From: Planctomycetota bacterium
Lineage (GTDB): Bacteria; Planctomycetota; UBA8108; UBA1146
Direction: 5' to 3'
Length of the DNA stretch: 64,000 nt
Assembly (NCBI GenBank): GCA_013911165.1
Contig: JACETR010000006.1
Location: 1 to 64,000 of the forward strand
In this document: positions 1 through 64,000 of the stretch, piece by piece
Layout of the letters: every line of letters begins with the position of its first letter
Position numbering within the stretch: the first letter of the stretch is position 1
Notes under the pieces: generated by a model
What the model was told of the DNA's origin: nothing
What the model saw: only the letters and a program-made list of their open reading frames with translations
Databases searched by the model: none
Translations under genes and position numbers: made by a program

Positions 1-1339
1 CATTAAAGCTGTTCGTGAAGCACTGGAGACGGTCTTCCCGGGAAAAACTGAAGTTGTCGATCTCAATGAGAGTGCAGCGATGATCGGCCATGAGTACGCC
101 AGCGAAAACTTCACCAAACAGGATCCCTACACCACCGAGTCTGCAGATCAGGTTGGGAACAAAATCCTGGTCGACGGTAATGAAGCGGCAGCACTGGGCG
201 CGATCTGGGGTGGGGTCTCGGTTGTGGCCTGGTATCCGATCACCCCGGCTTCATCTCTGGCTGAAAACCTGGAGAAACACATCGAGAAAATTCGGGACAA
301 GGATTCCGAGGGAGCCAATCGTTTTGTTGTCGTTCAGGCAGAAGACGAACTGGCTGCGGTGGGAATGGCATTGGGTGCCGGTTGGGCCGGAGCGCGATCG
401 ATGACCTCCACCAGTGGTCCCGGGATTTCACTGATGGCAGAGAACCTCGGTTTGGGCTACTTCACTGAAATCCCCACCGTCATATATGACGTCCAACGTG
501 TGGGCCCATCCACCGGACTCCCCACCCGAACACAACAGAGTGACATGTTACAGGTGGCTTTCCATTCCCACGGTGATACCCGTTTCCCAATGTTGCTGCC
601 GGCAAATCCGGGAGAAGCATTCAGCATGTCCTGCCAGGCATATGACCTCGCAGAAAAATACCAGACTCCTGTCGTCTTCATGTCCGATCTCGATTTGGGA
701 ATGAACAACTGGATCTGCGATCCCCTCGAAGAACCTTCCGCAGATTTTGACCGTGGAAAAATCGCTTCTGACGAAGTCATTGCCAGGCTTGATAAGTGGG
801 GCCGCTACCGGGATGTCGATGGAGACGGTATCCCCTATCGCACGATTCCGGGTGTGACTCTTCACCCCGATGCCGCTCACCTCACCCGTGGCTCAGGTCA
901 TGATGAGGACGCCAACTACAGTGAATCGCCCGAAGTCTACTCCCGCAATCTCGACCGCCTCGCCCGGAAGATCTCCGGCATGGTGGTGGACCTTCCCGAA
1001 CCGATTCTCAAACCGGGTCAGGGAGACATGGGATTGATCGCATTTGGAACGACAGATTGGGCCGTGGAAGAAGCACTTGCGGACATGGAATCGACTCCTG
1101 ACTATCTCCGCGTCCGTAGTTTCCCCTTCCACCAACAGGTCGGGGAATTCCTCGAAAATCATGAATCCGTCATGGTGATCGAGCAGAATCAACAGGGCCA
1201 AATGGCTCAGCTGTTGGCGATGGAGTACCCGCAACTGGCGGGACGAATCGTTTCCAAAACCTATTACGGAGGGCTCCCCCTCTCAGCCAACTTTGTTCGG
1301 GAAGCACTGCAGAGTGCTTCAGAAGTGGAGGCACGATGA
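1..1339 (+). CDS. korA: 2-oxoacid:ferredoxin oxidoreductase, alpha subunit (5'-truncated by window edge)
   Basis: Oxidatively decarboxylates a 2-oxoacid (2-oxoglutarate or similar) to the acyl-CoA, passing electrons to ferredoxin, as a cytoplasmic complex with the beta subunit downstream. The frame is open from base 2, ahead of the first ATG at 80, and reads IKAVREALETVFPGK, so the gene begins outside the window; the missing part probably holds the gamma domain that alpha subunits of this length often carry fused. The visible part has the alpha-subunit signature GNEAAALGAIWGGV followed by WYPITPASSLAE, then ARSMTSTSGPGISLM and the transketolase C-terminal region near VMVIEQNQQGQM. It overlaps korB by 4 bases (ATGA), so the two are translationally coupled. 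The exact 2-oxoacid specificity cannot be read from the sequence. Confidence 0.9.
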   Translation, partial: IKAVREALETVFPGKTEVVDLNESAAMIGHEYASENFTKQDPYTTESADQVGNKILVDGNEAAALGAIWGGVSVVAWYPITPASSLAENLEKHIEKIRDKDSEGANRFVVVQAEDELAAVGMALGAGWAGARSMTSTSGPGISLMAENLGLGYFTEIPTVIYDVQRVGPSTGLPTRTQQSDMLQVAFHSHGDTRFPMLLPANPGEAFSMSCQAYDLAEKYQTPVVFMSDLDLGMNNWICDPLEEPSADFDRGKIASDEVIARLDKWGRYRDVDGDGIPYRTIPGVTLHPDAAHLTRGSGHDEDANYSESPEVYSRNLDRLARKISGMVVDLPEPILKPGQGDMGLIAFGTTDWAVEEALADMESTPDYLRVRSFPFHQQVGEFLENHESVMVIEQNQQGQMAQLLAMEYPQLAGRIVSKTYYGGLPLSANFVREALQSASEVEAR

Positions 1340-2373
1340 GCGAGGAAAAAGCACCCGTAGTCAATCAACTGGGTTTGTCCAAAGCGGACTACAAAGCTGG
1401 CGCCTCAACGATGTGCAAGGGCTGTGGTCACGATCGCATCTCGGAAGCGATCATCCAGGCATGCTACGACCTGGGTGTCGATGGTCGCAGCGTCATCAAA
1501 ATGAGTGGTATCGGCTGCAGTTCTAAAACTCCGGCGTACTTCCTTGGACAATCGATGGGCTTGAATTCGACTCATGGCCGAATGCCCAGTTTTGCCACCG
1601 GAGCTCACCTCGCCAATCTGGATATGAACCCCATCGGCGTCAGTGGCGATGGCGACTCAGCAAGTATCGGTATGGGGCAGTTTGTTCACATGATCCGCCG
1701 CAATCCGAAAATGGTCTACATCGTCGAGAACAATGGTGTCTATGGTCTGACCAAAGGACAGTTCTCAGCGACCGCGGATCGCCGCAGTCCGTCCAAGCGC
1801 GGCAAGTTTCCGCGAGAGGAATCCATCGACCTGTGTGGTTTGGCTCTTGAGTTGGGAGCGCCCTTTGTCGCCCGGTCATTCAGTGGCGACAAAAAACAAC
1901 TGGTGCCGATTCTGAAAGCAGCATTCTCATTTGATGGATTGGCTTTCATCGACGTCATCTCACCTTGTGTGACCTTCAACAACCATGAAGGATCGACCAA
2001 GTCATACACCCATCAAAAGGAACATGGTGTTACCTACCACGACCCGTTCTTCATCGCCCCCAAGGAACAGATCGACATCGAATACGAGGATGGCGAACTT
2101 CAGGAGGTCATCCTCCATGACGGATCCAAACTCGTTTTGAGAAAGCTGGAAAAAGATCACAATCCGGCAGAGATCAGTTCTGCAAGAAACATGCTTATGG
2201 AGACCAGGGATCGGGGTGAGATTCTCACCGGACTGATCCATGTGGACACTGAGCAACCTTCACTGGCCGAGGTCAGCGCTCTCTCCAGAGAACCACTGGT
2301 TCGTCAGGAGCAAGGTGACCTGAGACCCGCTGCAGGAGTGCTTCAGGGAATCAACGATTCGTTCCGGATCTGA
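1336..2373 (+). CDS. korB: 2-oxoacid:ferredoxin oxidoreductase, beta subunit
   Basis: Carries the thiamine diphosphate and a 4Fe-4S cluster of the 2-oxoacid:ferredoxin oxidoreductase whose alpha subunit lies directly upstream. The 345-residue protein shows the family Cys motif CKGCGHD near residue 28, a further Cys in GIGCSSKTP, the ThDP/Mg motif GDGDSASIG and the partner motif NNGVYGLTKGQ, then the Cys in ISPCVTFNNHEG. Length is normal for KorB. The ATG overlaps the alpha-subunit stop. It is convergent with the tldE-like gene; only 19 bases separate the stops and no strong terminator is visible. Family assignment is firm; 2-oxoglutarate is the likely but unproven substrate. Confidence 0.93.
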   Translation: MSEEKAPVVNQLGLSKADYKAGASTMCKGCGHDRISEAIIQACYDLGVDGRSVIKMSGIGCSSKTPAYFLGQSMGLNSTHGRMPSFATGAHLANLDMNPIGVSGDGDSASIGMGQFVHMIRRNPKMVYIVENNGVYGLTKGQFSATADRRSPSKRGKFPREESIDLCGLALELGAPFVARSFSGDKKQLVPILKAAFSFDGLAFIDVISPCVTFNNHEGSTKSYTHQKEHGVTYHDPFFIAPKEQIDIEYEDGELQEVILHDGSKLVLRKLEKDHNPAEISSARNMLMETRDRGEILTGLIHVDTEQPSLAEVSALSREPLVRQEQGDLRPAAGVLQGINDSFRI

Positions 2374-2392
2374 TTCCATTCCGGAATGATAG

Positions 2393-3718
2393 TCAGGCGA
2401 CGACCCTGAGTCCTTCAACGAGAATCCCTGGCAGGGCCGCTCCTCTGGGATGGCGACTGCCATAGGTGTGATTGTCAGGAATCGTCTCGACCTCCGATCC
2501 GAGTTCCAGCAACCCTTCACCCAACAGACGGATGACAGAGTCGTCGATGCGGACGGTTCCCACAGGTGCCACCGGTTTTCCATCGCGGACTCTCAAAGCG
2601 ACCCAGCGGGTAACTCCGGTGACTCTGGCGCCATCTCTCGCAGCCATATTGCAATAATGAACATGGGAGAGCCAAAGACCATCTCCCACCCTCTCGCATG
2701 CGGTTGAAGGATCCATCTCCCCCGCCTGAATCGCCAATGCTGATGGAGTTTCAGCACCACTTGCACCATTGGTATCAAGCTGGAACTCCATGGCGGTTCT
2801 CGGACTGGTCAGTCGCTCCACGCCTTTTCCCGAAGCGATCAGAGGAATCTCCTGAGGCAGGATAAAGCCGTGCGCTCCGAAGTCAGGGGCACCCACCGCA
2901 AGGGGTCTCTCCGATATGTGCACCCTCGGATCCAGGGCACTTCCTGAGAAGAGCGGAGCAAAGGGGCTCGAACCCTTTTCGATGGCCCGGGCAGAAAATG
3001 CTCCATTCCAGAGGAGAGGTCCGAACAGGTCACGCAAAGCGGCAGGCTCCAACCACGCACGGTACTCTCCCGCTTCGGGAGTATCGAGCGGACGCGAGAG
3101 GAGTTCGAGAGTTTCCTCTGCACGCCCCCTGCGGGTCAGTACCTCATCCCTGTGCCAGTCAACACCGGCCCAACCCCATTTGGATGCTCCGGGTGATTCA
3201 CACAAATGCATCGATCCATCAATCACGGTCAGTGGCGACTCGTACCAACGCCTGACCGCATTCGAGGTGGCCACACCTCTGAAGATCATCCCGGTCATGG
3301 CAATTCCGCAGGATTCTGCCCCGGCGATTTCACCCGCCAGAGATTCGATCAACTCCGATTTCCGTGGCAATCTTCCCTCGGAGCGAACCTCTCCACTTCC
3401 CGAATCAGGAAGCGGAGGAAGGTGAGGATCCTCCGGTATCGTTTTCAAGGTTGCGGAAAGTCGATCGATGGCCTGTCTGATGGGGGCCCGATCACTCTCC
3501 ATGTTCCCTGACAACATGAGATTCATCCGTGACTCTCGTCCACTCGAGCGGAGAGCAACCTCAACCATTCGCTGTTCGATGGAGCCGGCCTGACGAACCT
3601 TGCCTGCAGAAATCCGGGAGAAACCGGTCTTCTCAGCAGCCAGGGAAAGGGTGATCTCCTCACCTGCGGTCAGCAATGTTTCCGAATAATCGGCAAGATC
3701 ATAAAACCAGGATTGCAT
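2393..3718 (-). CDS. TldE/PmbA-like protein
   Basis: Member of the TldD/PmbA family; TldE-type subunits form a heterodimeric metalloprotease with TldD that degrades unfolded or modified peptides in the cytoplasm. The 441-residue product lacks the HExxxH metal motif seen in its neighbour, as expected of the non-catalytic TldE partner. Family features include SPFAPLFSGSALDPRV followed by a GFILPQEIPLIASGKG segment and the C-terminal GILVEGLRVVA ending typical of PmbA-like domains. Its ATG overlaps the tldD stop by one base (TAATG), so the pair is translationally coupled and probably made in equal amounts. It ends the ROK-nagA-tldD-tldE operon. Confidence 0.85.
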   Translation of the reverse strand: MQSWFYDLADYSETLLTAGEEITLSLAAEKTGFSRISAGKVRQAGSIEQRMVEVALRSSGRESRMNLMLSGNMESDRAPIRQAIDRLSATLKTIPEDPHLPPLPDSGSGEVRSEGRLPRKSELIESLAGEIAGAESCGIAMTGMIFRGVATSNAVRRWYESPLTVIDGSMHLCESPGASKWGWAGVDWHRDEVLTRRGRAEETLELLSRPLDTPEAGEYRAWLEPAALRDLFGPLLWNGAFSARAIEKGSSPFAPLFSGSALDPRVHISERPLAVGAPDFGAHGFILPQEIPLIASGKGVERLTSPRTAMEFQLDTNGASGAETPSALAIQAGEMDPSTACERVGDGLWLSHVHYCNMAARDGARVTGVTRWVALRVRDGKPVAPVGTVRIDDSVIRLLGEGLLELGSEVETIPDNHTYGSRHPRGAALPGILVEGLRVVA

Positions 3719-5163
3719 TACCCCTCCCTTCCGAAGACTTCGAGTCCCCTGAATCGGCAGGCAGGCATGGCGTGACCGACGAAGACCATCTGATTTGGTT
3801 CACCTTTACCGCAATTGGGAGTGCCGCGAACCTGCCAGGTCTCGCGGTCCCCGACCGCATCCAGGGAATTCCAGAACGGAATGGTCGTGCTTCGATAACC
3901 CGCATCCTTGACCCGAGTGGTCAACTCGCCATCTTCAATCAAGCGAGCGTCTTCGACTCCAAACTGGAATTTCCAGCGCCGGTCATCGATTGACCATGAG
4001 GAATTGACGTCGAGCCAAATTCCCTTTTCAATCCCGCCGATCAGTTCAGTCATGGGCGTCTCTCCAGGCTCCACATTCAGATTGGCCATACGATCGATGG
4101 GTGGACGATTCCATGAACAAGCCCGGGTTACCGCCATCGCGGCATCCGGATTCTCCATTCTCTGCGCGCTCAATGATCCGCCGATTCCCCTGACGAGCAG
4201 TCCCTTGTCAATCAGGCTGACCTTTTCAGCCTCGTGGCCCTCGTCGTCAAAACCGGTACTGCAAACTTCTCCCTCAACTCCGGGATCGATCACCACATCG
4301 AGGATCTCTGGTCCCCAGCGAAGTGACCCAAGATCTGAATCCTTGACGAAACTCGTGCCGGCATAATTTCTCTCATCACCGAGGATACGATCCAACTCCA
4401 GAGCATGGCCGATCGATTCATGAACCTGCAAAACCATTTGCGCAGGCCCGATGACCGCATCCATCACTCCATTAGGACAGACGGGAGCCAACAGGGTTTC
4501 GATGGCATCTTCACGCAAGGAAGAACCCATTTGGTCAAAACCGATCTGATCGAGAATCTCCAGACCTCCCAGTTGGGCATCGCTGCGGCCACCATTGCTT
4601 TTGGATTGGACATCGGAACCGTCTGAGGCGAGGGCCTGCATCCATGGAATCAGCCGATCATGGGACTGCTGAATCGTGACACCGTCCGTTGTGACCAGAG
4701 TCGTTTCCGTTTTCGATCGAGCGAGACTGACCACCCGCTGAACGATGCGTTCATCTCCCCCCATCGATTGGCAAATCGATTTCAATCGATCGACCAGATC
4801 GGCGGACGAGGCTTCATCCCAGGAGTGGGTCACCGGGTGATTCCAGTTTCCCGACTTCATCGGTCTCGGAGCTTTTGAGAAATCGACAACTCCACGATCG
4901 GAGACCGCCTGGGCCCAATCGAGTGCCACTCTTGCGGCCTGATAGAGGCCACCGACTGACAAATCACTGGTGGCAGCGATACCCTGCCCTTCTCCGGTGA
5001 CAACGGTAATCATCGCTCCTCTGTCTGAGGTCGACGAAGGCGGCAACAGCATCTCATCGCGGACGGTGAGATTTTCACTGTGGGTCTCTACCCAGCGAAG
5101 TGAACACCAGGTCCCCCGGGGTGCAATACGCCCCAGCAGTTCCTGAATTTCATGGGGAGTCAT
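3718..5163 (-). CDS. tldD: TldD-like metalloprotease
   Basis: Catalytic partner of the TldD/TldE peptidase. The 481-residue protein has the zinc-binding motif HESIGHALELDRI and, further on, the conserved CSTGFDDEGHEA segment whose Cys completes the metal site in the family. Length matches TldD (about 480). The ATG at 5163 is preceded by GAGAAGAGG at suitable spacing. The gene starts 18 bases after nagA ends and overlaps the TldE partner by one base. Known TldD/E pairs process peptides such as microcins or antitoxins; no such substrate gene was noticed nearby, so housekeeping peptide turnover is the default reading. Confidence 0.9.
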   Translation of the reverse strand: MTPHEIQELLGRIAPRGTWCSLRWVETHSENLTVRDEMLLPPSSTSDRGAMITVVTGEGQGIAATSDLSVGGLYQAARVALDWAQAVSDRGVVDFSKAPRPMKSGNWNHPVTHSWDEASSADLVDRLKSICQSMGGDERIVQRVVSLARSKTETTLVTTDGVTIQQSHDRLIPWMQALASDGSDVQSKSNGGRSDAQLGGLEILDQIGFDQMGSSLREDAIETLLAPVCPNGVMDAVIGPAQMVLQVHESIGHALELDRILGDERNYAGTSFVKDSDLGSLRWGPEILDVVIDPGVEGEVCSTGFDDEGHEAEKVSLIDKGLLVRGIGGSLSAQRMENPDAAMAVTRACSWNRPPIDRMANLNVEPGETPMTELIGGIEKGIWLDVNSSWSIDDRRWKFQFGVEDARLIEDGELTTRVKDAGYRSTTIPFWNSLDAVGDRETWQVRGTPNCGKGEPNQMVFVGHAMPACRFRGLEVFGREG

Positions 5164-5181
5164 CGTGCCTCTTCTCCACTT

Positions 5182-6375
5182 TTATCGAACCTGTTCAATC
5201 GTTGCTGGCAGTCGGGGTCCTTCTGCGTCTTCCACGGACAGTCCGCCCCGCATGACCGCCTCAATTCCCGATTCTCCGTGGATCACCAGATCCGCCCGGT
5301 AATCGGATCGCAGGCTTCCCCTGCGTGGCAAGCCCAGGTCCTCAGCAGCATTCAGTGAACCCATATTCTGCAAGCTGACCTGATCCCAACCGAGTACTTG
5401 AGCCGTTCTCGATAATGCCTCTGGAAGCAGGGTGACGCTACCGGCCAATGTCCCGTCAGAAAGGGTGGCCCGCTCTCCGTCCGAACAGACTTCCTGTCCA
5501 CAGAAGACTCCTGAGGAAACCCCCATGCCCGCAAGTGGCATCGCATCGCTGACCGCAATCAATCCGTTCGGCCCTTTCATTTTCAAGGCGAGGCGCACCA
5601 GATCATCGGACAAGTGGTGACCATCGAGAATCACTTCACAGCGAACCCGATCATCGAGAAGGATCGCACCGACCGGTCCGGGGTCTCGGTGATGAAGGGG
5701 TGGCATGGCATTACAAAGATGAGTGCAGCGACGGGCACCGGCATCGATCGCGGCCTTAGTTTCAGCTGCAGAGGCACAGGTATGCCCGATCGATCCCTTG
5801 ATCCCCACCATGGAGAACTTCTTTTGGGAGGCGAGCGGCACCCGTTCAGGTGCGAAAGTCATCAGTCTGAGTCTGCCCCCGGCCGCTTCCAGAAGACGAT
5901 TCATCAATTCATCGTCCCATTCCAGAACCCCCGATTCAGGCAAAGCACCCCGTCTTCCAGGTGACAGGAATGGCCCCTCGAGATGAATCCCGAGGATGGA
6001 GGGGCTGAGTTCCGCTGCTCTGGCCACCGTCGAGAGGATTTCTTTCATCTCTTCTTCAGGACCCGGAACGATGGTGGGGTAAACGGTGGTCACTCCCAGA
6101 GCGGCGAGCTTTTCGACACTGTCGGCAAGTGTTTCTGGATCAGCAGCATTAAAGTCGACCCCGCCGAAACCATGAATATGGGGATCGACCCAACCGGGTG
6201 TCACTTTTCTCCCACCCAAGTCCCAAATCTCATCGCCGGTTGCGGTACCGGCAGGTGCCAATTTTCGGATCACTGCCCCTTCGAGTAGCAAATCACCGTG
6301 GACAATCCGGTCCGGGAGTACCAACTCACCATTCCTGAGGACCACTGTCGTTTCAGATTCTTCCGGATTGCTCAC
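5182..6375 (-). CDS. nagA: N-acetylglucosamine-6-phosphate deacetylase
   Basis: Removes acetate from GlcNAc-6-phosphate, giving glucosamine-6-phosphate for glycolysis or wall synthesis; cytoplasmic amidohydrolase-fold enzyme. The 397-residue protein shows the ordered NagA motifs: HIHGFGGVDF (metal His pair), EGPFLSPGRRGALPE (metal Glu), GHTCAS, THLCNAMPPLHHRDPG, EVILDGHH and SDAMPLAG (catalytic Asp). The start is a GTG at 6375 preceded by GGAGGAAATTC, and GTGA overlaps the stop of the ROK kinase gene. Kinase then deacetylase in one coupled pair fits uptake of free GlcNAc, phosphorylation, then deacetylation. No nagB was seen in the window. Confidence 0.93.
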   Translation of the reverse strand: MSNPEESETTVVLRNGELVLPDRIVHGDLLLEGAVIRKLAPAGTATGDEIWDLGGRKVTPGWVDPHIHGFGGVDFNAADPETLADSVEKLAALGVTTVYPTIVPGPEEEMKEILSTVARAAELSPSILGIHLEGPFLSPGRRGALPESGVLEWDDELMNRLLEAAGGRLRLMTFAPERVPLASQKKFSMVGIKGSIGHTCASAAETKAAIDAGARRCTHLCNAMPPLHHRDPGPVGAILLDDRVRCEVILDGHHLSDDLVRLALKMKGPNGLIAVSDAMPLAGMGVSSGVFCGQEVCSDGERATLSDGTLAGSVTLLPEALSRTAQVLGWDQVSLQNMGSLNAAEDLGLPRRGSLRSDYRADLVIHGESGIEAVMRGGLSVEDAEGPRLPATIEQVR

Positions 6376-7340
6376 GAATTTCCTCCACCACTCTTCTTCA
6401 AGTCGTCAGTCTGTATGAGATGGGCCGCTCTCAGAGCGGCACCGATCCAGCCCGCCCGATTCCCCTGCTTCGCCTTGACGACAGTCAGGTCTGCCAAGGC
6501 CTTGGGCAACAAATGACTTCTCAGAGACTCCTCAATCAGTTCCAGATGTCGTGGACGAGCATCGATAATCCCTCCACCAATCACGATGACATCGGGATTG
6601 AGAAGATGAACGGCACTCATCATTCCGGCTCCGAGAATTCGTGCTCCTTCATCCAGAACTTCATTGGCCAGAGAGTCGCCTGACAAACCTGCCTGAACCA
6701 GATCGGAAACACCGGGGGCCTCAGCGTTACCGAGTCTTCTCCCCCACTCCTTCGCCATTCCCCAGCCTCCAGAGTAAGCCTCCATGCACCCGATCAATCC
6801 ACAGTTGCAGGCACGCCCATTCGGTTCCCAGGTGATGTGCCCCAACTCCATCGCACCACCCACGGCCCCCTTGAGCAATTCCCCCTCAATCACTGCCCCA
6901 CCGCCGATTCCAGTACCGACTGTGGCAGCAAGAAGATTGCGTGCTCCTCTACCTGCTCCCGAACGATACTCTCCCCATGCTGCCGCATTGGCGTCGTTCT
7001 CTACCACAGATGGAACGCCAAATTTTTCATGGAAAAATCCGACGATATCGGTGCCATGCCATCCCCCAAGGTTAGCGACAGGAAAGCGAATCGTTCCCTT
7101 GTCCGGATCGACCACTCCGGGTGTCCCCAAACCGAGAGCACAGACTTCTCCATCGTTTTTGCGGGCCTCCTCGAAAGCGATATTCCCGGCATCTTCAAGG
7201 GCCTTGAGAATTGCTTCCTGCCCCATCGATGCATTGCTGGGAAAACGATCAGACCAGATTTCATTCCCATCAGGGGTACATAAACCAACCTTGATTTGAG
7301 TTCCACCCAGATCGAGTCCAGCAAAATACTCTTTGGTCAA
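6372..7340 (-). CDS. ROK-family sugar kinase (probable N-acetylglucosamine or glucose kinase)
   Basis: ROK kinases phosphorylate glucose, GlcNAc or related sugars with ATP. Visible motifs are the N-terminal phosphate-binding GLDLGGTQIKVGL, ENDANAAAWGE, TVGTGIGGGAV, and the ROK zinc site GHITWEP followed by CNCGLIGCMEAYSGG. The product has no N-terminal helix-turn-helix, so it is a kinase and not a repressor of the NagC/Mlc type. The ORF-track start is a TTG at 7358; a second TTG at 7340 directly after GGGAGGAATC gives a family-typical MTKEYFAGLDLGG start and is preferred. Coupling to nagA makes GlcNAc the best guess for substrate. Confidence 0.85.
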   Translation of the reverse strand: MTKEYFAGLDLGGTQIKVGLCTPDGNEIWSDRFPSNASMGQEAILKALEDAGNIAFEEARKNDGEVCALGLGTPGVVDPDKGTIRFPVANLGGWHGTDIVGFFHEKFGVPSVVENDANAAAWGEYRSGAGRGARNLLAATVGTGIGGGAVIEGELLKGAVGGAMELGHITWEPNGRACNCGLIGCMEAYSGGWGMAKEWGRRLGNAEAPGVSDLVQAGLSGDSLANEVLDEGARILGAGMMSAVHLLNPDVIVIGGGIIDARPRHLELIEESLRSHLLPKALADLTVVKAKQGNRAGWIGAALRAAHLIQTDDLKKSGGGNS

Positions 7341-7539
7341 GATTCCTCCCTGGAGCAATGCCTCTGAATCTGATTCTAGACGTGGTGATTCAGATCAGCC
7401 GCCTTGAACAGCATCGACTGCAGCGGGAGCGGAGGCAAGGCTCCCTGATTCACACTTTCCGGAGTCACCACTGATTTTCCCGTTAAAAGTGGGAATGGAA
7501 CCGGAGCCGAATTCGATGGAGAATATTCATGGAGGAACC

Positions 7540-7899
7540 ATGCACCCTGATACCCCTGATCAAGACTCTGCTCAGACCCCTTCCGAGGACTCCGGAGCAG
7601 TGCAACGCTGGATTGATCGCTACCATGCGGATCACAAGCACCCCATGAATCATGCCACTCATATCATCGGGATTCCGGCCATCGTGGCCTCACTGGTAGT
7701 GGTTTTCTTCAATTGGCAATGGGGCCTGGGACTTTTCATCGGTGGATGGATTCTTCAGTTCATCGGACATGGAATCGAAGGCAATCGACCCTCCTTCATG
7801 AAAGATCCCCGCTTTCTGTTGGTGGGCCCGCTCTTCATTCTTCAACATGGATTCCGCAAGTTGACCGGTACACAGCGAAACGAAGACGACCCCTCATGA
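7540..7899 (+). CDS. Mpo1-like (DUF962) membrane protein
   Basis: A DUF962/Mpo1-family protein; yeast Mpo1 is an Fe(II) dioxygenase in alpha-oxidation of 2-hydroxy fatty acids. The family pattern is clear: HPMNHATHIIGIP followed by two hydrophobic segments (IVASLVVVFFNWQWG and LGLFIGGWILQFIGH), then GHGIEGNRPSFMKDP and LLVGPLFILQHGF. His residues in these motifs are the presumed iron ligands. The ORF track starts at a GTG (7489), but ATG 7540 sits right after GGAGGAACC and gives a 119-residue protein. ATGA overlap with the next gene couples it to the dehydrogenase/cytochrome gene. The substrate in bacteria is unknown. Confidence 0.8.
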   Translation: MHPDTPDQDSAQTPSEDSGAVQRWIDRYHADHKHPMNHATHIIGIPAIVASLVVVFFNWQWGLGLFIGGWILQFIGHGIEGNRPSFMKDPRFLLVGPLFILQHGFRKLTGTQRNEDDPS

Positions 7900-10529
7900 A
7901 TCACGGCTATTCTTTTTCTCCAGCCGCCAAAAGGCGTGACCTGTGGTGGTTGAGCCTCTTTCTGATCTGTGCTTTTCCACTTTCAGGAGAAGGGCAAAAC
8001 GGAGACAGAAAGGGGGAAGTCCAGCAGGAGAACTGGCGCCAGTGGAACGTACCGGAAGCCCCCGTCCTTTCGCCGGAAGAAGCTCTGGCTTCCTTTCAAA
8101 TTGCTTCTGGATTCCGCATTGAGTTGGCGGCCAGCGAACCTTCCGTCGTCGATCCTGTTGCCATGGCATGGGATGAAGAGGGTCGGCTTTGGGTCGTCGA
8201 GATGCGTTCTTACATGCCCGATGTGGCTGGCAATGGTGAAACTGACCCGGTCGGACAAATCGGGGTGCTGGAGGATCTGAATGGGGATGGTTTCTATGAA
8301 ACCCGTCACACATTCCTCGACCGCCTCATCAATCCCCGGGCGATCAGTATCGTCGAAGGAGGCGTCCTGGTCGGAGAACCTCCAAATCTCTGGTACTGCC
8401 AAGACTTCGATGGGGACCATCGCTGCGATCGGAGAACGAGGGTCAGTCACTATGGAACCGACGACCCCGATCATGTCGAACACACCGATAATGGCCTTGT
8501 CAGGGCCCTCGACAACTGGATCTATAATTCGAAGAGCAGTCGTAAATTCCGCTTCGATCTGGTGGAGGGAAAACCGCACCTGATCGACGCACCCACAGCA
8601 TTTCGGGGGCAATGGGGAATCGTTCAGGACGATCTCGGCCGTTTACACTACAACCACAACTCGACATGGATCCTCGCCGACCCATTGCCAACCGAGCTGC
8701 TTCTGGCGAACCCCTGGTGTGGCAGGACGATCGGGCAGCCTGCACGGGCCGGGCAAACCGTGATCCCTGATCCATCCACCTGGCCGGTACGGATCAATCC
8801 GGGGATCAACCGGGGTTATCAGGGGCCCATGCTGCGAGCAGACGGGCGTTTGAAAAGAAACACCGCAGCCTCCGGCGTTGCCATCCTTCGCAGTGACCGT
8901 TGGGGCCCCGATTGGAATGGCAGGGCTTTTGTTCCCGAAGCAGCGGGGAATCTCGTCGCAGCTTTCGAAGTGCAAGAAAACGGCACAGGGCTTCGAGGGA
9001 GACAGATGGTTTGGGAACATCCGGAATATGGTCAACAGGCTTTTGTGGCCAGTACCGATGAAAGATTTCGCCCCGTCGATGCAAAGCTCGGACCGGACGG
9101 GCACCTCTACATCATCGACATGTACCGGGGCATCATTCAACACCGCCAGTTCGTCACCAGTTATCTGCGCAAACAGATCGAGGAAAGAGGTCTGGCTGAA
9201 CCGGTCGGACTCGGAAGAATCTGGCGGGTTGTCCCCGAGAAAAACGATTCCTCACCAGCCGATACTGTGGCTCATCTCTCCCTCCTTCAGAGCATGGAAG
9301 GTCAGGTTGCCGCTCTCAGTGATTCGAATGGCTGGATTCGGGATACCGCTCAGCGCCTGTTAGTTGAATCCGCCTCACCCGCCGTTGTTCCGCTTCTGAA
9401 ACCGATACTGGGAGATGAAGAGGCTTTCCTGACAGCGAGAGTCCATTCGCTGCGAACACTGGCGGGCCTGGGCCAGTTGAACAGTGCGGATCTCATCACA
9501 GTGCTGTCATCATCCAGCCCTGAATTACGGCGTATCGGTTGTCAGGTATTGGCTGAACTGACTACTCCCGATTCTGACTGGCAAAACTGTATTCCAGCCC
9601 TGATCACACCACAAAGCGGGGAATCCCGGATCGATACTCTGCACCGGGTCATTGCTCTTTCCGCGATGAAGGAAAATGAAGTCGCCCTCGAAGGTCTCTT
9701 CTCGATTCTCAGGGACCACGGCGATTCTCCCCATATTCGACTTGCCGCACTCAGTCAGTGGGACGACTACCAGGTGGAAAGACTCAGTCGATTTCTGTCG
9801 ACCGATTTTGCCAACGAGGATTTCTCAGGATTTCTTTCACTCGTCAATGAAGTTACCCGCTCTGCTCTCTACAAAGATCCCAACGCACTGCCCCTGATTC
9901 TCGAAATGATCGGCGAGCTGGACTCCCTTGATCTCCGATTCTCTGCGGTAGTAGCAGGCATCGACTTCGCCTTTCAACAAAAGCGCTGGAACCCTCCCGC
10001 TCTTTCAGAGATCCCCCCCACACTCACCCGGGGTGATCTTCCTGAAGCCCTGTCAGTTGCTTGCCAGAAAATCGTCGCAAAGTTGCTGATTTCCAAATCA
10101 GAGAAGGAGACTCTTCGACCATGGACTGAGCAGGAAAGAAGATGGGCAAAATCCGGTGCCCGTGCTTTTGCCTCTTCCTGTTCGTCGTGCCATGGATCCG
10201 GCGGCCAGGGCTTGCCGGGGTTGGGCCCCTCTCTTCAGGGGAGTGAATGGTTACTGGGAGAGGAAGATGTTCCCATTCGCATCATTCTCGATGGCCTGAC
10301 AGGTCCCATCACTGTCGATGGAGAAGTTTGGGATCTGACCATGCCCGGCCATCGGGAAAACCCGAAGATGACCGATACCGAAATCTCCGCACTCCTCACA
10401 TGGATTCGCCGGCAATGGGGACACGGAGCCGACCCGGTATCCCCGAAAACAGTCCAACGGGTTCGTGAAAAAACTGCCGATCGCAAACAACCGTGGACCG
10501 CCGAACTGTTGAGGGAAGGCTCACGATGA
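7896..10529 (+). CDS. PVC-type membrane-bound dehydrogenase with C-terminal cytochrome c domain
   Basis: Large secreted protein of the planctomycete/verrucomicrobial type: signal segment LWWLSLFLICAFPLSG, an N-terminal beta-propeller region (VVDPVAMAWDEEGRLWVVE, DLNGDGFYETR, GPDGHLYIIDMYRGIIQ), a HEAT-like helical middle, and a C-terminal mono-heme cytochrome c domain with CSSCHGSGGQG and a distal Met in MPGHREN. These are thought to oxidise an organic substrate such as a sugar derivative and pass electrons through the heme. The track ORF starts at 7713 inside the previous gene; ATG 7896 in the ATGA overlap is the likely start (877 residues). Followed by a DUF1080 protein in the same overlap style. 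Confidence 0.85.
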   Translation: MNHGYSFSPAAKRRDLWWLSLFLICAFPLSGEGQNGDRKGEVQQENWRQWNVPEAPVLSPEEALASFQIASGFRIELAASEPSVVDPVAMAWDEEGRLWVVEMRSYMPDVAGNGETDPVGQIGVLEDLNGDGFYETRHTFLDRLINPRAISIVEGGVLVGEPPNLWYCQDFDGDHRCDRRTRVSHYGTDDPDHVEHTDNGLVRALDNWIYNSKSSRKFRFDLVEGKPHLIDAPTAFRGQWGIVQDDLGRLHYNHNSTWILADPLPTELLLANPWCGRTIGQPARAGQTVIPDPSTWPVRINPGINRGYQGPMLRADGRLKRNTAASGVAILRSDRWGPDWNGRAFVPEAAGNLVAAFEVQENGTGLRGRQMVWEHPEYGQQAFVASTDERFRPVDAKLGPDGHLYIIDMYRGIIQHRQFVTSYLRKQIEERGLAEPVGLGRIWRVVPEKNDSSPADTVAHLSLLQSMEGQVAALSDSNGWIRDTAQRLLVESASPAVVPLLKPILGDEEAFLTARVHSLRTLAGLGQLNSADLITVLSSSSPELRRIGCQVLAELTTPDSDWQNCIPALITPQSGESRIDTLHRVIALSAMKENEVALEGLFSILRDHGDSPHIRLAALSQWDDYQVERLSRFLSTDFANEDFSGFLSLVNEVTRSALYKDPNALPLILEMIGELDSLDLRFSAVVAGIDFAFQQKRWNPPALSEIPPTLTRGDLPEALSVACQKIVAKLLISKSEKETLRPWTEQERRWAKSGARAFASSCSSCHGSGGQGLPGLGPSLQGSEWLLGEEDVPIRIILDGLTGPITVDGEVWDLTMPGHRENPKMTDTEISALLTWIRRQWGHGADPVSPKTVQRVREKTADRKQPWTAELLREGSR

Positions 10530-11683
10530 TCAGTCCTGTTCTGCTGCTGCTGTCGATATTCGGCCTGACCTTTACTGAGCCGGACACCTCGGTCTCTTTG
10601 GATAAAGACACACTGCAGTGGCAAGATTTGACTCCCCTGGAGGACCTGAAGGGTTGGAAAGTGTGTTGTGGCCCAGCCCGCTATGAGGTCAAGAACGGTG
10701 TGGTCACAGGGACCACTGTTCCGGGAAGCCCGAATACATTCCTGATTACAGAAAAGAAATATGGCGACTTTGAACTCGAGTATGAGTTCAAGGTCGACAG
10801 CCGATTGAACGCAGGAGTACAGATTCGCAGCGAAGTCAGCCAGAACCGCATGCGTGGCTGCCAGATCGAGATCGATATGGACGAAAATCGGCAACGATTC
10901 TGGAGTGCCGGGATCTATGAAGAGGGTGATCGAGGCTGGCTCTGTGACCTTTCAAAGAACCCGGAAGCCATCGCTGCACACAACATCGATGAATGGAATC
11001 ACGTTCGTGTGGTCACCCGTGGAGCCATGATCGAAACCTATCTGAATGGTGTCGCTGCAGCGAAGACATGGTGCGGCCAACGCCTGAAAGGGGTCATTGG
11101 CCTTCAGGTTCATGGCGTCGGTGCAGCTCAGACAGAGCCTCTGAAGGTTCAATGGCGACGACTGAAAATCAGGGATCATGGGGAACACCAATGGGTCACC
11201 GTTCTGGATTCATCCAAAACTCCCTCCCATTCCACCGATGAGGATTCCCCTGTGTCCCTTTGGAAGTTCACTCCCGACTCGACCACAGAAAGCCTGAAAC
11301 TGCTTCTCGATTTGAAAGAGAAGCAGTCATGGAGCTTTCGTCAGGGGGACCTTTCCTACCAAATCAACACCGCCAGAAACACATTCAGTTTCAGTTTTCC
11401 GCCGCTGAATAAGCAACAGGATTCAGGGCCCATGGGAATACTGGGATCCACACAGGACAGACCCTGGAATCAGTCGCGAATCTTCCTGCACAGGAACTCC
11501 TGGGGAGTCGGATATGAGATTCTGGGCCCCGGAGGATCGGGAAACTCCAGAAAAGTCGATCGGTTCGACCTTCCCCGACCCGGAAGCGGGGAGGAGTGGG
11601 CGATCACCGCCTCTCCCGGAACCCAGTGGCAAGTACAGGCCCTGATCCGAAAAACAGCGTCAAATAGCCCTCAAAAGCCCTGA
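10526..11683 (+). CDS. DUF1080 (3-keto-disaccharide hydrolase-like) secreted protein
   Basis: N-terminal half is a DUF1080 domain, a concanavalin-like fold common in Planctomycetes and linked to 3-keto-glycoside hydrolysis: DLTPLEDLKGWKV, YGDFELEYEFKVD, LNAGVQIRSE, EWNHVRVVTRGAMIETYLNG and IGLQVHG are in the expected order. A hydrophobic leader (ISPVLLLLSIFGLTF) suggests export. The second half, from about residue 220, is not recognised. The track start 10493 lies inside the upstream gene; ATG 10526 overlaps its stop (ATGA), giving 385 residues. Coupling to the dehydrogenase suggests the two act on the same carbohydrate, oxidation then hydrolysis, which is inference. Confidence 0.8.
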   Translation: MISPVLLLLSIFGLTFTEPDTSVSLDKDTLQWQDLTPLEDLKGWKVCCGPARYEVKNGVVTGTTVPGSPNTFLITEKKYGDFELEYEFKVDSRLNAGVQIRSEVSQNRMRGCQIEIDMDENRQRFWSAGIYEEGDRGWLCDLSKNPEAIAAHNIDEWNHVRVVTRGAMIETYLNGVAAAKTWCGQRLKGVIGLQVHGVGAAQTEPLKVQWRRLKIRDHGEHQWVTVLDSSKTPSHSTDEDSPVSLWKFTPDSTTESLKLLLDLKEKQSWSFRQGDLSYQINTARNTFSFSFPPLNKQQDSGPMGILGSTQDRPWNQSRIFLHRNSWGVGYEILGPGGSGNSRKVDRFDLPRPGSGEEWAITASPGTQWQVQALIRKTASNSPQKP

Positions 11684-11717
11684 TTCGGCAGATGAGTGGC
11701 GGATTCTTCGGAAATCA

Positions 11718-11746
11718 TTGCACCCCCAGAGGTGGACCGATAGACT
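11718..11746 (+). promoter_or_regulatory. Candidate sigma-70 promoter for rpmH
   Basis: TTGCAC at 11718-11723 and TAGACT at 11741-11746 are separated by 17 bases, a good spacing for a housekeeping promoter, and lie about 30 bases upstream of the rpmH start. The -10 matches the consensus at four of six positions. Only by-eye evidence; upstream DUF1080 transcripts could also read through. Confidence 0.45.
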
Positions 11747-11777
11747 TCCGGTTCGGTTAAAAACTCACGGAGGAATA

Positions 11778-11915
11778 ATGAAGGTCAGGATCAGAAAGAG
11801 CGGAATCAAGCGCAAGCGTCAGGGATTTCGCGCCCGCATGAAGACCAAAGCCGGCCGCAAGCAGATCAATGCCCGTCGCCGCAAGGGAACCACTCGCCTG
11901 ACGGCATGGGGTTAA
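11778..11915 (+). CDS. rpmH: 50S ribosomal protein bL34
   Basis: A 45-residue, extremely basic protein with the bL34 signature IKRKRQGFRARMKTKAGRK followed by RRRKGTTRLT. It is a structural protein of the large ribosomal subunit bound to 23S rRNA. The track start (GTG-type, 65 aa) is too long; the ATG at 11778 follows GGAGGAATA and gives normal bL34 length. Departures from the usual sequence: MKVRIRKSG replaces the common MKRTFQPS-type N-terminus, one residue is missing in the KRKRxHGFR loop, and the tail is TTRLTAWG. It is not next to rnpA or dnaA, its usual neighbours; here it stands alone between a candidate promoter and a strong terminator. Confidence 0.9.
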   Translation: MKVRIRKSGIKRKRQGFRARMKTKAGRKQINARRRKGTTRLTAWG

Positions 11916-11954
11916 TCAACTACAAGCCGCGTTCCCGACAATGTTAAAAATGTG

Positions 11955-11984
11955 ATCCAGTGCGTTCGCGCACTGGATTTTTTT
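11955..11984 (+). terminator. Rho-independent terminator after rpmH
   Basis: Perfect 10-bp stem ATCCAGTGCG / CGCACTGGAT closed by a TTCG tetraloop and followed by six T. It lies 40 bases after the rpmH stop. On the other strand the same hairpin is followed by CACATTTTTAAC, so it may also stop the convergent MinD-like gene. Confidence 0.92.
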
Positions 11985-12019
11985 GTTCCACTATTTTGCC
12001 CCGGATTTTCAGGCTGAAT

Positions 12020-12844
12020 TCAGCTGTCGAGAATGCTGTCGATACGGTTCATGAAATCGCCGTCCGATTCACCATCCATCCTCACAAGAATGTTTTTGGC
12101 AACATTTCTGAAATCGGTCGAGGCTTTCGATCCCGGCTCCTCGATCAGAACCATCTTCCCGCGGAGAGCTGATTTTTCCAGGGCTTCATCTTTTCTCACT
12201 GCACCGGCCCAATGAAGCTCTTCGTCCTTCAAGACCCTTTGAAAATGGTCGAACAATCGTCTGCCCGCGATCTGATCTTCCACCTCATTCGGAACCAGCC
12301 AGCGAGATGGAGGTGATTCCAGATGACTGACAAACTGCAGAACCTTGATGGCATCGACCCGCGCCGTAGCTTCGGCATTGGTAATCACCAAAACGTCCTG
12401 ACAATACTCTCCACAAAAATACTGGTGATGATCAATTCCAGCACCAGTATCGAAAGCGAGAATATCGGTATTGTCTGAATTGGCCGTCAAAATCTTCTGC
12501 AACTGACGATGGTCACTGTCGGACAATTCCAATAACTGGGTTCCATCGTCTTTCTGGCCGGTCAGCAGATGAAGAGACCCATCCGGGTAATCGTCATCTC
12601 CAGCCCAGTAACTGCGAGGAACCTCCACCAAAGCGTCATCCAGTGAACAATCACCATTCAAAAGTTCGCGAATTGTCCAACGGGGACTATCAACCGACAA
12701 ATAGATATGCGAGTTGTGGGTGTTCAGGTCGATATCGACCAAAATGACCCTTTTGCCCCTGCGAGCCCATTCCAGACAGACTGCCACCGCAAGGTGGGTT
12801 TTTCCGGCACCGCCTTTACCGCTGGTGATGGTGATGGTCTTCAT
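12020..12844 (-). CDS. MinD/ParA-family P-loop ATPase
   Basis: A deviant-Walker ATPase of the MinD/FlhG/ParA group. The N-terminus ITITSGKGGAGKTHLA is the KGGxxKT Walker A with the signature Lys, followed by VILVDIDLNTHNSH (A' box) and DILAFDTGAGID (Walker B). The C-terminal part has no obvious amphipathic MinD membrane-targeting helix. The track start at 12922 adds 26 residues with no family similarity; the ATG at 12844 gives MKTITITSGKGG, the usual start for the family (274 residues). No minC, minE, parB or flagellar gene is near, so the cargo is unknown. The next gene on the strand, 84 bases upstream, is the FHA-M64 protein. Confidence 0.8.
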   Translation of the reverse strand: MKTITITSGKGGAGKTHLAVAVCLEWARRGKRVILVDIDLNTHNSHIYLSVDSPRWTIRELLNGDCSLDDALVEVPRSYWAGDDDYPDGSLHLLTGQKDDGTQLLELSDSDHRQLQKILTANSDNTDILAFDTGAGIDHHQYFCGEYCQDVLVITNAEATARVDAIKVLQFVSHLESPPSRWLVPNEVEDQIAGRRLFDHFQRVLKDEELHWAGAVRKDEALEKSALRGKMVLIEEPGSKASTDFRNVAKNILVRMDGESDGDFMNRIDSILDS

Positions 12845-12928
12845 CTCGGACAAGGGACAACCTCTTTTCTCAACAGGGTCACCGGCCCGAAACGGACCAA
12901 CTGAGCGGCGTGACGCTATCATGCCTGA

Positions 12929-15900
12929 TCAGGGCTGAACTTCCACCCACCATTCCAACTCCTGGGTCAACAGCCCTTCATCGTCTCGCAGGACCCAGGG
13001 GGTCGGATCCTTGATGGAACAACGCACCCGATGCCAGCCCGGTTCCAGATCCTTGGCCCTGAGCTGTGCAGCTCTCACGGTTTTTCCGGTCGGGTCCAGT
13101 CCGCTCTGGGAGCGACGCCAAACCTCACCCAGTCGCTCATCATTGACCGCGGTCTGGCCAGTGGAACCCTCACCGCCGGCAGCGGCAGGTTTCTGCAACC
13201 CATAAGAGAGAACCCTCCAAACCACTTCCAGATCATGAGTCCGTGGTTGGAGTGTCCAGACCTTGAGGATGATCTCCTCCTCGTCCTCTTTTTTGAGGAC
13301 CAGCTCACCCGGCTCGGGCTCAACACGGTCGACAGGTCTCACGTTGCGATAGATCTGCTTCACCATGTGCTCCATACAAACGACACAGAAACCACTGAGA
13401 TCGCGCATCATGCACGACAACTGTGGACGCCAGACATGGTAGGGCTTGCGATCTCCCCCCTCAAAAAGACCGACAGTGCTGTTGTTCCACCAGCGGTCCT
13501 CTGCATCGATCCATTCCTGCCAGATCACCTTCGAAGCCACATCGTCTTTGTCGCTGCCGTGCATCAGATTGGGAGGAGCGGGGCGAGTGGCCACCACGGC
13601 ATCCCTGGGCGGCGGAGGCTGTTTGTCCGGGTCCTGCCCGGGTTCATTGTCGTATTCATCATTGAGGCCCCCAAAGGAATGCCCCACCTCGTGGTGGACG
13701 AGACCGAGAGCACCCTTGGGCAAACTGGTGACCCCCCCGCCACCGGTTGCGACCCCCGCCACATCATTGGCAATGACCACCGTTTGTCGATCCTTGCCTG
13801 CCTCCCCCAGACGATCAGTGATCGAAAACACTTTTCCGGCATTGGAGGTCAACACGTCGTAGCGAACCATACAGCCAAGGGGAGTGTCCTTGCTAATCTC
13901 ACCGGGTTCTCTGGAGACACCATTGTCGACGGACTGCAAGTGCACTGCGGAGCAGTTGAAGTATTGTTCGTATTCCCGGTAAGGATCGACGGAGAAAAGC
14001 AGGCGCTCACAGGTTTTGGCGTGGTTGAGAAACTGGGACTGCTGCTCGTCTGCCACCTGATACCCATCACCAAGGATAAACAGATCGATCCGATTTTTCG
14101 GATCTCCACTCTCTCTGAGGGGAACGACTGCCAAATAGGGGTCTAAGAGAAGCCTTCGGGCCTCTGCGGATTGTTCGGCATCGTCAGATTTGGCGATGAC
14201 TTCGCGCAACATCTGATCCGCCAAACTGAAGCTGCCCTGCTCTCTGAGCAGTTGTGCATAGTCGACGATCACGTCGATCTTCTTGGATTTCCTCAGACGT
14301 TCTGCCTGGGCAATGGCCTCACGTTCTCGCTCTTTCTTGAGTCGCTTCTCCTCCAGAAGATTCTCTTTATCGAGAATCGTTACCAATCGGCCATCGTACT
14401 CGACAAACTCTGATCCGGTCGGAATCCCCGGGCGAGCCTTCATGAGAATCGCTTCTGCAAGGCTCTCCCCACTCTTGCGCCGGTGCAAGTTGACCAGTGC
14501 ACGGTGGAATCCCTCATCATCTCCGGCGATCTCAGCAAGAAACACCAGGCCCATCACTCCCTCTACTGAGTGGGGAACTGACCTGAAAAGGGCAGACTTG
14601 TCGGTCGAGGTGACTTCAAGCCAAGACTTTTCCAGATTTTGTTTTCCACCGGCGATCGTGCGTTGCAACTCCACACTTTCCCGAGTCGCACGCAGTACTC
14701 TCATCGGAACCCCTGCAACACGGACTTCCAATTCACCACCGGCTGCACCTTCGATGAACTCTTCAAACATGGCCGTCAATGATCCCGCCTTGACGAGCAG
14801 ATCCAGAGCCTGAATGTGGTCATTGGGCGGCAGGTCGAGGGAAAGCGCGCGATAGAGAACAGGAGAGAGATCAGAGTAGCGACACTCCTCCAGATATCTT
14901 CTGGATCGGGCCAGCAGCTCGCTCCATTCACGAGGGGCCTTCACCCGCCGGGGAGGTTCTTTCAATTTGAGGTCTGCCATACCCTCGACCAGATCGGTCA
15001 GCATTCCCTCAAACTCATTGAAGCCCGCCAAACGCTGACGGGAAGCGGCGACCAATCGGAGCGCTTCGCCCGGTTTTCGCAGATTGAGCAGGCTTGTGAC
15101 TTGTTCATCCAAAGTTCGAATTTCAGCTCTGGCCATCCGCCCGATCTGATCTGCCCTGCCTGTCCAATACTTCCTGCTGGCGTCACCGGAATCGACTCTC
15201 GCGAGAAAACGGGCCACGACTGAGGCATTGCCAAACTCCTGAGCCAAAACCATCGGAGTGAGCAACTCTTCGAGGGCTTCCCGTCGTGTTAACTGCGTAG
15301 CACTTTTGACACCCTCAAGGGCTTCTGCGAGATCAAGACACGTCTTTGCAGCACGGCTGGAAGGTTGCCGCCTGGCGATGGACCGAAGTCCATCGATGGC
15401 ATCCCAGCCCATTTCTCCATCCGCCATTTCCTGCTCGAGAAGTTTCAGTGAAACTTCTCCATCGTCCATGGGTCCGGCAATCTGTGTCACGTCAGTGTTT
15501 GCCGAATCGGTTTCCTGTTGCAGCTGAACTTCCCGGACGATCTTCTTGGGGCCTGTGGCATATTCTTTGGCAACAAGTCCCACGAGAACCAGAAGAAGAA
15601 TCATCAGCGTGATATCTGCAACCCTGTTGAGGGCAGAAGGGCCTGACCTTCTCGGGACGTAAGCGTTCTCCTCATCCGGATTCGCAGCCACCGCAGATTT
15701 CTTCCCAGAGGAAGCAGTTGCCCCACGACTTCCTGTCGTGGCGGGTCGCTTTTTCGCAGGGTTCTTGCGAACTGCCTTCGCCTGTGGAGAGCGGACTTCG
15801 ATGATGGCTTCACCGATTTCAATCCGGTCCCCCGCACGAAGTCGGGCGGATTCGATGCGTTCTCCATTGAGATAGGTTCCATTCGAGGAACGCTTGTCGA

Positions 15901-16090
15901 TCAGGCGAAAATCCTGACCGTCAATTCTGATCTCCGCATGGACTCTACTGATTTTGGCAATATCAAGGGTGACAGTGCACTCATCGGATCTGCCGATGGT
16001 GATGGAACTGATGCCGGTAGTGGGAATCTGACGGGATCCACTACCGTGAACCAGAAACAGGTTCATGGAATCATCGGATTGCTGGGGCAT
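12929..16090 (-). CDS. FHA domain - transmembrane - M64 metallopeptidase fusion
   Basis: A 1053-residue protein in three parts. Residues about 10-100 form an FHA domain, which binds phosphothreonine: SITIGRSDECTV, KISRVHAEIRI and DKRSSNGTYLNGERI contain the conserved GR, SxxH and NG residues. A Lys/Ala-rich linker (about 101-150) leads to one membrane helix (ITLMILLLVLVGLVAK, about 160-176). After a helical middle (coiled-coil-like EEKRLKKEREREAIAQAERL) comes an M64 (IgA-peptidase-type) zinc peptidase: RIDLFILGDGYQ, then HHEVGHSFGGLNDEYD with the HExxH zinc site. Topology should place FHA in the cytoplasm and the peptidase outside, so phosphorylation inside might control proteolysis across the membrane; that is inference. 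The end, after VDRVEPEPGELVL, is unrecognised. Confidence 0.82.
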   Translation of the reverse strand: MPQQSDDSMNLFLVHGSGSRQIPTTGISSITIGRSDECTVTLDIAKISRVHAEIRIDGQDFRLIDKRSSNGTYLNGERIESARLRAGDRIEIGEAIIEVRSPQAKAVRKNPAKKRPATTGSRGATASSGKKSAVAANPDEENAYVPRRSGPSALNRVADITLMILLLVLVGLVAKEYATGPKKIVREVQLQQETDSANTDVTQIAGPMDDGEVSLKLLEQEMADGEMGWDAIDGLRSIARRQPSSRAAKTCLDLAEALEGVKSATQLTRREALEELLTPMVLAQEFGNASVVARFLARVDSGDASRKYWTGRADQIGRMARAEIRTLDEQVTSLLNLRKPGEALRLVAASRQRLAGFNEFEGMLTDLVEGMADLKLKEPPRRVKAPREWSELLARSRRYLEECRYSDLSPVLYRALSLDLPPNDHIQALDLLVKAGSLTAMFEEFIEGAAGGELEVRVAGVPMRVLRATRESVELQRTIAGGKQNLEKSWLEVTSTDKSALFRSVPHSVEGVMGLVFLAEIAGDDEGFHRALVNLHRRKSGESLAEAILMKARPGIPTGSEFVEYDGRLVTILDKENLLEEKRLKKEREREAIAQAERLRKSKKIDVIVDYAQLLREQGSFSLADQMLREVIAKSDDAEQSAEARRLLLDPYLAVVPLRESGDPKNRIDLFILGDGYQVADEQQSQFLNHAKTCERLLFSVDPYREYEQYFNCSAVHLQSVDNGVSREPGEISKDTPLGCMVRYDVLTSNAGKVFSITDRLGEAGKDRQTVVIANDVAGVATGGGGVTSLPKGALGLVHHEVGHSFGGLNDEYDNEPGQDPDKQPPPPRDAVVATRPAPPNLMHGSDKDDVASKVIWQEWIDAEDRWWNNSTVGLFEGGDRKPYHVWRPQLSCMMRDLSGFCVVCMEHMVKQIYRNVRPVDRVEPEPGELVLKKEDEEEIILKVWTLQPRTHDLEVVWRVLSYGLQKPAAAGGEGSTGQTAVNDERLGEVWRRSQSGLDPTGKTVRAAQLRAKDLEPGWHRVRCSIKDPTPWVLRDDEGLLTQELEWWVEVQP

Positions 16091-16155
16091 TGGGGCTCAT
16101 TTCATTCCCGATCAGTTTCCATGAGTGAGCCCCCCATTTCCAGACTCAAACCGGT

Positions 16156-17085
16156 CTAAATGAGCCCCAGATCCCGTCGCAGTTCGGTGACGAGGGCCTC
16201 ATTCTCCAGGTCGATGACCGGATCTGAATCGTATTGCTCAAAGAAGAATGAGCCGGGCAACTCATCGGGAATCTCCAGCTTCTTGCGGATCTTCTTCTCT
16301 GCCGGTACGAATCCGCGCTTGGCGAGACGAACGAGGGATTCACCTATGGTTCCCTGAAGGCCGCAGACGAGGACCACCGCTTGATCCGGCCCCAGGGATC
16401 CAGAGGGGATCCCCATTCTCTCCTCGAGAACTTCGAGGGCATCTGCCTTGAATCGATCCTCCGCCCTGCCGTGAAGACCATCCCATTCCGGATATTCGGC
16501 AGGTCGGCTGACTGTCGGCAAATAGAGGAGCCCATGCTCACTGGAGAGATCTTCCAGTTCGCGTCGATAGCCCAAATCTCCAGGCCGGGAAGCACCATGA
16601 ATGATGCAGGTCCGGTCCATCGCGCTCCCTCCATTCCTTGTCCAGTCATCGCGAACGATGGAGACGAAAGGAGCCAAACCGGTTCCGGCACTGACCAGAA
16701 TGCGCCAGCGCTTGTCGTCCTCACCCACTGTTCCGGGAATCGTGAAGTGCCCTTTCGGCTTGGGACGCAAAAAGACCCGGTCTCCCTGCTGAAGTTTGAA
16801 AAGGCTGTGGGTCAGGGGATTTTTGGATTCAGGACTTCCGACTCGACGAATATAGAACTCGACATGACCACGCTCTGCAGGTTCGGAAGCGATGGACATC
16901 GGTCTTTGAACGCCTCCCAACTCAGGTTCATCGACATTATTGACGCCGATGACCATGTATTGGCCGGGGACAAACCAGTCTCCTTCGGGAAGGGGATCAT
17001 CGGGACGAACCCTGAAAATCGCCAATTCTTCAGAAAAATCTTCCCGCTTTTCGATGGTGGCATTCAGATCCAGAACCTTGGCCAT
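16156..17085 (-). CDS. Ferredoxin-NADP+ reductase-like flavoprotein
   Basis: A 309-residue FNR-superfamily oxidoreductase that moves electrons between NAD(P)H and ferredoxin or flavodoxin. The FAD site is the RPMSIAS motif (family RxYS) with the upstream WFVPGQYMVIG strand; the nicotinamide site is ILVSAGTGLAPFVSI; VVLVCGLQGTIGESL resembles the usual CG-P segment near the C-terminus. ATG 17085 is preceded by GGAGGGCGGGG. It could work with the 2-oxoacid:ferredoxin oxidoreductase in this window, but nothing in the local arrangement links them. The C-terminal part (SFFFEQYDSDPVIDLE) is a little longer than in bacterial Fpr. Confidence 0.85.
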   Translation of the reverse strand: MAKVLDLNATIEKREDFSEELAIFRVRPDDPLPEGDWFVPGQYMVIGVNNVDEPELGGVQRPMSIASEPAERGHVEFYIRRVGSPESKNPLTHSLFKLQQGDRVFLRPKPKGHFTIPGTVGEDDKRWRILVSAGTGLAPFVSIVRDDWTRNGGSAMDRTCIIHGASRPGDLGYRRELEDLSSEHGLLYLPTVSRPAEYPEWDGLHGRAEDRFKADALEVLEERMGIPSGSLGPDQAVVLVCGLQGTIGESLVRLAKRGFVPAEKKIRKKLEIPDELPGSFFFEQYDSDPVIDLENEALVTELRRDLGLI

Positions 17086-17187
17086 GACCCCGCCCTCCAG
17101 AATTTGGATTCCCGCTTCAACCTGCCAGCAGCAACAGGATCGAGTGTCGATCGGGAAACCTGCCGGGTCAAGAGCCGGAGAATCGGA

Positions 17188-18837
17188 CTAGAGGCAGTCT
17201 GCTTCACAAGTCAGGGGGTCGTCCGTCGCATCGCTCCCACAAGAACCGTAAGGCTCAGGCAGTGGATCACCGGACACAAATAATGCGTCCAGCAGTGTAA
17301 TTGCGTCTGAGACGTTGAGGGCTCCATCGTCATTGGTGTCAGAAGAATCTTCGCAAGACGGTGCGTCAGTCCCGGGAATGAATAACCAGGCAAGAATCTG
17401 AATGGCATCTGCAATGTTGGCTGATCCAGACCCATCCACGTCGCCTCTTCTAAATTCGGAACTGGGCAATGGTGCTGCTCCGAGGGCTCCCATATCTGTC
17501 AATGTTCCATCCGCATCGAGGGGCAAGAGTGGATTGCCATTGTTCAAACAGGGTGACCCAGACTCGAGAGTGTAAATCCCATTTCCGGCATCTGTGAAAA
17601 GGGGATCCGCATCGATGCTGTCAACGGGAGTCACCGCCGTCGCTGACAGATTTTCTACACAGGAATAGGTCACCGAGGTTGATCCGGGAATTGCGACGAT
17701 ACTTCCACCCGCTCCCGCCATGACGATGCTCGAGTCGATGCGCACCGCTTCAATCCCTGAATTGTTGATACTGATGGCCTCGGCACTGCCAATATCGGTC
17801 AGGCCAAAAGTGCACTTTTCAATCAACAAATCGAGCGGGTTGAAGCTGATTGCCAGATGACTCCCGGCATTGGTTGCAAAATTATTGTGAAACACGCAAC
17901 CCCTGATGACCTGAGTTTCCTGATTGGACCCTGAATCGAGAAGAATCGCTCCGCCTGAACTCCCGCCCAGATTGTCCCTGAATACGGAGCTTTCTATCGT
18001 TGCTCGGGCTTGGTCAGAGATCACCACGGCTCCCCCAGAGATGGGTGAGCTGTTGTTCTCAAAGAGACAGTTCTGGATTTGGGCTTCCGAATCGAAATAA
18101 ATCCAAATCCCCCCCACAGCCAGATTTGAGGCGTTTCCAATCATTGTTGTTTCGCTGATAGTGATAGAACTCTCTTCACAGAGAATTCCACCAGCAACGA
18201 CTTCAGCAACATTGTTTTCAAAGTGACAGTTGAGTAGCGTCGCTTCCGCTGAATTGTTCAAACACATTCCGCCACCGGAATCTGCGGTGGAGTTGTTGCG
18301 AATTACCACGGAGTCCACCGTGACATTACCGAATGTGGGTCCTTCAATATGAATCCCTGCCCCAGAAGCAGCAGTGTTGTTTTCGATAATGCAATTTCGG
18401 ATTGTCGGATAGGAATTCATGATCAGGATTCCACCGCCGAGTAAACCGTTGGCAGTCTGGGTTCCCCCTCCTGATTGAATGGTGAAACCTTCGAGGGTTG
18501 CTCCTGAAATTTCTCCGGAAATGAAACTGACCACTGATCCATTTCCGCTTCCAACAAGGCGGGTCACTTCGGGGCCTTCACTGGAGCGAACGATGATGTT
18601 TTTTCCGTTGAAGTTGATCGGAGCCGGCCAATCCCCTGGAGAGACGATAATTTCATCTCCCTCAAGAGCCAGATCGATGGCGGTATTGATTTGGGGGACG
18701 TCTTGAGGGACCAGAATCTCCGCCGCATTGGCCATCCCCTGCCAGCACAGGGAAGCCCACACCACTGCCAACCGGGCGTATCCTGAAACGGATCTGGCCC
18801 AGTGATTCATGCATTGCCAATGGGTCTTTCCCGACAT
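17188..18837 (-). CDS. Secreted right-handed beta-helix protein with dockerin-like C-terminus
   Basis: Signal peptide (ARLAVVWASLCWQGMANA) then ILVPQDVPQINTAIDLALEGDEIIVSPG, the usual opening of parallel beta-helix proteins, and many helix turns of the type NCIIENNTA, NCHFENNVAE and VFRDNLGG. Such folds occur in pectate-lyase-like and adhesin-like surface proteins; no catalytic site can be named. The last 85 residues form a dockerin-like unit: FRRGDVDGSGSANIADAI, then DTNDDGALNVSDAITLLDALF, with two EF-hand-type Ca-binding loops, and a Cys-rich end closing with ADCL. The track start 18873 was moved to ATG 18837, which follows GGGAGGAAATAGG. The same tail ends two other secreted proteins in this window. 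Confidence 0.82.
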   Translation of the reverse strand: MSGKTHWQCMNHWARSVSGYARLAVVWASLCWQGMANAAEILVPQDVPQINTAIDLALEGDEIIVSPGDWPAPINFNGKNIIVRSSEGPEVTRLVGSGNGSVVSFISGEISGATLEGFTIQSGGGTQTANGLLGGGILIMNSYPTIRNCIIENNTAASGAGIHIEGPTFGNVTVDSVVIRNNSTADSGGGMCLNNSAEATLLNCHFENNVAEVVAGGILCEESSITISETTMIGNASNLAVGGIWIYFDSEAQIQNCLFENNSSPISGGAVVISDQARATIESSVFRDNLGGSSGGAILLDSGSNQETQVIRGCVFHNNFATNAGSHLAISFNPLDLLIEKCTFGLTDIGSAEAISINNSGIEAVRIDSSIVMAGAGGSIVAIPGSTSVTYSCVENLSATAVTPVDSIDADPLFTDAGNGIYTLESGSPCLNNGNPLLPLDADGTLTDMGALGAAPLPSSEFRRGDVDGSGSANIADAIQILAWLFIPGTDAPSCEDSSDTNDDGALNVSDAITLLDALFVSGDPLPEPYGSCGSDATDDPLTCEADCL

Positions 18838-18994
18838 CCTATTTCCTCCCAATAAAGTCACAGCAGGGCTCACCGGAGCTATAGAGGGAGCGAATAATTA
18901 CTCCCGAATGCCAGTCAGTCCATAAAATCCTGAATATCCGATAATGTTACAATTGGCACGATTGGGACTCCACCGCATTCCGGCCCAAACCCCA

Positions 18995-19016
18995 TTTTTT
19001 AGGCATGGCTAAAAAA
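18995..19016. promoter_or_regulatory. Probable MntR/DtxR-type operator before the metal ABC operon
   Basis: TTTTTTAGGCATGGCTAAAAAA is a 22-bp inverted repeat with only one mismatched pair (TTTTTTAG / CTAAAAAA arms, CATG centre). It resembles the TTTAGGC-type palindromes bound by DtxR/MntR repressors and lies about 58 bases before the ATG of the substrate-binding protein. The cognate regulator is probably the MntR-like protein encoded at 23346-24107. Confidence 0.7.
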
Positions 19017-19073
19017 AGATTTCGCCAAGGTTAAAACTTGATTCTGAAGGGCTTTGATTTGAAGATCGGGCCC

Positions 19074-20069
19074 ATGCGTAATTATCCGATTATTCGACAA
19101 GTTTCGGGCTCCCTGAGGCCACTGTGGCAGAAGGCCATTTTTTCATGCCTGCTTTTCGTGGTTCCTCTGGGGCTCCTCGCGCTGCCTGGTCTGGCTGGTT
19201 GCAAGGGCCCTGAACCGGAATCTTCCACCGACGTCCTGAAAATTTTGTGTACGACCGAGATGCTCGCTGAACCGGTACGCAGAATGGTGCCTCCGGAAAT
19301 CCAGGTTGAGCACCTCATGGGTAGTGGAGTCGATCCCCACCTTTACAAACCGACCCCCAAAGACCTGCGTAAAATCCTTCGTGCAGATCTGGTTTTCTAC
19401 CATGGACATCACCTCGAAGGTCGCATGTCAGAGATGCTGTCCCAGCTCGAAGAAAACTCACCCACCGTCAAGGCGATTGCCATCTGTGAGAAGGTTCCGG
19501 CAGGGGATCTGATTCTAGACGAATCCGGTACCGTCGATCCGCACTTTTGGCTCGATGTTCCCCTGTGGCTGAAAGTGTGTGCAAACCTCAAGTCGGCTTT
19601 GCTGGAGTCTGGACAACTGCCCGTTGAAGACTTGAACCGCAGGCACTCCGAATTGGTCTCGGACCTTGAGGCGTTGCATCAAAGCGTCCTTTCCACTCTT
19701 GCATCTATCCCACCGGCGAAAAGGGTTCTCGTCACAGCCCACGACGCTTTTGCCTATTTCGGAAACAGGTATGAGTTCGAAGTTCACGGGATTCAGGGCA
19801 TCAGTACTGAGTCGGAACCCTCACTGAAAAGAGTCAACCAACTGGTCGAATTGCTCAGTGAAAGAAAGATTCCTTCCATCTTTGTCGAATCAACTGTTCC
19901 GGAGCGAAATGTGCTCGCCCTGATCGAGGGCTGCCAAAAACTGGGGCACCAGCTGACCGTAGGTGGAAAACTTTACAGCGATGCTCCTGGTCCTCCTGAG
20001 AGTGGCGCAGACAGCTGGTCAAAAATGGTGAGACACAATGCCCAGACGATTGCTGAGGGTCTGAGATGA
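19074..20069 (+). CDS. Metal (Mn/Zn) ABC transporter substrate-binding lipoprotein
   Basis: Captures Mn2+ or Zn2+ outside the membrane and delivers it to the permeases encoded downstream. A hydrophobic leader ends in the lipobox LAGC, so the mature protein is a lipoprotein. The cluster A-I ligand segments are present: GSGVDPHLYKPTPKD, HGHHLEGRM, VDPHFWLDV, TAHDAFAYFGNRY and FVESTVPERN. The His-rich loop typical of ZnuA is absent, which with the adjacent MntR-type regulator leans toward Mn. The track start is a TTG at 19038; ATG 19074 gives a shorter charged N-region ahead of the leader and is preferred. ATGA overlap with the ATPase gene. Confidence 0.9.
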   Translation: MRNYPIIRQVSGSLRPLWQKAIFSCLLFVVPLGLLALPGLAGCKGPEPESSTDVLKILCTTEMLAEPVRRMVPPEIQVEHLMGSGVDPHLYKPTPKDLRKILRADLVFYHGHHLEGRMSEMLSQLEENSPTVKAIAICEKVPAGDLILDESGTVDPHFWLDVPLWLKVCANLKSALLESGQLPVEDLNRRHSELVSDLEALHQSVLSTLASIPPAKRVLVTAHDAFAYFGNRYEFEVHGIQGISTESEPSLKRVNQLVELLSERKIPSIFVESTVPERNVLALIEGCQKLGHQLTVGGKLYSDAPGPPESGADSWSKMVRHNAQTIAEGLR

Positions 20070-20857
20070 GCGAAACTGCCATTGAAATCCATGATCTGAC
20101 CATGGCTTACCGGGAGAAGCCGGTTTTGTGGGATATCGACGTAGAGATTCCCAAGGGCTCTCTCTGTGCTGTCGTCGGCCCCAATGGTGCTGGAAAAAGC
20201 ACGCTTCTGGGATGCGTTCTGGGAACCCACCAACCTGCCAATGGCTGGATCAAAATTTTTGACGTACCCAGTGACCGATCCGACGAACTGATCGGATTTG
20301 TTCCCCAACGTGAAAGTGTCGATTGGGATTTCCCGGTGCAGGTTCTCGACGTGGTCATGATGGGAACCTACCGCAGATTGGGTTGGTTTCGCTGGCCCGG
20401 GAAAGCGCAGAAAGACTGGGCAATGGAATGCCTTTCCGCTGTCGGAATGGCTGACCTTCACTCACGCCAAATCGGAGAACTTTCAGGTGGGCAACAACAA
20501 CGAGTCTTCATAGCAAGAGCACTCGCCCAAGACGCTAAAATCATCCTCATGGACGAGCCGTTCGCAGGTGTCGATGCCGCAACGGAAGAGACGATTCGAA
20601 CTGTTCTCGCAGATTTGAAAAAAGATGACCGAACTGTCGTCATCGTTCATCACGATCTGCAAACCATCGAAGATTACTTTGACCATGTCTTGCTGTTGAA
20701 CCTCAGGCTTGTTGCCGCTGGCCCCACAAAAACAACCTTTACCCGCGAAAACCTCCTTCGTACCTACGGTGGTCAATTGACCCTTCTGGATGAGGCAGCA
20801 GAAGCGGTCAGGAGAATCCGCTCAGGCCGGTCTGTCCGGAAATCGGGAGACCGCTAA
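20066..20857 (+). CDS. Metal (Mn/Zn) ABC transporter ATPase
   Basis: A 263-residue ATP-binding subunit of the MntB/ZnuC group. Walker A is GPNGAGKST, the Q-loop VPQRESVDWDFP with the RxxVDWxFP form is typical of Mn/Zn importers, the signature is LSGGQQQRVFIARAL, Walker B IILMDEPFAGVD and the switch His is in VIVHHDL. Overlaps the binding-protein gene upstream and the permease downstream (TAATG). It powers import through the two permeases that follow. Confidence 0.95.
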   Translation: MSETAIEIHDLTMAYREKPVLWDIDVEIPKGSLCAVVGPNGAGKSTLLGCVLGTHQPANGWIKIFDVPSDRSDELIGFVPQRESVDWDFPVQVLDVVMMGTYRRLGWFRWPGKAQKDWAMECLSAVGMADLHSRQIGELSGGQQQRVFIARALAQDAKIILMDEPFAGVDAATEETIRTVLADLKKDDRTVVIVHHDLQTIEDYFDHVLLLNLRLVAAGPTKTTFTRENLLRTYGGQLTLLDEAAEAVRRIRSGRSVRKSGDR

Positions 20858-22068
20858 TGCAGCCTAATACTCTGGTCGTCCTTCTGGGGACCACCACTCT
20901 TGGATTGTGTTGCGGATTGGTTGGAAGCCTGTTGCTCCTGCGAAAAAGAGCCCTCCTCGCCGATGCCCTGGCCCACTCCACTCTTCCTGGCATCGTTCTC
21001 GGGTTTTTGATCGCTGGCAGCCAATCCTATTGGGCCCTTGGCCTCGGAGCCTTGCTCACCACCCTGGTGGCGGCAGTTCTCGTTTCAAGGTTGCCGATCC
21101 TGACCCGCATTCGGCAGGACTCTGCCACGGCATCGATTCTGGGAATCTTTTTCGGCGCAGGGATTGCCTTGTTGAGCATTGCCCAACGATCAGGCCCCGG
21201 CGCATTTTCTGCAGGCCTGGATCACTTCCTCCTCGGACAGGCTGCCGGAATGCTTCAATCAGAAGCCATCACCCTGACTCTGTCAGCCGCTGTCGTGAGT
21301 TTCATCATGATCCTTCTCCACAAGGAGTTACTCGTCAGTTGTTTTGACAGTTCCTTTGGAAAAGGCATCGGAATGTCGATGGGGCGCGTCGACCTGCTGG
21401 TCATGTTGATTCTGGCAGTGACGATCGTCATCTCTCTGCCCGCAGTGGGTGTGGTTTTGACTGCCGCATTAATCGTCATCCCTCCGGCCACCGCAAGATT
21501 CTGGACCGACCGATTCAATCGTCTGCTCACTATCAGTGGAATGCTCGGTGCAATAGCTGGCGCTGCAGGAACACTCTTGAGCTCATTCAAAGTCGACCTT
21601 CCTACAGGCCCGGTCATCGTCATCTGTTCATCGACCCTGTTTTCCATTTCTCTGGTGGTGGCACCGCACAAGGGTCTATTGGGAAAACGCCTTCGCTGGA
21701 TTCAAAGAAAACAGCGCAGAGAAATGCAACGCATCCTGATTTTCCTCCATGAGAATTTGCACTCGGGAAACGACTTTGTCGCGAGAGAACGAATCCTGGC
21801 AGGATCACTGAATGCCAGTTCTTCGGCACTGAGACTGTGTATTCTCTCAGGGTATACAGAGATGGCAGGAACCCACGTACGATTGACCGCAGAAGGGATT
21901 CGCCGTGCAGAAAGATCCATCTCTGCAAGGGATCGCTGGATTCAATGGCTCGACAGTGAAGCAGAAATCGACAGAAATCTGATCGACCTTGATGAAGAAG
22001 ATATCGAAAAATTGCTCGATCGAAAATCAATGGAGATTCCACCTGTCGATAGAGGGGCAACCCTTTGA
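20857..22068 (+). CDS. Metal ABC transporter permease with DtxR-like C-terminal extension
   Basis: Residues 1 to about 285 are an ABC-3 family permease with about eight hydrophobic segments and the family pieces LLLRKRALLADALAHSTLPGI and PAVGVVLTAALIVIPPATA. It is then followed by an extra 110-residue cytoplasmic tail that reads like a winged helix of the DtxR/MntR type: RERILAGSLNASSSALRL, LSGYTEMAGTHVRLTAEG and IRRAERSISARDRW. Ordinary permeases of this family end near residue 285. The tail may sense metal or contact the ATPase; no function is shown. The start is the TAATG overlap with the ATPase gene. Confidence 0.88.
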   Translation: MQPNTLVVLLGTTTLGLCCGLVGSLLLLRKRALLADALAHSTLPGIVLGFLIAGSQSYWALGLGALLTTLVAAVLVSRLPILTRIRQDSATASILGIFFGAGIALLSIAQRSGPGAFSAGLDHFLLGQAAGMLQSEAITLTLSAAVVSFIMILLHKELLVSCFDSSFGKGIGMSMGRVDLLVMLILAVTIVISLPAVGVVLTAALIVIPPATARFWTDRFNRLLTISGMLGAIAGAAGTLLSSFKVDLPTGPVIVICSSTLFSISLVVAPHKGLLGKRLRWIQRKQRREMQRILIFLHENLHSGNDFVARERILAGSLNASSSALRLCILSGYTEMAGTHVRLTAEGIRRAERSISARDRWIQWLDSEAEIDRNLIDLDEEDIEKLLDRKSMEIPPVDRGATL

Positions 22069-23306
22069 TCGATATCTTCATGAACCCGGCTATGCTCGAC
22101 ATTCTTCTCGTTGCCATTCTGGCTGCGGTAACCTGTTCCATCGTCGGCGTACATTTGACCCTTCGAAACCGGGCCATGCTCGGCGATGCCATCGCCCATG
22201 GCGTTGTTCCTGGCTTGATCCTTGGTTTTATTTTTACGGGGAGTCGTGAAGTTGCGCCGATGTTTATCGGGGCCGTCATCGCTGCTCTGATCCTTTCCCT
22301 GATCGCTGACTGGCTAAAAGAACGTGCAGAGATGGATGGTGGAGCAGCGTTGGGAGTGGTCTTCACCACTCTTTTTTCCGGTGGCATCATCTTGATCGAA
22401 CTCTACACCCGGGAGATCGATCTGGATGCCAGCTGTGTTCTTCATGGCCTCATTGAGTTCACCCATTTCCAGCGGATGGAACTTTTCGGATGGTCCCTGC
22501 CCAGATCGATCGTCACCATTTCCATCGCACTCCTACTGAATCTCGGAGCTCTGCTGCTCTTCTGGAAGGAATGGAAAGTCTGTGCTTTTGATCCGAGCCT
22601 TGCGCGGTCCACCGGGTTACCGGTCCAGCTACTGGAAAGAGGGCTTCTGGTACTCGTGGCGATCACTGCTGTCTCCTGTTTCGAAGCCGTAGGATCGATC
22701 CTGGTAGTAGCGATGATTGCAGTCCCTCCGACGATTGCCGGAATTCTGTGTGACCGTTTTGGTTCGATGATCGCGGTCAGCGCTTTGACCGGTTTGATTT
22801 CAGCAGTGGCAGGAACACTCTCTGCCGTCTACGTGGTCGACTCGAATGTCCCCGGAATGATCGCACTGACCTCAGGCCTCCTGTTGGGAATCGCGGTCCT
22901 GCTTGCTCCCCAGAGAGGAATCCTGCCCGTAGCTTTCCGTCTGTATATGTGGCGAGTACGCGTTGCCAGAGAAGACCTGCTTGCGGACTCACTTCAGCTT
23001 TCGGAGAGCGATGAAAGACTGACCACTCCAAATTTGATCAGCACCACCGGATTCGCATGGATTCAACTGGTCATTGTCGGATTTATTCGTGATGGAAAGC
23101 CCAGAGGAAAAGGCAAACGCATAGCCAAAACACTGCTCAGAAAGAGAAGCCTGTGGCAACGATTTGCCTCTGAGCGATTGGGACTGCCACCCGATCACCT
23201 GGAGGGCCCTGCCCACAGGATTGAGCACCATCTGGACGAATCCCTGATGGTCATGCTCGAAGAAGAAGAGCGAACCGGCAAATCGAATCCGGAAACCGGT
23301 TCTTGA
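22065..23306 (+). CDS. Second metal ABC transporter permease with DtxR-dimerisation-like tail
   Basis: ABC-3 permease of 413 residues; VHLTLRNRAMLGDAIAHGVVPG and VGSILVVAMIAVPPTIAG are the family signatures. A cytoplasmic tail of about 115 residues follows and contains LWQRFASERLGLPPDHLEGPAHRIEHHLDESL, very like the metal-binding/dimerisation helix pair of DtxR proteins and like the matching stretch of the MntR encoded next door (WDRVDSEVERLEHSVSEDL). The start is a TTG at 22065 after GAGGGG, overlapping the upstream stop by 4 bases; ATG 22080 is a possible alternative. The operon ends here, tail to tail with mntR. Confidence 0.88.
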   Translation: MIDIFMNPAMLDILLVAILAAVTCSIVGVHLTLRNRAMLGDAIAHGVVPGLILGFIFTGSREVAPMFIGAVIAALILSLIADWLKERAEMDGGAALGVVFTTLFSGGIILIELYTREIDLDASCVLHGLIEFTHFQRMELFGWSLPRSIVTISIALLLNLGALLLFWKEWKVCAFDPSLARSTGLPVQLLERGLLVLVAITAVSCFEAVGSILVVAMIAVPPTIAGILCDRFGSMIAVSALTGLISAVAGTLSAVYVVDSNVPGMIALTSGLLLGIAVLLAPQRGILPVAFRLYMWRVRVAREDLLADSLQLSESDERLTTPNLISTTGFAWIQLVIVGFIRDGKPRGKGKRIAKTLLRKRSLWQRFASERLGLPPDHLEGPAHRIEHHLDESLMVMLEEEERTGKSNPETGS

Positions 23307-23345
23307 CCGATCCAAAGACCTTGCTGCTGGCAATCATGGTTCGCG

Positions 23346-24107
23346 TTATCCGACCCTGGTCACACTGATAGAACGTGCCAGCTTTCCACTGATGGCAAAG
23401 GCCGACTCTTGACCCGGCAACTTTAGAAGAACTGGCCCTCCTGCTGGCTCTCTCGATTCAACAGTGACGACAACTCCAGGACGAACCCCTCTTTCACCCA
23501 GCCAGTGCAATACTTCCGGAAGTGCGTCCTCTACTCGAACAATCTCCAGACTTGTGGCAAGTGGAGCCAAGTCCAAAAACAGATCTTGGCGCGTTGGCAA
23601 AACCCCTTGCCTGTCAGGAATCGGCGATCCATGGGGATCCCGATCTGGAAAACCGAGGGCCTCTTCCATGCGACAGATCAAATCTTCGCTGACTGAATGC
23701 TCCAGTCGCTCAACTTCAGAATCGACCCTGTCCCAGGGAACTCCGAGTATTTTTGAGAGGTATGTTTCAAGAATGCGATGTCGACGAACAGTCTGAACGG
23801 CCAGCATTCGACCTTCAGAAGTCAACCGAACGCCCCCATATCGTTTATGGTCCAGCCACCCACGATCACACAACTGTTGAACCATGCTCGTGGCAGAAGG
23901 TGGAGATACACCAACACGCTCTGCCACAAGGCCTGTAGGAATCCAATTGGAATCGTCATCCCCCGCAAGTTTCCAAATTGCCCGCAGATAGTTCTCTTCA
24001 GATTCGCTCGGCAAATACCCTCCGGAGTGAAAATTGGCTTCCGCTTTGGGACATACTGTGATGTCATTGGTTATTGTAACCGGAGACTGGTGTGGATTCG
24101 GCCCCAT
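23346..24107 (-). CDS. mntR: MntR/DtxR-family metal-dependent regulator
   Basis: Metal-responsive repressor expected to shut down the adjacent importer when Mn (or Fe) is plentiful. The winged helix covers SEENYLRAIWKL, WIPTGLVAERVGVSPPSATSMVQQL and GGVRLTSEGRMLA; the metal-binding dimerisation domain has RRHRILETYLSKILGVPW and ERLEHSVSEDLICRMEEALG; a C-terminal SH3/FeoA-like domain ends the protein. The ATG at 24107 has no Shine-Dalgarno; a TTG at 24014 just after GGAGGG would give MPSESEENYLRA, the usual family start, and is a serious alternative. An inverted repeat GGTTATTGTAACC (24069-24081) lies between the two. Confidence 0.9.
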   Translation of the reverse strand: MGPNPHQSPVTITNDITVCPKAEANFHSGGYLPSESEENYLRAIWKLAGDDDSNWIPTGLVAERVGVSPPSATSMVQQLCDRGWLDHKRYGGVRLTSEGRMLAVQTVRRHRILETYLSKILGVPWDRVDSEVERLEHSVSEDLICRMEEALGFPDRDPHGSPIPDRQGVLPTRQDLFLDLAPLATSLEIVRVEDALPEVLHWLGERGVRPGVVVTVESREPAGGPVLLKLPGQESAFAISGKLARSISVTRVG

Positions 24108-24178
24108 CAGTTCTGGCAGAATGATGACATGTGCATTGGCAAAATCAAATGCAGAGCCTGCACAGAAGGGATTTGACC

Positions 24179-24643
24179 ATGACTTCCGGAAACCCCCATT
24201 CGCAAAATCGATCAGTGGTTGACCTGAAGTATCATTTCAACACCACAGTCAAGGTTCGACTGCCCGAGACTGATGCCATGGGAATAGTTTTCCATGGAAA
24301 CTATTTCACTTACCTCGAAGTGGGCCGAGTCGAATATCTACTCAACCTGGGACTCGCAGAAGGATTGCGCCCAATCCGAGACTTTGAAAACGTTGTCGTC
24401 AACGCTCACCTTGATTTCAAATCACCTGCAAGACTTCACGATGTTCTCTCGATTGACGTCTGTACACAGGAGATCAGGCACAGTTCATTCACCTTTGCTG
24501 TCAGAATCCGTCACAAGAGCGAAAATCGCCTGATCGCCAGTGGTTGGACGACCCATTGTGCCATCGATGAAAACTTTAACCCGATCGAGGTTCCGGAGAG
24601 TTTTCGGTCCACCATTTCGAAGTACGAAGGTTGGGGGTCCTGA
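24179..24643 (+). CDS. Acyl-CoA thioesterase, 4-hydroxybenzoyl-CoA thioesterase/YbgC type
   Basis: Hotdog-fold thioesterase. The family opening VKVRLPETDAMGIVFHGNYFTYLEVGRVEYL is intact, including the Asp of the DAMG motif used in catalysis by YbgC-type enzymes. It is 154 residues from ATG 24179, which follows AGAAGGG; the track start at 24131 has a non-conserved extension. It is divergent from mntR. In other bacteria YbgC-type enzymes sit with tol-pal genes; none is present here. Followed immediately by a HIT-family gene. Substrate unknown. Confidence 0.85.
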   Translation: MTSGNPHSQNRSVVDLKYHFNTTVKVRLPETDAMGIVFHGNYFTYLEVGRVEYLLNLGLAEGLRPIRDFENVVVNAHLDFKSPARLHDVLSIDVCTQEIRHSSFTFAVRIRHKSENRLIASGWTTHCAIDENFNPIEVPESFRSTISKYEGWGS

Positions 24644-24645
24644 GG

Positions 24646-25041
24646 ATGGCGAGCATCTTTTCAAAAATCATCGCAGGTGAGATTCCCTGTCATGAAGTCT
24701 GGCAAGATGACGACCACTTGGCATTCATGGATATCCGTCCAGTTCAACCCGGACATTGCCTAGTGATCCCAAAGGAAGAAATCAGCCATGTGACGGATCT
24801 GTCGCCGGAAGCCCATGCCAAACTCTGGGCTGCGGTCCATCATGTTGCTGGAAAATTGAAGAAGGCCTCGGGGTGTGAGCGGGTGGTGTACATGGTCGTA
24901 GGGTGGGAAGTTCCCCACGTCCACGTACACCTGATTCCCACAAACTCTGCAGGAGATACCGGATTCCCGGATCCATGCGAGTTCGATCCGGCCCACTTCC
25001 CCGAATGGGCACAAAAGATCGGCTCAGCTCCCGCTTCCTGA
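24646..25041 (+). CDS. HIT-family nucleotide-binding protein
   Basis: A 131-residue histidine-triad protein; members hydrolyse AMP-NH2-type or dinucleotide substrates. The motif PHVHVHLIP is the HxHxHxx triad. The opening ASIFSKIIAGEIPCHEVWQDD matches Hint/HinT proteins, although the common zinc Cys is present only in the first position (IPCHEV). ATG 24646 begins two bases after the thioesterase stop and is downstream of its GGGGGTCCTGAGG. The C-terminus is slightly extended (DPAHFPEWAQKIGSAPAS). Convergent with the peptidase gene at 25050 with only 8 bases between the stops. Confidence 0.9.
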   Translation: MASIFSKIIAGEIPCHEVWQDDDHLAFMDIRPVQPGHCLVIPKEEISHVTDLSPEAHAKLWAAVHHVAGKLKKASGCERVVYMVVGWEVPHVHVHLIPTNSAGDTGFPDPCEFDPAHFPEWAQKIGSAPAS

Positions 25042-25049
25042 GTCAGTTC

Positions 25050-28001
25050 TCAAGGACAACTTGAGGGCGTCTGACAGTTGGGCAATGCGTCCGTATCGGT
25101 CGGATCAATGCCACACCCTGGATAGGGAGCAGCTGGAGGAGCTTCTCCTCCAAACAGGAACCCCACAATCCCCACAGGGTCGGCAATGTTGACACTGCCA
25201 TTGTCTGCAAAGTCCGCAGCGTCCACACAACCGATGGCAAACCCTTCAAACAGATACTGAAGCACGGTTACGGCATCCGAAACATCGACGCTTCCATCAC
25301 CATTGGCATCTCCACGACGGAAGACTGGCCCCTCGAAACAGACCTTTTGGAAGATCTCGAAATCATCGACTCCCATCTCAACGATGGAACCCGTGTCCGC
25401 GTCGGAAGCGGAAAACCGCAGTTGAACCGTAGAAGTCAACGGAATGAACGATTCGACCCGGAAGGAATGGAAAACCCAACCTCCATTGGTATCGGGGCCA
25501 CTTTGGGGACCGAGAGTTTCCACTTCGACCCAGCTGGTCAGATCATTGGAAATCTCAACTCTCGCACTGTCCGTGTAAGGGGCAGCGCCTGTTCCGTTGG
25601 AGTACCAGCGCCAATAGGAGATTTCCACAGGGTTGACAGCGTTGGCATACTGACTGAGATCAAAAATCGGCGTCTTCAGGGTCGTCACACCCCCGTCGAC
25701 ATCGTTTTCACCCAGTGATCCCCCAAGCGAACCCTGACCGGTCACCCACGCCACTGCACCGCCGGTTCCGTTACCGGATTCGGGTTGGGCTGCCGTTCCA
25801 ATAGGATCCACCCGCACCCAAACCCCCGTTGTCGCAGTATCGGTGGGTTCTCCCACTGTCCAGCCAGTATCGGTTTCCATATCGTCAGAGAAACTCACAG
25901 AGAACTGACTGATCACTTCAAGGCTGAAGGGTGCTGTCGCCCCTGTCTCCGGAAGCAGAAATTCGGTGCCCAGTTGATCGAGGAAGCGGAAGTAGAATTC
26001 CACCGGATCGCCACAGCCCTGTCCCGCAAGTTCTGCGACAAATTCAGTCGAGCCCTGCCAGGAAATGGGAACGGATGAGTATGCCCCAATCCCTTGACGG
26101 TAGAAAAGTTGACCCGAATCAGGGTTCACTGCCGTCGTTCCGGGAAGAGCGGAAATTCGAATCGTTTCCGTAACATTCGGAGTCAGGTTTGCGGGCAATC
26201 CCTCCGGCAAAACCAGGGTCAGCGGAGGTGGAATCGGACAATCGATCGAATGATTGCCAAACACGTTACAAATCAGATCGAAGTTGGGCGTACCGTTGCC
26301 AAGATTTCCGTCGTCGTCATCGAGAACGAGAACCTCGATGGCAGTCTCCGGGTGGGCACTTGAATCTCCCACACCTCCGATAGTAATCAGGGACCAATCA
26401 ACAAATAGTTGCTGAGTGAATTCCAGCCCCTGCTGACTTCCAAGAAGAGTCCCGAATGATTCTCGCAACAGCCAGAAACAGGATCCCAGTATCTGCCCAC
26501 AGGTGTGTACCGAGGTCGTCGGACAGGGGTACTGAATATTGGCAGCGATAGGATCCCGGACCTCTGTGCCCGGACCCAGAAAACCTCTTCCGATGATCGG
26601 GTCATCGAGAATCAGCATACTGACTACGTCAGAGAAGCCTTCGCCAAAGCCACCTTGTGCCAATCCGAGTCGGTTAACGATGAAATGCCCATACTCATGA
26701 GCCACCACACTGGCAAAGCTGGTGTTGACACAACCTCCTCCCTCCTGGAAGAAGTTGATACTTTGCTCACCTGGGCTGAAGAACGCATTGCATGTGTCGG
26801 TCAGATTAACATTCGCTGTCAACGACACATCGATACCGGGATTGCCACTGGTTCGGGAACGAATGAAATCATGCGTCACGTGCGTGTAATGGTATGCGTT
26901 ACACTCTGCGACGGTCAGAGGATCGTAGACAGGGTTCATCACCAAATTGGCTGGACCTGGAGGAGTCACGTTCAGTGCCGCGGAAAGGTTCGCTCCGCTC
27001 ACATTGATGACCGAGCACCATGTCCCAGTCAGATTGGCGAGAACCTGAACTGGATCAACACCGCCATGGGGGATCACAAAGGAACCATCCGTCTGTGAGA
27101 CCGCACTCGCACCGCCACTGATTCCCACATTAAGCCCCTGGAGAGGCGTGGATTGCGGTGGGTTCGAAACCGTATCCGGCTCCAGTCCCGGGGTGATCTG
27201 GGCGGTGACCGTCCCCTCCACATCCGCGTGGAGGATTTGGGTTTTGACTTCAAGAATCAGCCCGGTTTCCGGGTCAACACTGATCGCCCAGTCCTCCGCC
27301 TGCTCCGGTCGAAGACCCGTAGCCACAATTCGGTACACCTTGCGGCCCTCATCTTTTCGGGAAGCGCTCGGTTCGATCAGCAATCGGGGCTCTTGCCACT
27401 TCAACTCCGAAGATCCTGTCCACTGATCCCGGGCCATTCGCAAAGCCTCTTCGGGAGTCAGCAAGACTTCAGCATAACCACTGACGGGCTCCAAAGAGAT
27501 ATGGGCAGCCGCGTACACCAGAGACCTTTCTCCGGTCACAGAATCAGGCCGGGTCAAAAACCGGATAGCAGAATTTTCCACCGGGATTCCATCGATGATC
27601 TGCCTGTAGGCCAAAACGGTCGCGTCACGAGTGGGGAGATCTGAGGCAAAGAGAAATTCCAGATCAGACGGAAACAAACCCAGGGCCGCAGAGTGATCAC
27701 GAAGAAAACGATCGATCAACTCTTCATCGGTAGTGCCCCAGGCAAAGGGAGCACCGAAGAGATAGGTTCGACCCCATTCATCCCTTTCGGCCATGACCTC
27801 GGGGTGCAGCTGGAGGAACCCTCTCAGGGCATTATCCACCTCTTCTGCGTGTGGACGCTGGCTCCAGTCTCCTTCGGCAGGGACCTGACCCTGAAGCGGA
27901 ATCGCCCCACTTACAGTCAGGAAAACTGCGAATAGAAAGCACATCCACAATGTGGATTTCACCATTTGATTGAAATTAAAGGATCCAAGTCGATCCGTCA
28001 T
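25050..28001 (-). CDS. Secreted M36-like metallopeptidase with FTP propeptide and dockerin-like tail
   Basis: Signal peptide (VKSTLWMCFLFAVFLTVSGAIP), then an FTP-type inhibitory propeptide (YRQIIDGIPVENSAIRF) and PepSY-like piece, then the peptidase with zinc motif VVAHEYGHFIVNRLG and the third-ligand segment GFGEGFSDVVSM, as in fungalysins (M36). A GDDDG-type loop (LDDDDGNLGNGTPN) follows. The C-terminal third is a beta-sandwich region (ISYWRWYSNGTG, VDDFEIFQ) and a dockerin-like unit, FRRGDANGDGSVDVSDAV, ending in SSCP. Length is 983 from ATG 28001, favoured because GGGGGG lies upstream; the track start is 28055 and 27965 is another option. It probably works outside the cell. Closely related to the next gene. 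Confidence 0.85.
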   Translation of the reverse strand: MTDRLGSFNFNQMVKSTLWMCFLFAVFLTVSGAIPLQGQVPAEGDWSQRPHAEEVDNALRGFLQLHPEVMAERDEWGRTYLFGAPFAWGTTDEELIDRFLRDHSAALGLFPSDLEFLFASDLPTRDATVLAYRQIIDGIPVENSAIRFLTRPDSVTGERSLVYAAAHISLEPVSGYAEVLLTPEEALRMARDQWTGSSELKWQEPRLLIEPSASRKDEGRKVYRIVATGLRPEQAEDWAISVDPETGLILEVKTQILHADVEGTVTAQITPGLEPDTVSNPPQSTPLQGLNVGISGGASAVSQTDGSFVIPHGGVDPVQVLANLTGTWCSVINVSGANLSAALNVTPPGPANLVMNPVYDPLTVAECNAYHYTHVTHDFIRSRTSGNPGIDVSLTANVNLTDTCNAFFSPGEQSINFFQEGGGCVNTSFASVVAHEYGHFIVNRLGLAQGGFGEGFSDVVSMLILDDPIIGRGFLGPGTEVRDPIAANIQYPCPTTSVHTCGQILGSCFWLLRESFGTLLGSQQGLEFTQQLFVDWSLITIGGVGDSSAHPETAIEVLVLDDDDGNLGNGTPNFDLICNVFGNHSIDCPIPPPLTLVLPEGLPANLTPNVTETIRISALPGTTAVNPDSGQLFYRQGIGAYSSVPISWQGSTEFVAELAGQGCGDPVEFYFRFLDQLGTEFLLPETGATAPFSLEVISQFSVSFSDDMETDTGWTVGEPTDTATTGVWVRVDPIGTAAQPESGNGTGGAVAWVTGQGSLGGSLGENDVDGGVTTLKTPIFDLSQYANAVNPVEISYWRWYSNGTGAAPYTDSARVEISNDLTSWVEVETLGPQSGPDTNGGWVFHSFRVESFIPLTSTVQLRFSASDADTGSIVEMGVDDFEIFQKVCFEGPVFRRGDANGDGSVDVSDAVTVLQYLFEGFAIGCVDAADFADNGSVNIADPVGIVGFLFGGEAPPAAPYPGCGIDPTDTDALPNCQTPSSCP

Positions 28002-28312
28002 ACTGCCATCCCCCCGCCTCGCTGTGTCAGAACAGGTTAAAGTCGCAACCAACACAAAGGTGCACAGGGAGTTAATCTGAAATGAGCCTCAATCACGCGA
28101 ACAGGGTCTGCAAGGATCGATCTTATTGGGCCAGAAGCTCATCAAGTCCGACTGCAGAATCCCGATTCAACGGAAAAAGAAGTCCACTCTTTCGTTGTAA
28201 AATTCATTTCGTGCACCAAATGGCATCATATAGGGGCGGATAGTCCAGTGAAACCAACATCATCTCGAGAGTTGGGAACAGGTCTCCATTTTGGAGCGGG
28301 CACATTCTGCCC
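28002..28312. other. Intergenic region between the two M36-like peptidase genes
   Basis: About 310 bases with no credible gene. The only structure noticed is an imperfect hairpin around 28168-28197 (CAACG ... CGTTG arms with an AAAG/CTTT inner part), which might weakly end transcription of the upstream gene on the minus strand. The 64-codon minus-strand ORF at 28204-28398 overlaps the 3' end of the upstream peptidase gene and has no start signal. The region must hold the promoter for the 25050-28001 gene, but no convincing -35/-10 pair was found. Confidence 0.5.
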
Positions 28313-31183
28313 TCAGGGACAAACAGGGAATAACTGACAATCCAGTGCATCGAAGGTGAGATCTGGACCACAAGGACCACCCACTGGAACCCCTCCACCG
28401 CTGAAGAGTGAAGAGAGCATCAGGATCGCATCCCCGACGTCCACCCTTCCGTTGTCATCTGAATCACATGCGTCCTGGCACAAAAAGTTGCTGGTTGCAC
28501 CGAACAGGACTTCCAACAACTGCACTGCATCACTGAGATCATTTGAACCATCTGCATTACAATCCGAAGGGATGTAATCACTGTTGACCGGAGGAGGCGG
28601 TGGCCCTGTGTTGTCGCACTCCAATACCCGAACCTCAATCAGATCGACCCCCGCTTCGACGATGCTGCCACCACCCAGATCACCGGTGTGGAAACGCAAT
28701 CTTACAGAATCGGTTGAGGAACTCCCGGGCTCCACGGTGAATGAATTTTGGAACCAGCCACCACCCGCCTGTGGGTGCCCTGGGCCAATTTCCTCAATCA
28801 CTTCCCATGTGCTGCCTCCATCGAGGCTTTTTGAAACTGTCAGAAAATCATCCGGAGTACTGGCAGAGGCGTTGTTACAGAACCAGCGCCAATAACTGAT
28901 TTCCTGACGGACCGCTGGGTCCAGTGCAAATGCGTCAGTCGTCAGGGTGGTGTCACCAAAATCGATGTCCTCTGCACCAAGCGATCCTCCAGGCTCTCCC
29001 AGCCCGGTGAAATACCCGGCGGAATCACCATTGGTGGAAGGCACTCCAGAGGCTGGCTGGGCGGCTGTTCCCACCGGTACTCCCCACTCCCAACGTCCAA
29101 CCAATGCAGTATCCGATGGCAGAGAAGTGCTCCAGCCAGGATCGGTCCCCAACGATTCCTCCTGTGCAAGCGCAGTTGAAGTGGCGACCAGAGTGGAGAG
29201 AGGCTGATTCGGTCCCAACGCAGGATATTGGGTAACAAATCCACCCTGATCAGGAACCCTGACGTACCACTCGAGCGAAGTCAGGCAGGTTTGAGGAGGA
29301 ATGACCCCCTCCAAACGTGAGTTGGGAGCAGCCTGAAGTGGACTACTGTTCCAAATCGAGCTTCCTTCCTCACGATATCGAATCTCCGATTCTCCCGCAG
29401 CCGGGGTAGACGAAATTGTCTGCCAGTTAATCACCACTGGATAATCGACTTGAGGTGGCATCAGGTCAGCGGGGCCTTCAACGAGTGTCAGGATCAATGT
29501 GGCCAAATCTGGACAGGCCAATCCACCGGCATCCGCTGCTGCACAGATTTGATTCCAGTGAGGAGATCCATTGTTCAGATCTCCGTCATCGTCATCCGCT
29601 GTCAAGACTTCCAAAATCATCTCATCGCGAATTGGATACCCATTTATTCCACCCATGGTCAGGGCGGACCAATCGACAAAGAGCTGCTCCAGAACCTGTT
29701 GACCCACTGTCGCACCCAAATCGGTTCTCAGATTATTTCCCAAATTAAACCAGAACTTGCCGAGGGCCTGACCACAGAAATGGATACTGGATCCACAGGG
29801 AACGGTCACAGAAGAACCGGAAACATTGCGAACATGATTTCCGGATCCGGCAAAGTCCCTGCCGATGATTCCATCCTGGAGATACACGATTGCCAGAGCA
29901 TCCCCATAACCTTCACCAAATGCACCTTGAGACAAATTCAGAGAGTTAACGACGTGGTGCCCGAACTCGTGCAATACAACACTCGAATAAGCGCTGTCGA
30001 CACAACCTCCACCCGCACGCAGAAAACGCAGAAGTTGTTGGGATGGGTCGTAATATGCATTGCAAGTTCCGGACATCCCCGTCGTCGCATTGACTGGTGA
30101 GGACATTGCGGGGAAGCCACCAGCAGATTCCATAAAGAGTCGATACCCCTGATCGACATAGTGAAAAGCATTCAATTGGGCGATGAGGTTGGGATCTCCG
30201 CCGCCGTCAAAGACCAGATCCAGATTCGGCCCCGAAGCTTGTCCAGAAACCGTCATGACTGAAGCGATCTGACTGCTGACCCCTCCCCATTCCCCATCCA
30301 GCTCCGCCAGTACAGTGAAACTGCTTTGGGAAGAACTCAGGGAGTAATCGCCATTCAGATTCGCATGAGTCGTGGCTCCCCCACCGGTCAGCCGGACTCC
30401 GCTCATCGATTGAATACTGGTACCTGCACTTCCTTGAGGTCCAGTTCCGGAAGTCCGCTCGGCAAAGATCGAACCACTGACGTCCAGTGAGCAAACGATC
30501 TCCTCAACAGCGATTCTTTGCCCACTCAATGCGGAATAGTCGATTCTCAAAGTACTATGGAGACTTTCATCGAGAGAGCTTCCATAAAATACCCATGCCA
30601 GCTCAGCATGCTTACCCTCACCACGGATATACTCCAGTTTGGGCACGCTCCATTTGCGTTCAGGGAAGTCAGCGTCGGGGTCGAGCATATTTGCAGAATA
30701 GAGATCAGATTCCGAATGAGCAGCTTGCCATTCCACTCCGACGAATGCTCTGTACTGACAGAACCAGCGACCGTCTTCTGCCTGGACCATCCACATTCTT
30801 CCAACAGACTCCCGAACCGGCACCCCGCCAAGAGACTGGGACCATGCCAGCACAACACCCCTGCCCGGTACTTCCCGTAGCCATTCCAACTCAAGAGTCG
30901 CTGCCGTCGCCTCCCCCAAATGGAGAGTGGCATCCGCAAGGGCTGCGGAAGAAAGAGAACTCGCAGATGGCCCGCTACCCGATTTTTGAAGAGTCAGTGC
31001 TGAGGCAAACAGCGAGTCAGAACAGGGAGCGAAGACAATTATAGCCATAAGGATCGACAGAACCGGTAAGGATTGGCTCTGAAGAATTCGTGGACTTACT
31101 TCATGCGTTCTCGGAATCAACCGATCCAAGACGCAATCCGTTAAGTACTTTATCCAGAAAGTCAGGTGTTTAAGGTTCCCCAA
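28313..31183 (-). CDS. Second secreted M36-like metallopeptidase with dockerin-like tail
   Basis: Paralogue of the preceding protein over almost its whole length. Zinc motif VVLHEFGHHVVNSLN and third-ligand segment GAFGEGYGDALAIVY are in the same places; the acidic loop is ADDDDGDLNNGSPHW; the beta-sandwich carries GTAAQPASG and ISYWRWFCNN as in the neighbour. The dockerin-like end (CNADGSNDLSDAVQLL, then DSDDNGRVDVGDAILML) closes with PVCP. The FTP propeptide is weaker here. The start is uncertain: the track uses TTG 31183, which has AGGA upstream, but gives a long N-region before the hydrophobic segment LPVLSILMAIIVFAP. Extracellular; substrate unknown. Confidence 0.82.
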   Translation of the reverse strand: MGNLKHLTFWIKYLTDCVLDRLIPRTHEVSPRILQSQSLPVLSILMAIIVFAPCSDSLFASALTLQKSGSGPSASSLSSAALADATLHLGEATAATLELEWLREVPGRGVVLAWSQSLGGVPVRESVGRMWMVQAEDGRWFCQYRAFVGVEWQAAHSESDLYSANMLDPDADFPERKWSVPKLEYIRGEGKHAELAWVFYGSSLDESLHSTLRIDYSALSGQRIAVEEIVCSLDVSGSIFAERTSGTGPQGSAGTSIQSMSGVRLTGGGATTHANLNGDYSLSSSQSSFTVLAELDGEWGGVSSQIASVMTVSGQASGPNLDLVFDGGGDPNLIAQLNAFHYVDQGYRLFMESAGGFPAMSSPVNATTGMSGTCNAYYDPSQQLLRFLRAGGGCVDSAYSSVVLHEFGHHVVNSLNLSQGAFGEGYGDALAIVYLQDGIIGRDFAGSGNHVRNVSGSSVTVPCGSSIHFCGQALGKFWFNLGNNLRTDLGATVGQQVLEQLFVDWSALTMGGINGYPIRDEMILEVLTADDDDGDLNNGSPHWNQICAAADAGGLACPDLATLILTLVEGPADLMPPQVDYPVVINWQTISSTPAAGESEIRYREEGSSIWNSSPLQAAPNSRLEGVIPPQTCLTSLEWYVRVPDQGGFVTQYPALGPNQPLSTLVATSTALAQEESLGTDPGWSTSLPSDTALVGRWEWGVPVGTAAQPASGVPSTNGDSAGYFTGLGEPGGSLGAEDIDFGDTTLTTDAFALDPAVRQEISYWRWFCNNASASTPDDFLTVSKSLDGGSTWEVIEEIGPGHPQAGGGWFQNSFTVEPGSSSTDSVRLRFHTGDLGGGSIVEAGVDLIEVRVLECDNTGPPPPPVNSDYIPSDCNADGSNDLSDAVQLLEVLFGATSNFLCQDACDSDDNGRVDVGDAILMLSSLFSGGGVPVGGPCGPDLTFDALDCQLFPVCP

Positions 31184-31399
31184 CGAGAGTTCCTATAAAA
31201 GTTTGGCACAAAATAATAAGTCCCGGGTTCCTCGCCTTGGCCGCTCGAACCAGAACTTTAAATATGGTATTCCCTGTCACATGTTCCTAATGTATCCGGT
31301 GTTAGACAGCGGTGCGACAGCCTATGCAAAAATCAGATCAGCCCGTCGGGAATTGCTCATACAACTACAAGTTAATGATATGTCATGACTTATGGAAAT

Positions 31400-31768
31400 T
31401 CAGCGGGACTTGAGTCGAAATCTGGATACCGCCATAGTCAACCAACTCACGATCATTCCAAATCCGCCGACGGGAGCCACCGCTCCCCAGAATGACGCCC
31501 CCCCCAGAGCCAGCATGTAGACCGCTCCACAAAAAACCGCAGTAGATACGGCCATCAGAACACCCTGAAAACGCATGACCGGGGTCGCTGAGGAACAAAT
31601 CCAGATCCCGATCGAATGCCAAAACAGAATCCGCGTTGCAGTCGCAAACTGCCTGGGAGCATCTGCATCGTGCCACTGGTCCTTCAACAGGTGTGCGCCC
31701 ATCGCTGCGCAAATCACTGCCAAAGCGGCGTAGAAGAAAGCCACAGATTCCAGAATACGTATATTCAT
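31400..31768 (-). CDS. DUF423 membrane protein
   Basis: A 122-residue protein with about four membrane segments (SVAFFYAALAVICAAMGAH, ILFWHSIGIWIC, MAVSTAVFCGAVYMLAL, APVGGFGMIVSWLTMAV). The GAHLL start, RxxFWHSIG, FCGAVYMLALGG and APVGGFGMIVSW elements are those of DUF423, a widespread family of unknown function. ATG 31768 overlaps the stop of the methyltransferase upstream (ATGA), so it is the last gene of the SRPBCC-MTase-MTase operon. Whether the membrane protein has anything to do with methylation is not known. Confidence 0.85.
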   Translation of the reverse strand: MNIRILESVAFFYAALAVICAAMGAHLLKDQWHDADAPRQFATATRILFWHSIGIWICSSATPVMRFQGVLMAVSTAVFCGAVYMLALGGASFWGAVAPVGGFGMIVSWLTMAVSRFRLKSR

Positions 31769-32973
31769 GATGGATCTACCACGGCAGCCTCACTTCTGGC
31801 TCGTGTAGCAACAAACAGCCATTCATGAACTTCATCGGCGGACCTGCCAGGAGCCGGACGGAAGGTTCTGTTTTGTTCCCCCTGCTCTTGTGGTTTTTGT
31901 GTATCACTCCGAAATCTCCGGTAAGGAATTTCCAGCAGTGTTATCGAGGATGAGGTACCGGTTCCTGACCATTCCTGAAGAATCTGCTCCAACTCGGATC
32001 GATCCAAAATACCTTCTTCGCTATAGGAGAAGACGATAATGTCAGCCTTCGCTTCTTTCAGCAGTTGACGCATTGAACGAAAGCACTCTTCCCCTCTTCG
32101 ACTGCAAAGCGGGGAAGCCTTGTCTTTCCACGGAATCAGTCCCGTTTTTCCATAAATGGAATCTTCGAGACGTTGGTCTGACTCTTCATGGGGCAAAAGA
32201 GAAATGATTTCGGGAAGGTGGTAATTAGCGGGATACTGACGCTGATTATAGGGCGGATCAACGTAGAGTAACTCGCACTCGACTGAAGAGATCCACTCCA
32301 ACGCATCTTCCCGGTGAGCCACTCCAACTGGGCCTGTCACGAGTGCGGGTACACGCAACTCCAGAGAGCGCATGGCACTCCCCTGCATTTTCTTGAGATA
32401 TGCACCGTAGGTTCCTGAGATATTGGCAACCCTGTCCGCAGCATCGATGCAACTTGCAAGGAGGATGCATAACTCGTTTTCAGTCAGGGAAGCGGAAACT
32501 CGCCACGCTCGCAGTTGATTCAATATTCCGTCGAGTCGTGCCGCATTTTCCGGAGAGAGGTAATTCCTTTGCGCTTCTCCCGCACTGGAAAATTGGCGGA
32601 ATAGCAATCCTTCTTCAGCAGGGAGAATCTCCTCCAAATATCGAACCAGCTTCAAGAAGGGAATCCAGGATTCCCCGGTTTCCTCTTCAAGGTTTGCGAG
32701 TCTCGCTTGCGGAGCCGGAGACAGTGACTCCCAATACTGTTTCAACCCCTCAAATCGGGGTGGCACTTCCGATTCAAGATAAGCCTTCTGAAAAACGTGG
32801 GAGCAATTCATCAAATCTGTCGACAACACCTTGCAGCCCTGGGCACGAAAAAACCGTCCTACAGAACCACTTCCCGCAAAGAGATCGCACACTGTCCCAC
32901 CCTTGAATCCTGCTTTCAGGGCCGCAGCGTGAATTTCTGCAAGAAGAGGGCCTTTGTTCCCCAGCCAGCGCAA
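31765..32973 (-). CDS. D12-class DNA adenine N6-methyltransferase (COG3392-like)
   Basis: Transfers a methyl group from S-adenosylmethionine to adenine in DNA. Class-alpha motif order is visible: MRWLGNKGPLLAEI (motif X), CDLFAGSGSVGRFF (SAM-binding motif I, about 29-41), STDL (motif II) and LLYVDPPYNQRQYPANYH (catalytic DPPY at about 239-242). Between I and IV is a large recognition-type insert with ANISGTYGAYLKKMQGSAM, the hallmark of COG3392-type enzymes. Start is TTG 32973, three bases after the other methyltransferase's stop, with GAGGT upstream. 402 residues, complete. No restriction endonuclease gene adjoins it. Confidence 0.88.
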   Translation of the reverse strand: MRWLGNKGPLLAEIHAAALKAGFKGGTVCDLFAGSGSVGRFFRAQGCKVLSTDLMNCSHVFQKAYLESEVPPRFEGLKQYWESLSPAPQARLANLEEETGESWIPFLKLVRYLEEILPAEEGLLFRQFSSAGEAQRNYLSPENAARLDGILNQLRAWRVSASLTENELCILLASCIDAADRVANISGTYGAYLKKMQGSAMRSLELRVPALVTGPVGVAHREDALEWISSVECELLYVDPPYNQRQYPANYHLPEIISLLPHEESDQRLEDSIYGKTGLIPWKDKASPLCSRRGEECFRSMRQLLKEAKADIIVFSYSEEGILDRSELEQILQEWSGTGTSSSITLLEIPYRRFRSDTQKPQEQGEQNRTFRPAPGRSADEVHEWLFVATRARSEAAVVDPS

Positions 32974-32976
32974 AGT

Positions 32977-34359
32977 CTAGACCTCACAAAGCAGGAGAAG
33001 TTCCTGCACTGCTTTGTTGGTATCACCTTGTCCAGAGTGCATTAACTTTTGCTCTCGGACTTCGACAGTATTGAAGTACTCCAGCAGGAGATCGCGCATT
33101 TGGGCAACCGGTTGTGAATGTCCTTCACGAGTCCATTTTTTTGTCAGCAAGCCGGTATCACCTGAATAAGAGATCAACAGGCTTGCTCCTCTGCTGACAC
33201 AACTTTTGGCAACTTTTCGAAATGCTTCTTCGACTTGCGATCCGCTACAAAAATCAGAAGTGAAGCGGGTCTCCCGAATTGGATATCTTCCCTTGGTCAG
33301 TTCATCGCCCCTGCATTGGAGCTCCGGATAATCGTACCGGGCGAGTGTTTCCAGTACATGATAGAAGCGACTGTAGTTGTCTGAGGTATAGGGGGGATCA
33401 AGATAGACGAGATCGACCTTTTCAGAATCCAGAGGACTATCTTCTCCCAACAACTCGAGAACGTCGGAGCAAAAGACCCTGTTACCGGACAACCTTGGTC
33501 GCTCCAGAACTTCACGGCGAATGGCATCCAGTGCCAGTTCAAACTGCTCTTCGATGTCGATTGATCTTCTTTTTACGACAGCCACCAGTTCCTTGTCCTT
33601 CTCTACAGACCGGGGCTGTGCAAAGTGACTGGTTCCCGAGGTACTCACGGAAACGGCATGAAGCAAGGCTGCCAGGTAGATGGACTTTTTCTCCTGAGAG
33701 AACTCCGATTCTGTCGGGATCTCATTAATCGCCTGGCGAATAGAATCGATGGCGATGGCCTGCTTGATTCCAAAATAGACCTGCCCCCAGTATGCGACGC
33801 ACATCATCGCTGGAGTCGACTCTCTTGTTCTCCGTCTCGCACTCAAAATTTCGGGAAGGAGCGGCCGAATCGTTGCGTAAGGATCGTCCTGAAGATCATT
33901 TTGCGGACTTTGGTACGGCACCGGGACGAGAGAGCAGAATCGGCGATATTCTGTCAAAAGCGCACCCTCTATGGGGTCAGTTGTAAGCAGTTGGTCGAGC
34001 AGTTCCGTTTCTCGGGTCAGGGATTCAGCGTAAAGACCTTCAAGGGCATCGGCATTACGACCTCTGGCATCAGCCAAGTCTGATTCCGGCTCAAGTCGGT
34101 CCAGTGCCCTGGCCCAGTCTTCGGAGACCTCCAAATGGGCCCGAGCTATCACCGAGGAAAACTCCTGGGCATCATTGGCCAGAACACGATAGTCCCCTGC
34201 AAACCAGCGCCCCACCGCGCCAGTTCCGGAACATGCATCCAGTATCGTCGCACCCGGAGAGACCAGATCCCTGACAGCACCGTCGATAAATTCTTCACAC
34301 AATCGGGTTTTGGCACCCATATACCAGAGTGTTCTCAGAGGTGTCATTGGGGCACTCAT
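32977..34359 (-). CDS. Second D12-class DNA adenine methyltransferase-like protein
   Basis: A 460-residue relative of the neighbouring enzyme but clearly different in sequence. LRTLWYMGAKTRL (motif X), ILDACSGTGAVGRWF (motif I, about 39-53), LANDAQEFS (motif II) and LVYLDPPYTSDNYSRFYH (DPPY at about 321-324) give the same class-alpha order. The insert between motifs I and IV is longer and includes AYWGQVYFGIKQAIAIDSIR and STSGTSHFAQPR. The start was moved from 34485 to ATG 34359, which overlaps the SRPBCC stop (ATGA) and follows GGAAG. Two dissimilar enzymes in one operon could each methylate one strand of an asymmetric site; this is inference. Confidence 0.85.
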   Translation of the reverse strand: MSAPMTPLRTLWYMGAKTRLCEEFIDGAVRDLVSPGATILDACSGTGAVGRWFAGDYRVLANDAQEFSSVIARAHLEVSEDWARALDRLEPESDLADARGRNADALEGLYAESLTRETELLDQLLTTDPIEGALLTEYRRFCSLVPVPYQSPQNDLQDDPYATIRPLLPEILSARRRTRESTPAMMCVAYWGQVYFGIKQAIAIDSIRQAINEIPTESEFSQEKKSIYLAALLHAVSVSTSGTSHFAQPRSVEKDKELVAVVKRRSIDIEEQFELALDAIRREVLERPRLSGNRVFCSDVLELLGEDSPLDSEKVDLVYLDPPYTSDNYSRFYHVLETLARYDYPELQCRGDELTKGRYPIRETRFTSDFCSGSQVEEAFRKVAKSCVSRGASLLISYSGDTGLLTKKWTREGHSQPVAQMRDLLLEYFNTVEVREQKLMHSGQGDTNKAVQELLLLCEV

Positions 34360-34943
34360 CCGTAGCTTCCAATCTGTTCCATACTGACCTGCAAATCTGC
34401 AAGCCACTTCCTCTGGCATTCGGCACACAAGGAGAGAGTTTTGCCTTGACCCAAACCCGCGAGCCAGGCACTCCACCCCTGCCAACTAACCAAAAATTCC
34501 ACCCATGTTCCTGAAGCATCATGCCCCAGACTGATACAAGCATCACTTCTCAAAGGCCCCCAGCCTGAAGTCCAGACCAACTGGTAGCAATCCTTCCCCG
34601 ACTCACCGGTGTTGTTCCCCGGATCATTTCTGACAGAGGACCATTCACGCCCCTTGTGATTCAGGAGATGGCTGAGATTCAGGATTTGACCGACCTTTCG
34701 GAAGCGAACTTCTTCAGGGTCCTTCAGCAATGCGATCGTTCCACCACGGAGAGGAGCAGGGGGCCTGAGCTCCCAATCCAGTTTCCAGCGGATTCCCGGA
34801 GTCAGGTCCCGCAGATTTCCCGGGCCGGAAACCTTCACCGAATGACACCAATCTTGCCATGAGGCCAGATCTGTCAGGTGTGACCAAACCTTTTCGGGGG
34901 CAGCGTTCAACCAGGCTGTTTCCCTGACTGATACCACTCTCAC
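34356..34943 (-). CDS. SRPBCC (START-like) superfamily protein
   Basis: A 195-residue protein with the polyketide-cyclase/START-like pattern: VSVRETAWLNAAPEKVWSHLTDLASWQDWCHSV, then PGIRWKLDWELRP and a long C-terminal helix (KTLSLCAECQRKWLADLQVSM). The fold forms a hydrophobic pocket for lipids or aromatic ligands. The GTG start at 34943 is chosen because AGGAGGGG lies six bases upstream; the track start is a TTG at 34997 without such a signal. It is the first gene of the methyltransferase operon and overlaps the next by ATGA. Ligand and role are unknown. Confidence 0.75.
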   Translation of the reverse strand: MRVVSVRETAWLNAAPEKVWSHLTDLASWQDWCHSVKVSGPGNLRDLTPGIRWKLDWELRPPAPLRGGTIALLKDPEEVRFRKVGQILNLSHLLNHKGREWSSVRNDPGNNTGESGKDCYQLVWTSGWGPLRSDACISLGHDASGTWVEFLVSWQGWSAWLAGLGQGKTLSLCAECQRKWLADLQVSMEQIGSYG

Positions 34944-35187
34944 AGTAGCCCCTCCTGTTTCTCCCCACTCGGGCTCCCGGTTATGGGGAACCTGCAATGG
35001 GGTATACGGCGTTTCCTATCATGAGACCCTGCCCCATCAGGGTCAAGGAGAGCGGGTTGCGCCATTTCCCGGGGTGGATACACCGGGCTGATCACAGTAA
35101 TTTGGTATGGAACACTTCGGGACATCCGCGATTCTTGGTACGATCGATTCATCACAGGGACCCGATTGCGACCGTGATACCGCAAAC

Positions 35188-35700
35188 ATGATTCTGTGTT
35201 TTGAGACATGCCACCGGAAGAAGGACTTCTTGACGAAACCCCTCGTACCCCTTGTGCAGGCCATTCTTCTGTGTGATCGAGTCTACAAGGATGATGACTC
35301 AACCAAGTGCGTACTTGCGGGAACCTTCAACAAGGTTCGCCTGGCAGAATTTCCTGCAGAATATGCACCGGCCACTCTCTACATCAATCTGAGCGATTTC
35401 TCCGGGCTGCACAAAATTTCTTTCCGGTTCAAAAGGCTCGTCGATGACATGATTCTCGAAGAGAGTCCAGAGTTCGAAATCTACCATGACGACCGGCGGG
35501 AACATCACGAGTGCATCTTCGAACTCCCACCCATGGAATTCCCCGAACCGGGTCGCTACACATGGGAAGTGGTCTTCAACAGAACTGAAATCCTCGGTAC
35601 TGCAGACGTGGAAGCAGTCTTGATGGAAGAGATCAGCCCCGATGAATTCGAAGAGCATCGCGGTGAGGAGAATGGCGGAACCGAAGACCGTGGTCTTTGA
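35188..35700 (+). CDS. DUF6941-like protein
   Basis: Matches the DUF6941 pattern: VQAILLCDRVYKDDDSTKCVLAGTFNKV, ATLYINLSDFSG, EFEIYHDD and PGRYTWEVVFNRTEILGTADV. The fold looks like an all-beta domain; no function is known. Acidic C-terminal tail. The start is unclear: the track's ATG 35107 and the ATG 35188 used here both lack a Shine-Dalgarno, while a TTG at 35230 with AAGGA just upstream would begin the protein right at the family domain (MTKPLVPLVQAILL). Divergent from the SRPBCC operon. Confidence 0.7.
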   Translation: MILCFETCHRKKDFLTKPLVPLVQAILLCDRVYKDDDSTKCVLAGTFNKVRLAEFPAEYAPATLYINLSDFSGLHKISFRFKRLVDDMILEESPEFEIYHDDRREHHECIFELPPMEFPEPGRYTWEVVFNRTEILGTADVEAVLMEEISPDEFEEHRGEENGGTEDRGL

Positions 35701-35738
35701 TTCCCTAAATCTGTCGCTCGCCTGATCAAACTGACTGC

Positions 35739-36026
35739 TCAGCCTTCCTTCGCCTTTTGTGAAATCTTGCTGAAGTGGTTTCGCAATAAGGATTGCTTTC
35801 CAGGTTTCAAACCCCTGAGTTGTTCTTCAAACAAATTCACCATTTGCCAGCGGGCCAACAGGGAAGTGATCCGGGTGCTCACTCTGGGGCTCGGATCCCG
35901 AATCGCCGGCGCCAGTACCTTCACCTGCTCCTGAGTGAGAGCTTCCTTCAGCAACTCCTTGAGGATCAGTTTCTTTTCCCTCCCTTCTGACTCCAGAAAA
36001 GAGCGGATCTTCTCCTCGATGCTCAC
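35739..36026 (-). CDS. Small helical protein of unknown function
   Basis: A 95-residue, mostly helical, charged protein (VSIEEKIRSFLESEGREKK, LKELLKEALTQEQVKVLAPAIRD, HFSKISQKAKEG). The middle, APAIRDPSPRVSTRITSLLARWQ, looks like a HEAT-type repeat. It is not recognised as a named family. The start is a GTG at 36026 whose GTGA overlaps the stop of the DUF4139 gene upstream, so it is coupled to it and probably expressed with it; the track start 36077 lies inside that gene. No signal peptide, so the partner proteins may be exported while this one stays inside. Confidence 0.6.
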   Translation of the reverse strand: MSIEEKIRSFLESEGREKKLILKELLKEALTQEQVKVLAPAIRDPSPRVSTRITSLLARWQMVNLFEEQLRGLKPGKQSLLRNHFSKISQKAKEG

Positions 36027-37744
36027 TTCAGCAGATCCAGCAAGTCGCCACTGTCCTTGTCCGCTGTCGCGGTCCAATGGAAAATCACCTCTTTGCGTAC
36101 TCCCGCAGGAATCTGAAGATTCCAGCGACAGATCCCATCACGACTGATCTCCGGTTTGGGTTCCGTTTCATCCCCCAGCTCTATTTCCAACTCTTCCACC
36201 AGACTGACCGGAATCCGGGAAACCAACTCAAGGGTGACGGGCCTATCAAGGTACGAGGTCACTGCAAACAATGATTTTTTCTCCAGTCGGGGCCGGGAGA
36301 AAGCCGATCCCGATGGCGATCGGAACTCTCCCAAATCCTGCACATGTAGCTTGAGACGACCCTCCAGACCGAAGAACTGGACGAACTCCTGACCGGCAGC
36401 GATCGTTTCCACATTCCCCAATCCCACATAGGTCCCGGATCGGAAGCACTGGACTTCACCGTTGAGCAATAAACCGGGCCCGGGCTGAACTAATCGGGCC
36501 TTTCGATATACTCCAGCCCCCAATGCAGGAATGGCTTCGTAGGACAGCTCTGCCACTGCTTCCCAGGTCTGGATTTCGACAGCGTGGGCGCTTCCATCCG
36601 AAGGCACGTCGGACAGGGTTTGGATACGGAAAGAAACGACCCCACCAAATCCGGTTTCCATCACCGGAGCTGCCCAACCGGCAGGATCAAAGCCGCGGGA
36701 ATCGTCGCTGGTCTCTGCACTCTCTTGCGGTACCGCATCGGAGTCCATGGAATCAGCTGAAGGTGCAGAAACCAGTTTCGCGTTCCTGTCCCCCAAACGT
36801 TCAGCCAGCGAGACTTCAATGGGAATCAGTTGGCCCACACTCAGTCCCAGCGACGACCGCAAAGTGGAAAGTGTCAACTCAACAGCGGACCAGTCTTCCC
36901 CCGAAGACTGGGTCACTTGTGCACCCTGTTTCCACGTCACCTTCCCGGTTGAATCGTTCAATCGGGCTTCATGAACCGGTTTCCACCGTGCTGATGGCAC
37001 ATCATAGGAAAGGTTCAAATCGAGGGCACAATCCTCCAAGACCTGGCAGGTCACCGAAGCAATCCAGTAACTTCTTCTGGCATCCCTTTGATATCGCCTG
37101 AGATCAGCCAACAGATCATTTCGCTCACGCTGCAGGGATTCACGCTCCCTTTGAAGCAAATCGGCTTCTTCAGAGTTTTCCACCTCATTGGTGAACAGCC
37201 ACTGCTGGATCTCACTGACTTCCTGCAAATTCCACAGGGGGCGCTGAGGATCACCGGCGGGAGCTGAGACGACGGCTCGAAGAATCTCTGAATAACGCTT
37301 CAGAACACGATTTCGTAAATCCGCAATCTCTCTCTTGCCCTGATTCACACTCAGGCGTTCACCGACCTTATCCAACTTCTCCAAAAGTTCCGCTTCCTGC
37401 GCATGATTGACCTTCAGCGGAAATTCTTCTTCGAGTTGCACACCAAGAATGAGGGACTTTTCCGTCGCCTCCCCGGCAACTATGGCTCTTAAACTGTTTG
37501 GATTCAATTCTGCTGGAAGTTTACGGAAAATCACCTGATGAAGACCTGCGGTCAAATCGAGGCTTCGTTGACGTGTCACCCTTGCCCTGTTTTCAAAGAC
37601 AGTGACCGCATGCGGTTTGTCGATTTCGACGGAAGAATTCTCCTGTGCAGTAGTGACAGCAGAAAACCCGGTGGTCAGCGAAGTCATGAGAATGGTTTTC
37701 AGAAGGAACCCCGAAAAGCGGCTCTGGACTTTATGAAGTAACAT
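36023..37744 (-). CDS. DUF4139/DUF4140 (MuiA-like) exported protein A
   Basis: A 573-residue protein with a signal-type N-terminus (GFLLKTILMTSLTTGFSAVTTAQ), then the DUF4140 beta domain (VTVFENRARVTRQRSLDLTAGLHQVIFRKLP), a coiled coil (AQEAELLEKLDKVGERLSV and DLLQRERESLQRERNDLLADL), and the DUF4139 beta region (DLNLSYDVPSARWKPVHEARL). The family includes MuiA, named for a mucoidy phenotype, but the molecular role is unknown. The ATG at 37744 overlaps the stop of the paralogue upstream by one base (TAATG). It overlaps the small gene downstream by four. Confidence 0.8.
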   Translation of the reverse strand: MLLHKVQSRFSGFLLKTILMTSLTTGFSAVTTAQENSSVEIDKPHAVTVFENRARVTRQRSLDLTAGLHQVIFRKLPAELNPNSLRAIVAGEATEKSLILGVQLEEEFPLKVNHAQEAELLEKLDKVGERLSVNQGKREIADLRNRVLKRYSEILRAVVSAPAGDPQRPLWNLQEVSEIQQWLFTNEVENSEEADLLQRERESLQRERNDLLADLRRYQRDARRSYWIASVTCQVLEDCALDLNLSYDVPSARWKPVHEARLNDSTGKVTWKQGAQVTQSSGEDWSAVELTLSTLRSSLGLSVGQLIPIEVSLAERLGDRNAKLVSAPSADSMDSDAVPQESAETSDDSRGFDPAGWAAPVMETGFGGVVSFRIQTLSDVPSDGSAHAVEIQTWEAVAELSYEAIPALGAGVYRKARLVQPGPGLLLNGEVQCFRSGTYVGLGNVETIAAGQEFVQFFGLEGRLKLHVQDLGEFRSPSGSAFSRPRLEKKSLFAVTSYLDRPVTLELVSRIPVSLVEELEIELGDETEPKPEISRDGICRWNLQIPAGVRKEVIFHWTATADKDSGDLLDLLK

Positions 37745-39504
37745 TATTCACCCCCCAATCTCTCAGGGGCTTCCCGGCGCAAGAGAATCTTGTCTTTGGG
37801 AATTTGCATAGTCCAAATCAGACGGAGCTCGCGGGATTTTCCGGGTTCGACAGTCACGCTCCAGCGCAATATTCCGTCTACGGGTTTCAGATTTTCCGGG
37901 GCGGGTTCTGTTTTTGATTTATCAATCTCAATGGAGACCGATTCGTCATCACTGACGGGGATTCTTTCCAGAATCTCAATAGTCTCCGCAGAATCCCCGT
38001 AGTTCTCCAACTTCAATCTCGTCTCAGTGCGATACTCTGTCAGTCTGCTCAGTAATCCCCTGGTTTCTTCTGACTCCACAGTGTTTCGGCTCACAACGAC
38101 CTGGTCCATCGTTCCGAGGTCCAGCGCCCATTCTTCACCCGGAGCAACAGTGTTTTCGATCCGGGTCATTCCCAGATAATCTCGACCGGCAAAAACTGAA
38201 ACTTCTCCTGCCAACAATGGCTCTTCCCCATTCAGGGAAAGCAACAATCGGCGAAAGACGGCAGTCTCCAATTCCGGAACACACCTGTGAACTGCCTTGA
38301 AGGGAATCGTATCGATGGAATAAAGGCGTCTATGTGGTGACCCGGTGGATTCCACCTGCTCTGCATGAATCGCCTCGAATACAGTCAGGAATCCGCGATC
38401 ATCCAACCCGTCTGCTGCGCCCGCTTTATCGTCCCCTTCATAGAAGAAGGCCTTGCCCCTGTCGAAAGACAATCCACCGAGAACCGGAGGTTGCTCACGG
38501 ATACGCCCCCGCTTCAGTTGTTCGGGTCTTCTCCTTGGAGACTCCTTGTCATCGACACCGTTATTGGCAAGAGGTTTGGACTTGCGGCTCATGACCGGCT
38601 CCGGCTGAAGGAATCGAGGTCTTTCAATTTTCAGTGCGGAAAGACTTCCAGGTTCCGCACCGGATTCAGGAAGGCTGGTCGAGAAGAACATCGGAACCGC
38701 AGGCCAATCTTCTCCAGTCCACTGATAAACCTCTGCATAACTTTTCAGCTGGATCTGATCTGTCTCCTCCTGAACGTGGACTTGATAAATGGGCTTCCAG
38801 ATTGCACCAGCGACCTGGTACTCCACTCTGAAGACTCCACCTTTTCCGGAGAGATCCAATGATTCGATCTCAATCACGGCCTTGTTTCTCCCGGAGTTGA
38901 CTTCGTAGGTTGCCAACTCCTGCTCAAGTTTCTGCAGTGTGGATTTGGCAACAAGAATTTTCGGTACCAACAGGATTCTCTGATCTGTTGCGTTTTTCAT
39001 TCCGCTGAGGATCAGTTCGGCCAACCCTTGCCACGCTTTTTTTGACAATGGACTGTTCACTGAAGAACCCGGTTTCTCCGGGACCAGTCCTTCAAAACGG
39101 GCTTGATGGGCGGCAAGCGTTTCATCTTGACGCTGAAGTGCAAGAAGGGATTTTTTTGCTTCCGCGATTTGACCACGAAGAACCTTCAAACTTTGAGGCT
39201 CTACAGGATCCCCGCTCGATCGACGAACCTTGACGGACAAGACCTGTACTTCACCCTCAGCAGTCACACGAATCGAAGAATCCCGCAGACTTGAGGGCAG
39301 GGGGCCCAGTTGCAACAAACGCTGCCCGGGCTCACCTTCTGGTAACGCCACGGTTCGCTCCACATTGGCGATCCCCGGGTAAACCGTGACGGATGTGATC
39401 GTCCCGGGTCTGGATTCCTGTGAGCCCGCCATGGAGGGCAACCCCCATGAAATGAGAAGCAGCAGGAAACCAACCACTGCATTTTTAATGTGTCCGGGAT
39501 ACAT
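37744..39504 (-). CDS. DUF4139/DUF4140 (MuiA-like) exported protein B
   Basis: Paralogue of the preceding protein, 586 residues from ATG 39504, which has AGGAGG at six bases upstream (the track start 39531 is rejected). Signal segment AVVGFLLLLISWGLPSMAG, DUF4140 domain (ITSVTVYPGIANVERTVALPEGEPGQRLLQL), coiled coil, then DUF4139 with GVFRVEYQVAGAIWKPIYQVHV and PAVPMFFSTSLPESG. Similarity to protein A is clear in layout but low in sequence, so the duplication is old. Being coupled by a 1-base overlap suggests they act together, perhaps as a heteromer at the cell surface. Confidence 0.8.
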   Translation of the reverse strand: MYPGHIKNAVVGFLLLLISWGLPSMAGSQESRPGTITSVTVYPGIANVERTVALPEGEPGQRLLQLGPLPSSLRDSSIRVTAEGEVQVLSVKVRRSSGDPVEPQSLKVLRGQIAEAKKSLLALQRQDETLAAHQARFEGLVPEKPGSSVNSPLSKKAWQGLAELILSGMKNATDQRILLVPKILVAKSTLQKLEQELATYEVNSGRNKAVIEIESLDLSGKGGVFRVEYQVAGAIWKPIYQVHVQEETDQIQLKSYAEVYQWTGEDWPAVPMFFSTSLPESGAEPGSLSALKIERPRFLQPEPVMSRKSKPLANNGVDDKESPRRRPEQLKRGRIREQPPVLGGLSFDRGKAFFYEGDDKAGAADGLDDRGFLTVFEAIHAEQVESTGSPHRRLYSIDTIPFKAVHRCVPELETAVFRRLLLSLNGEEPLLAGEVSVFAGRDYLGMTRIENTVAPGEEWALDLGTMDQVVVSRNTVESEETRGLLSRLTEYRTETRLKLENYGDSAETIEILERIPVSDDESVSIEIDKSKTEPAPENLKPVDGILRWSVTVEPGKSRELRLIWTMQIPKDKILLRREAPERLGGE

Positions 39505-39527
39505 GACAGCCTCCTGGCTTTGGGTCT

Positions 39528-40226
39528 TCAAAGTCGCTGTGAGTTCTCGAGTTGGGCAATCCGTTTTTCGAGAGCATCCAGCTTTTCTTCCAGCTGACTC
39601 AAACGATCCGAAGAAGGCTGCGGGGGGGGCGAAGAGATTGAAGTGGCAGAGATTGAAGTGGCAGGGGTTGAAGTGGCTGACGTTGTCGATTCCGGTGCTT
39701 TTTCAACCATGGCATCAAGCAGCGCAGCATCCTGCAAAAGATGGCCCCAGCGAACTCCCCTTTGAATTCCAGGTGGTGTCAGACGACGAGCCAACGGTTG
39801 ATCTTTACCGGCAAGCCCCTGCAAGACTTCGTTCAGCGCTGCCATGTCGGGTATCGATTTCATTCTTGAGGCACGGGTACGCAGCTCACCGACCGTTTGC
39901 GCGCCTCTGAGAAGAAACTCAGCCAGAACAGCCATTTCCTGTCCATTCAATTCGAGCATCCCTGTCAGTTCCTGACGGTACTTCCCCGCCCTTGAACCCG
40001 AGGCAAAGACCTGTGTCGCCAGTCCACGATTCGCAAGCGTGTTCAGGACTCCTTCGACTTCGTCTTCCATCAGCGACATCACCGGATCCCGGTTTGATTT
40101 CTGATTACAGGCCGTCACCACCTGATTCAGGGTCAAGGGGTAATACTGGGGTGTGGCGAGAGACTTCTCGATCAGCACGCCCATGACTCTTTGCTCTGCA
40201 GCATTCAACAGAGGAGGTTCAAACAT
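39528..40226 (-). CDS. YceH/DUF480 family protein
   Basis: A 232-residue YceH-type protein: LNAAEQRVMGVLIEKSLATP followed by YYPLTLNQVVTACNQKSNRDPVM, TLANRGLATQV and ELLLRGAQTVGELRTRASRM-like winged-helix pieces (two WH domains). The function is unknown although DNA binding is plausible. A low-complexity Ser/Thr/Ala linker (SATSTPATSISATSIS) joins to a C-terminal coiled coil (LSQLEEKLDALEKRIAQLEN). The start is ATG 40226 (the track's 40391 extension has no family match), preceded by GGGA. It is the most upstream gene of the minus-strand group here. Confidence 0.85.
   Translation of the reverse strand: MFEPPLLNAAEQRVMGVLIEKSLATPQYYPLTLNQVVTACNQKSNRDPVMSLMEDEVEGVLNTLANRGLATQVFASGSRAGKYRQELTGMLELNGQEMAVLAEFLLRGAQTVGELRTRASRMKSIPDMAALNEVLQGLAGKDQPLARRLTPPGIQRGVRWGHLLQDAALLDAMVEKAPESTTSATSTPATSISATSISSPPPQPSSDRLSQLEEKLDALEKRIAQLENSQRL
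39634..39678. repeat. 15-bp tandem repeat inside the YceH-like gene
   Basis: Three copies of GAGATTGAAGTGGCA in a row; the first two are identical, the third has three mismatches. On the minus strand they encode the ATSIS/ATSTP linker. The unit is a multiple of three, so copy changes would keep the frame and only alter linker length. Confidence 0.85.
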
Positions 40227-40442
40227 CAAAAATTCCCGTTTCCTGAATGAGGGCCTGATGCCCCAAAAGTTCACTCGACTGGCAACAAAGGTCAAATACC
40301 ACTGATCGAACATCTTAACTGAAGCAAGCGGTCCCTCTAACACGCTTTTCGGGGATCGATGACCCGCCCCTCTCCGGTTACCGTGATCCACTGATCCAGA
40401 TCAACCCCGATATTGAATCCCGTTCCCACAGAGGAGAGAACC

Positions 40443-41021
40443 TTGAGCCGCAAACGACGCCTCGACCAACACCGGGCAGATGCGGATTCCAGAGAACAGC
40501 GCCCCCGGCCCGATCTGGTTCTCATTCTCGACAATATTCGCAGTCTGACCAATGTCGGCGCCATCTTTCGGGCCGCGGATGGCTTCGGGGTGAAAGAGAT
40601 TTACCTGTGTGGAATTACGCCGACTCCACCCCGACCTGAGATTGCGAAAATTTCTCTCGGAGCGGAAGAGACGATTCAGTGGCATCAAATGGAGGACCCT
40701 GCGGTCGCGGTACGCAAACTTCAAAATGATGGCTTTACCGTTCTCGCACTCGAACAGACTCGCGATTCCAACAGTGCCTACGATCAGGAATTCCCACACC
40801 CCCTCGCTATCGTTCTGGGACATGAGGTGGTGGGTGTGGATGAACAGGTGCTCTTCCTTTGCGACGGCAGCGTGGAAATTCCGATGTTTGGTTCTAAGCA
40901 TTCACACAATGTTGCGACCTCTTGCGGCATCGTATTGTCAGAAATCCGTCGCAAGTGGCTCACCTTCGGAGACACCCCGCCATGGCTTCAGGGTTCCGGA
41001 TCGACGGGAGAAACCGCATGA
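40443..41021 (+). CDS. TrmH/SpoU-family RNA 2'-O-methyltransferase
   Basis: Methylates a ribose 2'-OH in tRNA or rRNA, using a trefoil-knot SAM site. Motif 1 is DNIRSLTNVGAIFRAADGFGV, motif 2 LAIVLGHEVVGVD, and motif 3 IPMFGSKHSHNVATSCGIVLSE; the usual SLNVSVA of motif 3 reads SHNVATS here. 192 residues from the TTG at 40443, chosen because GAGGAG is six bases upstream (track start 40413, also TTG). Its stop overlaps the ATG of the RNase HII-like gene. Which RNA position it modifies cannot be told. Confidence 0.85.
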   Translation: MSRKRRLDQHRADADSREQRPRPDLVLILDNIRSLTNVGAIFRAADGFGVKEIYLCGITPTPPRPEIAKISLGAEETIQWHQMEDPAVAVRKLQNDGFTVLALEQTRDSNSAYDQEFPHPLAIVLGHEVVGVDEQVLFLCDGSVEIPMFGSKHSHNVATSCGIVLSEIRRKWLTFGDTPPWLQGSGSTGETA

Positions 41022-42004
41022 CTTCGACGGACAAGAACCACTGGATCGCAGGTCTCGATGAGGCGGGATATGGCCCCTGGCTAGGGCCCATGGTGATCGG
41101 ATTTGTTTCGCTGAAAGCACAAAAAGGAACATCCCCCAGTGCTCCATGGGATCTGGTGCCGAATCTGGGCAGGGCAGGTCGCAGGGAAAAGGGAATCATC
41201 TCTGTTGCAGATTCAAAAAAGTTGCACCGACCCGGTAAAGGAGATCTCACTCGGCTGGAGGAAGCCGTCCTCGCCTTTGTCACCATCGACCGGGGAGAAA
41301 GTCCCAAGACATTTCGCGAACTCATCGACCATCTGACCGCGGGCCGATCCGACTATCTGGATCTTTACCCCTGGTACCAGAACCAGGATTTGCCCCTTCC
41401 CTTTTCCGCCGAACCGATCGATTTGTCGGGCAAGAGCCGGAAGCTCGAACGGGGACTCGAGGCGGCGGGAATGGAGGTCAGCGAAGTGCGGGCGATCCCT
41501 CTGGAGGTTGAGGAATTCAATTCCGAAGTGACTTCCCGTGGTAGCAAAGGTGCCGTCGATGCATGGGCGATGGGTCGGTTCCTGCATTGGCTGTGGATGA
41601 TTGAGGATCGCCACAGCATTGAGGTATGGACCGATCGGCTGGGTGGAAGAGAGAGATATGGTCCATTCCTCTATCCCCTCTTTCCCGGCTGCCAATTCAA
41701 AATTCTCGAGCAAAACAAGGATGCCCAGTCCTACAGGGCGGACAATCCCGCAGGCAAGACTCTTGAAGTTCACTTCCGCAAGGAATGTGAAGATCACAGT
41801 TTCTGTACTGCACTGGCCTCCATGACCGCTAAATATCTCCGTGAATTGCACATGGTTCTGTTGAATCGCTGGTGGGCAGAACACCTTCCGGAGTTGAAAC
41901 CGACCGCCGGTTACCCCCAGGATGCCCGTCGCTTTATCTCCGAAGTCGATGAAGTGAGATCCGGTTTGGGGATCGACAAAGAGATCCTCGTTCGCAGTCG
42001 CTGA
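41018..42004 (+). CDS. Divergent ribonuclease HII-like protein
   Basis: RNase H fold with the RNase HII opening IAGLDEAGYGPWLGPMVIG (catalytic Asp-Glu), VADSKKL, an IEVWTDRLGG strand with the third acid, and the ASMTAKYLRELHM helix matching the ASIxAKxxRD motif, but with Glu where the fourth catalytic Asp would be. C-terminal KPTAGYPQDARRF resembles the HGYPT segment. At 328 residues it is about 100 longer than ordinary RNase HII, with an insert around residues 75-150. ATG 41018 overlaps the upstream methyltransferase stop (ATGA). It may be the organism's RNase HII or a separate family with changed substrate. Confidence 0.75.
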   Translation: MTSTDKNHWIAGLDEAGYGPWLGPMVIGFVSLKAQKGTSPSAPWDLVPNLGRAGRREKGIISVADSKKLHRPGKGDLTRLEEAVLAFVTIDRGESPKTFRELIDHLTAGRSDYLDLYPWYQNQDLPLPFSAEPIDLSGKSRKLERGLEAAGMEVSEVRAIPLEVEEFNSEVTSRGSKGAVDAWAMGRFLHWLWMIEDRHSIEVWTDRLGGRERYGPFLYPLFPGCQFKILEQNKDAQSYRADNPAGKTLEVHFRKECEDHSFCTALASMTAKYLRELHMVLLNRWWAEHLPELKPTAGYPQDARRFISEVDEVRSGLGIDKEILVRSR

Positions 42005-42043
42005 TCCCACAAAATGGCCTCATTGGCCCTCCTGACGCCGAAG

Positions 42044-42072
42044 TTGATCCTGAAGGGCCTCTCGGCTACTTT
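42044..42072 (+). promoter_or_regulatory. Candidate promoter for formate-THF ligase
   Basis: TTGATC (42044-42049) and TACTTT (42067-42072) are 17 bases apart and about 35 bases upstream of the GTG start of fhs, in the 100-base gap after the previous gene. The -10 is a weak match, so this is tentative. Confidence 0.3.
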
Positions 42073-42106
42073 CATTGATTGATCTTTTCTCAAAAAGGAG
42101 TCTACG

Positions 42107-43819
42107 GTGGCTGATAAATCCCCATCTTCCGACCTCGAAATCGCCCGCTCTGTCCCCCTGAAGGACATCCGGGAGATCGCAGCAAATTACGGAATCGAAG
42201 AATCCGAGTTGACCCCCCATGGCCGTTTCATGGCCAAGGTGCCCCTGTCGATTCTCGATCGACTTTCTGATCGCCCCGATGGCAAGTATATCGACGTCAC
42301 CGCCATCAATCCGACTCCGTTGGGTGAGGGCAAGACTGTCACCACCATCGGTCTCGGACTCGGCCTGAACCACATTGGCAAAAAAGCAGTCTCAACGATT
42401 CGTCAGCCATCCATGGGTCCTGTTTTCGGAATCAAGGGCGGAGCTGCTGGAGGAGGTCACAGCCAAGTCATCCCCATGGAAGACTTCAACCTTCACCTGA
42501 CCGGAGATACTCATGCAGTGGGCCTGGCCAACAACCTGCTCGCAGCCTGGGTGGACACTTCCCTGTTGATGGGTAACCCCTGTGATATCGACCCTGCCAC
42601 AGTGACTTGGCGTCGTTGTCTCGATGTCAACGATCGAACCCTGCGTCAGGTCATCACAGGACTTGGTGGATCCAAAAATGGAGTCCCAAGAGAAACCGGT
42701 TTTGACATCACCAGCGCCAGTGAAGTCATGGCAATTCTGGGCCTCTCCAGAGATGCCGCCGACCTGAGAAAACGCCTTGGCAGCATCATCGTGGCCAGCA
42801 ACCGTGCAGGAGATCCGGTCACCGCAGAAGATCTTGGAGCTGCAGGAGCGATGGCGGTGGTTCTCAAGGATGCGATCCACCCGACGTTCATGCAGACACT
42901 CGAAGGGACCGGTTGTTTCGTCCATACAGGTCCCTTTGCCAATATTGCGCATGGTAACTCATCCATCGTCGCCGACCGTATCGCTCTCAAACTGTGTGAT
43001 TACGTCGTGACTGAGAGTGGTTTTGGTGCCGATATGGGGGCAGAGAAGTTCTTCAACATCAAATGCCGTGTCAGCGGCTTGAAACCGGATGCCGCAGTTG
43101 TCGTGGCAACCATCCGTGCTTTGAAAGTCCACAGTGGTCGCTTCAAGGTCGTTCCAGGCAAGCCCCTCCCTGAAGAAATGCTCAAGGAAGACGTCTCTGC
43201 CATCGAGGAAGGCATCGGAAACCTTCGCCGCCACATCGAAAACGTGGGCAAGTTTGGCGTTCCCGTGGTCGTTGCCCTTAACCGCTTCCCCACAGATTCC
43301 GATGCAGAAGTCTCTGCAGTGATCGAGTTGGCCAAACAATGCGGTGCATTTGATGCTGTTGTGTCTGACGTTCATGCCCGCGGTGGTGAAGGGGGTGCTG
43401 CTCTTGCCGAGGCGGTGGTTCGTGCCTGTGAGGAAGTACCTGCAAACTTCTCCACCCTTTACCCGGATGAAATGCCCATTAAGGAAAAGATCCAAACCGT
43501 GTGCACCGAGATCTACAGGGCAGATGGTGTCGACTTCAAACCTGCTGCACGCAAGGCGATGAGGAAATATGAAAAGTTGGGTCTCGGCCACCTGCCCGTT
43601 TGTATGGCAAAAACACAGTACTCCTTCAGTGACGATCCCAAAAAGATCGGAGCACCAGACAACTTCCGAATGACGGTCCGCGATGTTCGACTCTCTGCAG
43701 GAGCAGGATTCCTCTACGCCCTGACCGGTGACATCATGACGATGCCGGGACTCGGATCAAAGCCCGCCCTGCTGACCATTGACCTTGATGACCAGGGCCT
43801 GCCCCAGGGACTCTTCTAA
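42107..43819 (+). CDS. fhs: Formate-tetrahydrofolate ligase
   Basis: Makes 10-formyl-THF from formate, THF and ATP for one-carbon metabolism. Signatures are intact: AINPTPLGEGKTVTTIGLGLGL (phosphate-binding loop), RQPSMGPVFGIKGGAAGGG, DFNLHLTGDTHA, NIAHGNSSIVADRIAL and VSDVHARGGEGG. The 570-residue length is normal for the family. GTG 42107 is preceded by AAAAGGAG. The stop overlaps the start of a secreted unknown (TAATG). No other folate or Wood-Ljungdahl genes are adjacent, so a role in formate assimilation or purine supply is equally likely. Confidence 0.96.
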   Translation: MADKSPSSDLEIARSVPLKDIREIAANYGIEESELTPHGRFMAKVPLSILDRLSDRPDGKYIDVTAINPTPLGEGKTVTTIGLGLGLNHIGKKAVSTIRQPSMGPVFGIKGGAAGGGHSQVIPMEDFNLHLTGDTHAVGLANNLLAAWVDTSLLMGNPCDIDPATVTWRRCLDVNDRTLRQVITGLGGSKNGVPRETGFDITSASEVMAILGLSRDAADLRKRLGSIIVASNRAGDPVTAEDLGAAGAMAVVLKDAIHPTFMQTLEGTGCFVHTGPFANIAHGNSSIVADRIALKLCDYVVTESGFGADMGAEKFFNIKCRVSGLKPDAAVVVATIRALKVHSGRFKVVPGKPLPEEMLKEDVSAIEEGIGNLRRHIENVGKFGVPVVVALNRFPTDSDAEVSAVIELAKQCGAFDAVVSDVHARGGEGGAALAEAVVRACEEVPANFSTLYPDEMPIKEKIQTVCTEIYRADGVDFKPAARKAMRKYEKLGLGHLPVCMAKTQYSFSDDPKKIGAPDNFRMTVRDVRLSAGAGFLYALTGDIMTMPGLGSKPALLTIDLDDQGLPQGLF

Positions 43820-44550
43820 TGACCCGATTCTTCATGGGAACTCTTTGGCTCGTCCTCACCCTCGCTCTGGGCATCGGAGCGAGTTCCGCCTCCGTTTTCG
43901 CCGAAGAGAAGCCCTATTCGGGCCTGGTGACCATCCAAAAGGTCAACAAGGCAGAGGGGGCCCAACAGATCATCGAAGTCAAAGGAAAGAAGGGCACCCT
44001 TCAAGTCACACTGAGCAACGAAACGGTCATCGACCTCCACGCGCTCATTTCCCTCAAGGACGTGGAGCCCGGTTCAACGATTCATGTTCTGGCCAAGAAA
44101 CAGGCTGAACAGCATGGATCCGGGGGAGCCCGATACCCGCCGATGCTGGTGCAGATTCATGCCATCGTCACCGGATCCCTGAAGCCCCCTTTCGTGCCGG
44201 AGAAGCTTCAGGAACAGGGCCTGACCTGGGTCAGTGGAACACTGAAGCAGGTGGAGAATGGACGCGAACGGGATGTGGACGGATATCGACTGGGAACTTC
44301 TCTGGGAACGGAAGTTCTCAAAGTGGAGCGGGTAAAGAGTTCAAAACTGAAGAAGCGTATGAAAGTTTTTATCAGTGGTTATCTCGATGAATCCGATCGA
44401 AAAAACAAGACTCTCGATGCGGTGGAATTGATTTCCATGGCCCAGCGCTGGAAAAAATACCCGTCGACCCACGACTTCTCCAAGCGCACTCCGAAACCCC
44501 GCAAAAAGAAAAAGGACGACTCCAAAGAGGACGACGATCTTCCTTTTTAG
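43819..44550 (+). CDS. Exported protein of unknown function
   Basis: 243 residues with a signal peptide (MGTLWLVLTLALGIGASSASVFA), then a beta-rich region (YSGLVTIQKVNKAEGAQQIIEVKGKKGTLQVTLSNETVI, SLKDVEPGSTIHVLAKKQ) that looks like OB-type or translation-factor-like barrels repeated twice (second copy around LTWVSGTLKQVENGRERDVDGY). The C-terminus is a Lys/Asp-rich tail (KPRKKKKDDSKEDDDLPF). Not recognised as a named family. Translation is coupled to fhs by a 1-base overlap; its end overlaps the convergent SprT-like gene by four bases. Confidence 0.7.
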   Translation: MTRFFMGTLWLVLTLALGIGASSASVFAEEKPYSGLVTIQKVNKAEGAQQIIEVKGKKGTLQVTLSNETVIDLHALISLKDVEPGSTIHVLAKKQAEQHGSGGARYPPMLVQIHAIVTGSLKPPFVPEKLQEQGLTWVSGTLKQVENGRERDVDGYRLGTSLGTEVLKVERVKSSKLKKRMKVFISGYLDESDRKNKTLDAVELISMAQRWKKYPSTHDFSKRTPKPRKKKKDDSKEDDDLPF

Positions 44551-45173
44551 GTATCTCTGAAGAAGCGGAACAGGGTTCCCTGACGCCACTTTTTGGAAAG
44601 TTCCTCAATCCAGCCTGTGGCTGGCTTTGTGGTCTCCCCGTCTCCGCCAGTCTCTGCATCAGTTTCCTCGTGGCAAATCAGGATGCCGCCACATCCCACA
44701 TGCAGGTAATCCCGCTTGCCCTTGGCGATGGAATTTCTCAGTCGAGTGCTGACTTCAAGGGATTCGTTGCACTTCTCACACTGGACTGGGTGACGTCGGT
44801 GACGCCCCCTCGCCCGCATCTGATGGGTTCTTTTTCCATTGCCGCCCAGTTCTAGAAAAATCGATTTCCATTCTGATCCATGAGCACGTGCTTTAGGCCC
44901 GGCAATGATGTGGGCCAGTTCGTGCAAGACCGTATTCCGATACTCACCGCGATTCTCGGTCAGACTGAAGATGGGAAGACTGAGACCGATCTGTCGGCGT
45001 TGGGGACAGGCATTGCCCGCACTGCTCGTCAAACGACCGCTCAGTCGAATCGTTGTCCCCTTCAGTCGATCCCGATATTTGGGAAAACGTTCCAGAACTT
45101 CGGACAGGATCTCCTCTGCCTCCACCTGGAGGTCAGCTGCGAATACTTCAGAAGTAGTGGAACTTTTCTCCAT
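44547..45173 (-). CDS. SprT-like zinc metalloprotein
   Basis: SprT/Spartan-type domain: IRLSGRLTSSAGNACPQRRQIGLSLPIF, then the zinc motif TVLHELAHIIAGPKARAHG, and a C-terminal zinc ribbon with QCEKC, then YLHVGCGG. Spartan proteases cut DNA-protein crosslinks; bacterial SprT homologues are poorly studied. ATG 45173 (208 residues) is preferred over the track's TTG 45218, which overlaps the upstream gene. A GTG at 45176 is another option. 13 bases separate it from the dehydrogenase gene upstream on the same strand. Confidence 0.82.
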   Translation of the reverse strand: MEKSSTTSEVFAADLQVEAEEILSEVLERFPKYRDRLKGTTIRLSGRLTSSAGNACPQRRQIGLSLPIFSLTENRGEYRNTVLHELAHIIAGPKARAHGSEWKSIFLELGGNGKRTHQMRARGRHRRHPVQCEKCNESLEVSTRLRNSIAKGKRDYLHVGCGGILICHEETDAETGGDGETTKPATGWIEELSKKWRQGTLFRFFRDT

Positions 45174-45186
45174 CACAACCCGATCC

Positions 45187-46083
45187 CTATTCCGCTGATC
45201 GATCGCTGAGTCGGTCAACAGCCAAATACAGGGCTTGGGTTCCCAGCTTTGCTCCCCCGGATTTCATCACTTCCCCGTAGAGTTCTCTCGCCAGTTGAAG
45301 TCCCGGCAATCGAATCCCCATGCTTTCACACTCTGAAAGAGCGATCTCCATATCCTTGACGAAGTGCTCAACGAAGAATCCGGGATCGAAATCCTCACGG
45401 AGAACTCGAGGAGCCAGATTCGTCAGCGACCAGGATCCTGCGGCTCCTCCGGAAACGCTTTGTAATACTTTTGCAGGATCGAGCCCTGATTTTCTGGCGT
45501 AGATCAATCCTTCACACATGCCGATCATGGTGCTGGCAATGATGGTCTGATTGACCATCTTCGTATGCTGCCCCGCACCCGGGCCACCCTGCAGATGAAT
45601 CTCTCCCCCCAACACTTCAAGGATGGGAAGGGCTTCCTGAAAGGCATCTTCCTCGCCCCCCACCATGATGCTGAGAGTTCCATTGCGTGCTCCCACGTCT
45701 CCGCCGGAGACTGGAGCATCCAGAAAGGTAACACCGGCCTCATCACCCTTTTCGTGAAGAGAGCGTGCGAGTGAAGGCTGACTGGTGGTCATATCGATGG
45801 CGAGACGGCACTTTCGATTTTCTTTTGTGTCGGAAAGCACTCCCCTGTCGCCGGTAAAGATCTCTTCGACATCGTCCGGGTAACCGACGATGGAGATGAC
45901 AACATCATGCTGTGCCGCCAATTCTTGGGGGCTGTCATGCCACTGCGCCCCCGAGTCCAGCAGATCCCTGGCCTTGCTTTCCGTGCGGGTATAAATGCCC
46001 ACGGTATATCCGGCCTCCAACAGGTGGGAAGCCATCGACTTCCCCATGACCCCTGTCCCGATCCAGCCCACTGATGGTTTCAA
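45187..46083 (-). CDS. 3-hydroxyisobutyrate dehydrogenase-family reductase
   Basis: NAD(P)-dependent beta-hydroxyacid dehydrogenase (tartronate semialdehyde reductase / GHBDH / HIBADH group). Rossmann start VGWIGTGVMGKSMASHLLEAGY, substrate-binding FLDAPVSGGDVGARNGTLSIMVGG, and the catalytic Lys in GAGQHTKMVNQ are all present. The track ORF starts at 46488 with 135 residues that match nothing; the TTG at 46083 after GAGGACGGC gives a 298-residue protein of usual length. An ATG at 46161 would add 26 residues including CPDCGNEDG and cannot be fully excluded. Substrate unknown. Confidence 0.85.
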   Translation of the reverse strand: MKPSVGWIGTGVMGKSMASHLLEAGYTVGIYTRTESKARDLLDSGAQWHDSPQELAAQHDVVISIVGYPDDVEEIFTGDRGVLSDTKENRKCRLAIDMTTSQPSLARSLHEKGDEAGVTFLDAPVSGGDVGARNGTLSIMVGGEEDAFQEALPILEVLGGEIHLQGGPGAGQHTKMVNQTIIASTMIGMCEGLIYARKSGLDPAKVLQSVSGGAAGSWSLTNLAPRVLREDFDPGFFVEHFVKDMEIALSECESMGIRLPGLQLARELYGEVMKSGGAKLGTQALYLAVDRLSDRSAE

Positions 46084-46273
46084 GCCGTCCTCATTTCCGC
46101 AATCAGGGCAATTCCACCCCTTTTTTCCTGAAAAGAAGTCTACACCCGGAATGCTCTCCATACAGGAGGAGTCCTGACCTCGACAAATTTCATGTTCTGT
46201 GGCATGATCGACTCTTGGGCTCGCAGTATCCGGGACCCATTTGACTGATTTTCTTTTCCCAAAGAAGGACTCG

Positions 46274-46864
46274 ATGCTCTCAGCAAAAGTCAAATTTCTG
46301 GGTGAATACCTCGCCAATCCCGGGCTGATCGGAGCCGTCGCTCCGAGTGGTTCTGCCTTGGCTGCACGCATGCTCGATGGAATCTCTCTGACCCAGGCCA
46401 AAACCGTGGTCGAACTGGGACCTGGAACGGGCGTCTTCACCCGCGAGATCATGAAGCGGATTCCTGAACCCTGTCGCTTTCTGGCCATCGAAAAGAATCC
46501 CCTCTTCGCTGAAGAGCTTCAGAAGAGCGGTGACCTGACCGCGTTGACCGAAATTATCGAAGGGGATGCGGGCGATCTGGGCTCCCTGCTTCAGGAGAGA
46601 AACCTGGAAGAGGTGGATGTCGTCATCTCGGGATTGCCTTGGGCAGCATTCCCCGGCCCCCTGCAAGAACAGGTGTTGAATCAGGTTTCGGAAAAGCTCT
46701 CACCCAAAGGTTACTTTGTGACCTTTGCCTACGGAGGGATTCACCTGCTTCCCAAAGCTCGCGCCTTCCGCAAGGAACTCGAAAAACACTTCTCAAAGAT
46801 CAGCAAGACCAAAACCGTCTGGAGAAACCTGCCGCCCGCCTTTGCCTATCAATGCAGAAAGTAA
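46274..46864 (+). CDS. PmtA-like SAM-dependent methyltransferase
   Basis: Class I methyltransferase with TVVELGPGTGVFTREI (motif I), FLAIEKNPLFAEEL (motif II) and VISGLPWAAFPGPLQEQVL, a layout shared by phosphatidylethanolamine N-methyltransferases of the PmtA type and by KsgA-like rRNA dimethylases. The opening, FLGEYLANPGLIGAVAPSGSALAARML, is typical of PmtA relatives, so lipid methylation is the likelier role. 196 residues from ATG 46274, preceded by AAGAAGGA (the track start is a TTG at 46241). Followed after 12 bases by a membrane-anchored unknown. Confidence 0.8.
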   Translation: MLSAKVKFLGEYLANPGLIGAVAPSGSALAARMLDGISLTQAKTVVELGPGTGVFTREIMKRIPEPCRFLAIEKNPLFAEELQKSGDLTALTEIIEGDAGDLGSLLQERNLEEVDVVISGLPWAAFPGPLQEQVLNQVSEKLSPKGYFVTFAYGGIHLLPKARAFRKELEKHFSKISKTKTVWRNLPPAFAYQCRK

Positions 46865-46876
46865 AAGGTGCGAGCC

Positions 46877-47551
46877 ATGGGTTCATGGGAGTGGATCGTC
46901 TTTGCAGTAGGCCTGAGCGTATCATTCGTCATTGCCGGGATCGTGATTCTCAAGGCGATTGCCCGACAGACTCAGGCGAAAACGAATGAACGACGGGAAG
47001 CTTTACAAAAACTGAACTTCCGGTTCACGACCAAAATCGATGCCGAAAAATCGGAGCAGCTGGACTCGGTTCTTTCGATCCAGAAATTACAAGGTTATTC
47101 AAAGAAATCTCTGGCGAGCGGTGTCTACCGTGACCACCCCGTCCAGCTCCTGAATCTGGAATCGATCTATTTCAACGGAAATATAGCGGTCCAAATTCGA
47201 CAAACGGTCGGTCTGATTCCCCTGAACCAATCTGTTCCGAAAATGATCATCACTCCAAAAAATGTGCTTCATGGACTCGGAGAGCTGTTCGGCTCAAAGT
47301 CGCTGTCTTTTCCGACCCACCCGGACTTTTCCAGAAAATATACGGTCAAAGGGCAGCAGCTCGAGTTGATCGAAGATTTCATGACTCCACAGGTCCTCGA
47401 GTTTTTCGAAGCGCGTCCGGGAATCTTCTGGGCAGTATCGAAGAATACGCTCCTGTATTTCAACTCTCAAAAAGAGCTGTATTCATTCCATGAAATCGAG
47501 CGTTTCCTCAAACGCGGGACCCGTCTGGCTTCACACCTGAACAAATCGTGA
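46877..47551 (+). CDS. Membrane-anchored protein of unknown function
   Basis: One N-terminal membrane helix (WIVFAVGLSVSFVIAGIVILKAI) followed by a soluble domain of about 190 residues with FPTHPDFSRKYTVKG, MTPQVLEFFEARPGIFWAVSKNTLLYFNS and EIERFLKRG. These resemble a widespread unnamed bacterial family seen as hypothetical proteins. The GTG at 46868 is the track start; ATG 46877 is preferred with AAAAGG upstream. It is probably cotranscribed with the PmtA-like gene. Convergent with the sialidase gene, two bases between the stops. Confidence 0.7.
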   Translation: MGSWEWIVFAVGLSVSFVIAGIVILKAIARQTQAKTNERREALQKLNFRFTTKIDAEKSEQLDSVLSIQKLQGYSKKSLASGVYRDHPVQLLNLESIYFNGNIAVQIRQTVGLIPLNQSVPKMIITPKNVLHGLGELFGSKSLSFPTHPDFSRKYTVKGQQLELIEDFMTPQVLEFFEARPGIFWAVSKNTLLYFNSQKELYSFHEIERFLKRGTRLASHLNKS

Positions 47552-47553
47552 GT

Positions 47554-48684
47554 TCATTCCTTGCGGAGCTTTTCGAATCGCTGATCCAGGTCATCCATCG
47601 TCATGCGGCGACAGGCGATCCACGGAGATTCTCCCGGAGTCCAATGACCGTACGTGATGGTGACAATGGTTCCGTCCGCCTGCTGAAGGACCGCCGGATA
47701 GGCACAGTCGCCACGGACATGGTTATCCATGATCCTGACGCGATACTGCCCTTCCCGACCCTCCACGATGTCTTCCCAGGTCCCGACCCATGCCACCCAG
47801 TCACCTTTGGTAGAACTCTCCAGCGTGGTATCGCGGAATGAAATAAAGAGACGCCCATCGCCGGTGTGAATCGCAGTATGCCGGTCGCCGGTCAGGGCTG
47901 CGGGAAGCGGCCGAGGCGTTGACCAGGTCTTGCCTTCATTTTCGCTGAAAATAACGTAGGAATTTTTGCGGCGGCTGTTTTCACGCAAGAGCAGAGCCAG
48001 CGTTTTCCCATCCGGAGAACGGACAAATCCGGGCTCGCATAGATGGACATTCGGTAAATGGGCGATGGCCACCGGATTGGACCAGGTCAATCCCCCATCG
48101 CTGGAGTGGGTCTGGAACACATCAAACCGTGCGGGGCCCCGCTCCTTCATCAGGAAGCGGCCATCGTCATGAAACCAGGCCGCGTGGGTTCCATCCGCCA
48201 ACTCGGCGACCGAACCCATGACGACGATCCCACCCCAATCTCCCACTGGTTTCAGGGGAGACCAGTTGGCTCCGTCATCTTCGCTGACCGCCAACTTTGC
48301 CGGGTGAAGACCGGACCACATGATCAATCGTTTCTTTCCCTGGCGATCGACCATGCGATGAATCGTGGGAACTTCCTTTGAAGTCTTCCAGTTTTCAGGG
48401 GTTGGCAGTCGATCACTCCAGGTCTGGCCACCATCTTCACTCTTGCGATAAACGATGGCTCCTCCACCGTGACCCTTCGGATAAACACACAGAATGGTTT
48501 TGTCGTCCTCCAGAAGGACAGCGGTCGGATGCCCGAGATACTGGCCCGCTTCACGGTCCACCGTGATCACTCCCGGTTCAGTAGCGAGATCGACCACGGG
48601 AATGGTGTAACCCCTGGGAAGATCACCGGCGGAACCACCCGCAGTGACGAGAAGGAAAATTCCCGTCAGAAAGACTGAAGACAT
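47554..48684 (-). CDS. Exported BNR-repeat sialidase-like protein
   Basis: A 376-residue six-bladed propeller of the exo-alpha-sialidase (GH33-like) type. Signal segment SVFLTGIFLLVTAGGSAG; four Asp boxes are visible, SEDGGQTW, SEDDGANW, SSDGGLTW and SENEGKTW. Whether it is a true sialidase is unclear because the Arg triad cannot be confirmed by eye; many planctomycete homologues are annotated only as BNR proteins. ATG 48684 follows AGGTGA; the track start is a GTG at 48693. Same strand as, and 24 bases downstream of, the YedE-like gene. Confidence 0.8.
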   Translation of the reverse strand: MSSVFLTGIFLLVTAGGSAGDLPRGYTIPVVDLATEPGVITVDREAGQYLGHPTAVLLEDDKTILCVYPKGHGGGAIVYRKSEDGGQTWSDRLPTPENWKTSKEVPTIHRMVDRQGKKRLIMWSGLHPAKLAVSEDDGANWSPLKPVGDWGGIVVMGSVAELADGTHAAWFHDDGRFLMKERGPARFDVFQTHSSDGGLTWSNPVAIAHLPNVHLCEPGFVRSPDGKTLALLLRENSRRKNSYVIFSENEGKTWSTPRPLPAALTGDRHTAIHTGDGRLFISFRDTTLESSTKGDWVAWVGTWEDIVEGREGQYRVRIMDNHVRGDCAYPAVLQQADGTIVTITYGHWTPGESPWIACRRMTMDDLDQRFEKLRKE

Positions 48685-48708
48685 CCAAATCACCTGCCCA
48701 TTCCCCGT

Positions 48709-49782
48709 TTACTTGCCGGTGCCATTCGATCGCCAGAAACCGTACCCGGCGGCCACCACCAGACCGATGACGATGGCCACTTTGCCGGCAGCTGTGGTTC
48801 CAGCTCCACTGGAGGCCAGACCCAGTCCATGACTCAGGGCTCCCCCGAGGAGGATTCCCATGACCGCCATCGCCGCATCGCCATTGCCTTCACCGGTCAT
48901 CACCAGTTGACGGACGGGACAGCCCCCCGCGAGACAGCCACACAGTCCAACGAGAGCCAAGGCGAGGGCAGACCAGAGAATGTCAACATGAGCCGCCGGC
49001 TGCCCCTCAAAAGAGATGACACCCTTGCCAGTGGAAAATGCGACCGCAGCATAACCAACCATCATCGCCAGAGTTGCCCACAACATGCGGCGATCCTTTT
49101 GGAAAATCTGACGTGCTGCAGTGACCGCACAGAAACGGGTGGCAGAGAGTAAAGCCCCTCCACCGAAAGCCAGCCCCAGGGACAACTTCCAGTCTGCATG
49201 TGCGGGAGCTCCCGCTTCACCAGGCCCAGGCCCTGACAAGAGTCCCTGTGCCCACAGAATGCCAGCCCCCAGTAACAACAGCGGACCCAATAGTCCGACT
49301 GGGGCAGGAGCCACTTCCGTTTTGCCGACGTTGTAGCCCCGTTTCTCAAGCCACAAGCCGAATCCGACGCCGATCACAAACCCGGGTACTGCTGCCCAGG
49401 CGGAAAGATCGCCGCCGGCGATTCGCTGAATCATGCGGAAAGGACAGCCAAGGAAGACGAGACTCGAGATGCCCATCCAGACACCAAAGAAGAAGCGGGT
49501 AGCCGCATGGGAACCGGAACGGGCTTCCCATTTGCTTCGGGCAAACATCCACGCCATGGCACCAAAGACCACTCCAAGGACTTCCGGCCGCAAATACCTG
49601 AGCTTTGCAGGTTCACTGAAGAGGTTCAGGGCACCACTGCTGTCACGCAGGAAACAGGCGCCGCAGATTCCCATGTTTCCCGGATTGCCATTCGCTACCA
49701 GGATTCCACAGAATGCGCCAACCCCCAGCATCGCCAGAACTCCGCGCACAAAGTTGCCGCGATCGTATTCGCCTCTGAGCAT
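48709..49782 (-). CDS. YedE/YeeE-type transporter (sulfur/selenium compound)
   Basis: A multi-spanning (about nine hydrophobic segments) YeeE/YedE-family protein. Signature elements: GNPGNMGICGACFLRD, FLGCPFRMIQRIAGG, SATRFCAVTAARQ and CLAGGCPVRQLVMTGEGN, the Cys-rich half-channel repeats that pass thiosulfate-type or selenium-type substrates. The form with the GNMGICGACFLRD opening corresponds to the YedE selenium-linked subgroup. No yedF, selD or selenocysteine gene is in the window, so the substrate is uncertain. ATG 49782 is preferred over the track start 49869; GGGGAAATGTG precedes it. Confidence 0.82.
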   Translation of the reverse strand: MLRGEYDRGNFVRGVLAMLGVGAFCGILVANGNPGNMGICGACFLRDSSGALNLFSEPAKLRYLRPEVLGVVFGAMAWMFARSKWEARSGSHAATRFFFGVWMGISSLVFLGCPFRMIQRIAGGDLSAWAAVPGFVIGVGFGLWLEKRGYNVGKTEVAPAPVGLLGPLLLLGAGILWAQGLLSGPGPGEAGAPAHADWKLSLGLAFGGGALLSATRFCAVTAARQIFQKDRRMLWATLAMMVGYAAVAFSTGKGVISFEGQPAAHVDILWSALALALVGLCGCLAGGCPVRQLVMTGEGNGDAAMAVMGILLGGALSHGLGLASSGAGTTAAGKVAIVIGLVVAAGYGFWRSNGTGK

Positions 49783-49813
49783 CACATTTCCCCATCTGCC
49801 CCGCAGGGACCCT

Positions 49814-50815
49814 TCAATTGACAAAAACCACTTCGAACGCCAGAAGGGTCGAGAACTCCCGGCCTTCATCTGGAAGATCTGACCAGAACATTCGCGGAGC
49901 CACCTCTACATAGAGCCACTCGTAGAGCACTCTCTTGCGCCAGGCCAGTTCCACAGAGGAACCTTCCAACTCTGCTCCGGTACCGACAAACCCGTACTCT
50001 GAAGCGGTGAGACGCAAGGTCGCCTCACCCTTCAGCGGCAGGTAATGATCCACGGAAAAAATTGATTCAGGAGCATCGTCTGCGAAGCGGACACCTTCGA
50101 GGGAAAATCGCAACAACCGGTCGGAGATCAGTCGCTCCCAGCGAAATTCGGTTCTGACCCCTGCCCCCAGTTCTTCACGGTACTCCATCCCCTGCACGAA
50201 TCTCATGTTCCAATTTTCGAGTGCCTGCCAGTCATATTGCCAGCGAAGGCGAACCCGGGTTTTGGGGTCGGATGAAATTTTGACGCCGCCATCCAGCGTC
50301 CAGCGTCCCGGAAAGTTTCTGAAGAGGGAAATTCTCAATCCGGAAACGTTGCCATCCTCCAGAGGATTATCTGGATCTTCCTCGTTGGATTCACTGCCGA
50401 GGACTTCGTTAAAATCGCTGAGAAAATCCTCTCTGAGGGATTCAACAAAGAAACCGAGTCTCTGCTGCGTTCGCGGAAGCACTGCATTTGCACGGATCTT
50501 GAAGCGAATATTGGGCCGTTCACCCTCCGTGAAACGGAACTGGGTACGGATTCGCAAGCGGGTCTCCACCGGTTCGTCTTCCAGTCGACGATCACCGAAG
50601 AAATCATCCACTCTTTCACTGATCTGGAAGATCCGGCTCCCCAGACGGGTATGAAAATCGTTGATCGACTCCACACGACGCTCCGCAGAAGAAGGAGGAT
50701 CCGGTTCCTGGGCCTGTGCAGAAATGACAGGAACAAGCAGAAAGAGGGCCAACAGCAAGCCCTGCTGCAGCGTAAAATTCCGGATCGACTGGAGTTGGGA
50801 CAATTTCTGGATCAC
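49814..50815 (-). CDS. Predicted outer-membrane beta-barrel protein
   Basis: 333 residues with signal peptide (QGLLLALFLLVPVISAQAQ) and then alternating-residue beta strands: TRLRIRTQFRFTEG, NIRFKIRANAVL, TRVRLRWQYDWQ, LLRFSLEGVRF and the last strand STLLAFEVVFVN ending in a C-terminal aromatic-N pattern near that of barrel proteins. The early part is Arg-rich and helical. Not recognised as a named family. Start GTG 50815 has no clear Shine-Dalgarno. Stands upstream of the YedE-like and sialidase genes on the same strand (31 bases to YedE), so the three may form an operon. Confidence 0.72.
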   Translation of the reverse strand: MIQKLSQLQSIRNFTLQQGLLLALFLLVPVISAQAQEPDPPSSAERRVESINDFHTRLGSRIFQISERVDDFFGDRRLEDEPVETRLRIRTQFRFTEGERPNIRFKIRANAVLPRTQQRLGFFVESLREDFLSDFNEVLGSESNEEDPDNPLEDGNVSGLRISLFRNFPGRWTLDGGVKISSDPKTRVRLRWQYDWQALENWNMRFVQGMEYREELGAGVRTEFRWERLISDRLLRFSLEGVRFADDAPESIFSVDHYLPLKGEATLRLTASEYGFVGTGAELEGSSVELAWRKRVLYEWLYVEVAPRMFWSDLPDEGREFSTLLAFEVVFVN

Positions 50816-50878
50816 GTCGGGAGGATACCCGACCTACCCTGCGGTGAAACCCCACAGCCTCAATGAAGCGTCGCCCTC

Positions 50879-52678
50879 TCAGTCGTCGAGGTGGCCCACA
50901 TCACTGTTCCCCATCTCGACTCCGCCTCCCGGGAAATACTCTTTCCAACGCTGGGTCACCGTGGCGGAAGTGTCCTCGTCACAGAAGAGTTCATCGGGAT
51001 ATCCCGGCTTCATTCGTGAATCGATGGCGACTGGCCCTCCATAGGAGATGTGATTTCGGCGAATCTCTCCGGATCGGGCATGAATGTCTGCAGCCGGTTC
51101 AAAACGGGTGAAGGTGGACCACAGGAATCGTGCTTCGGTGGCGGTGGCCGTCTTCGCATCATCGACCAGGATGACCAGTGGCCAGTCGTCCAGAGCTTTT
51201 GACTCGACCAGCCGTCGAGCAGCACCCGGCTCGTTTGCATAGTCCGGGCCATCCACCACCAGACAGCCCCGACAGAAGACCTCGGCATTTTCAAATCCCG
51301 CAGGCAACTCTCCCCTGAACTGACCCGGCAGGTCGCGAATCGGATCCCCCAGGCCCATCAGAAAACCTTTCGATCCCTCATTCACTTTGGGACCGGCGTA
51401 ATCGAGGGTGTCCATGCTGGTGCAGCCAATGACATGCAGATCGGTCGCAAAATCGGTTCGGGCCAGAACGTATTCGAGGGTCCCCGTGAAATCCTTGAGA
51501 TCGACATTGCCATCAGTCATCAGCAGGAACTTGGTCAAGGACAGTTGTCCCTCTCCCAGAATCCGGAATGCAGAAACCATCGCTTCTCTGGGGTAACGGT
51601 CCTTGACCACCGCCCCGGCAAGAGAGTGGTAACCGGTCTCTCCATACGACCAGAGGTCACGAACCGTCGGCATCACCAGAGGGAACAAGGGTGACAGCAA
51701 CTCCTGCAGGAAATCGCCGAGGAAGAAATCTTCCTGACGCGGTTTGCCAACGACAGTCGCCGGATAAATGGCATCGCGACGATGGGCAATCTCCCGAACC
51801 TTCATCACAGGGTATTCATGCTGCAGGGAGTAGTAGCCGTAGTGGTCACCGAAGGGCCCCTCGGGCCAGCGTTCTTTCGGCAGGGCATAACCGTGAATCG
51901 CAAACTCGCACTCTGCCACAAACGGATGGGCATTGTCCCCCGCCTGTGCCAGCTTGAGCGGTGCGTCCTGCAAGAGTGAGGCGAGTAGCAGTTCGGGAAC
52001 ATTCTCGGGCAGCGGAGCGATGGCGCTGGCGATGAGGGCAGGGGGGCCTCCGAGGAAGCAGGTCACGGGGAAAGGCTTTTCCAGACGCTCCGCTTCCATC
52101 AGGTGATAACCGCACCCCTTGTGAATCTGGAAGTGCAGACCGAGGTGCTCAGAGTCGTGGGCCTGCATCCGATACATACCCAGGTTGTGGCGACCATCCT
52201 CCGGGTGCTGGGTGTAGACCAGCGGCCACGTGATGAAGGGTCCCCCGTCCTCCGGCCAACTGGTGATGATCGGCAGATCATCGAGGGACGCAGAACGGTT
52301 GCGCACCTCCAGTACCGGCCCGTGGGTTTTCCGACGCATGCCCACCTTGAAAGCGGCCGCTGCCAGATCACGAGCCTCCCAGACTTTCTGGAAGGTCGGC
52401 GGCACGATGGTCTCCACGGTGTGGACCAGTTTTTTGAGGAAGTTCTGACCGTGGCGGCCAAAGCCCATTTCGACACGCCGGGCATTCCCGAACAAATTCA
52501 TGACGAGTGGAAAGCGTGCACCTTTTGGATTGCGGAAGAGGATGGCCGGACCACCGGCGGCAATCACCCGACGGTGAATCTCTGCCACTTCCAATTTGGG
52601 GTCAACGGGAGCATCCACTTCCACCAGTTCCCCGGCGGAGCGAAGTTCATCAAGAAAGGTACGCAGGTTTCTGTGCAT
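50879..52678 (-). CDS. UbiD-family decarboxylase
   Basis: Prenylated-FMN-dependent (de)carboxylase of the UbiD type, for 4-hydroxybenzoate derivatives or other aromatic/alkenoic acids. Family segments: NLRTFLDELRSAGELVEVDAPVDPKLEVAEIHRRV, MYRMQAHDSEHLGLHFQIHKG and RWPEGPFGDHYGYYS (the conserved Glu and Asp/His cluster). 599 residues is at the long end for UbiD. The ATG at 52678 is preceded by GGGAG. No ubiX-like flavin prenyltransferase is seen in the window, so the cofactor must be made elsewhere. The substrate (quinone synthesis or another acid) cannot be decided. Confidence 0.87.
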   Translation of the reverse strand: MHRNLRTFLDELRSAGELVEVDAPVDPKLEVAEIHRRVIAAGGPAILFRNPKGARFPLVMNLFGNARRVEMGFGRHGQNFLKKLVHTVETIVPPTFQKVWEARDLAAAAFKVGMRRKTHGPVLEVRNRSASLDDLPIITSWPEDGGPFITWPLVYTQHPEDGRHNLGMYRMQAHDSEHLGLHFQIHKGCGYHLMEAERLEKPFPVTCFLGGPPALIASAIAPLPENVPELLLASLLQDAPLKLAQAGDNAHPFVAECEFAIHGYALPKERWPEGPFGDHYGYYSLQHEYPVMKVREIAHRRDAIYPATVVGKPRQEDFFLGDFLQELLSPLFPLVMPTVRDLWSYGETGYHSLAGAVVKDRYPREAMVSAFRILGEGQLSLTKFLLMTDGNVDLKDFTGTLEYVLARTDFATDLHVIGCTSMDTLDYAGPKVNEGSKGFLMGLGDPIRDLPGQFRGELPAGFENAEVFCRGCLVVDGPDYANEPGAARRLVESKALDDWPLVILVDDAKTATATEARFLWSTFTRFEPAADIHARSGEIRRNHISYGGPVAIDSRMKPGYPDELFCDEDTSATVTQRWKEYFPGGGVEMGNSDVGHLDD

Positions 52679-52765
52679 GGAGGACTCCCGGGTTCATCTG
52701 ACCCTGACTCCATGATGCTGACCTGCAAAGGAGAAGGTGTCCAGTCCTTCAGAGGGGCTCCCTCT

Positions 52766-53032
52766 TCAGGATGAGCACTTCGGAAGGACCAGAATTCCTT
52801 CCATGCGATCCAATTTTATCTCCGCCCCATCATCTTCCACGCAATCGATCTGGCAATTCTCGAAGAGTTCGCCGGAGAGCTCCATGGAAAGGGCATGACG
52901 ATATTGATCCACAGGCATGCCCGTCTCTCGTCCGACCGACACCCAAATTTTGGTGACAAAGCGATACCCACGGATCATCGCCTGTAAACGGAGGGTTCGG
53001 ACCAATTCGACGACGGGAAGCAAAGGACACAC
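52766..53032 (-). CDS. Short HypA-like protein lacking the zinc-finger domain
   Basis: 88 residues that follow the HypA nickel-chaperone core: LPVVELVRTLRLQAMIRGY, then VTKIWVSVGRETGMPVDQYRHALSMELSGELFENCQIDCVED (HypA: VxxVxLxIGxLSGVxPExLxxAFExxxxGTxxExAxLxIEEV) and GAEIKLDRMEGI like the HypA C-terminal strand. Missing are the two CxxC pairs of the zinc domain and the usual N-terminal His that binds nickel. It could be a degenerate or repurposed HypA. The start is GTG 53032; TTG 53023 with AAAGG upstream is possible. No hydrogenase or urease genes nearby. The call rests on by-eye alignment. Confidence 0.5.
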   Translation of the reverse strand: MCPLLPVVELVRTLRLQAMIRGYRFVTKIWVSVGRETGMPVDQYRHALSMELSGELFENCQIDCVEDDGAEIKLDRMEGILVLPKCSS

Positions 53033-53142
53033 CTTTTCGGCCCAGTGATTCCCCCATGGAATCGGGCGGGCATGAAAGAGTGATCGGCCGTCTCTCAGCC
53101 GAAGTTGAGGATTTCCTTCAAATTGCCCTCAGCCCCGGGAAT

Positions 53143-55882
<2,740 letters not shown>

Positions 55883-55885
55883 TCC

Positions 55886-57751
55886 ATGGGAGCCATCGGA
55901 CTGATTCTGGCAGCGGTTTTGTCGACGAACTCCATTGTCCCTGAGACCGCTTTTCAGGATTCACCGGCGGCGACCTATCTCATCGATCTGCAGGATATCT
56001 CCCGCCATCGCATCCACGTCGAGATGACCTGCGCCCGTAGCCCGATCGAGGATCTGGAAATCTGGATGCCGGTGTGGACTCCGGGCTCCTACAAGATCCG
56101 CGATTATGCGCGTCACATCGAAACCCTCTCTGCGATGGATGCATCCGGGAACGAAATCCCGGTCACCAAGATTCGCAAGAACACCTGGACCCTGGCTGCG
56201 GGTCCCGGTGGAACGGTTCGCCTGAGGTATACCCTCTATTGTCGATTGATGACCGTGCGCACCAATTTCGTGGAAAAAGACGGTGGGTTCCTCAATGGAG
56301 CCGCCACCTTCCTGCTCCCCCGAGGGGCTGACGGTCCATTTGATTTTGCTTTTGTCGACCTGCAACAGGCATCGGAGCTGGAAAAGATCTGCACCCTCCC
56401 CCGCCTCGGGAACCGCTGGCGTGCCGCCGATGTCGATACCCTGTGCGATTCACCGATTCTGATCGGCAAGCCACAGGTCTTGCCCTTTGTGGTCGAAGAA
56501 ATTCCCCACGACCTGATTCATATGGGGGACACCTCCACCTGGGATATGGAGGGAAGCCGTGAAGCCATCGAATCCCTGACCCGGGAGATGGTTTCCTTCT
56601 GGGGAGAGATCCCCTACTCCCGCTACCAATTCATGAATGTCATCTCTGAAGCGGGGGGTGGTCTCGAGCACAAGGACTGCACTTTGATGCTGACCAGCCG
56701 CTGGAGCTGGAAGGATGAGGATCGGCGCCGCGGCTGGTATGGCCTCGTCAGCCATGAACTTTTCCACGCCTGGAACGGCAAGCGACTGCGACCCGTTGCG
56801 CTCGGCCCCTTCGATTACGAGAAGGAAGTCCTGACTCCGGATCTGTGGATGGTCGAGGGATTTACCAGTTACTACGACGATCTCATCGTTGCCCGGGCGG
56901 GTCTCATGAACAGTGACCAGTACCTCGAACGACTCTCCGATCAGATCGAAGGCATCCGCAACTCCCCCGGACGACAGGTACGTCCCCTCTCCGAGGCGAG
57001 CACCGATGCCTGGATCCGCTATTACCAGCAGGACGAGAACGCCATCAACAGCCAGATCTCCTACTACACCAAGGGGGCTCTCGTCGCCTGGCTCCTCGAT
57101 GGCACCATTCGTGAAGCCAGCAACCATCAGCGCAGCCTCGACGACGCCATGCGCCTGGCCTTCCAGCGATACTCGGGAGAAGCGGGCTACACTCCAGAAC
57201 AACTGCGAGAGGTCTTCGAAGAGGTCGCCGGCCAATCTCTCTCCGACTTCTTTTCACGCTACATCGACGGCACGGACGATCTGGACTACGCAGTCGTTCT
57301 GAGAACCTTTGGACTTCGCTTTGACATCCCGGAGGACGAAGAAGATGACGAGGAAGAAGAAGCGGAAAAGGGCTGGCTTGGCATCGATGCCCGCGATCGC
57401 TCCGGTCGCTGGGTTGTTTCAGAGGTCCGACGCGGAACCCCTGCTTACGAAGCCGGGCTCAACGTGGGTGATGAGATCATCGCCCTCGATGCCTTCCGGG
57501 CCTCAGCCGGTTCCTGGTCCAATATCTGTCGGCAGTATTTACCGGGCAGTCAAGCAACCCTGACCATCGCCCGTCGCGGACGTATCGAGACTCTGAGCGT
57601 CGAGTTCACCGCCGAGCCGAAGGACCTGTGGAACCTGAAAATCGACGAGGAGGCCCCCGAAGAGGTCGCTCAGCGTCGTGCAGCATGGTGGGGCAAGGCC
57701 GAGCCTGAAAAGAAGGAAGAAGAATCCCCCGAGGACAAGACCGGGGACTGA
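55886..57751 (+). CDS. M61-family glycyl aminopeptidase with C-terminal PDZ domain
   Basis: A zinc peptidase with a signal-type start (IGLILAAVLSTNSIVP). N-terminal beta domain (YLIDLQDISRHRIHVEMTC and VWTPGSYKIRDYARHIE, the latter typical of M61), then the zinc site VSHELFHAWNGKRLRP and the third-ligand region WMVEGFTSYYDDLI. The C-terminal PDZ domain is WLGIDARDRSGRWVVSEVRRGTPAYEAGLNVGDEIIALDA. 621 residues is normal for the family. A Glu-rich stretch (EDEEDDEEEEAEKG) precedes the PDZ. It probably acts in the periplasm on N-terminal glycine or alanine peptides. Confidence 0.9.
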   Translation: MGAIGLILAAVLSTNSIVPETAFQDSPAATYLIDLQDISRHRIHVEMTCARSPIEDLEIWMPVWTPGSYKIRDYARHIETLSAMDASGNEIPVTKIRKNTWTLAAGPGGTVRLRYTLYCRLMTVRTNFVEKDGGFLNGAATFLLPRGADGPFDFAFVDLQQASELEKICTLPRLGNRWRAADVDTLCDSPILIGKPQVLPFVVEEIPHDLIHMGDTSTWDMEGSREAIESLTREMVSFWGEIPYSRYQFMNVISEAGGGLEHKDCTLMLTSRWSWKDEDRRRGWYGLVSHELFHAWNGKRLRPVALGPFDYEKEVLTPDLWMVEGFTSYYDDLIVARAGLMNSDQYLERLSDQIEGIRNSPGRQVRPLSEASTDAWIRYYQQDENAINSQISYYTKGALVAWLLDGTIREASNHQRSLDDAMRLAFQRYSGEAGYTPEQLREVFEEVAGQSLSDFFSRYIDGTDDLDYAVVLRTFGLRFDIPEDEEDDEEEEAEKGWLGIDARDRSGRWVVSEVRRGTPAYEAGLNVGDEIIALDAFRASAGSWSNICRQYLPGSQATLTIARRGRIETLSVEFTAEPKDLWNLKIDEEAPEEVAQRRAAWWGKAEPEKKEEESPEDKTGD

Positions 57752-57910
57752 CTCTTTCTTTACCCGGCCATTGGATTTCCCGATTGGCCGATTCTCTCCC
57801 ACCATCCTAATCTCCTTATGGAGCGGTATGGCAATTCCACGTCCGCCCAGACCCACGCACGCCTTGCGTGCCCACGGAGCCCGCCTGTTCCGAAATCCCA
57901 GGAGGTCGCT

Positions 57911-58318
57911 TTGAACACCATGACTGAAAGTTTTACCACCCGGAAAGAATTCGTGCGTCTTCACGCCGAGTTCCCGGTGCGCTACAAGTTTCTTTCCAAA
58001 GAGGTCGAAATCCAGGAAGACGCCATCTTCGAGGGCATCACCGCTCGCATGGGCGGGGATGGACTCCTTCTTCACGGCAAGATTCCCAGCTTCAACTGGA
58101 TCCCCGCCCTGTTGATGGGAAAGATCCACATCGGCGTCAATCTGCTGATCCCATCCCTCGACACCGCCATCAAATGCCTGTGTCAGGTCGCATGGATCGA
58201 AGAGATCACCGAAAACAAGGATCGCTGCAGCCTCGGCCTGCGCTTCCTCGAAATCTCCAAGGAAGATCAGGACCAGGTGATGAAATACCTGATCCGCTCT
58301 CAGGTACGGAAGTCCTGA
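57911..58318 (+). CDS. PilZ-domain protein
   Basis: A 135-residue PilZ-like protein: RKEFVRLHAEFPVRYKFL (the RxxxR-type N-terminus), then a beta barrel with GKIHIGVNLLIPSLDTAIKCLCQVAWIEE and LGLRFLEISKEDQDQVMKYL. PilZ domains usually bind cyclic di-GMP; the second D/N-x-S-x-x-G motif is not clear here (ITARMGGDGLLL may be it), so binding is uncertain. The start is a TTG at 57911, 5 bases after AGGAGG; the ATG at 57920 is too far away and the track's 57818 has no signal. Ends before a strong terminator. Confidence 0.78.
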   Translation: MNTMTESFTTRKEFVRLHAEFPVRYKFLSKEVEIQEDAIFEGITARMGGDGLLLHGKIPSFNWIPALLMGKIHIGVNLLIPSLDTAIKCLCQVAWIEEITENKDRCSLGLRFLEISKEDQDQVMKYLIRSQVRKS

Positions 58319-58336
58319 AGCCACTCGACAGCAAAC

Positions 58337-58376
58337 AAAAAACCCCTCCGGGCCCATGGCCCGGAGGGGTTTTTTG
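58337..58376 (+). terminator. Rho-independent terminator after the PilZ gene
   Basis: A 12-bp GC-rich stem (CCCCTCCGGGCC / GGCCCGGAGGGG, loop CAT), extended by A-T pairs, followed by TTTTTTG. Closes the proS-M61-PilZ transcript, 18 bases after the stop. Confidence 0.93.
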
Positions 58377-58417
58377 TTGAACAATCTATGTGTCGCTTCT
58401 AGCCAACTTCTCCCTTT

Positions 58418-60052
58418 ATGACTGAGGATTACTTCTTGCCTGCACTCGGCACTTTTTTTCTGGCTCTGATTCTTTGGAACCTGACTCCTGATCTTCAGGA
58501 GATTCTGGGGCTGAATGGTTGGGGTTCGACCGATTGGGGAGTGGTGCGGTGGGTGTGGCCTCTGGTTTCATTGGTTCTGATGCCCGCTTTGGTCAGTGGA
58601 TTACTCCTTTGGCCCGATTCGTTGGGCCGCCCGGGCAAGAGACCGCTGACACGGCAACGGTGGGTTCGGGCCCAGATCTCGGGATCTCTGACTTCCCTGT
58701 TCGCCTGGGGCGCCTCTCTGTTGGCCTTTGACTGGCCGGGAACCGTCGCTTCTGTCATTCCGAGCAGCGCCTACGGCGTGACGATGCTGCTGGCGTGTCT
58801 TCCGCTGCTGGCAGGGCTCGCCCTTTTGTCCCTTCCGCAAGGCCGTGCCTCCGGTATCTCCAGTGCCTCTGGCCAGCGTGCTGAAATGTGGAGAGTCCTG
58901 CGACCCAACCTGATCGTGTTGATGCCCTTTGCTGTGATTCAGGGTTTGGAAGAGTGGACCCGCCTCAACCCGGACCTGTTTCTGGCTCTCCCATCGCCCG
59001 CTCAATTCTTTCTCATCGGCCTTCCCGTACTGCTGATTCTTGGCCTGGCACCCTGGCTCTTTGAGAAGATCCTGAAGAGCACTCCACTGCCTGTCGGATC
59101 GATGAAGGATCGCTTTCTTGCCCTGTGCCAAAAATCCGGCCTGCGGGATGTCCAGCCGAAGATCTGGCAAACCGGCCAGCGGCCGATGGCCAATGCCATG
59201 ATGACCGGACTCCTCCCCTACCAGCGCAGGGTCTTCATGACCGATGTCCTTCTCGACTCGCTAAGCGAAGACGAGCAGGATGCGGTCCTCGCCCATGAGT
59301 TGGCCCATGCCCGCAGGTTTCACCTGTGGATCTACCTGCTCTTTTGTGGTGCCGTGATTTTGTGGGCGTGGCTGGCAGATGCATGGCTTGCTGATCTCTT
59401 CCACGAAGACGTCGTTTTGTGGATCACGCCATGCCTGTTTCTCATCCTGTTTTTCTTTGGTTTCCGCAAGCTCTCACACCATATGGAACATGAAGCGGAT
59501 CTCTACAGTGAGTCTCTCTGTGAAAAACCGGGTTCCATCATTCAGGCCCTGCTGAGATTGCGGCGTCACAATCCCCAGTCCCTTGAAAAATCCAGTTGGC
59601 GACACCCTTCCACTCTGCAACGAATCCGCATTCTCCACGCCCATCGTGGAGATCCGGTTTTTCGACAGCGCTTTGATGGCAAGGGTCGCTGGATTCGGCG
59701 ACTGATCCTGGTCGCTCTGGTCGGCGGAGGGGGCCTGATAAGCTGGCAATCCTGGCATGCTCCGCAGGTCCCAGAGTGGCAGGTAACAGCAGAAGAAGCG
59801 ATCGACCACCTTCTCGCCTTCCAGGAACGGGGTCAGCGCCCCAATAACGAACCAGCCCGTATGCGCGAGCTGATCCTCGCTACCGAAGAGCGACTCGTGC
59901 AATCGGTCACAGAACTGCGCACACTCGACCCGAAGCATCCCAGTCTCTCTGCCCTGCTTCTGCAGTTGGCGGAGATCTACGACCAACTGGACCAGCCATG
60001 GAGTGCCCTCGCCTGCCGGCTGCAGGCGAGACAGATTCCCGTTTCGGAATAA
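58418..60052 (+). CDS. M48-family membrane metallopeptidase
   Basis: A 544-residue integral-membrane protease. The first 230 residues hold several hydrophobic segments (YFLPALGTFFLALILW, WPLVSLVLMPALVSGLLLW, TSLFAWGASLLAFDW, FFLIGLPVLLILGLAPWLF); the peptidase follows: VFMTDVLLDSLSEDEQDAVLAHELAHARRFHLW with the HExxH site, then EHEADLYSESLC (third ligand). The C-terminus is a soluble helical segment. Resembles HtpX/Ste24-type proteases of membrane quality control. ATG 58418 lacks a strong Shine-Dalgarno. Ends right before a bidirectional terminator. Confidence 0.85.
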   Translation: MTEDYFLPALGTFFLALILWNLTPDLQEILGLNGWGSTDWGVVRWVWPLVSLVLMPALVSGLLLWPDSLGRPGKRPLTRQRWVRAQISGSLTSLFAWGASLLAFDWPGTVASVIPSSAYGVTMLLACLPLLAGLALLSLPQGRASGISSASGQRAEMWRVLRPNLIVLMPFAVIQGLEEWTRLNPDLFLALPSPAQFFLIGLPVLLILGLAPWLFEKILKSTPLPVGSMKDRFLALCQKSGLRDVQPKIWQTGQRPMANAMMTGLLPYQRRVFMTDVLLDSLSEDEQDAVLAHELAHARRFHLWIYLLFCGAVILWAWLADAWLADLFHEDVVLWITPCLFLILFFFGFRKLSHHMEHEADLYSESLCEKPGSIIQALLRLRRHNPQSLEKSSWRHPSTLQRIRILHAHRGDPVFRQRFDGKGRWIRRLILVALVGGGGLISWQSWHAPQVPEWQVTAEEAIDHLLAFQERGQRPNNEPARMRELILATEERLVQSVTELRTLDPKHPSLSALLLQLAEIYDQLDQPWSALACRLQARQIPVSE

Positions 60053-60087
60053 AAAAGGCCCGTCGCTCACTGAGCGACGGGCCTTTT
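60051..60087. terminator. Bidirectional terminator between M48 and VWA genes
   Basis: A 12-bp stem GGCCCGTCGCTC / GAGCGACGGGCC with a 3-base loop; flanked by six A on the left and TTTTCTTT on the right, so it can end the M48 gene on the plus strand and the VWA gene on the minus strand. Confidence 0.9.
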
Positions 60088-60107
60088 CTTTGCGGTCTTC
60101 GACTCGA

Positions 60108-60824
60108 TCAATTGGCGAAGACGTAGAAGCTGCCGAAGTTCTGGGCTGCGAGGAGCTGCATGAAACTGATGCCTTCGGAGTCATCGTTGATGTAGATGGT
60201 ATGGATCGGAACCTGCTGCCAGTTGGCAGAAGTGATCTCCGAAAGGGCTATGTTCGAAGTGTCGACACTGTCGCAGGTCGGAACCCCATCACTCAGAATG
60301 ATCATTTGGCGCGAAGGCTTGCTCGATTGATTGCAGATCTGCAATGTTGTAATTGCAGCCGGCGACAAGCAGGTCCAACCGTCCGGAACCAGAGTGTTGA
60401 CCCATGCGATCGCCGCAGCCTTGTTGGCAGAGGTGGCCCGCTTCGGTTGTGGAGACCAGGTCACAGTATTGGAACTGAAAGATACCAGGCTGAATTCGGC
60501 CTCAGGGCTGAGGGAATTGACGGAAGCGGTGACCTCCTGCTTGAGGTCTTCCATGGCTCCCCCCCAGTCCATCGAACCGGACTTGTCGAGGCACCAGAAG
60601 AAGGCATCACCCTCGTAACCATTGCCGTAAAAGAGGATCGTCTCCGGAGCATCCTCTTCATCATCGGCAGAACCTCCACCTCCTGAAGGCAGGTCGAGGG
60701 GTCGGGATCGACCCTCCGGTTGCTCGAGGGAATGGGCGGTGAGCCCCATCGATCCGAGCAGGAACAGAGTCATGAAACAAATGGCCCATCCTCGCAGGGG
60801 GCCAGGGGACATCATGGAGGACAT
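60108..60824 (-). CDS. Exported VWA-domain mini-protein A
   Basis: A 238-residue secreted von Willebrand A protein. Hydrophobic leader (GWAICFMTLFLLGSMGL), then a Gly/acidic spacer (RPLDLPSGGGGSADDEEDAPET), then the VWA fold with the MIDAS motif LDKSGSM (DxSxS), WTCLSPAAITTL (MIDAS Thr region) and MIILSDGVPTCDS. The domain is compact and ends in SFYVFAN. It resembles the second VWA protein at 62065 in spacer, MIDAS and end. ATG 60824 is preceded by GGGAGGGA; the track start 60944 has no family match. VWA proteins of this kind bind other proteins or act at the cell surface; no partner is known. Confidence 0.82.
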   Translation of the reverse strand: MSSMMSPGPLRGWAICFMTLFLLGSMGLTAHSLEQPEGRSRPLDLPSGGGGSADDEEDAPETILFYGNGYEGDAFFWCLDKSGSMDWGGAMEDLKQEVTASVNSLSPEAEFSLVSFSSNTVTWSPQPKRATSANKAAAIAWVNTLVPDGWTCLSPAAITTLQICNQSSKPSRQMIILSDGVPTCDSVDTSNIALSEITSANWQQVPIHTIYINDDSEGISFMQLLAAQNFGSFYVFAN

Positions 60825-60909
60825 CGGGTCCCTCCCTCTCTCTCCGAAACTAGTCTGACGATTGCCGGAGCGGACCCAGAGGGGAGATCCCCAGCGGATC
60901 ACGCTGCCG

Positions 60910-60927
60910 TGACAGTCCTTTCTGTCA
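60910..60927. repeat. Short inverted repeat upstream of VWA gene A
   Basis: TGACAG, six bases, CTGTCA (perfect 6-bp arms), about 86 bases before the ATG of VWA gene A. It may be an operator for a dimeric regulator or only a small hairpin; no terminator-type T-run follows. Confidence 0.5.
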
Positions 60928-61027
60928 GAGAAGTTTCGCCCCAAACCGCGGAATCAGCCCACTTTGAGAGGAAGTTGACAGGCACAGGAGTTGCCCTGAG
61001 AGAAAAGTTGGGGAATTTGTTCCGGCT

Positions 61028-61984
61028 TCAGGAAAGTTCGGAATAGAGGGACTGATGTTTCTGGAACATCAATTCGAGCTCCTGGCGATCAGGAAGGCCC
61101 ACGATGGCTCCCGGTTTCTGACTGACGAGAGCCCCCACCATGCTTCCACGGATCAATTGATCGCGCAGGGACAACCCGTCAAGACCCGCATCGATACACC
61201 CGGCGATAAAGCCGTCACCACAGCCGGTGGCATCCACCTCCTGTACCGAAGGGGCAGGCAAGGATCCGGCCCCTTCGCTGTCGACCCAGACCAGCCCATC
61301 CTCACCGCGGGTGACGACCACTGCTTGTGCCCCCATTTGCCTGAATCTATCGGCAGCGGTTGTGGCTTCCGATTCGCCGGTCAGGGCCAGTGCTTCCTGT
61401 TCGTTGGGTGTGAAGAGATCCACGTGCGGAAGCAAGGCCTCCAGTTCCTCCATCAATGACCGGCCGGGAATTCGAATGATATCGAGAATCACCCGGGTTC
61501 CACCGGCCCTTGCGGCTTTGAACCAGGCCACCAGTTCATCAAGATGGGGACGGTCTGCCAATCCATGGGCATGAACCGAAATCACGGCAGCGTCATCCAG
61601 AAGGTTTTTGGAAACCTGTTGTGGCCAATCCCCATCATTGGCACCGGTATCGGAGATAAATCGGCGATCTTCCCCTTCGGTGTTGATGACAAAGGTGCTC
61701 CCGGTGCGATGCCCAGCACGAACCTGGAAATGATCCAGATGGACCCCCTCCTTCTGCAGGGCATCCTTGAGGAAATGGCCGAAGGGATCAGCCCCCACCG
61801 CACCGCAAAGGTGTACTTCCCTTCCGAGGCGCGCCAATCCGGTCGCACTGTTGGCGGCGCATCCTCCTATGTGCAGGGTGATCTCGGGAGAGCGAGCAGA
61901 CCCTCCTGGTGCGGGCAGGGAAGTGACGGGCAGCGCGACCAGATCGGCGACGACCGCTCCCAAACAGATCACTTTGCTTCCCAT
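61028..61984 (-). CDS. PfkB-family carbohydrate/nucleoside kinase
   Basis: Ribokinase-type sugar or nucleoside kinase, 318 residues. IGGCAANSATGLARLG is the PfkB N-terminal signature and VDATGCGDGFIAGCIDAGL the C-terminal one with the catalytic Asp in GCGD, where the more common Ala is Cys. The start is the ATG at 61984 with GGGAGGTGG upstream; the track's 62203 start runs into the VWA gene. The substrate is open (fructose, ribose, adenosine or a sugar acid). It lies between the two VWA paralogues, with a terminator separating it from VWA gene B. Confidence 0.85.
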   Translation of the reverse strand: MGSKVICLGAVVADLVALPVTSLPAPGGSARSPEITLHIGGCAANSATGLARLGREVHLCGAVGADPFGHFLKDALQKEGVHLDHFQVRAGHRTGSTFVINTEGEDRRFISDTGANDGDWPQQVSKNLLDDAAVISVHAHGLADRPHLDELVAWFKAARAGGTRVILDIIRIPGRSLMEELEALLPHVDLFTPNEQEALALTGESEATTAADRFRQMGAQAVVVTRGEDGLVWVDSEGAGSLPAPSVQEVDATGCGDGFIAGCIDAGLDGLSLRDQLIRGSMVGALVSQKPGAIVGLPDRQELELMFQKHQSLYSELS

Positions 61985-62005
61985 TCCACCTCCCAAATTC
62001 ACTTC

Positions 62006-62045
62006 ACAAAAAAGGGTCGAAGCCCGAGGCGGACTTCGACCCTTT
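62006..62045 (-). terminator. Rho-independent terminator after VWA gene B
   Basis: On the minus strand, AAAGGGTCGAAG and CTTCGACCCTTT form a 12-bp stem around an 11-base loop, followed by a T-run (the AAAAAA block at 62008-62013 read in reverse). It lies 20 bases after the VWA gene B stop and before the PfkB gene. Confidence 0.85.
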
Positions 62046-62064
62046 GCAGAACTTCTGATCCGCC

Positions 62065-62745
62065 TTACTGGGGCTGGTAGAAGGTTCCGTTGTTCTGGGC
62101 AGCGAGCTGCTGCATGAACTGGATGCCTCCCGAATCGGAAGCGATGTAGATGGTGTTCACCGGAATCTGCTGCCAGTTGGCGGCGGCGACATCGGTGAGG
62201 CACTGCGACGCCGTATTGGTGCCGTTGCAGTAGGGCTCACCGTCGGAGAGCACGAGCATCTGCTTCATGGCTTTCGAAGACTGGTTGGCAATGTTGAGTG
62301 TTTCCACGGCCGCGGGACCCAGGCAGGTCCAGCCGGCGGCGTTCAGACTCAGCACCCACGCGGTGGCCGCACCCTTGTTGGCGGGGTTGGCACGCTGGGG
62401 CATGGGGTTCCAGACGATATGGCCTTCCGAGAAAGCCACCACTCCGAACTCTGCTTGCGAAGAGAGGGAGTTGAGAGTCTGGGTGAACTCCTGCTTGAGA
62501 TCCTCGATCTCACCGTTCCAGCTCATGGAGCAAGACTTGTCGAGGCACCAGAAGAAGGCGTCGCCTTCATACTCGCCTCCCCAGAAGTTGATGGTCTCCG
62601 GGGCGTCTTCTTCATCGTCTCCGTCTCCCGCTCCTCCGGAAGGAAGATCGAGGGGGCGACGGGCACCATCGGGAGACTGGGCAGTCATCCAACCAGCGGT
62701 GGTCACCACAAAAAGAAACGCAAAAATGAGGGTCAGGATACGCAT
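62065..62745 (-). CDS. Exported VWA-domain mini-protein B
   Basis: Paralogue of mini-protein A, 226 residues. Leader (ILTLIFAFLFVVTTAGWMTA), spacer (RRPLDLPSGGAGDGDDEEDAPET), MIDAS LDKSCSM with Cys in place of Gly, WTCLGPAAVETL and MLVLSDGEPYCNG, ending SGGIQFMQQLAAQ and GTFYQPQ, very like the end of A. ATG 62745 is preceded by GAGAGGAAC; the track start 62919 is rejected. The Cys pairs in CLDKSCSM and elsewhere suggest disulfides outside the cytoplasm. Own terminator. The pair is likely a lineage-specific family. Confidence 0.82.
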   Translation of the reverse strand: MRILTLIFAFLFVVTTAGWMTAQSPDGARRPLDLPSGGAGDGDDEEDAPETINFWGGEYEGDAFFWCLDKSCSMSWNGEIEDLKQEFTQTLNSLSSQAEFGVVAFSEGHIVWNPMPQRANPANKGAATAWVLSLNAAGWTCLGPAAVETLNIANQSSKAMKQMLVLSDGEPYCNGTNTASQCLTDVAAANWQQIPVNTIYIASDSGGIQFMQQLAAQNNGTFYQPQ

Positions 62746-63040
62746 GACGTTCCTCTCTCTTGATGCTGGCAAAGCCAGCTTGGGCTCTGAACGGGTCAAC
62801 CATTCCTTCCCTGGTCTCAACTGCCCCTGAACCGTCTCAAAAGGCAGATATCCCCGGAAAATATGGTTTCTCAATGAGTAGGACGGTCTTCCGGTGGTGA
62901 TCCCTCGCGGAATTTCCACACTTTTTGAAATCCTTCTCCACTCACGAGATCTCCATTGTTCATCAGAAAGGGGTGAATTTGTAGTCCTTTCTCGGCCCGG
63001 GATCGGGGTTTATGGTGATTCTGAAAGGCGGTTTTGACCG
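62746..63040. other. Divergent intergenic region between VWA gene B and mogA
   Basis: About 295 bases with no credible gene. It must hold the promoters for VWA gene B (minus) and mogA (plus). No clear -35/-10 pair or operator was identified. The ORFs called here by the track are extensions of the VWA gene or out-of-frame reads. Confidence 0.4.
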
Positions 63041-63586
63041 ATGAATTCCCCCAAAATGCCCGCAATTGGCGTCCTGACCATCTCTGACAGGGCCTTCAGA
63101 GGGGTCTACGAGGACAAGGGCGGCCCCGAAGTCCGCCGCTGGCTCGAGCCCCGGATCCCCTCTTCCCCCCCTTTTGAAATGCGTATCGTCTCGGATGAGC
63201 GGGATCTGATCCGTGAGGCCATCGAGGAAATGTCCGAAATTTGCTGTCTCGTCATCACCACGGGCGGAACCGGTTTCGGTCCGCGGGACGTCACTCCCGA
63301 AGCCACCGCCGACGCCTGTGAGGTGCTGATCCCGGGATTTGGCGAAAAAATGCGTGCGAAAACATGGGATCGGGTCCCTACCGCGATTCTATCCCGTGCC
63401 ATCGCCGGTCGCCGGGGAACCTGCCTCGTCATCAATCTGCCCGGAAACCCGAAAGCCATCGCTGAATGCCTGGAAGAGATCTGGCCGGCGATTCCCCACG
63501 CCATCGAAACTGCAGGGGGTCCGGATATCGAAGCGGAGGGTGCCGCCCCGGCTCCTCACGATCCGCCGGAAAAGAGCTGTCCGTAA
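63041..63586 (+). CDS. mogA: Molybdopterin adenylyltransferase/MoaB-type protein
   Basis: MogA/MoaB-family protein for molybdenum cofactor synthesis, which adenylylates molybdopterin before metal insertion. Motifs: IGVLTISDRAFRGVYEDKGGP, ITTGGTGFGPRDVTPEAT (the TGGTG signature) and LVINLPGNPKAIAECLEEIWPAIPHA. 181 residues, with a short acidic/Pro tail. ATG 63041 has AAAGGCGG nearby; ATG 63056 is an alternative. No other moa or moe genes appear before the window end. The end overlaps the convergent glycosyltransferase by about 30 bases. Confidence 0.9.
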   Translation: MNSPKMPAIGVLTISDRAFRGVYEDKGGPEVRRWLEPRIPSSPPFEMRIVSDERDLIREAIEEMSEICCLVITTGGTGFGPRDVTPEATADACEVLIPGFGEKMRAKTWDRVPTAILSRAIAGRRGTCLVINLPGNPKAIAECLEEIWPAIPHAIETAGGPDIEAEGAAPAPHDPPEKSCP

Positions 63587-64000
63587 AGTTCTTCATACTG
63601 GGAGATGACCGGATCCCAGCGGAATTGATCTTCCACCCTTTGACGCCCTGTGCTCGCAAAGAGGGATCTTCGTTCGGCATCTTCCAGCAGCGTGCGCGCC
63701 CCCTGAGAGAGAGCTTCAATATCTCCGACCGGGGCGAGGAAACCGGTCTCGCCATCGACGATCACTTCCGGCATTCCACCGGAAGCGGTCGCGATCACGG
63801 GCAATCCACACGCCATCGCTTCAAGGGCGGCCAGTCCAAAGGACTCGTTTTCACTGGGCAGCAGGAAGAGATCAGAACTGGCAAGCAGGGGGGCGGTGTC
63901 ATCGATGATGCCCAGCCAGTGGACCCTGTCCCAGACTCCCAGTTCTTTTGCGAGACTCTCTGCTGCAGCCCGATCAGGTCCATCACCGATCATCAACAAT
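63556..64000 (-). CDS. Glycosyltransferase family 4, BshA-like (C-terminal part; runs off the window)
   Basis: The visible 147+ residues form the nucleotide-binding C-terminal half of a GT4 enzyme: MLMIGDGPDRAAAESLAKELGV, VHWLGIIDDTAPLLASSDLFLLPSENESFGLAALEAMACGLPVIATASGGMPEVIVDGETGFL and APVGDIEALSQGARTLLEDAERR. The SENESFGLAALEAMACG and PVGDIEAL elements fit BshA, the GlcNAc-malate synthase of bacillithiol formation, better than most GT4 proteins. The beginning lies beyond position 64000, so the assignment is tentative and the start unknown. Confidence 0.72.
   Translation of the reverse strand, partial: LLMIGDGPDRAAAESLAKELGVWDRVHWLGIIDDTAPLLASSDLFLLPSENESFGLAALEAMACGLPVIATASGGMPEVIVDGETGFLAPVGDIEALSQGARTLLEDAERRSLFASTGRQRVEDQFRWDPVISQYEELYGQLFSGGS

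Follow-up and report, generated by a model that had tools for sequence, protein, structure and literature searches.

The DNA analysed here, called the window, is a stretch of 64,000 nucleotides from the genome of an uncultured member of the Planctomycetota (2.7 Mb, 88% complete). At positions 31400-34943 it carries an operon of four minus-strand genes, which encode an SRPBCC protein, two DNA methyltransferases (MTases) referred to below as MTA and MTB, and a small DUF423 membrane protein (Table 1). The initial annotation had described these genes as coupled, and their open reading frames and junctions could all be reproduced. SRPBCC and MTA overlap in an ATGA, MTA and MTB are separated by a 3-base gap, and MTB and DUF423 overlap in another ATGA. 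Comparison with close relatives revealed purifying selection on all four genes (dN/dS 0.05-0.17), with values of 0.05-0.08 for MTA and 0.08-0.11 for MTB.

Table 1. Genes of the operon, in the order of transcription
Gene or product	Positions	Strand	Protein	Pfam match
SRPBCC / Polyketide_cyc2	34356-34943	-	195 aa, GTG start, first in operon	PF10604, 2.2e-7
MTA (D12-class DNA adenine-N6 methyltransferase)	32977-34359	-	460 aa	PF02086, 1.4e-13
MTB (D12-class, FokI N-half type)	31765-32973	-	402 aa, TTG start	PF02086, 2.5e-23
DUF423 small membrane protein	31400-31768	-	122 aa, last in operon	PF04241, 1.3e-16

Two dissimilar D12-class methyltransferases

Both MTases contain a MethyltransfD12 domain that scores above the Pfam cut-off, together with a SAM motif I and a DPPY motif IV, which places them in the D12 class. 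Motif I reads DACSGTGAVG in MTA and DLFAGSGSVG in MTB, and motif IV reads DPPYTSDNY and DPPYNQRQY, respectively. Among 24 relatives of MTA, DPPY and the aspartate and glycine columns of motif I are invariant; among 25 relatives of MTB, the same is true of DPPYN.RQY and the key residues of motif I. Both enzymes match type II MTase models in PADLOC, and the best match of MTB is to the first half of the 646-position MTase_II profile PDLC03287 (3e-58). Their D12 family suggests that MTA and MTB methylate adenine. Similarity between the two is limited to short stretches (35% over 66 residues, 23% over 120). This bears out the earlier description of two different D12 MTases and rules out a recent duplication as their source, as does the finding that outside enzymes of the MTA type are nearer to MTA, and those of the MTB type nearer to MTB, than the two are to each other.

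The AlphaFold model of MTA has a pLDDT of 84.5, and its top matches in the PDB are E. coli Dam-DNA complexes. The match to Dam combines a high probability with a low TM-score (~0.3 when scaled to the query), since MTA is by far the longer protein. Judging from this model, DNA is the likely substrate of MTA. The model of MTB is poor (pLDDT 65), and a structure search of the PDB with it gave no significant match. Sequence searches of the PDB with MTA and MTB as queries returned no credible relative. A k-mer search for an enriched target motif upstream of dnaA yielded palindromic or composition-driven words only, mostly from few genomes. A third conserved D12 MTase is encoded elsewhere in the window's genome.

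Gene order and co-inheritance in related genomes

Families, genera and the class are given below by the GTDB-style labels, such as f1 or g1, that the genome search tool assigns. The MTases in relatives were placed by homology search, because the codon-position rule used in ORF calling left some antisense ORFs (L054 and L132, for example) called as genes in GC-rich relatives. In family f1, the order SRPBCC-MTA-MTB-DUF423 is present in every genome whose contig reaches that far, and the SRPBCC/MTA overlap and the tight MTA-MTB spacing are preserved in most genomes. The exceptions are an SRPBCC-MTA junction without overlap in G012 and a broken DUF423 frame in G011. Since the same order is found across five genera of f1 and its spacing is mostly kept, the four-gene arrangement in this family is more than chance. 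SRPBCC occupies a constant position in f1 genomes and diverges fast, with identities of 21-97%. In genera g1, g3 and g4 the synteny reaches further and takes in, on the upstream side, a DUF480 gene and two DUF4139 genes and, on the downstream side, two large proteins. Genus g5 has different genes past DUF423 and keeps the operon itself.

The four genes occur together in f1 only and are not a set that travels across lineages. Searches beside the MTase pair in f2, f4-f6, f23, f28 and f56 found no SRPBCC and no DUF423. DUF423 follows MTB in f1 only; in the other families of the class it was found just in two f6 genomes (G021 and G026), on contigs apart from the pair, and it was also matched in 4 of 14 unrelated control genomes. 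PADLOC gave no match for SRPBCC or DUF423. Genes that flank the pair outside f1 include those for a nitroreductase and a plastocyanin-like protein in G016 and for an ion channel in G045; G050 has a gene for a ChaN-like haem-binding protein, G090 has genes for an FHA protein and a kinase, and G140 has an FKBP gene. The neighbours of the MTases in f5 are radical SAM/BATS, prephenate dehydrogenase, Cpn60 and sigma-54 activator genes. It had been proposed that the coupling with SRPBCC and DUF423 could mark a modification or defence module. The gene neighbourhoods speak against this proposal, as both genes stand beside the pair in f1 only, and elsewhere the neighbours are ordinary and DUF423 lies away from the pair. 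Because the two small genes are absent beside the pair outside f1 and DUF423 occurs independently, the simplest reading makes them passengers in the operon of a single family, probably without a part in methylation. The search of other genomes for the gene order, which the initial annotation had suggested, thus gave a divided answer: the four-gene set is conserved at the family level only, whereas the pairing of the MTases extends well beyond f1.

MTA is present in 26 of the 29 genomes of the class, and so is MTB. Conservation of each enzyme across related species on this scale fits orphan status, since group-wide conservation is far more frequent among orphan than among restriction-linked MTases (57% and 9%, respectively, at the genus level; PMC4752239). 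In a sample of 294 genomes from the phylum, with presence cut-offs of E < 1e-40 for MTA and E < 1e-60 for MTB, 29 genomes have both enzymes, 3 have MTA only, 6 have MTB only and 256 have neither. These counts ignore the relatedness among the genomes, so Fisher values computed from them should not be read as probabilities of independence. By family (~91 families), the corresponding numbers are 10, 1, 5 and ~75. Family f3 is without MTA and without MTB. The two genes are adjacent in f1, f2, f28, f56, f63 and part of f23. In f4, f5 and f6 they are carried by separate contigs; both are retained there and, within f5, their neighbours are stable. The three genomes with MTA only (G023, G155 and G291) are all incomplete, and the gene absent from G155 would fall past the contig end. 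MTB without MTA was found in G024, G047 and G070, among other cases; G047 is 91% complete. Most of these single-enzyme genomes are incomplete or have the locus truncated by the end of a contig.

The distance matrices of MTA and MTB correlate (r = 0.93, 31 genomes), and their trees agree on well-supported clades. Similar trees alone are a weak sign, because vertical inheritance gives them for any two genes. Stronger evidence for a functional pair comes from the retention of both genes after they had separated, from their shared absence in f3 and from their repeated adjacency. Both enzymes are kept in f4-f6 though they are unlinked there, which favours a functional linkage beyond operon drift. 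MTA and MTB look like a functional pair well beyond f1.

Nuclease-linked relatives and the search for a cognate nuclease

The nearest paired relative beyond the phylum is found on the E. coli plasmid pTE_T100_3 (NZ_MW574942.1), in which an MTA-type gene (193 bits) is followed by an MTB-type gene (212 bits) and then by a LlaJI-family nuclease (RE_LlaJI, 8e-31) and an AAA protein. Each of the two plasmid enzymes is ~27% identical to its counterpart in the window over most of the length. The N-terminal half of a fused Lactococcus MTase, which adjoins a FokI-C nuclease, is MTB-type (258 bits). In Psychrobacter, an MTB-type enzyme has two restriction-enzyme matches and an MTase of the Dam family as neighbours. 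Another lies in the planctomycete G149 together with a restriction-enzyme match, matches to the FokI cleavage domain and a FokI C-half MTase. MTA-type enzymes can lack an MTB-type partner, since the relatives in Dyadobacter and Roseibium stand alone beside a nuclease (a BglII-type nuclease and a DUF2357/PD-(D/E)XK protein, respectively).

Type IIS systems usually need two MTases, since hemimethylation often fails to protect (PMC12898733). The FokI methylase has two domains, one for each strand, according to the titles of two papers (refs 391-392 in PMC4081073). LlaJI has an asymmetric recognition site and two MTases, both of which are 5mC enzymes (PMC1459862). The suggestion that two D12 enzymes would suit the two half-sites of an asymmetric target gains support by homology from pTE_T100_3, the FokI-type fused MTases and G149. 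These relatives support the idea that MTA and MTB would act on the two strands of one asymmetric site.

Searches for a cognate nuclease were negative for the families profiled. The LlaJI nuclease was matched in 0 of the 29 genomes of the class (its positive control was matched), and so was the FokI cleavage domain (0/29, with the positive controls Lactococcus and G149 matched). DUF2357 gave weak matches in 2 of the 29, one of them below the cut-off. None of the eight genes near the window's operon matched a restriction enzyme. For the pooled neighbours of other lineages, no restriction-enzyme model is among the 25 PADLOC families listed, a result that excludes strong matches only: the weakest single match listed is at ~2e-17, and weaker ones may be hidden. 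These scans are in agreement with the initial observation that no restriction gene is adjacent. Set against type IIS and LlaJI-like restriction-modification systems, the locus has two dissimilar MTases of types known from dual-MTase systems, as judged by homology, and no cognate restriction endonuclease was recognised among the neighbours or by the profiles over the 29 genomes. For the families profiled, the pair would thus be solitary, as no cognate nuclease was recognised in its neighbourhood or elsewhere in the genomes; the diversity of nuclease families exceeds what a few profiles can cover.

A candidate two-enzyme methylation mark

We consider, with moderate confidence, that MTA and MTB constitute a solitary, nuclease-free pair for an asymmetric site, with a housekeeping or epigenetic role rather than a part in a four-gene defence module. 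A more specific proposal, to which we give just short of an even chance, is a nuclease-free two-enzyme epigenetic system that was kept even after its genes separated and in which both enzymes jointly and fully methylate a single asymmetric site, a task that would belong to the core functions of the class. The analysis directly established the gene structure and the D12 families, the invariance of the catalytic motifs, purifying selection, co-occurrence and the similarity of the trees, and it found no recognisable cognate nuclease; activity, a shared asymmetric target and a regulatory role are inferred. Probably, a dual-MTase restriction system of the type IIS or LlaJI-like kind gave rise to the pair by loss of the nuclease, or the pair shares a source with such a system. 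The pair would then have become a vertically inherited housekeeping mark in one class of Planctomycetota. A shared site is proposed because homologous dual-MTase systems serve two strands. Each enzyme probably methylates adenine on its own strand of the same non-palindromic site, and together they would achieve full methylation. After replication, each daughter duplex would be remethylated by a different enzyme. The mark may act epigenetically, for example on expression, replication or repair.

MTA and MTB could alternatively be two independent solitary MTases that recognise unrelated motifs, lie side by side by descent and are conserved for separate reasons. Their unlinked genes in f4-f6, their different sequences and the MTB-type enzymes without MTA in G047 and G070 are in line with this explanation, and the third conserved D12 MTase elsewhere makes several independent marks plausible. 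However, it does not readily account for the strong co-occurrence across separate families and the joint absence in f3. Adjacency also recurs while the flanks change, and a nuclease-linked system shows the same pairing of an MTA-type with an MTB-type enzyme. We regard independent enzymes as rather unlikely.

Restriction-linked relatives of both MTA and MTB, type II systems on record with distant nuclease genes (PMC4752239) and a window genome that is 88% complete leave some room for a complete restriction-modification system with a nuclease that is unrecognised or distant in the genome. Such a system is improbable in view of the class-wide conservation, the family-stable chromosomal context, the ordinary neighbours in the lineages examined, the 0/29 results for the LlaJI and FokI domains and the DUF2357 result (2/29, one below the cut-off). 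Hardly credible is a four-gene module for modification or defence that has SRPBCC and DUF423 as working partners of the MTases. The order and tight spacing kept across the f1 genera, and the persistence of the operon in g5 while the genes downstream of DUF423 change, would be expected of such a module. But neither small gene is beside the pair in f2, f4-f6, f23, f28 or f56, DUF423 exists apart from the pair and in unrelated bacteria, SRPBCC and DUF423 have no PADLOC match, and the syntenic block stretches well past the four genes.

If the proposed nuclease-free pair for one asymmetric site is correct, remethylation of the two daughter duplexes by different enzymes would make strand-distinct timing or regulation possible, in a phylum with unusual cell biology. 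It would also illustrate how a dual-MTase restriction system can turn into a housekeeping mark. Solitary class-wide MTases are already known; a co-inherited, dissimilar and nuclease-free pair derived from dual-MTase types would be new. In the literature on planctomycete methylomes and solitary MTases we found no description of such a pair, and the main text of Blow et al. 2016 does not mention Planctomycetes (PMC4752239).

The pair shares features with several known systems. Like the window, pTE_T100_3 has an MTA-type gene directly followed by an MTB-type gene. The plasmid is conjugative and carries the adjacent LlaJI nuclease and AAA protein, whereas the window's pair is nuclease-free, chromosomal and class-wide. 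Classic LlaJI differs from both in its 5mC MTases (PMC1459862), those of pTE_T100_3 and the window being of the adenine type. With FokI-type (type IIS) systems, the window shares an MTB whose type recurs in the N-terminal half of the fused MTases and, as presumed by homology, two enzymes or domains for two strands. It differs in that the partner is MTA-type and not a Dam-like C-half, the two genes are separate and no FokI nuclease domain was found in the class. DnmA and CamA are likewise solitary 6mA enzymes with a non-palindromic target; there, one enzyme, and not a pair, marks one strand. Dam and CcrM, the epigenetic MTases best known from bacteria, are single enzymes that act on palindromic sites, where the same enzyme restores hemimethylated DNA after replication, and their marks act epigenetically. 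The window's MTases resemble these and the solitary families in Blow et al. 2016 in being nuclease-free, class-conserved and chromosomal, and the modelled fold of MTA is nearest to E. coli Dam. Unlike Dam and CcrM, each a single enzyme on palindromes, MTA and MTB are two co-inherited enzymes that presumably serve one asymmetric site.

A cluster carrying relatives of both methyltransferases

Relatives of MTA and MTB, the two dissimilar D12-class adenine methyltransferases (MTases) of the operon, were found together in a gene cluster that is common to two phyla, occurring in the planctomycete genome G148 and on a Bradyrhizobium japonicum plasmid (CP126019.1). Both copies contain an MTB-type MTase, a HAD-family hydrolase, a large GGDEF-domain protein, a small methyltransferase and an MTA-type MTase. 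The MTB-type enzymes of the two clusters form one group in the tree (support 99/98), and the C-terminal half of the GGDEF protein, which carries no annotation, is kept between them. Only 1 of the 294 planctomycete genomes has the cluster. It may constitute an as yet undescribed module for modification or signalling in which the same MTase pair is used.

Locations of the features
Feature	Size (aa)	Coordinates
MTB-type/MTA-type cluster, planctomycete copy (G148)		L135:5620-12681
MTB-type/MTA-type cluster, second copy (CP126019.1)		L159:4653-13585
Two large proteins of one family	956, 1001	window 25050-31183
Two tandem DUF4140/DUF4139 proteins	573, 595	window 36023-39531
Third D12 MTase	368	G000:C56:9655-10296 (L079:6389-7492)
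Multi-MTase cluster (G163)		L146:4643-8724

Genes flanking the operon

The two large proteins lie downstream of the operon and are syntenic in three genera. In a Pfam search the shorter one matched nothing, and the longer gave a dockerin-like hit that was weak and did not reach the cut-off. Upstream of the operon, the two DUF4140/DUF4139 proteins remain next to each other in several genera of the family.

Other methyltransferase loci

The third D12 MTase, which differs from both MTA and MTB, is kept across the family with stable neighbours of its own, and related enzymes are found in many other planctomycete families. It is likely another solitary MTase. In genome G163, an MTB-type enzyme has a further type II MTase on one side and, on the other, a protein weakly matching MADS mad2; this is a different multi-MTase cluster.
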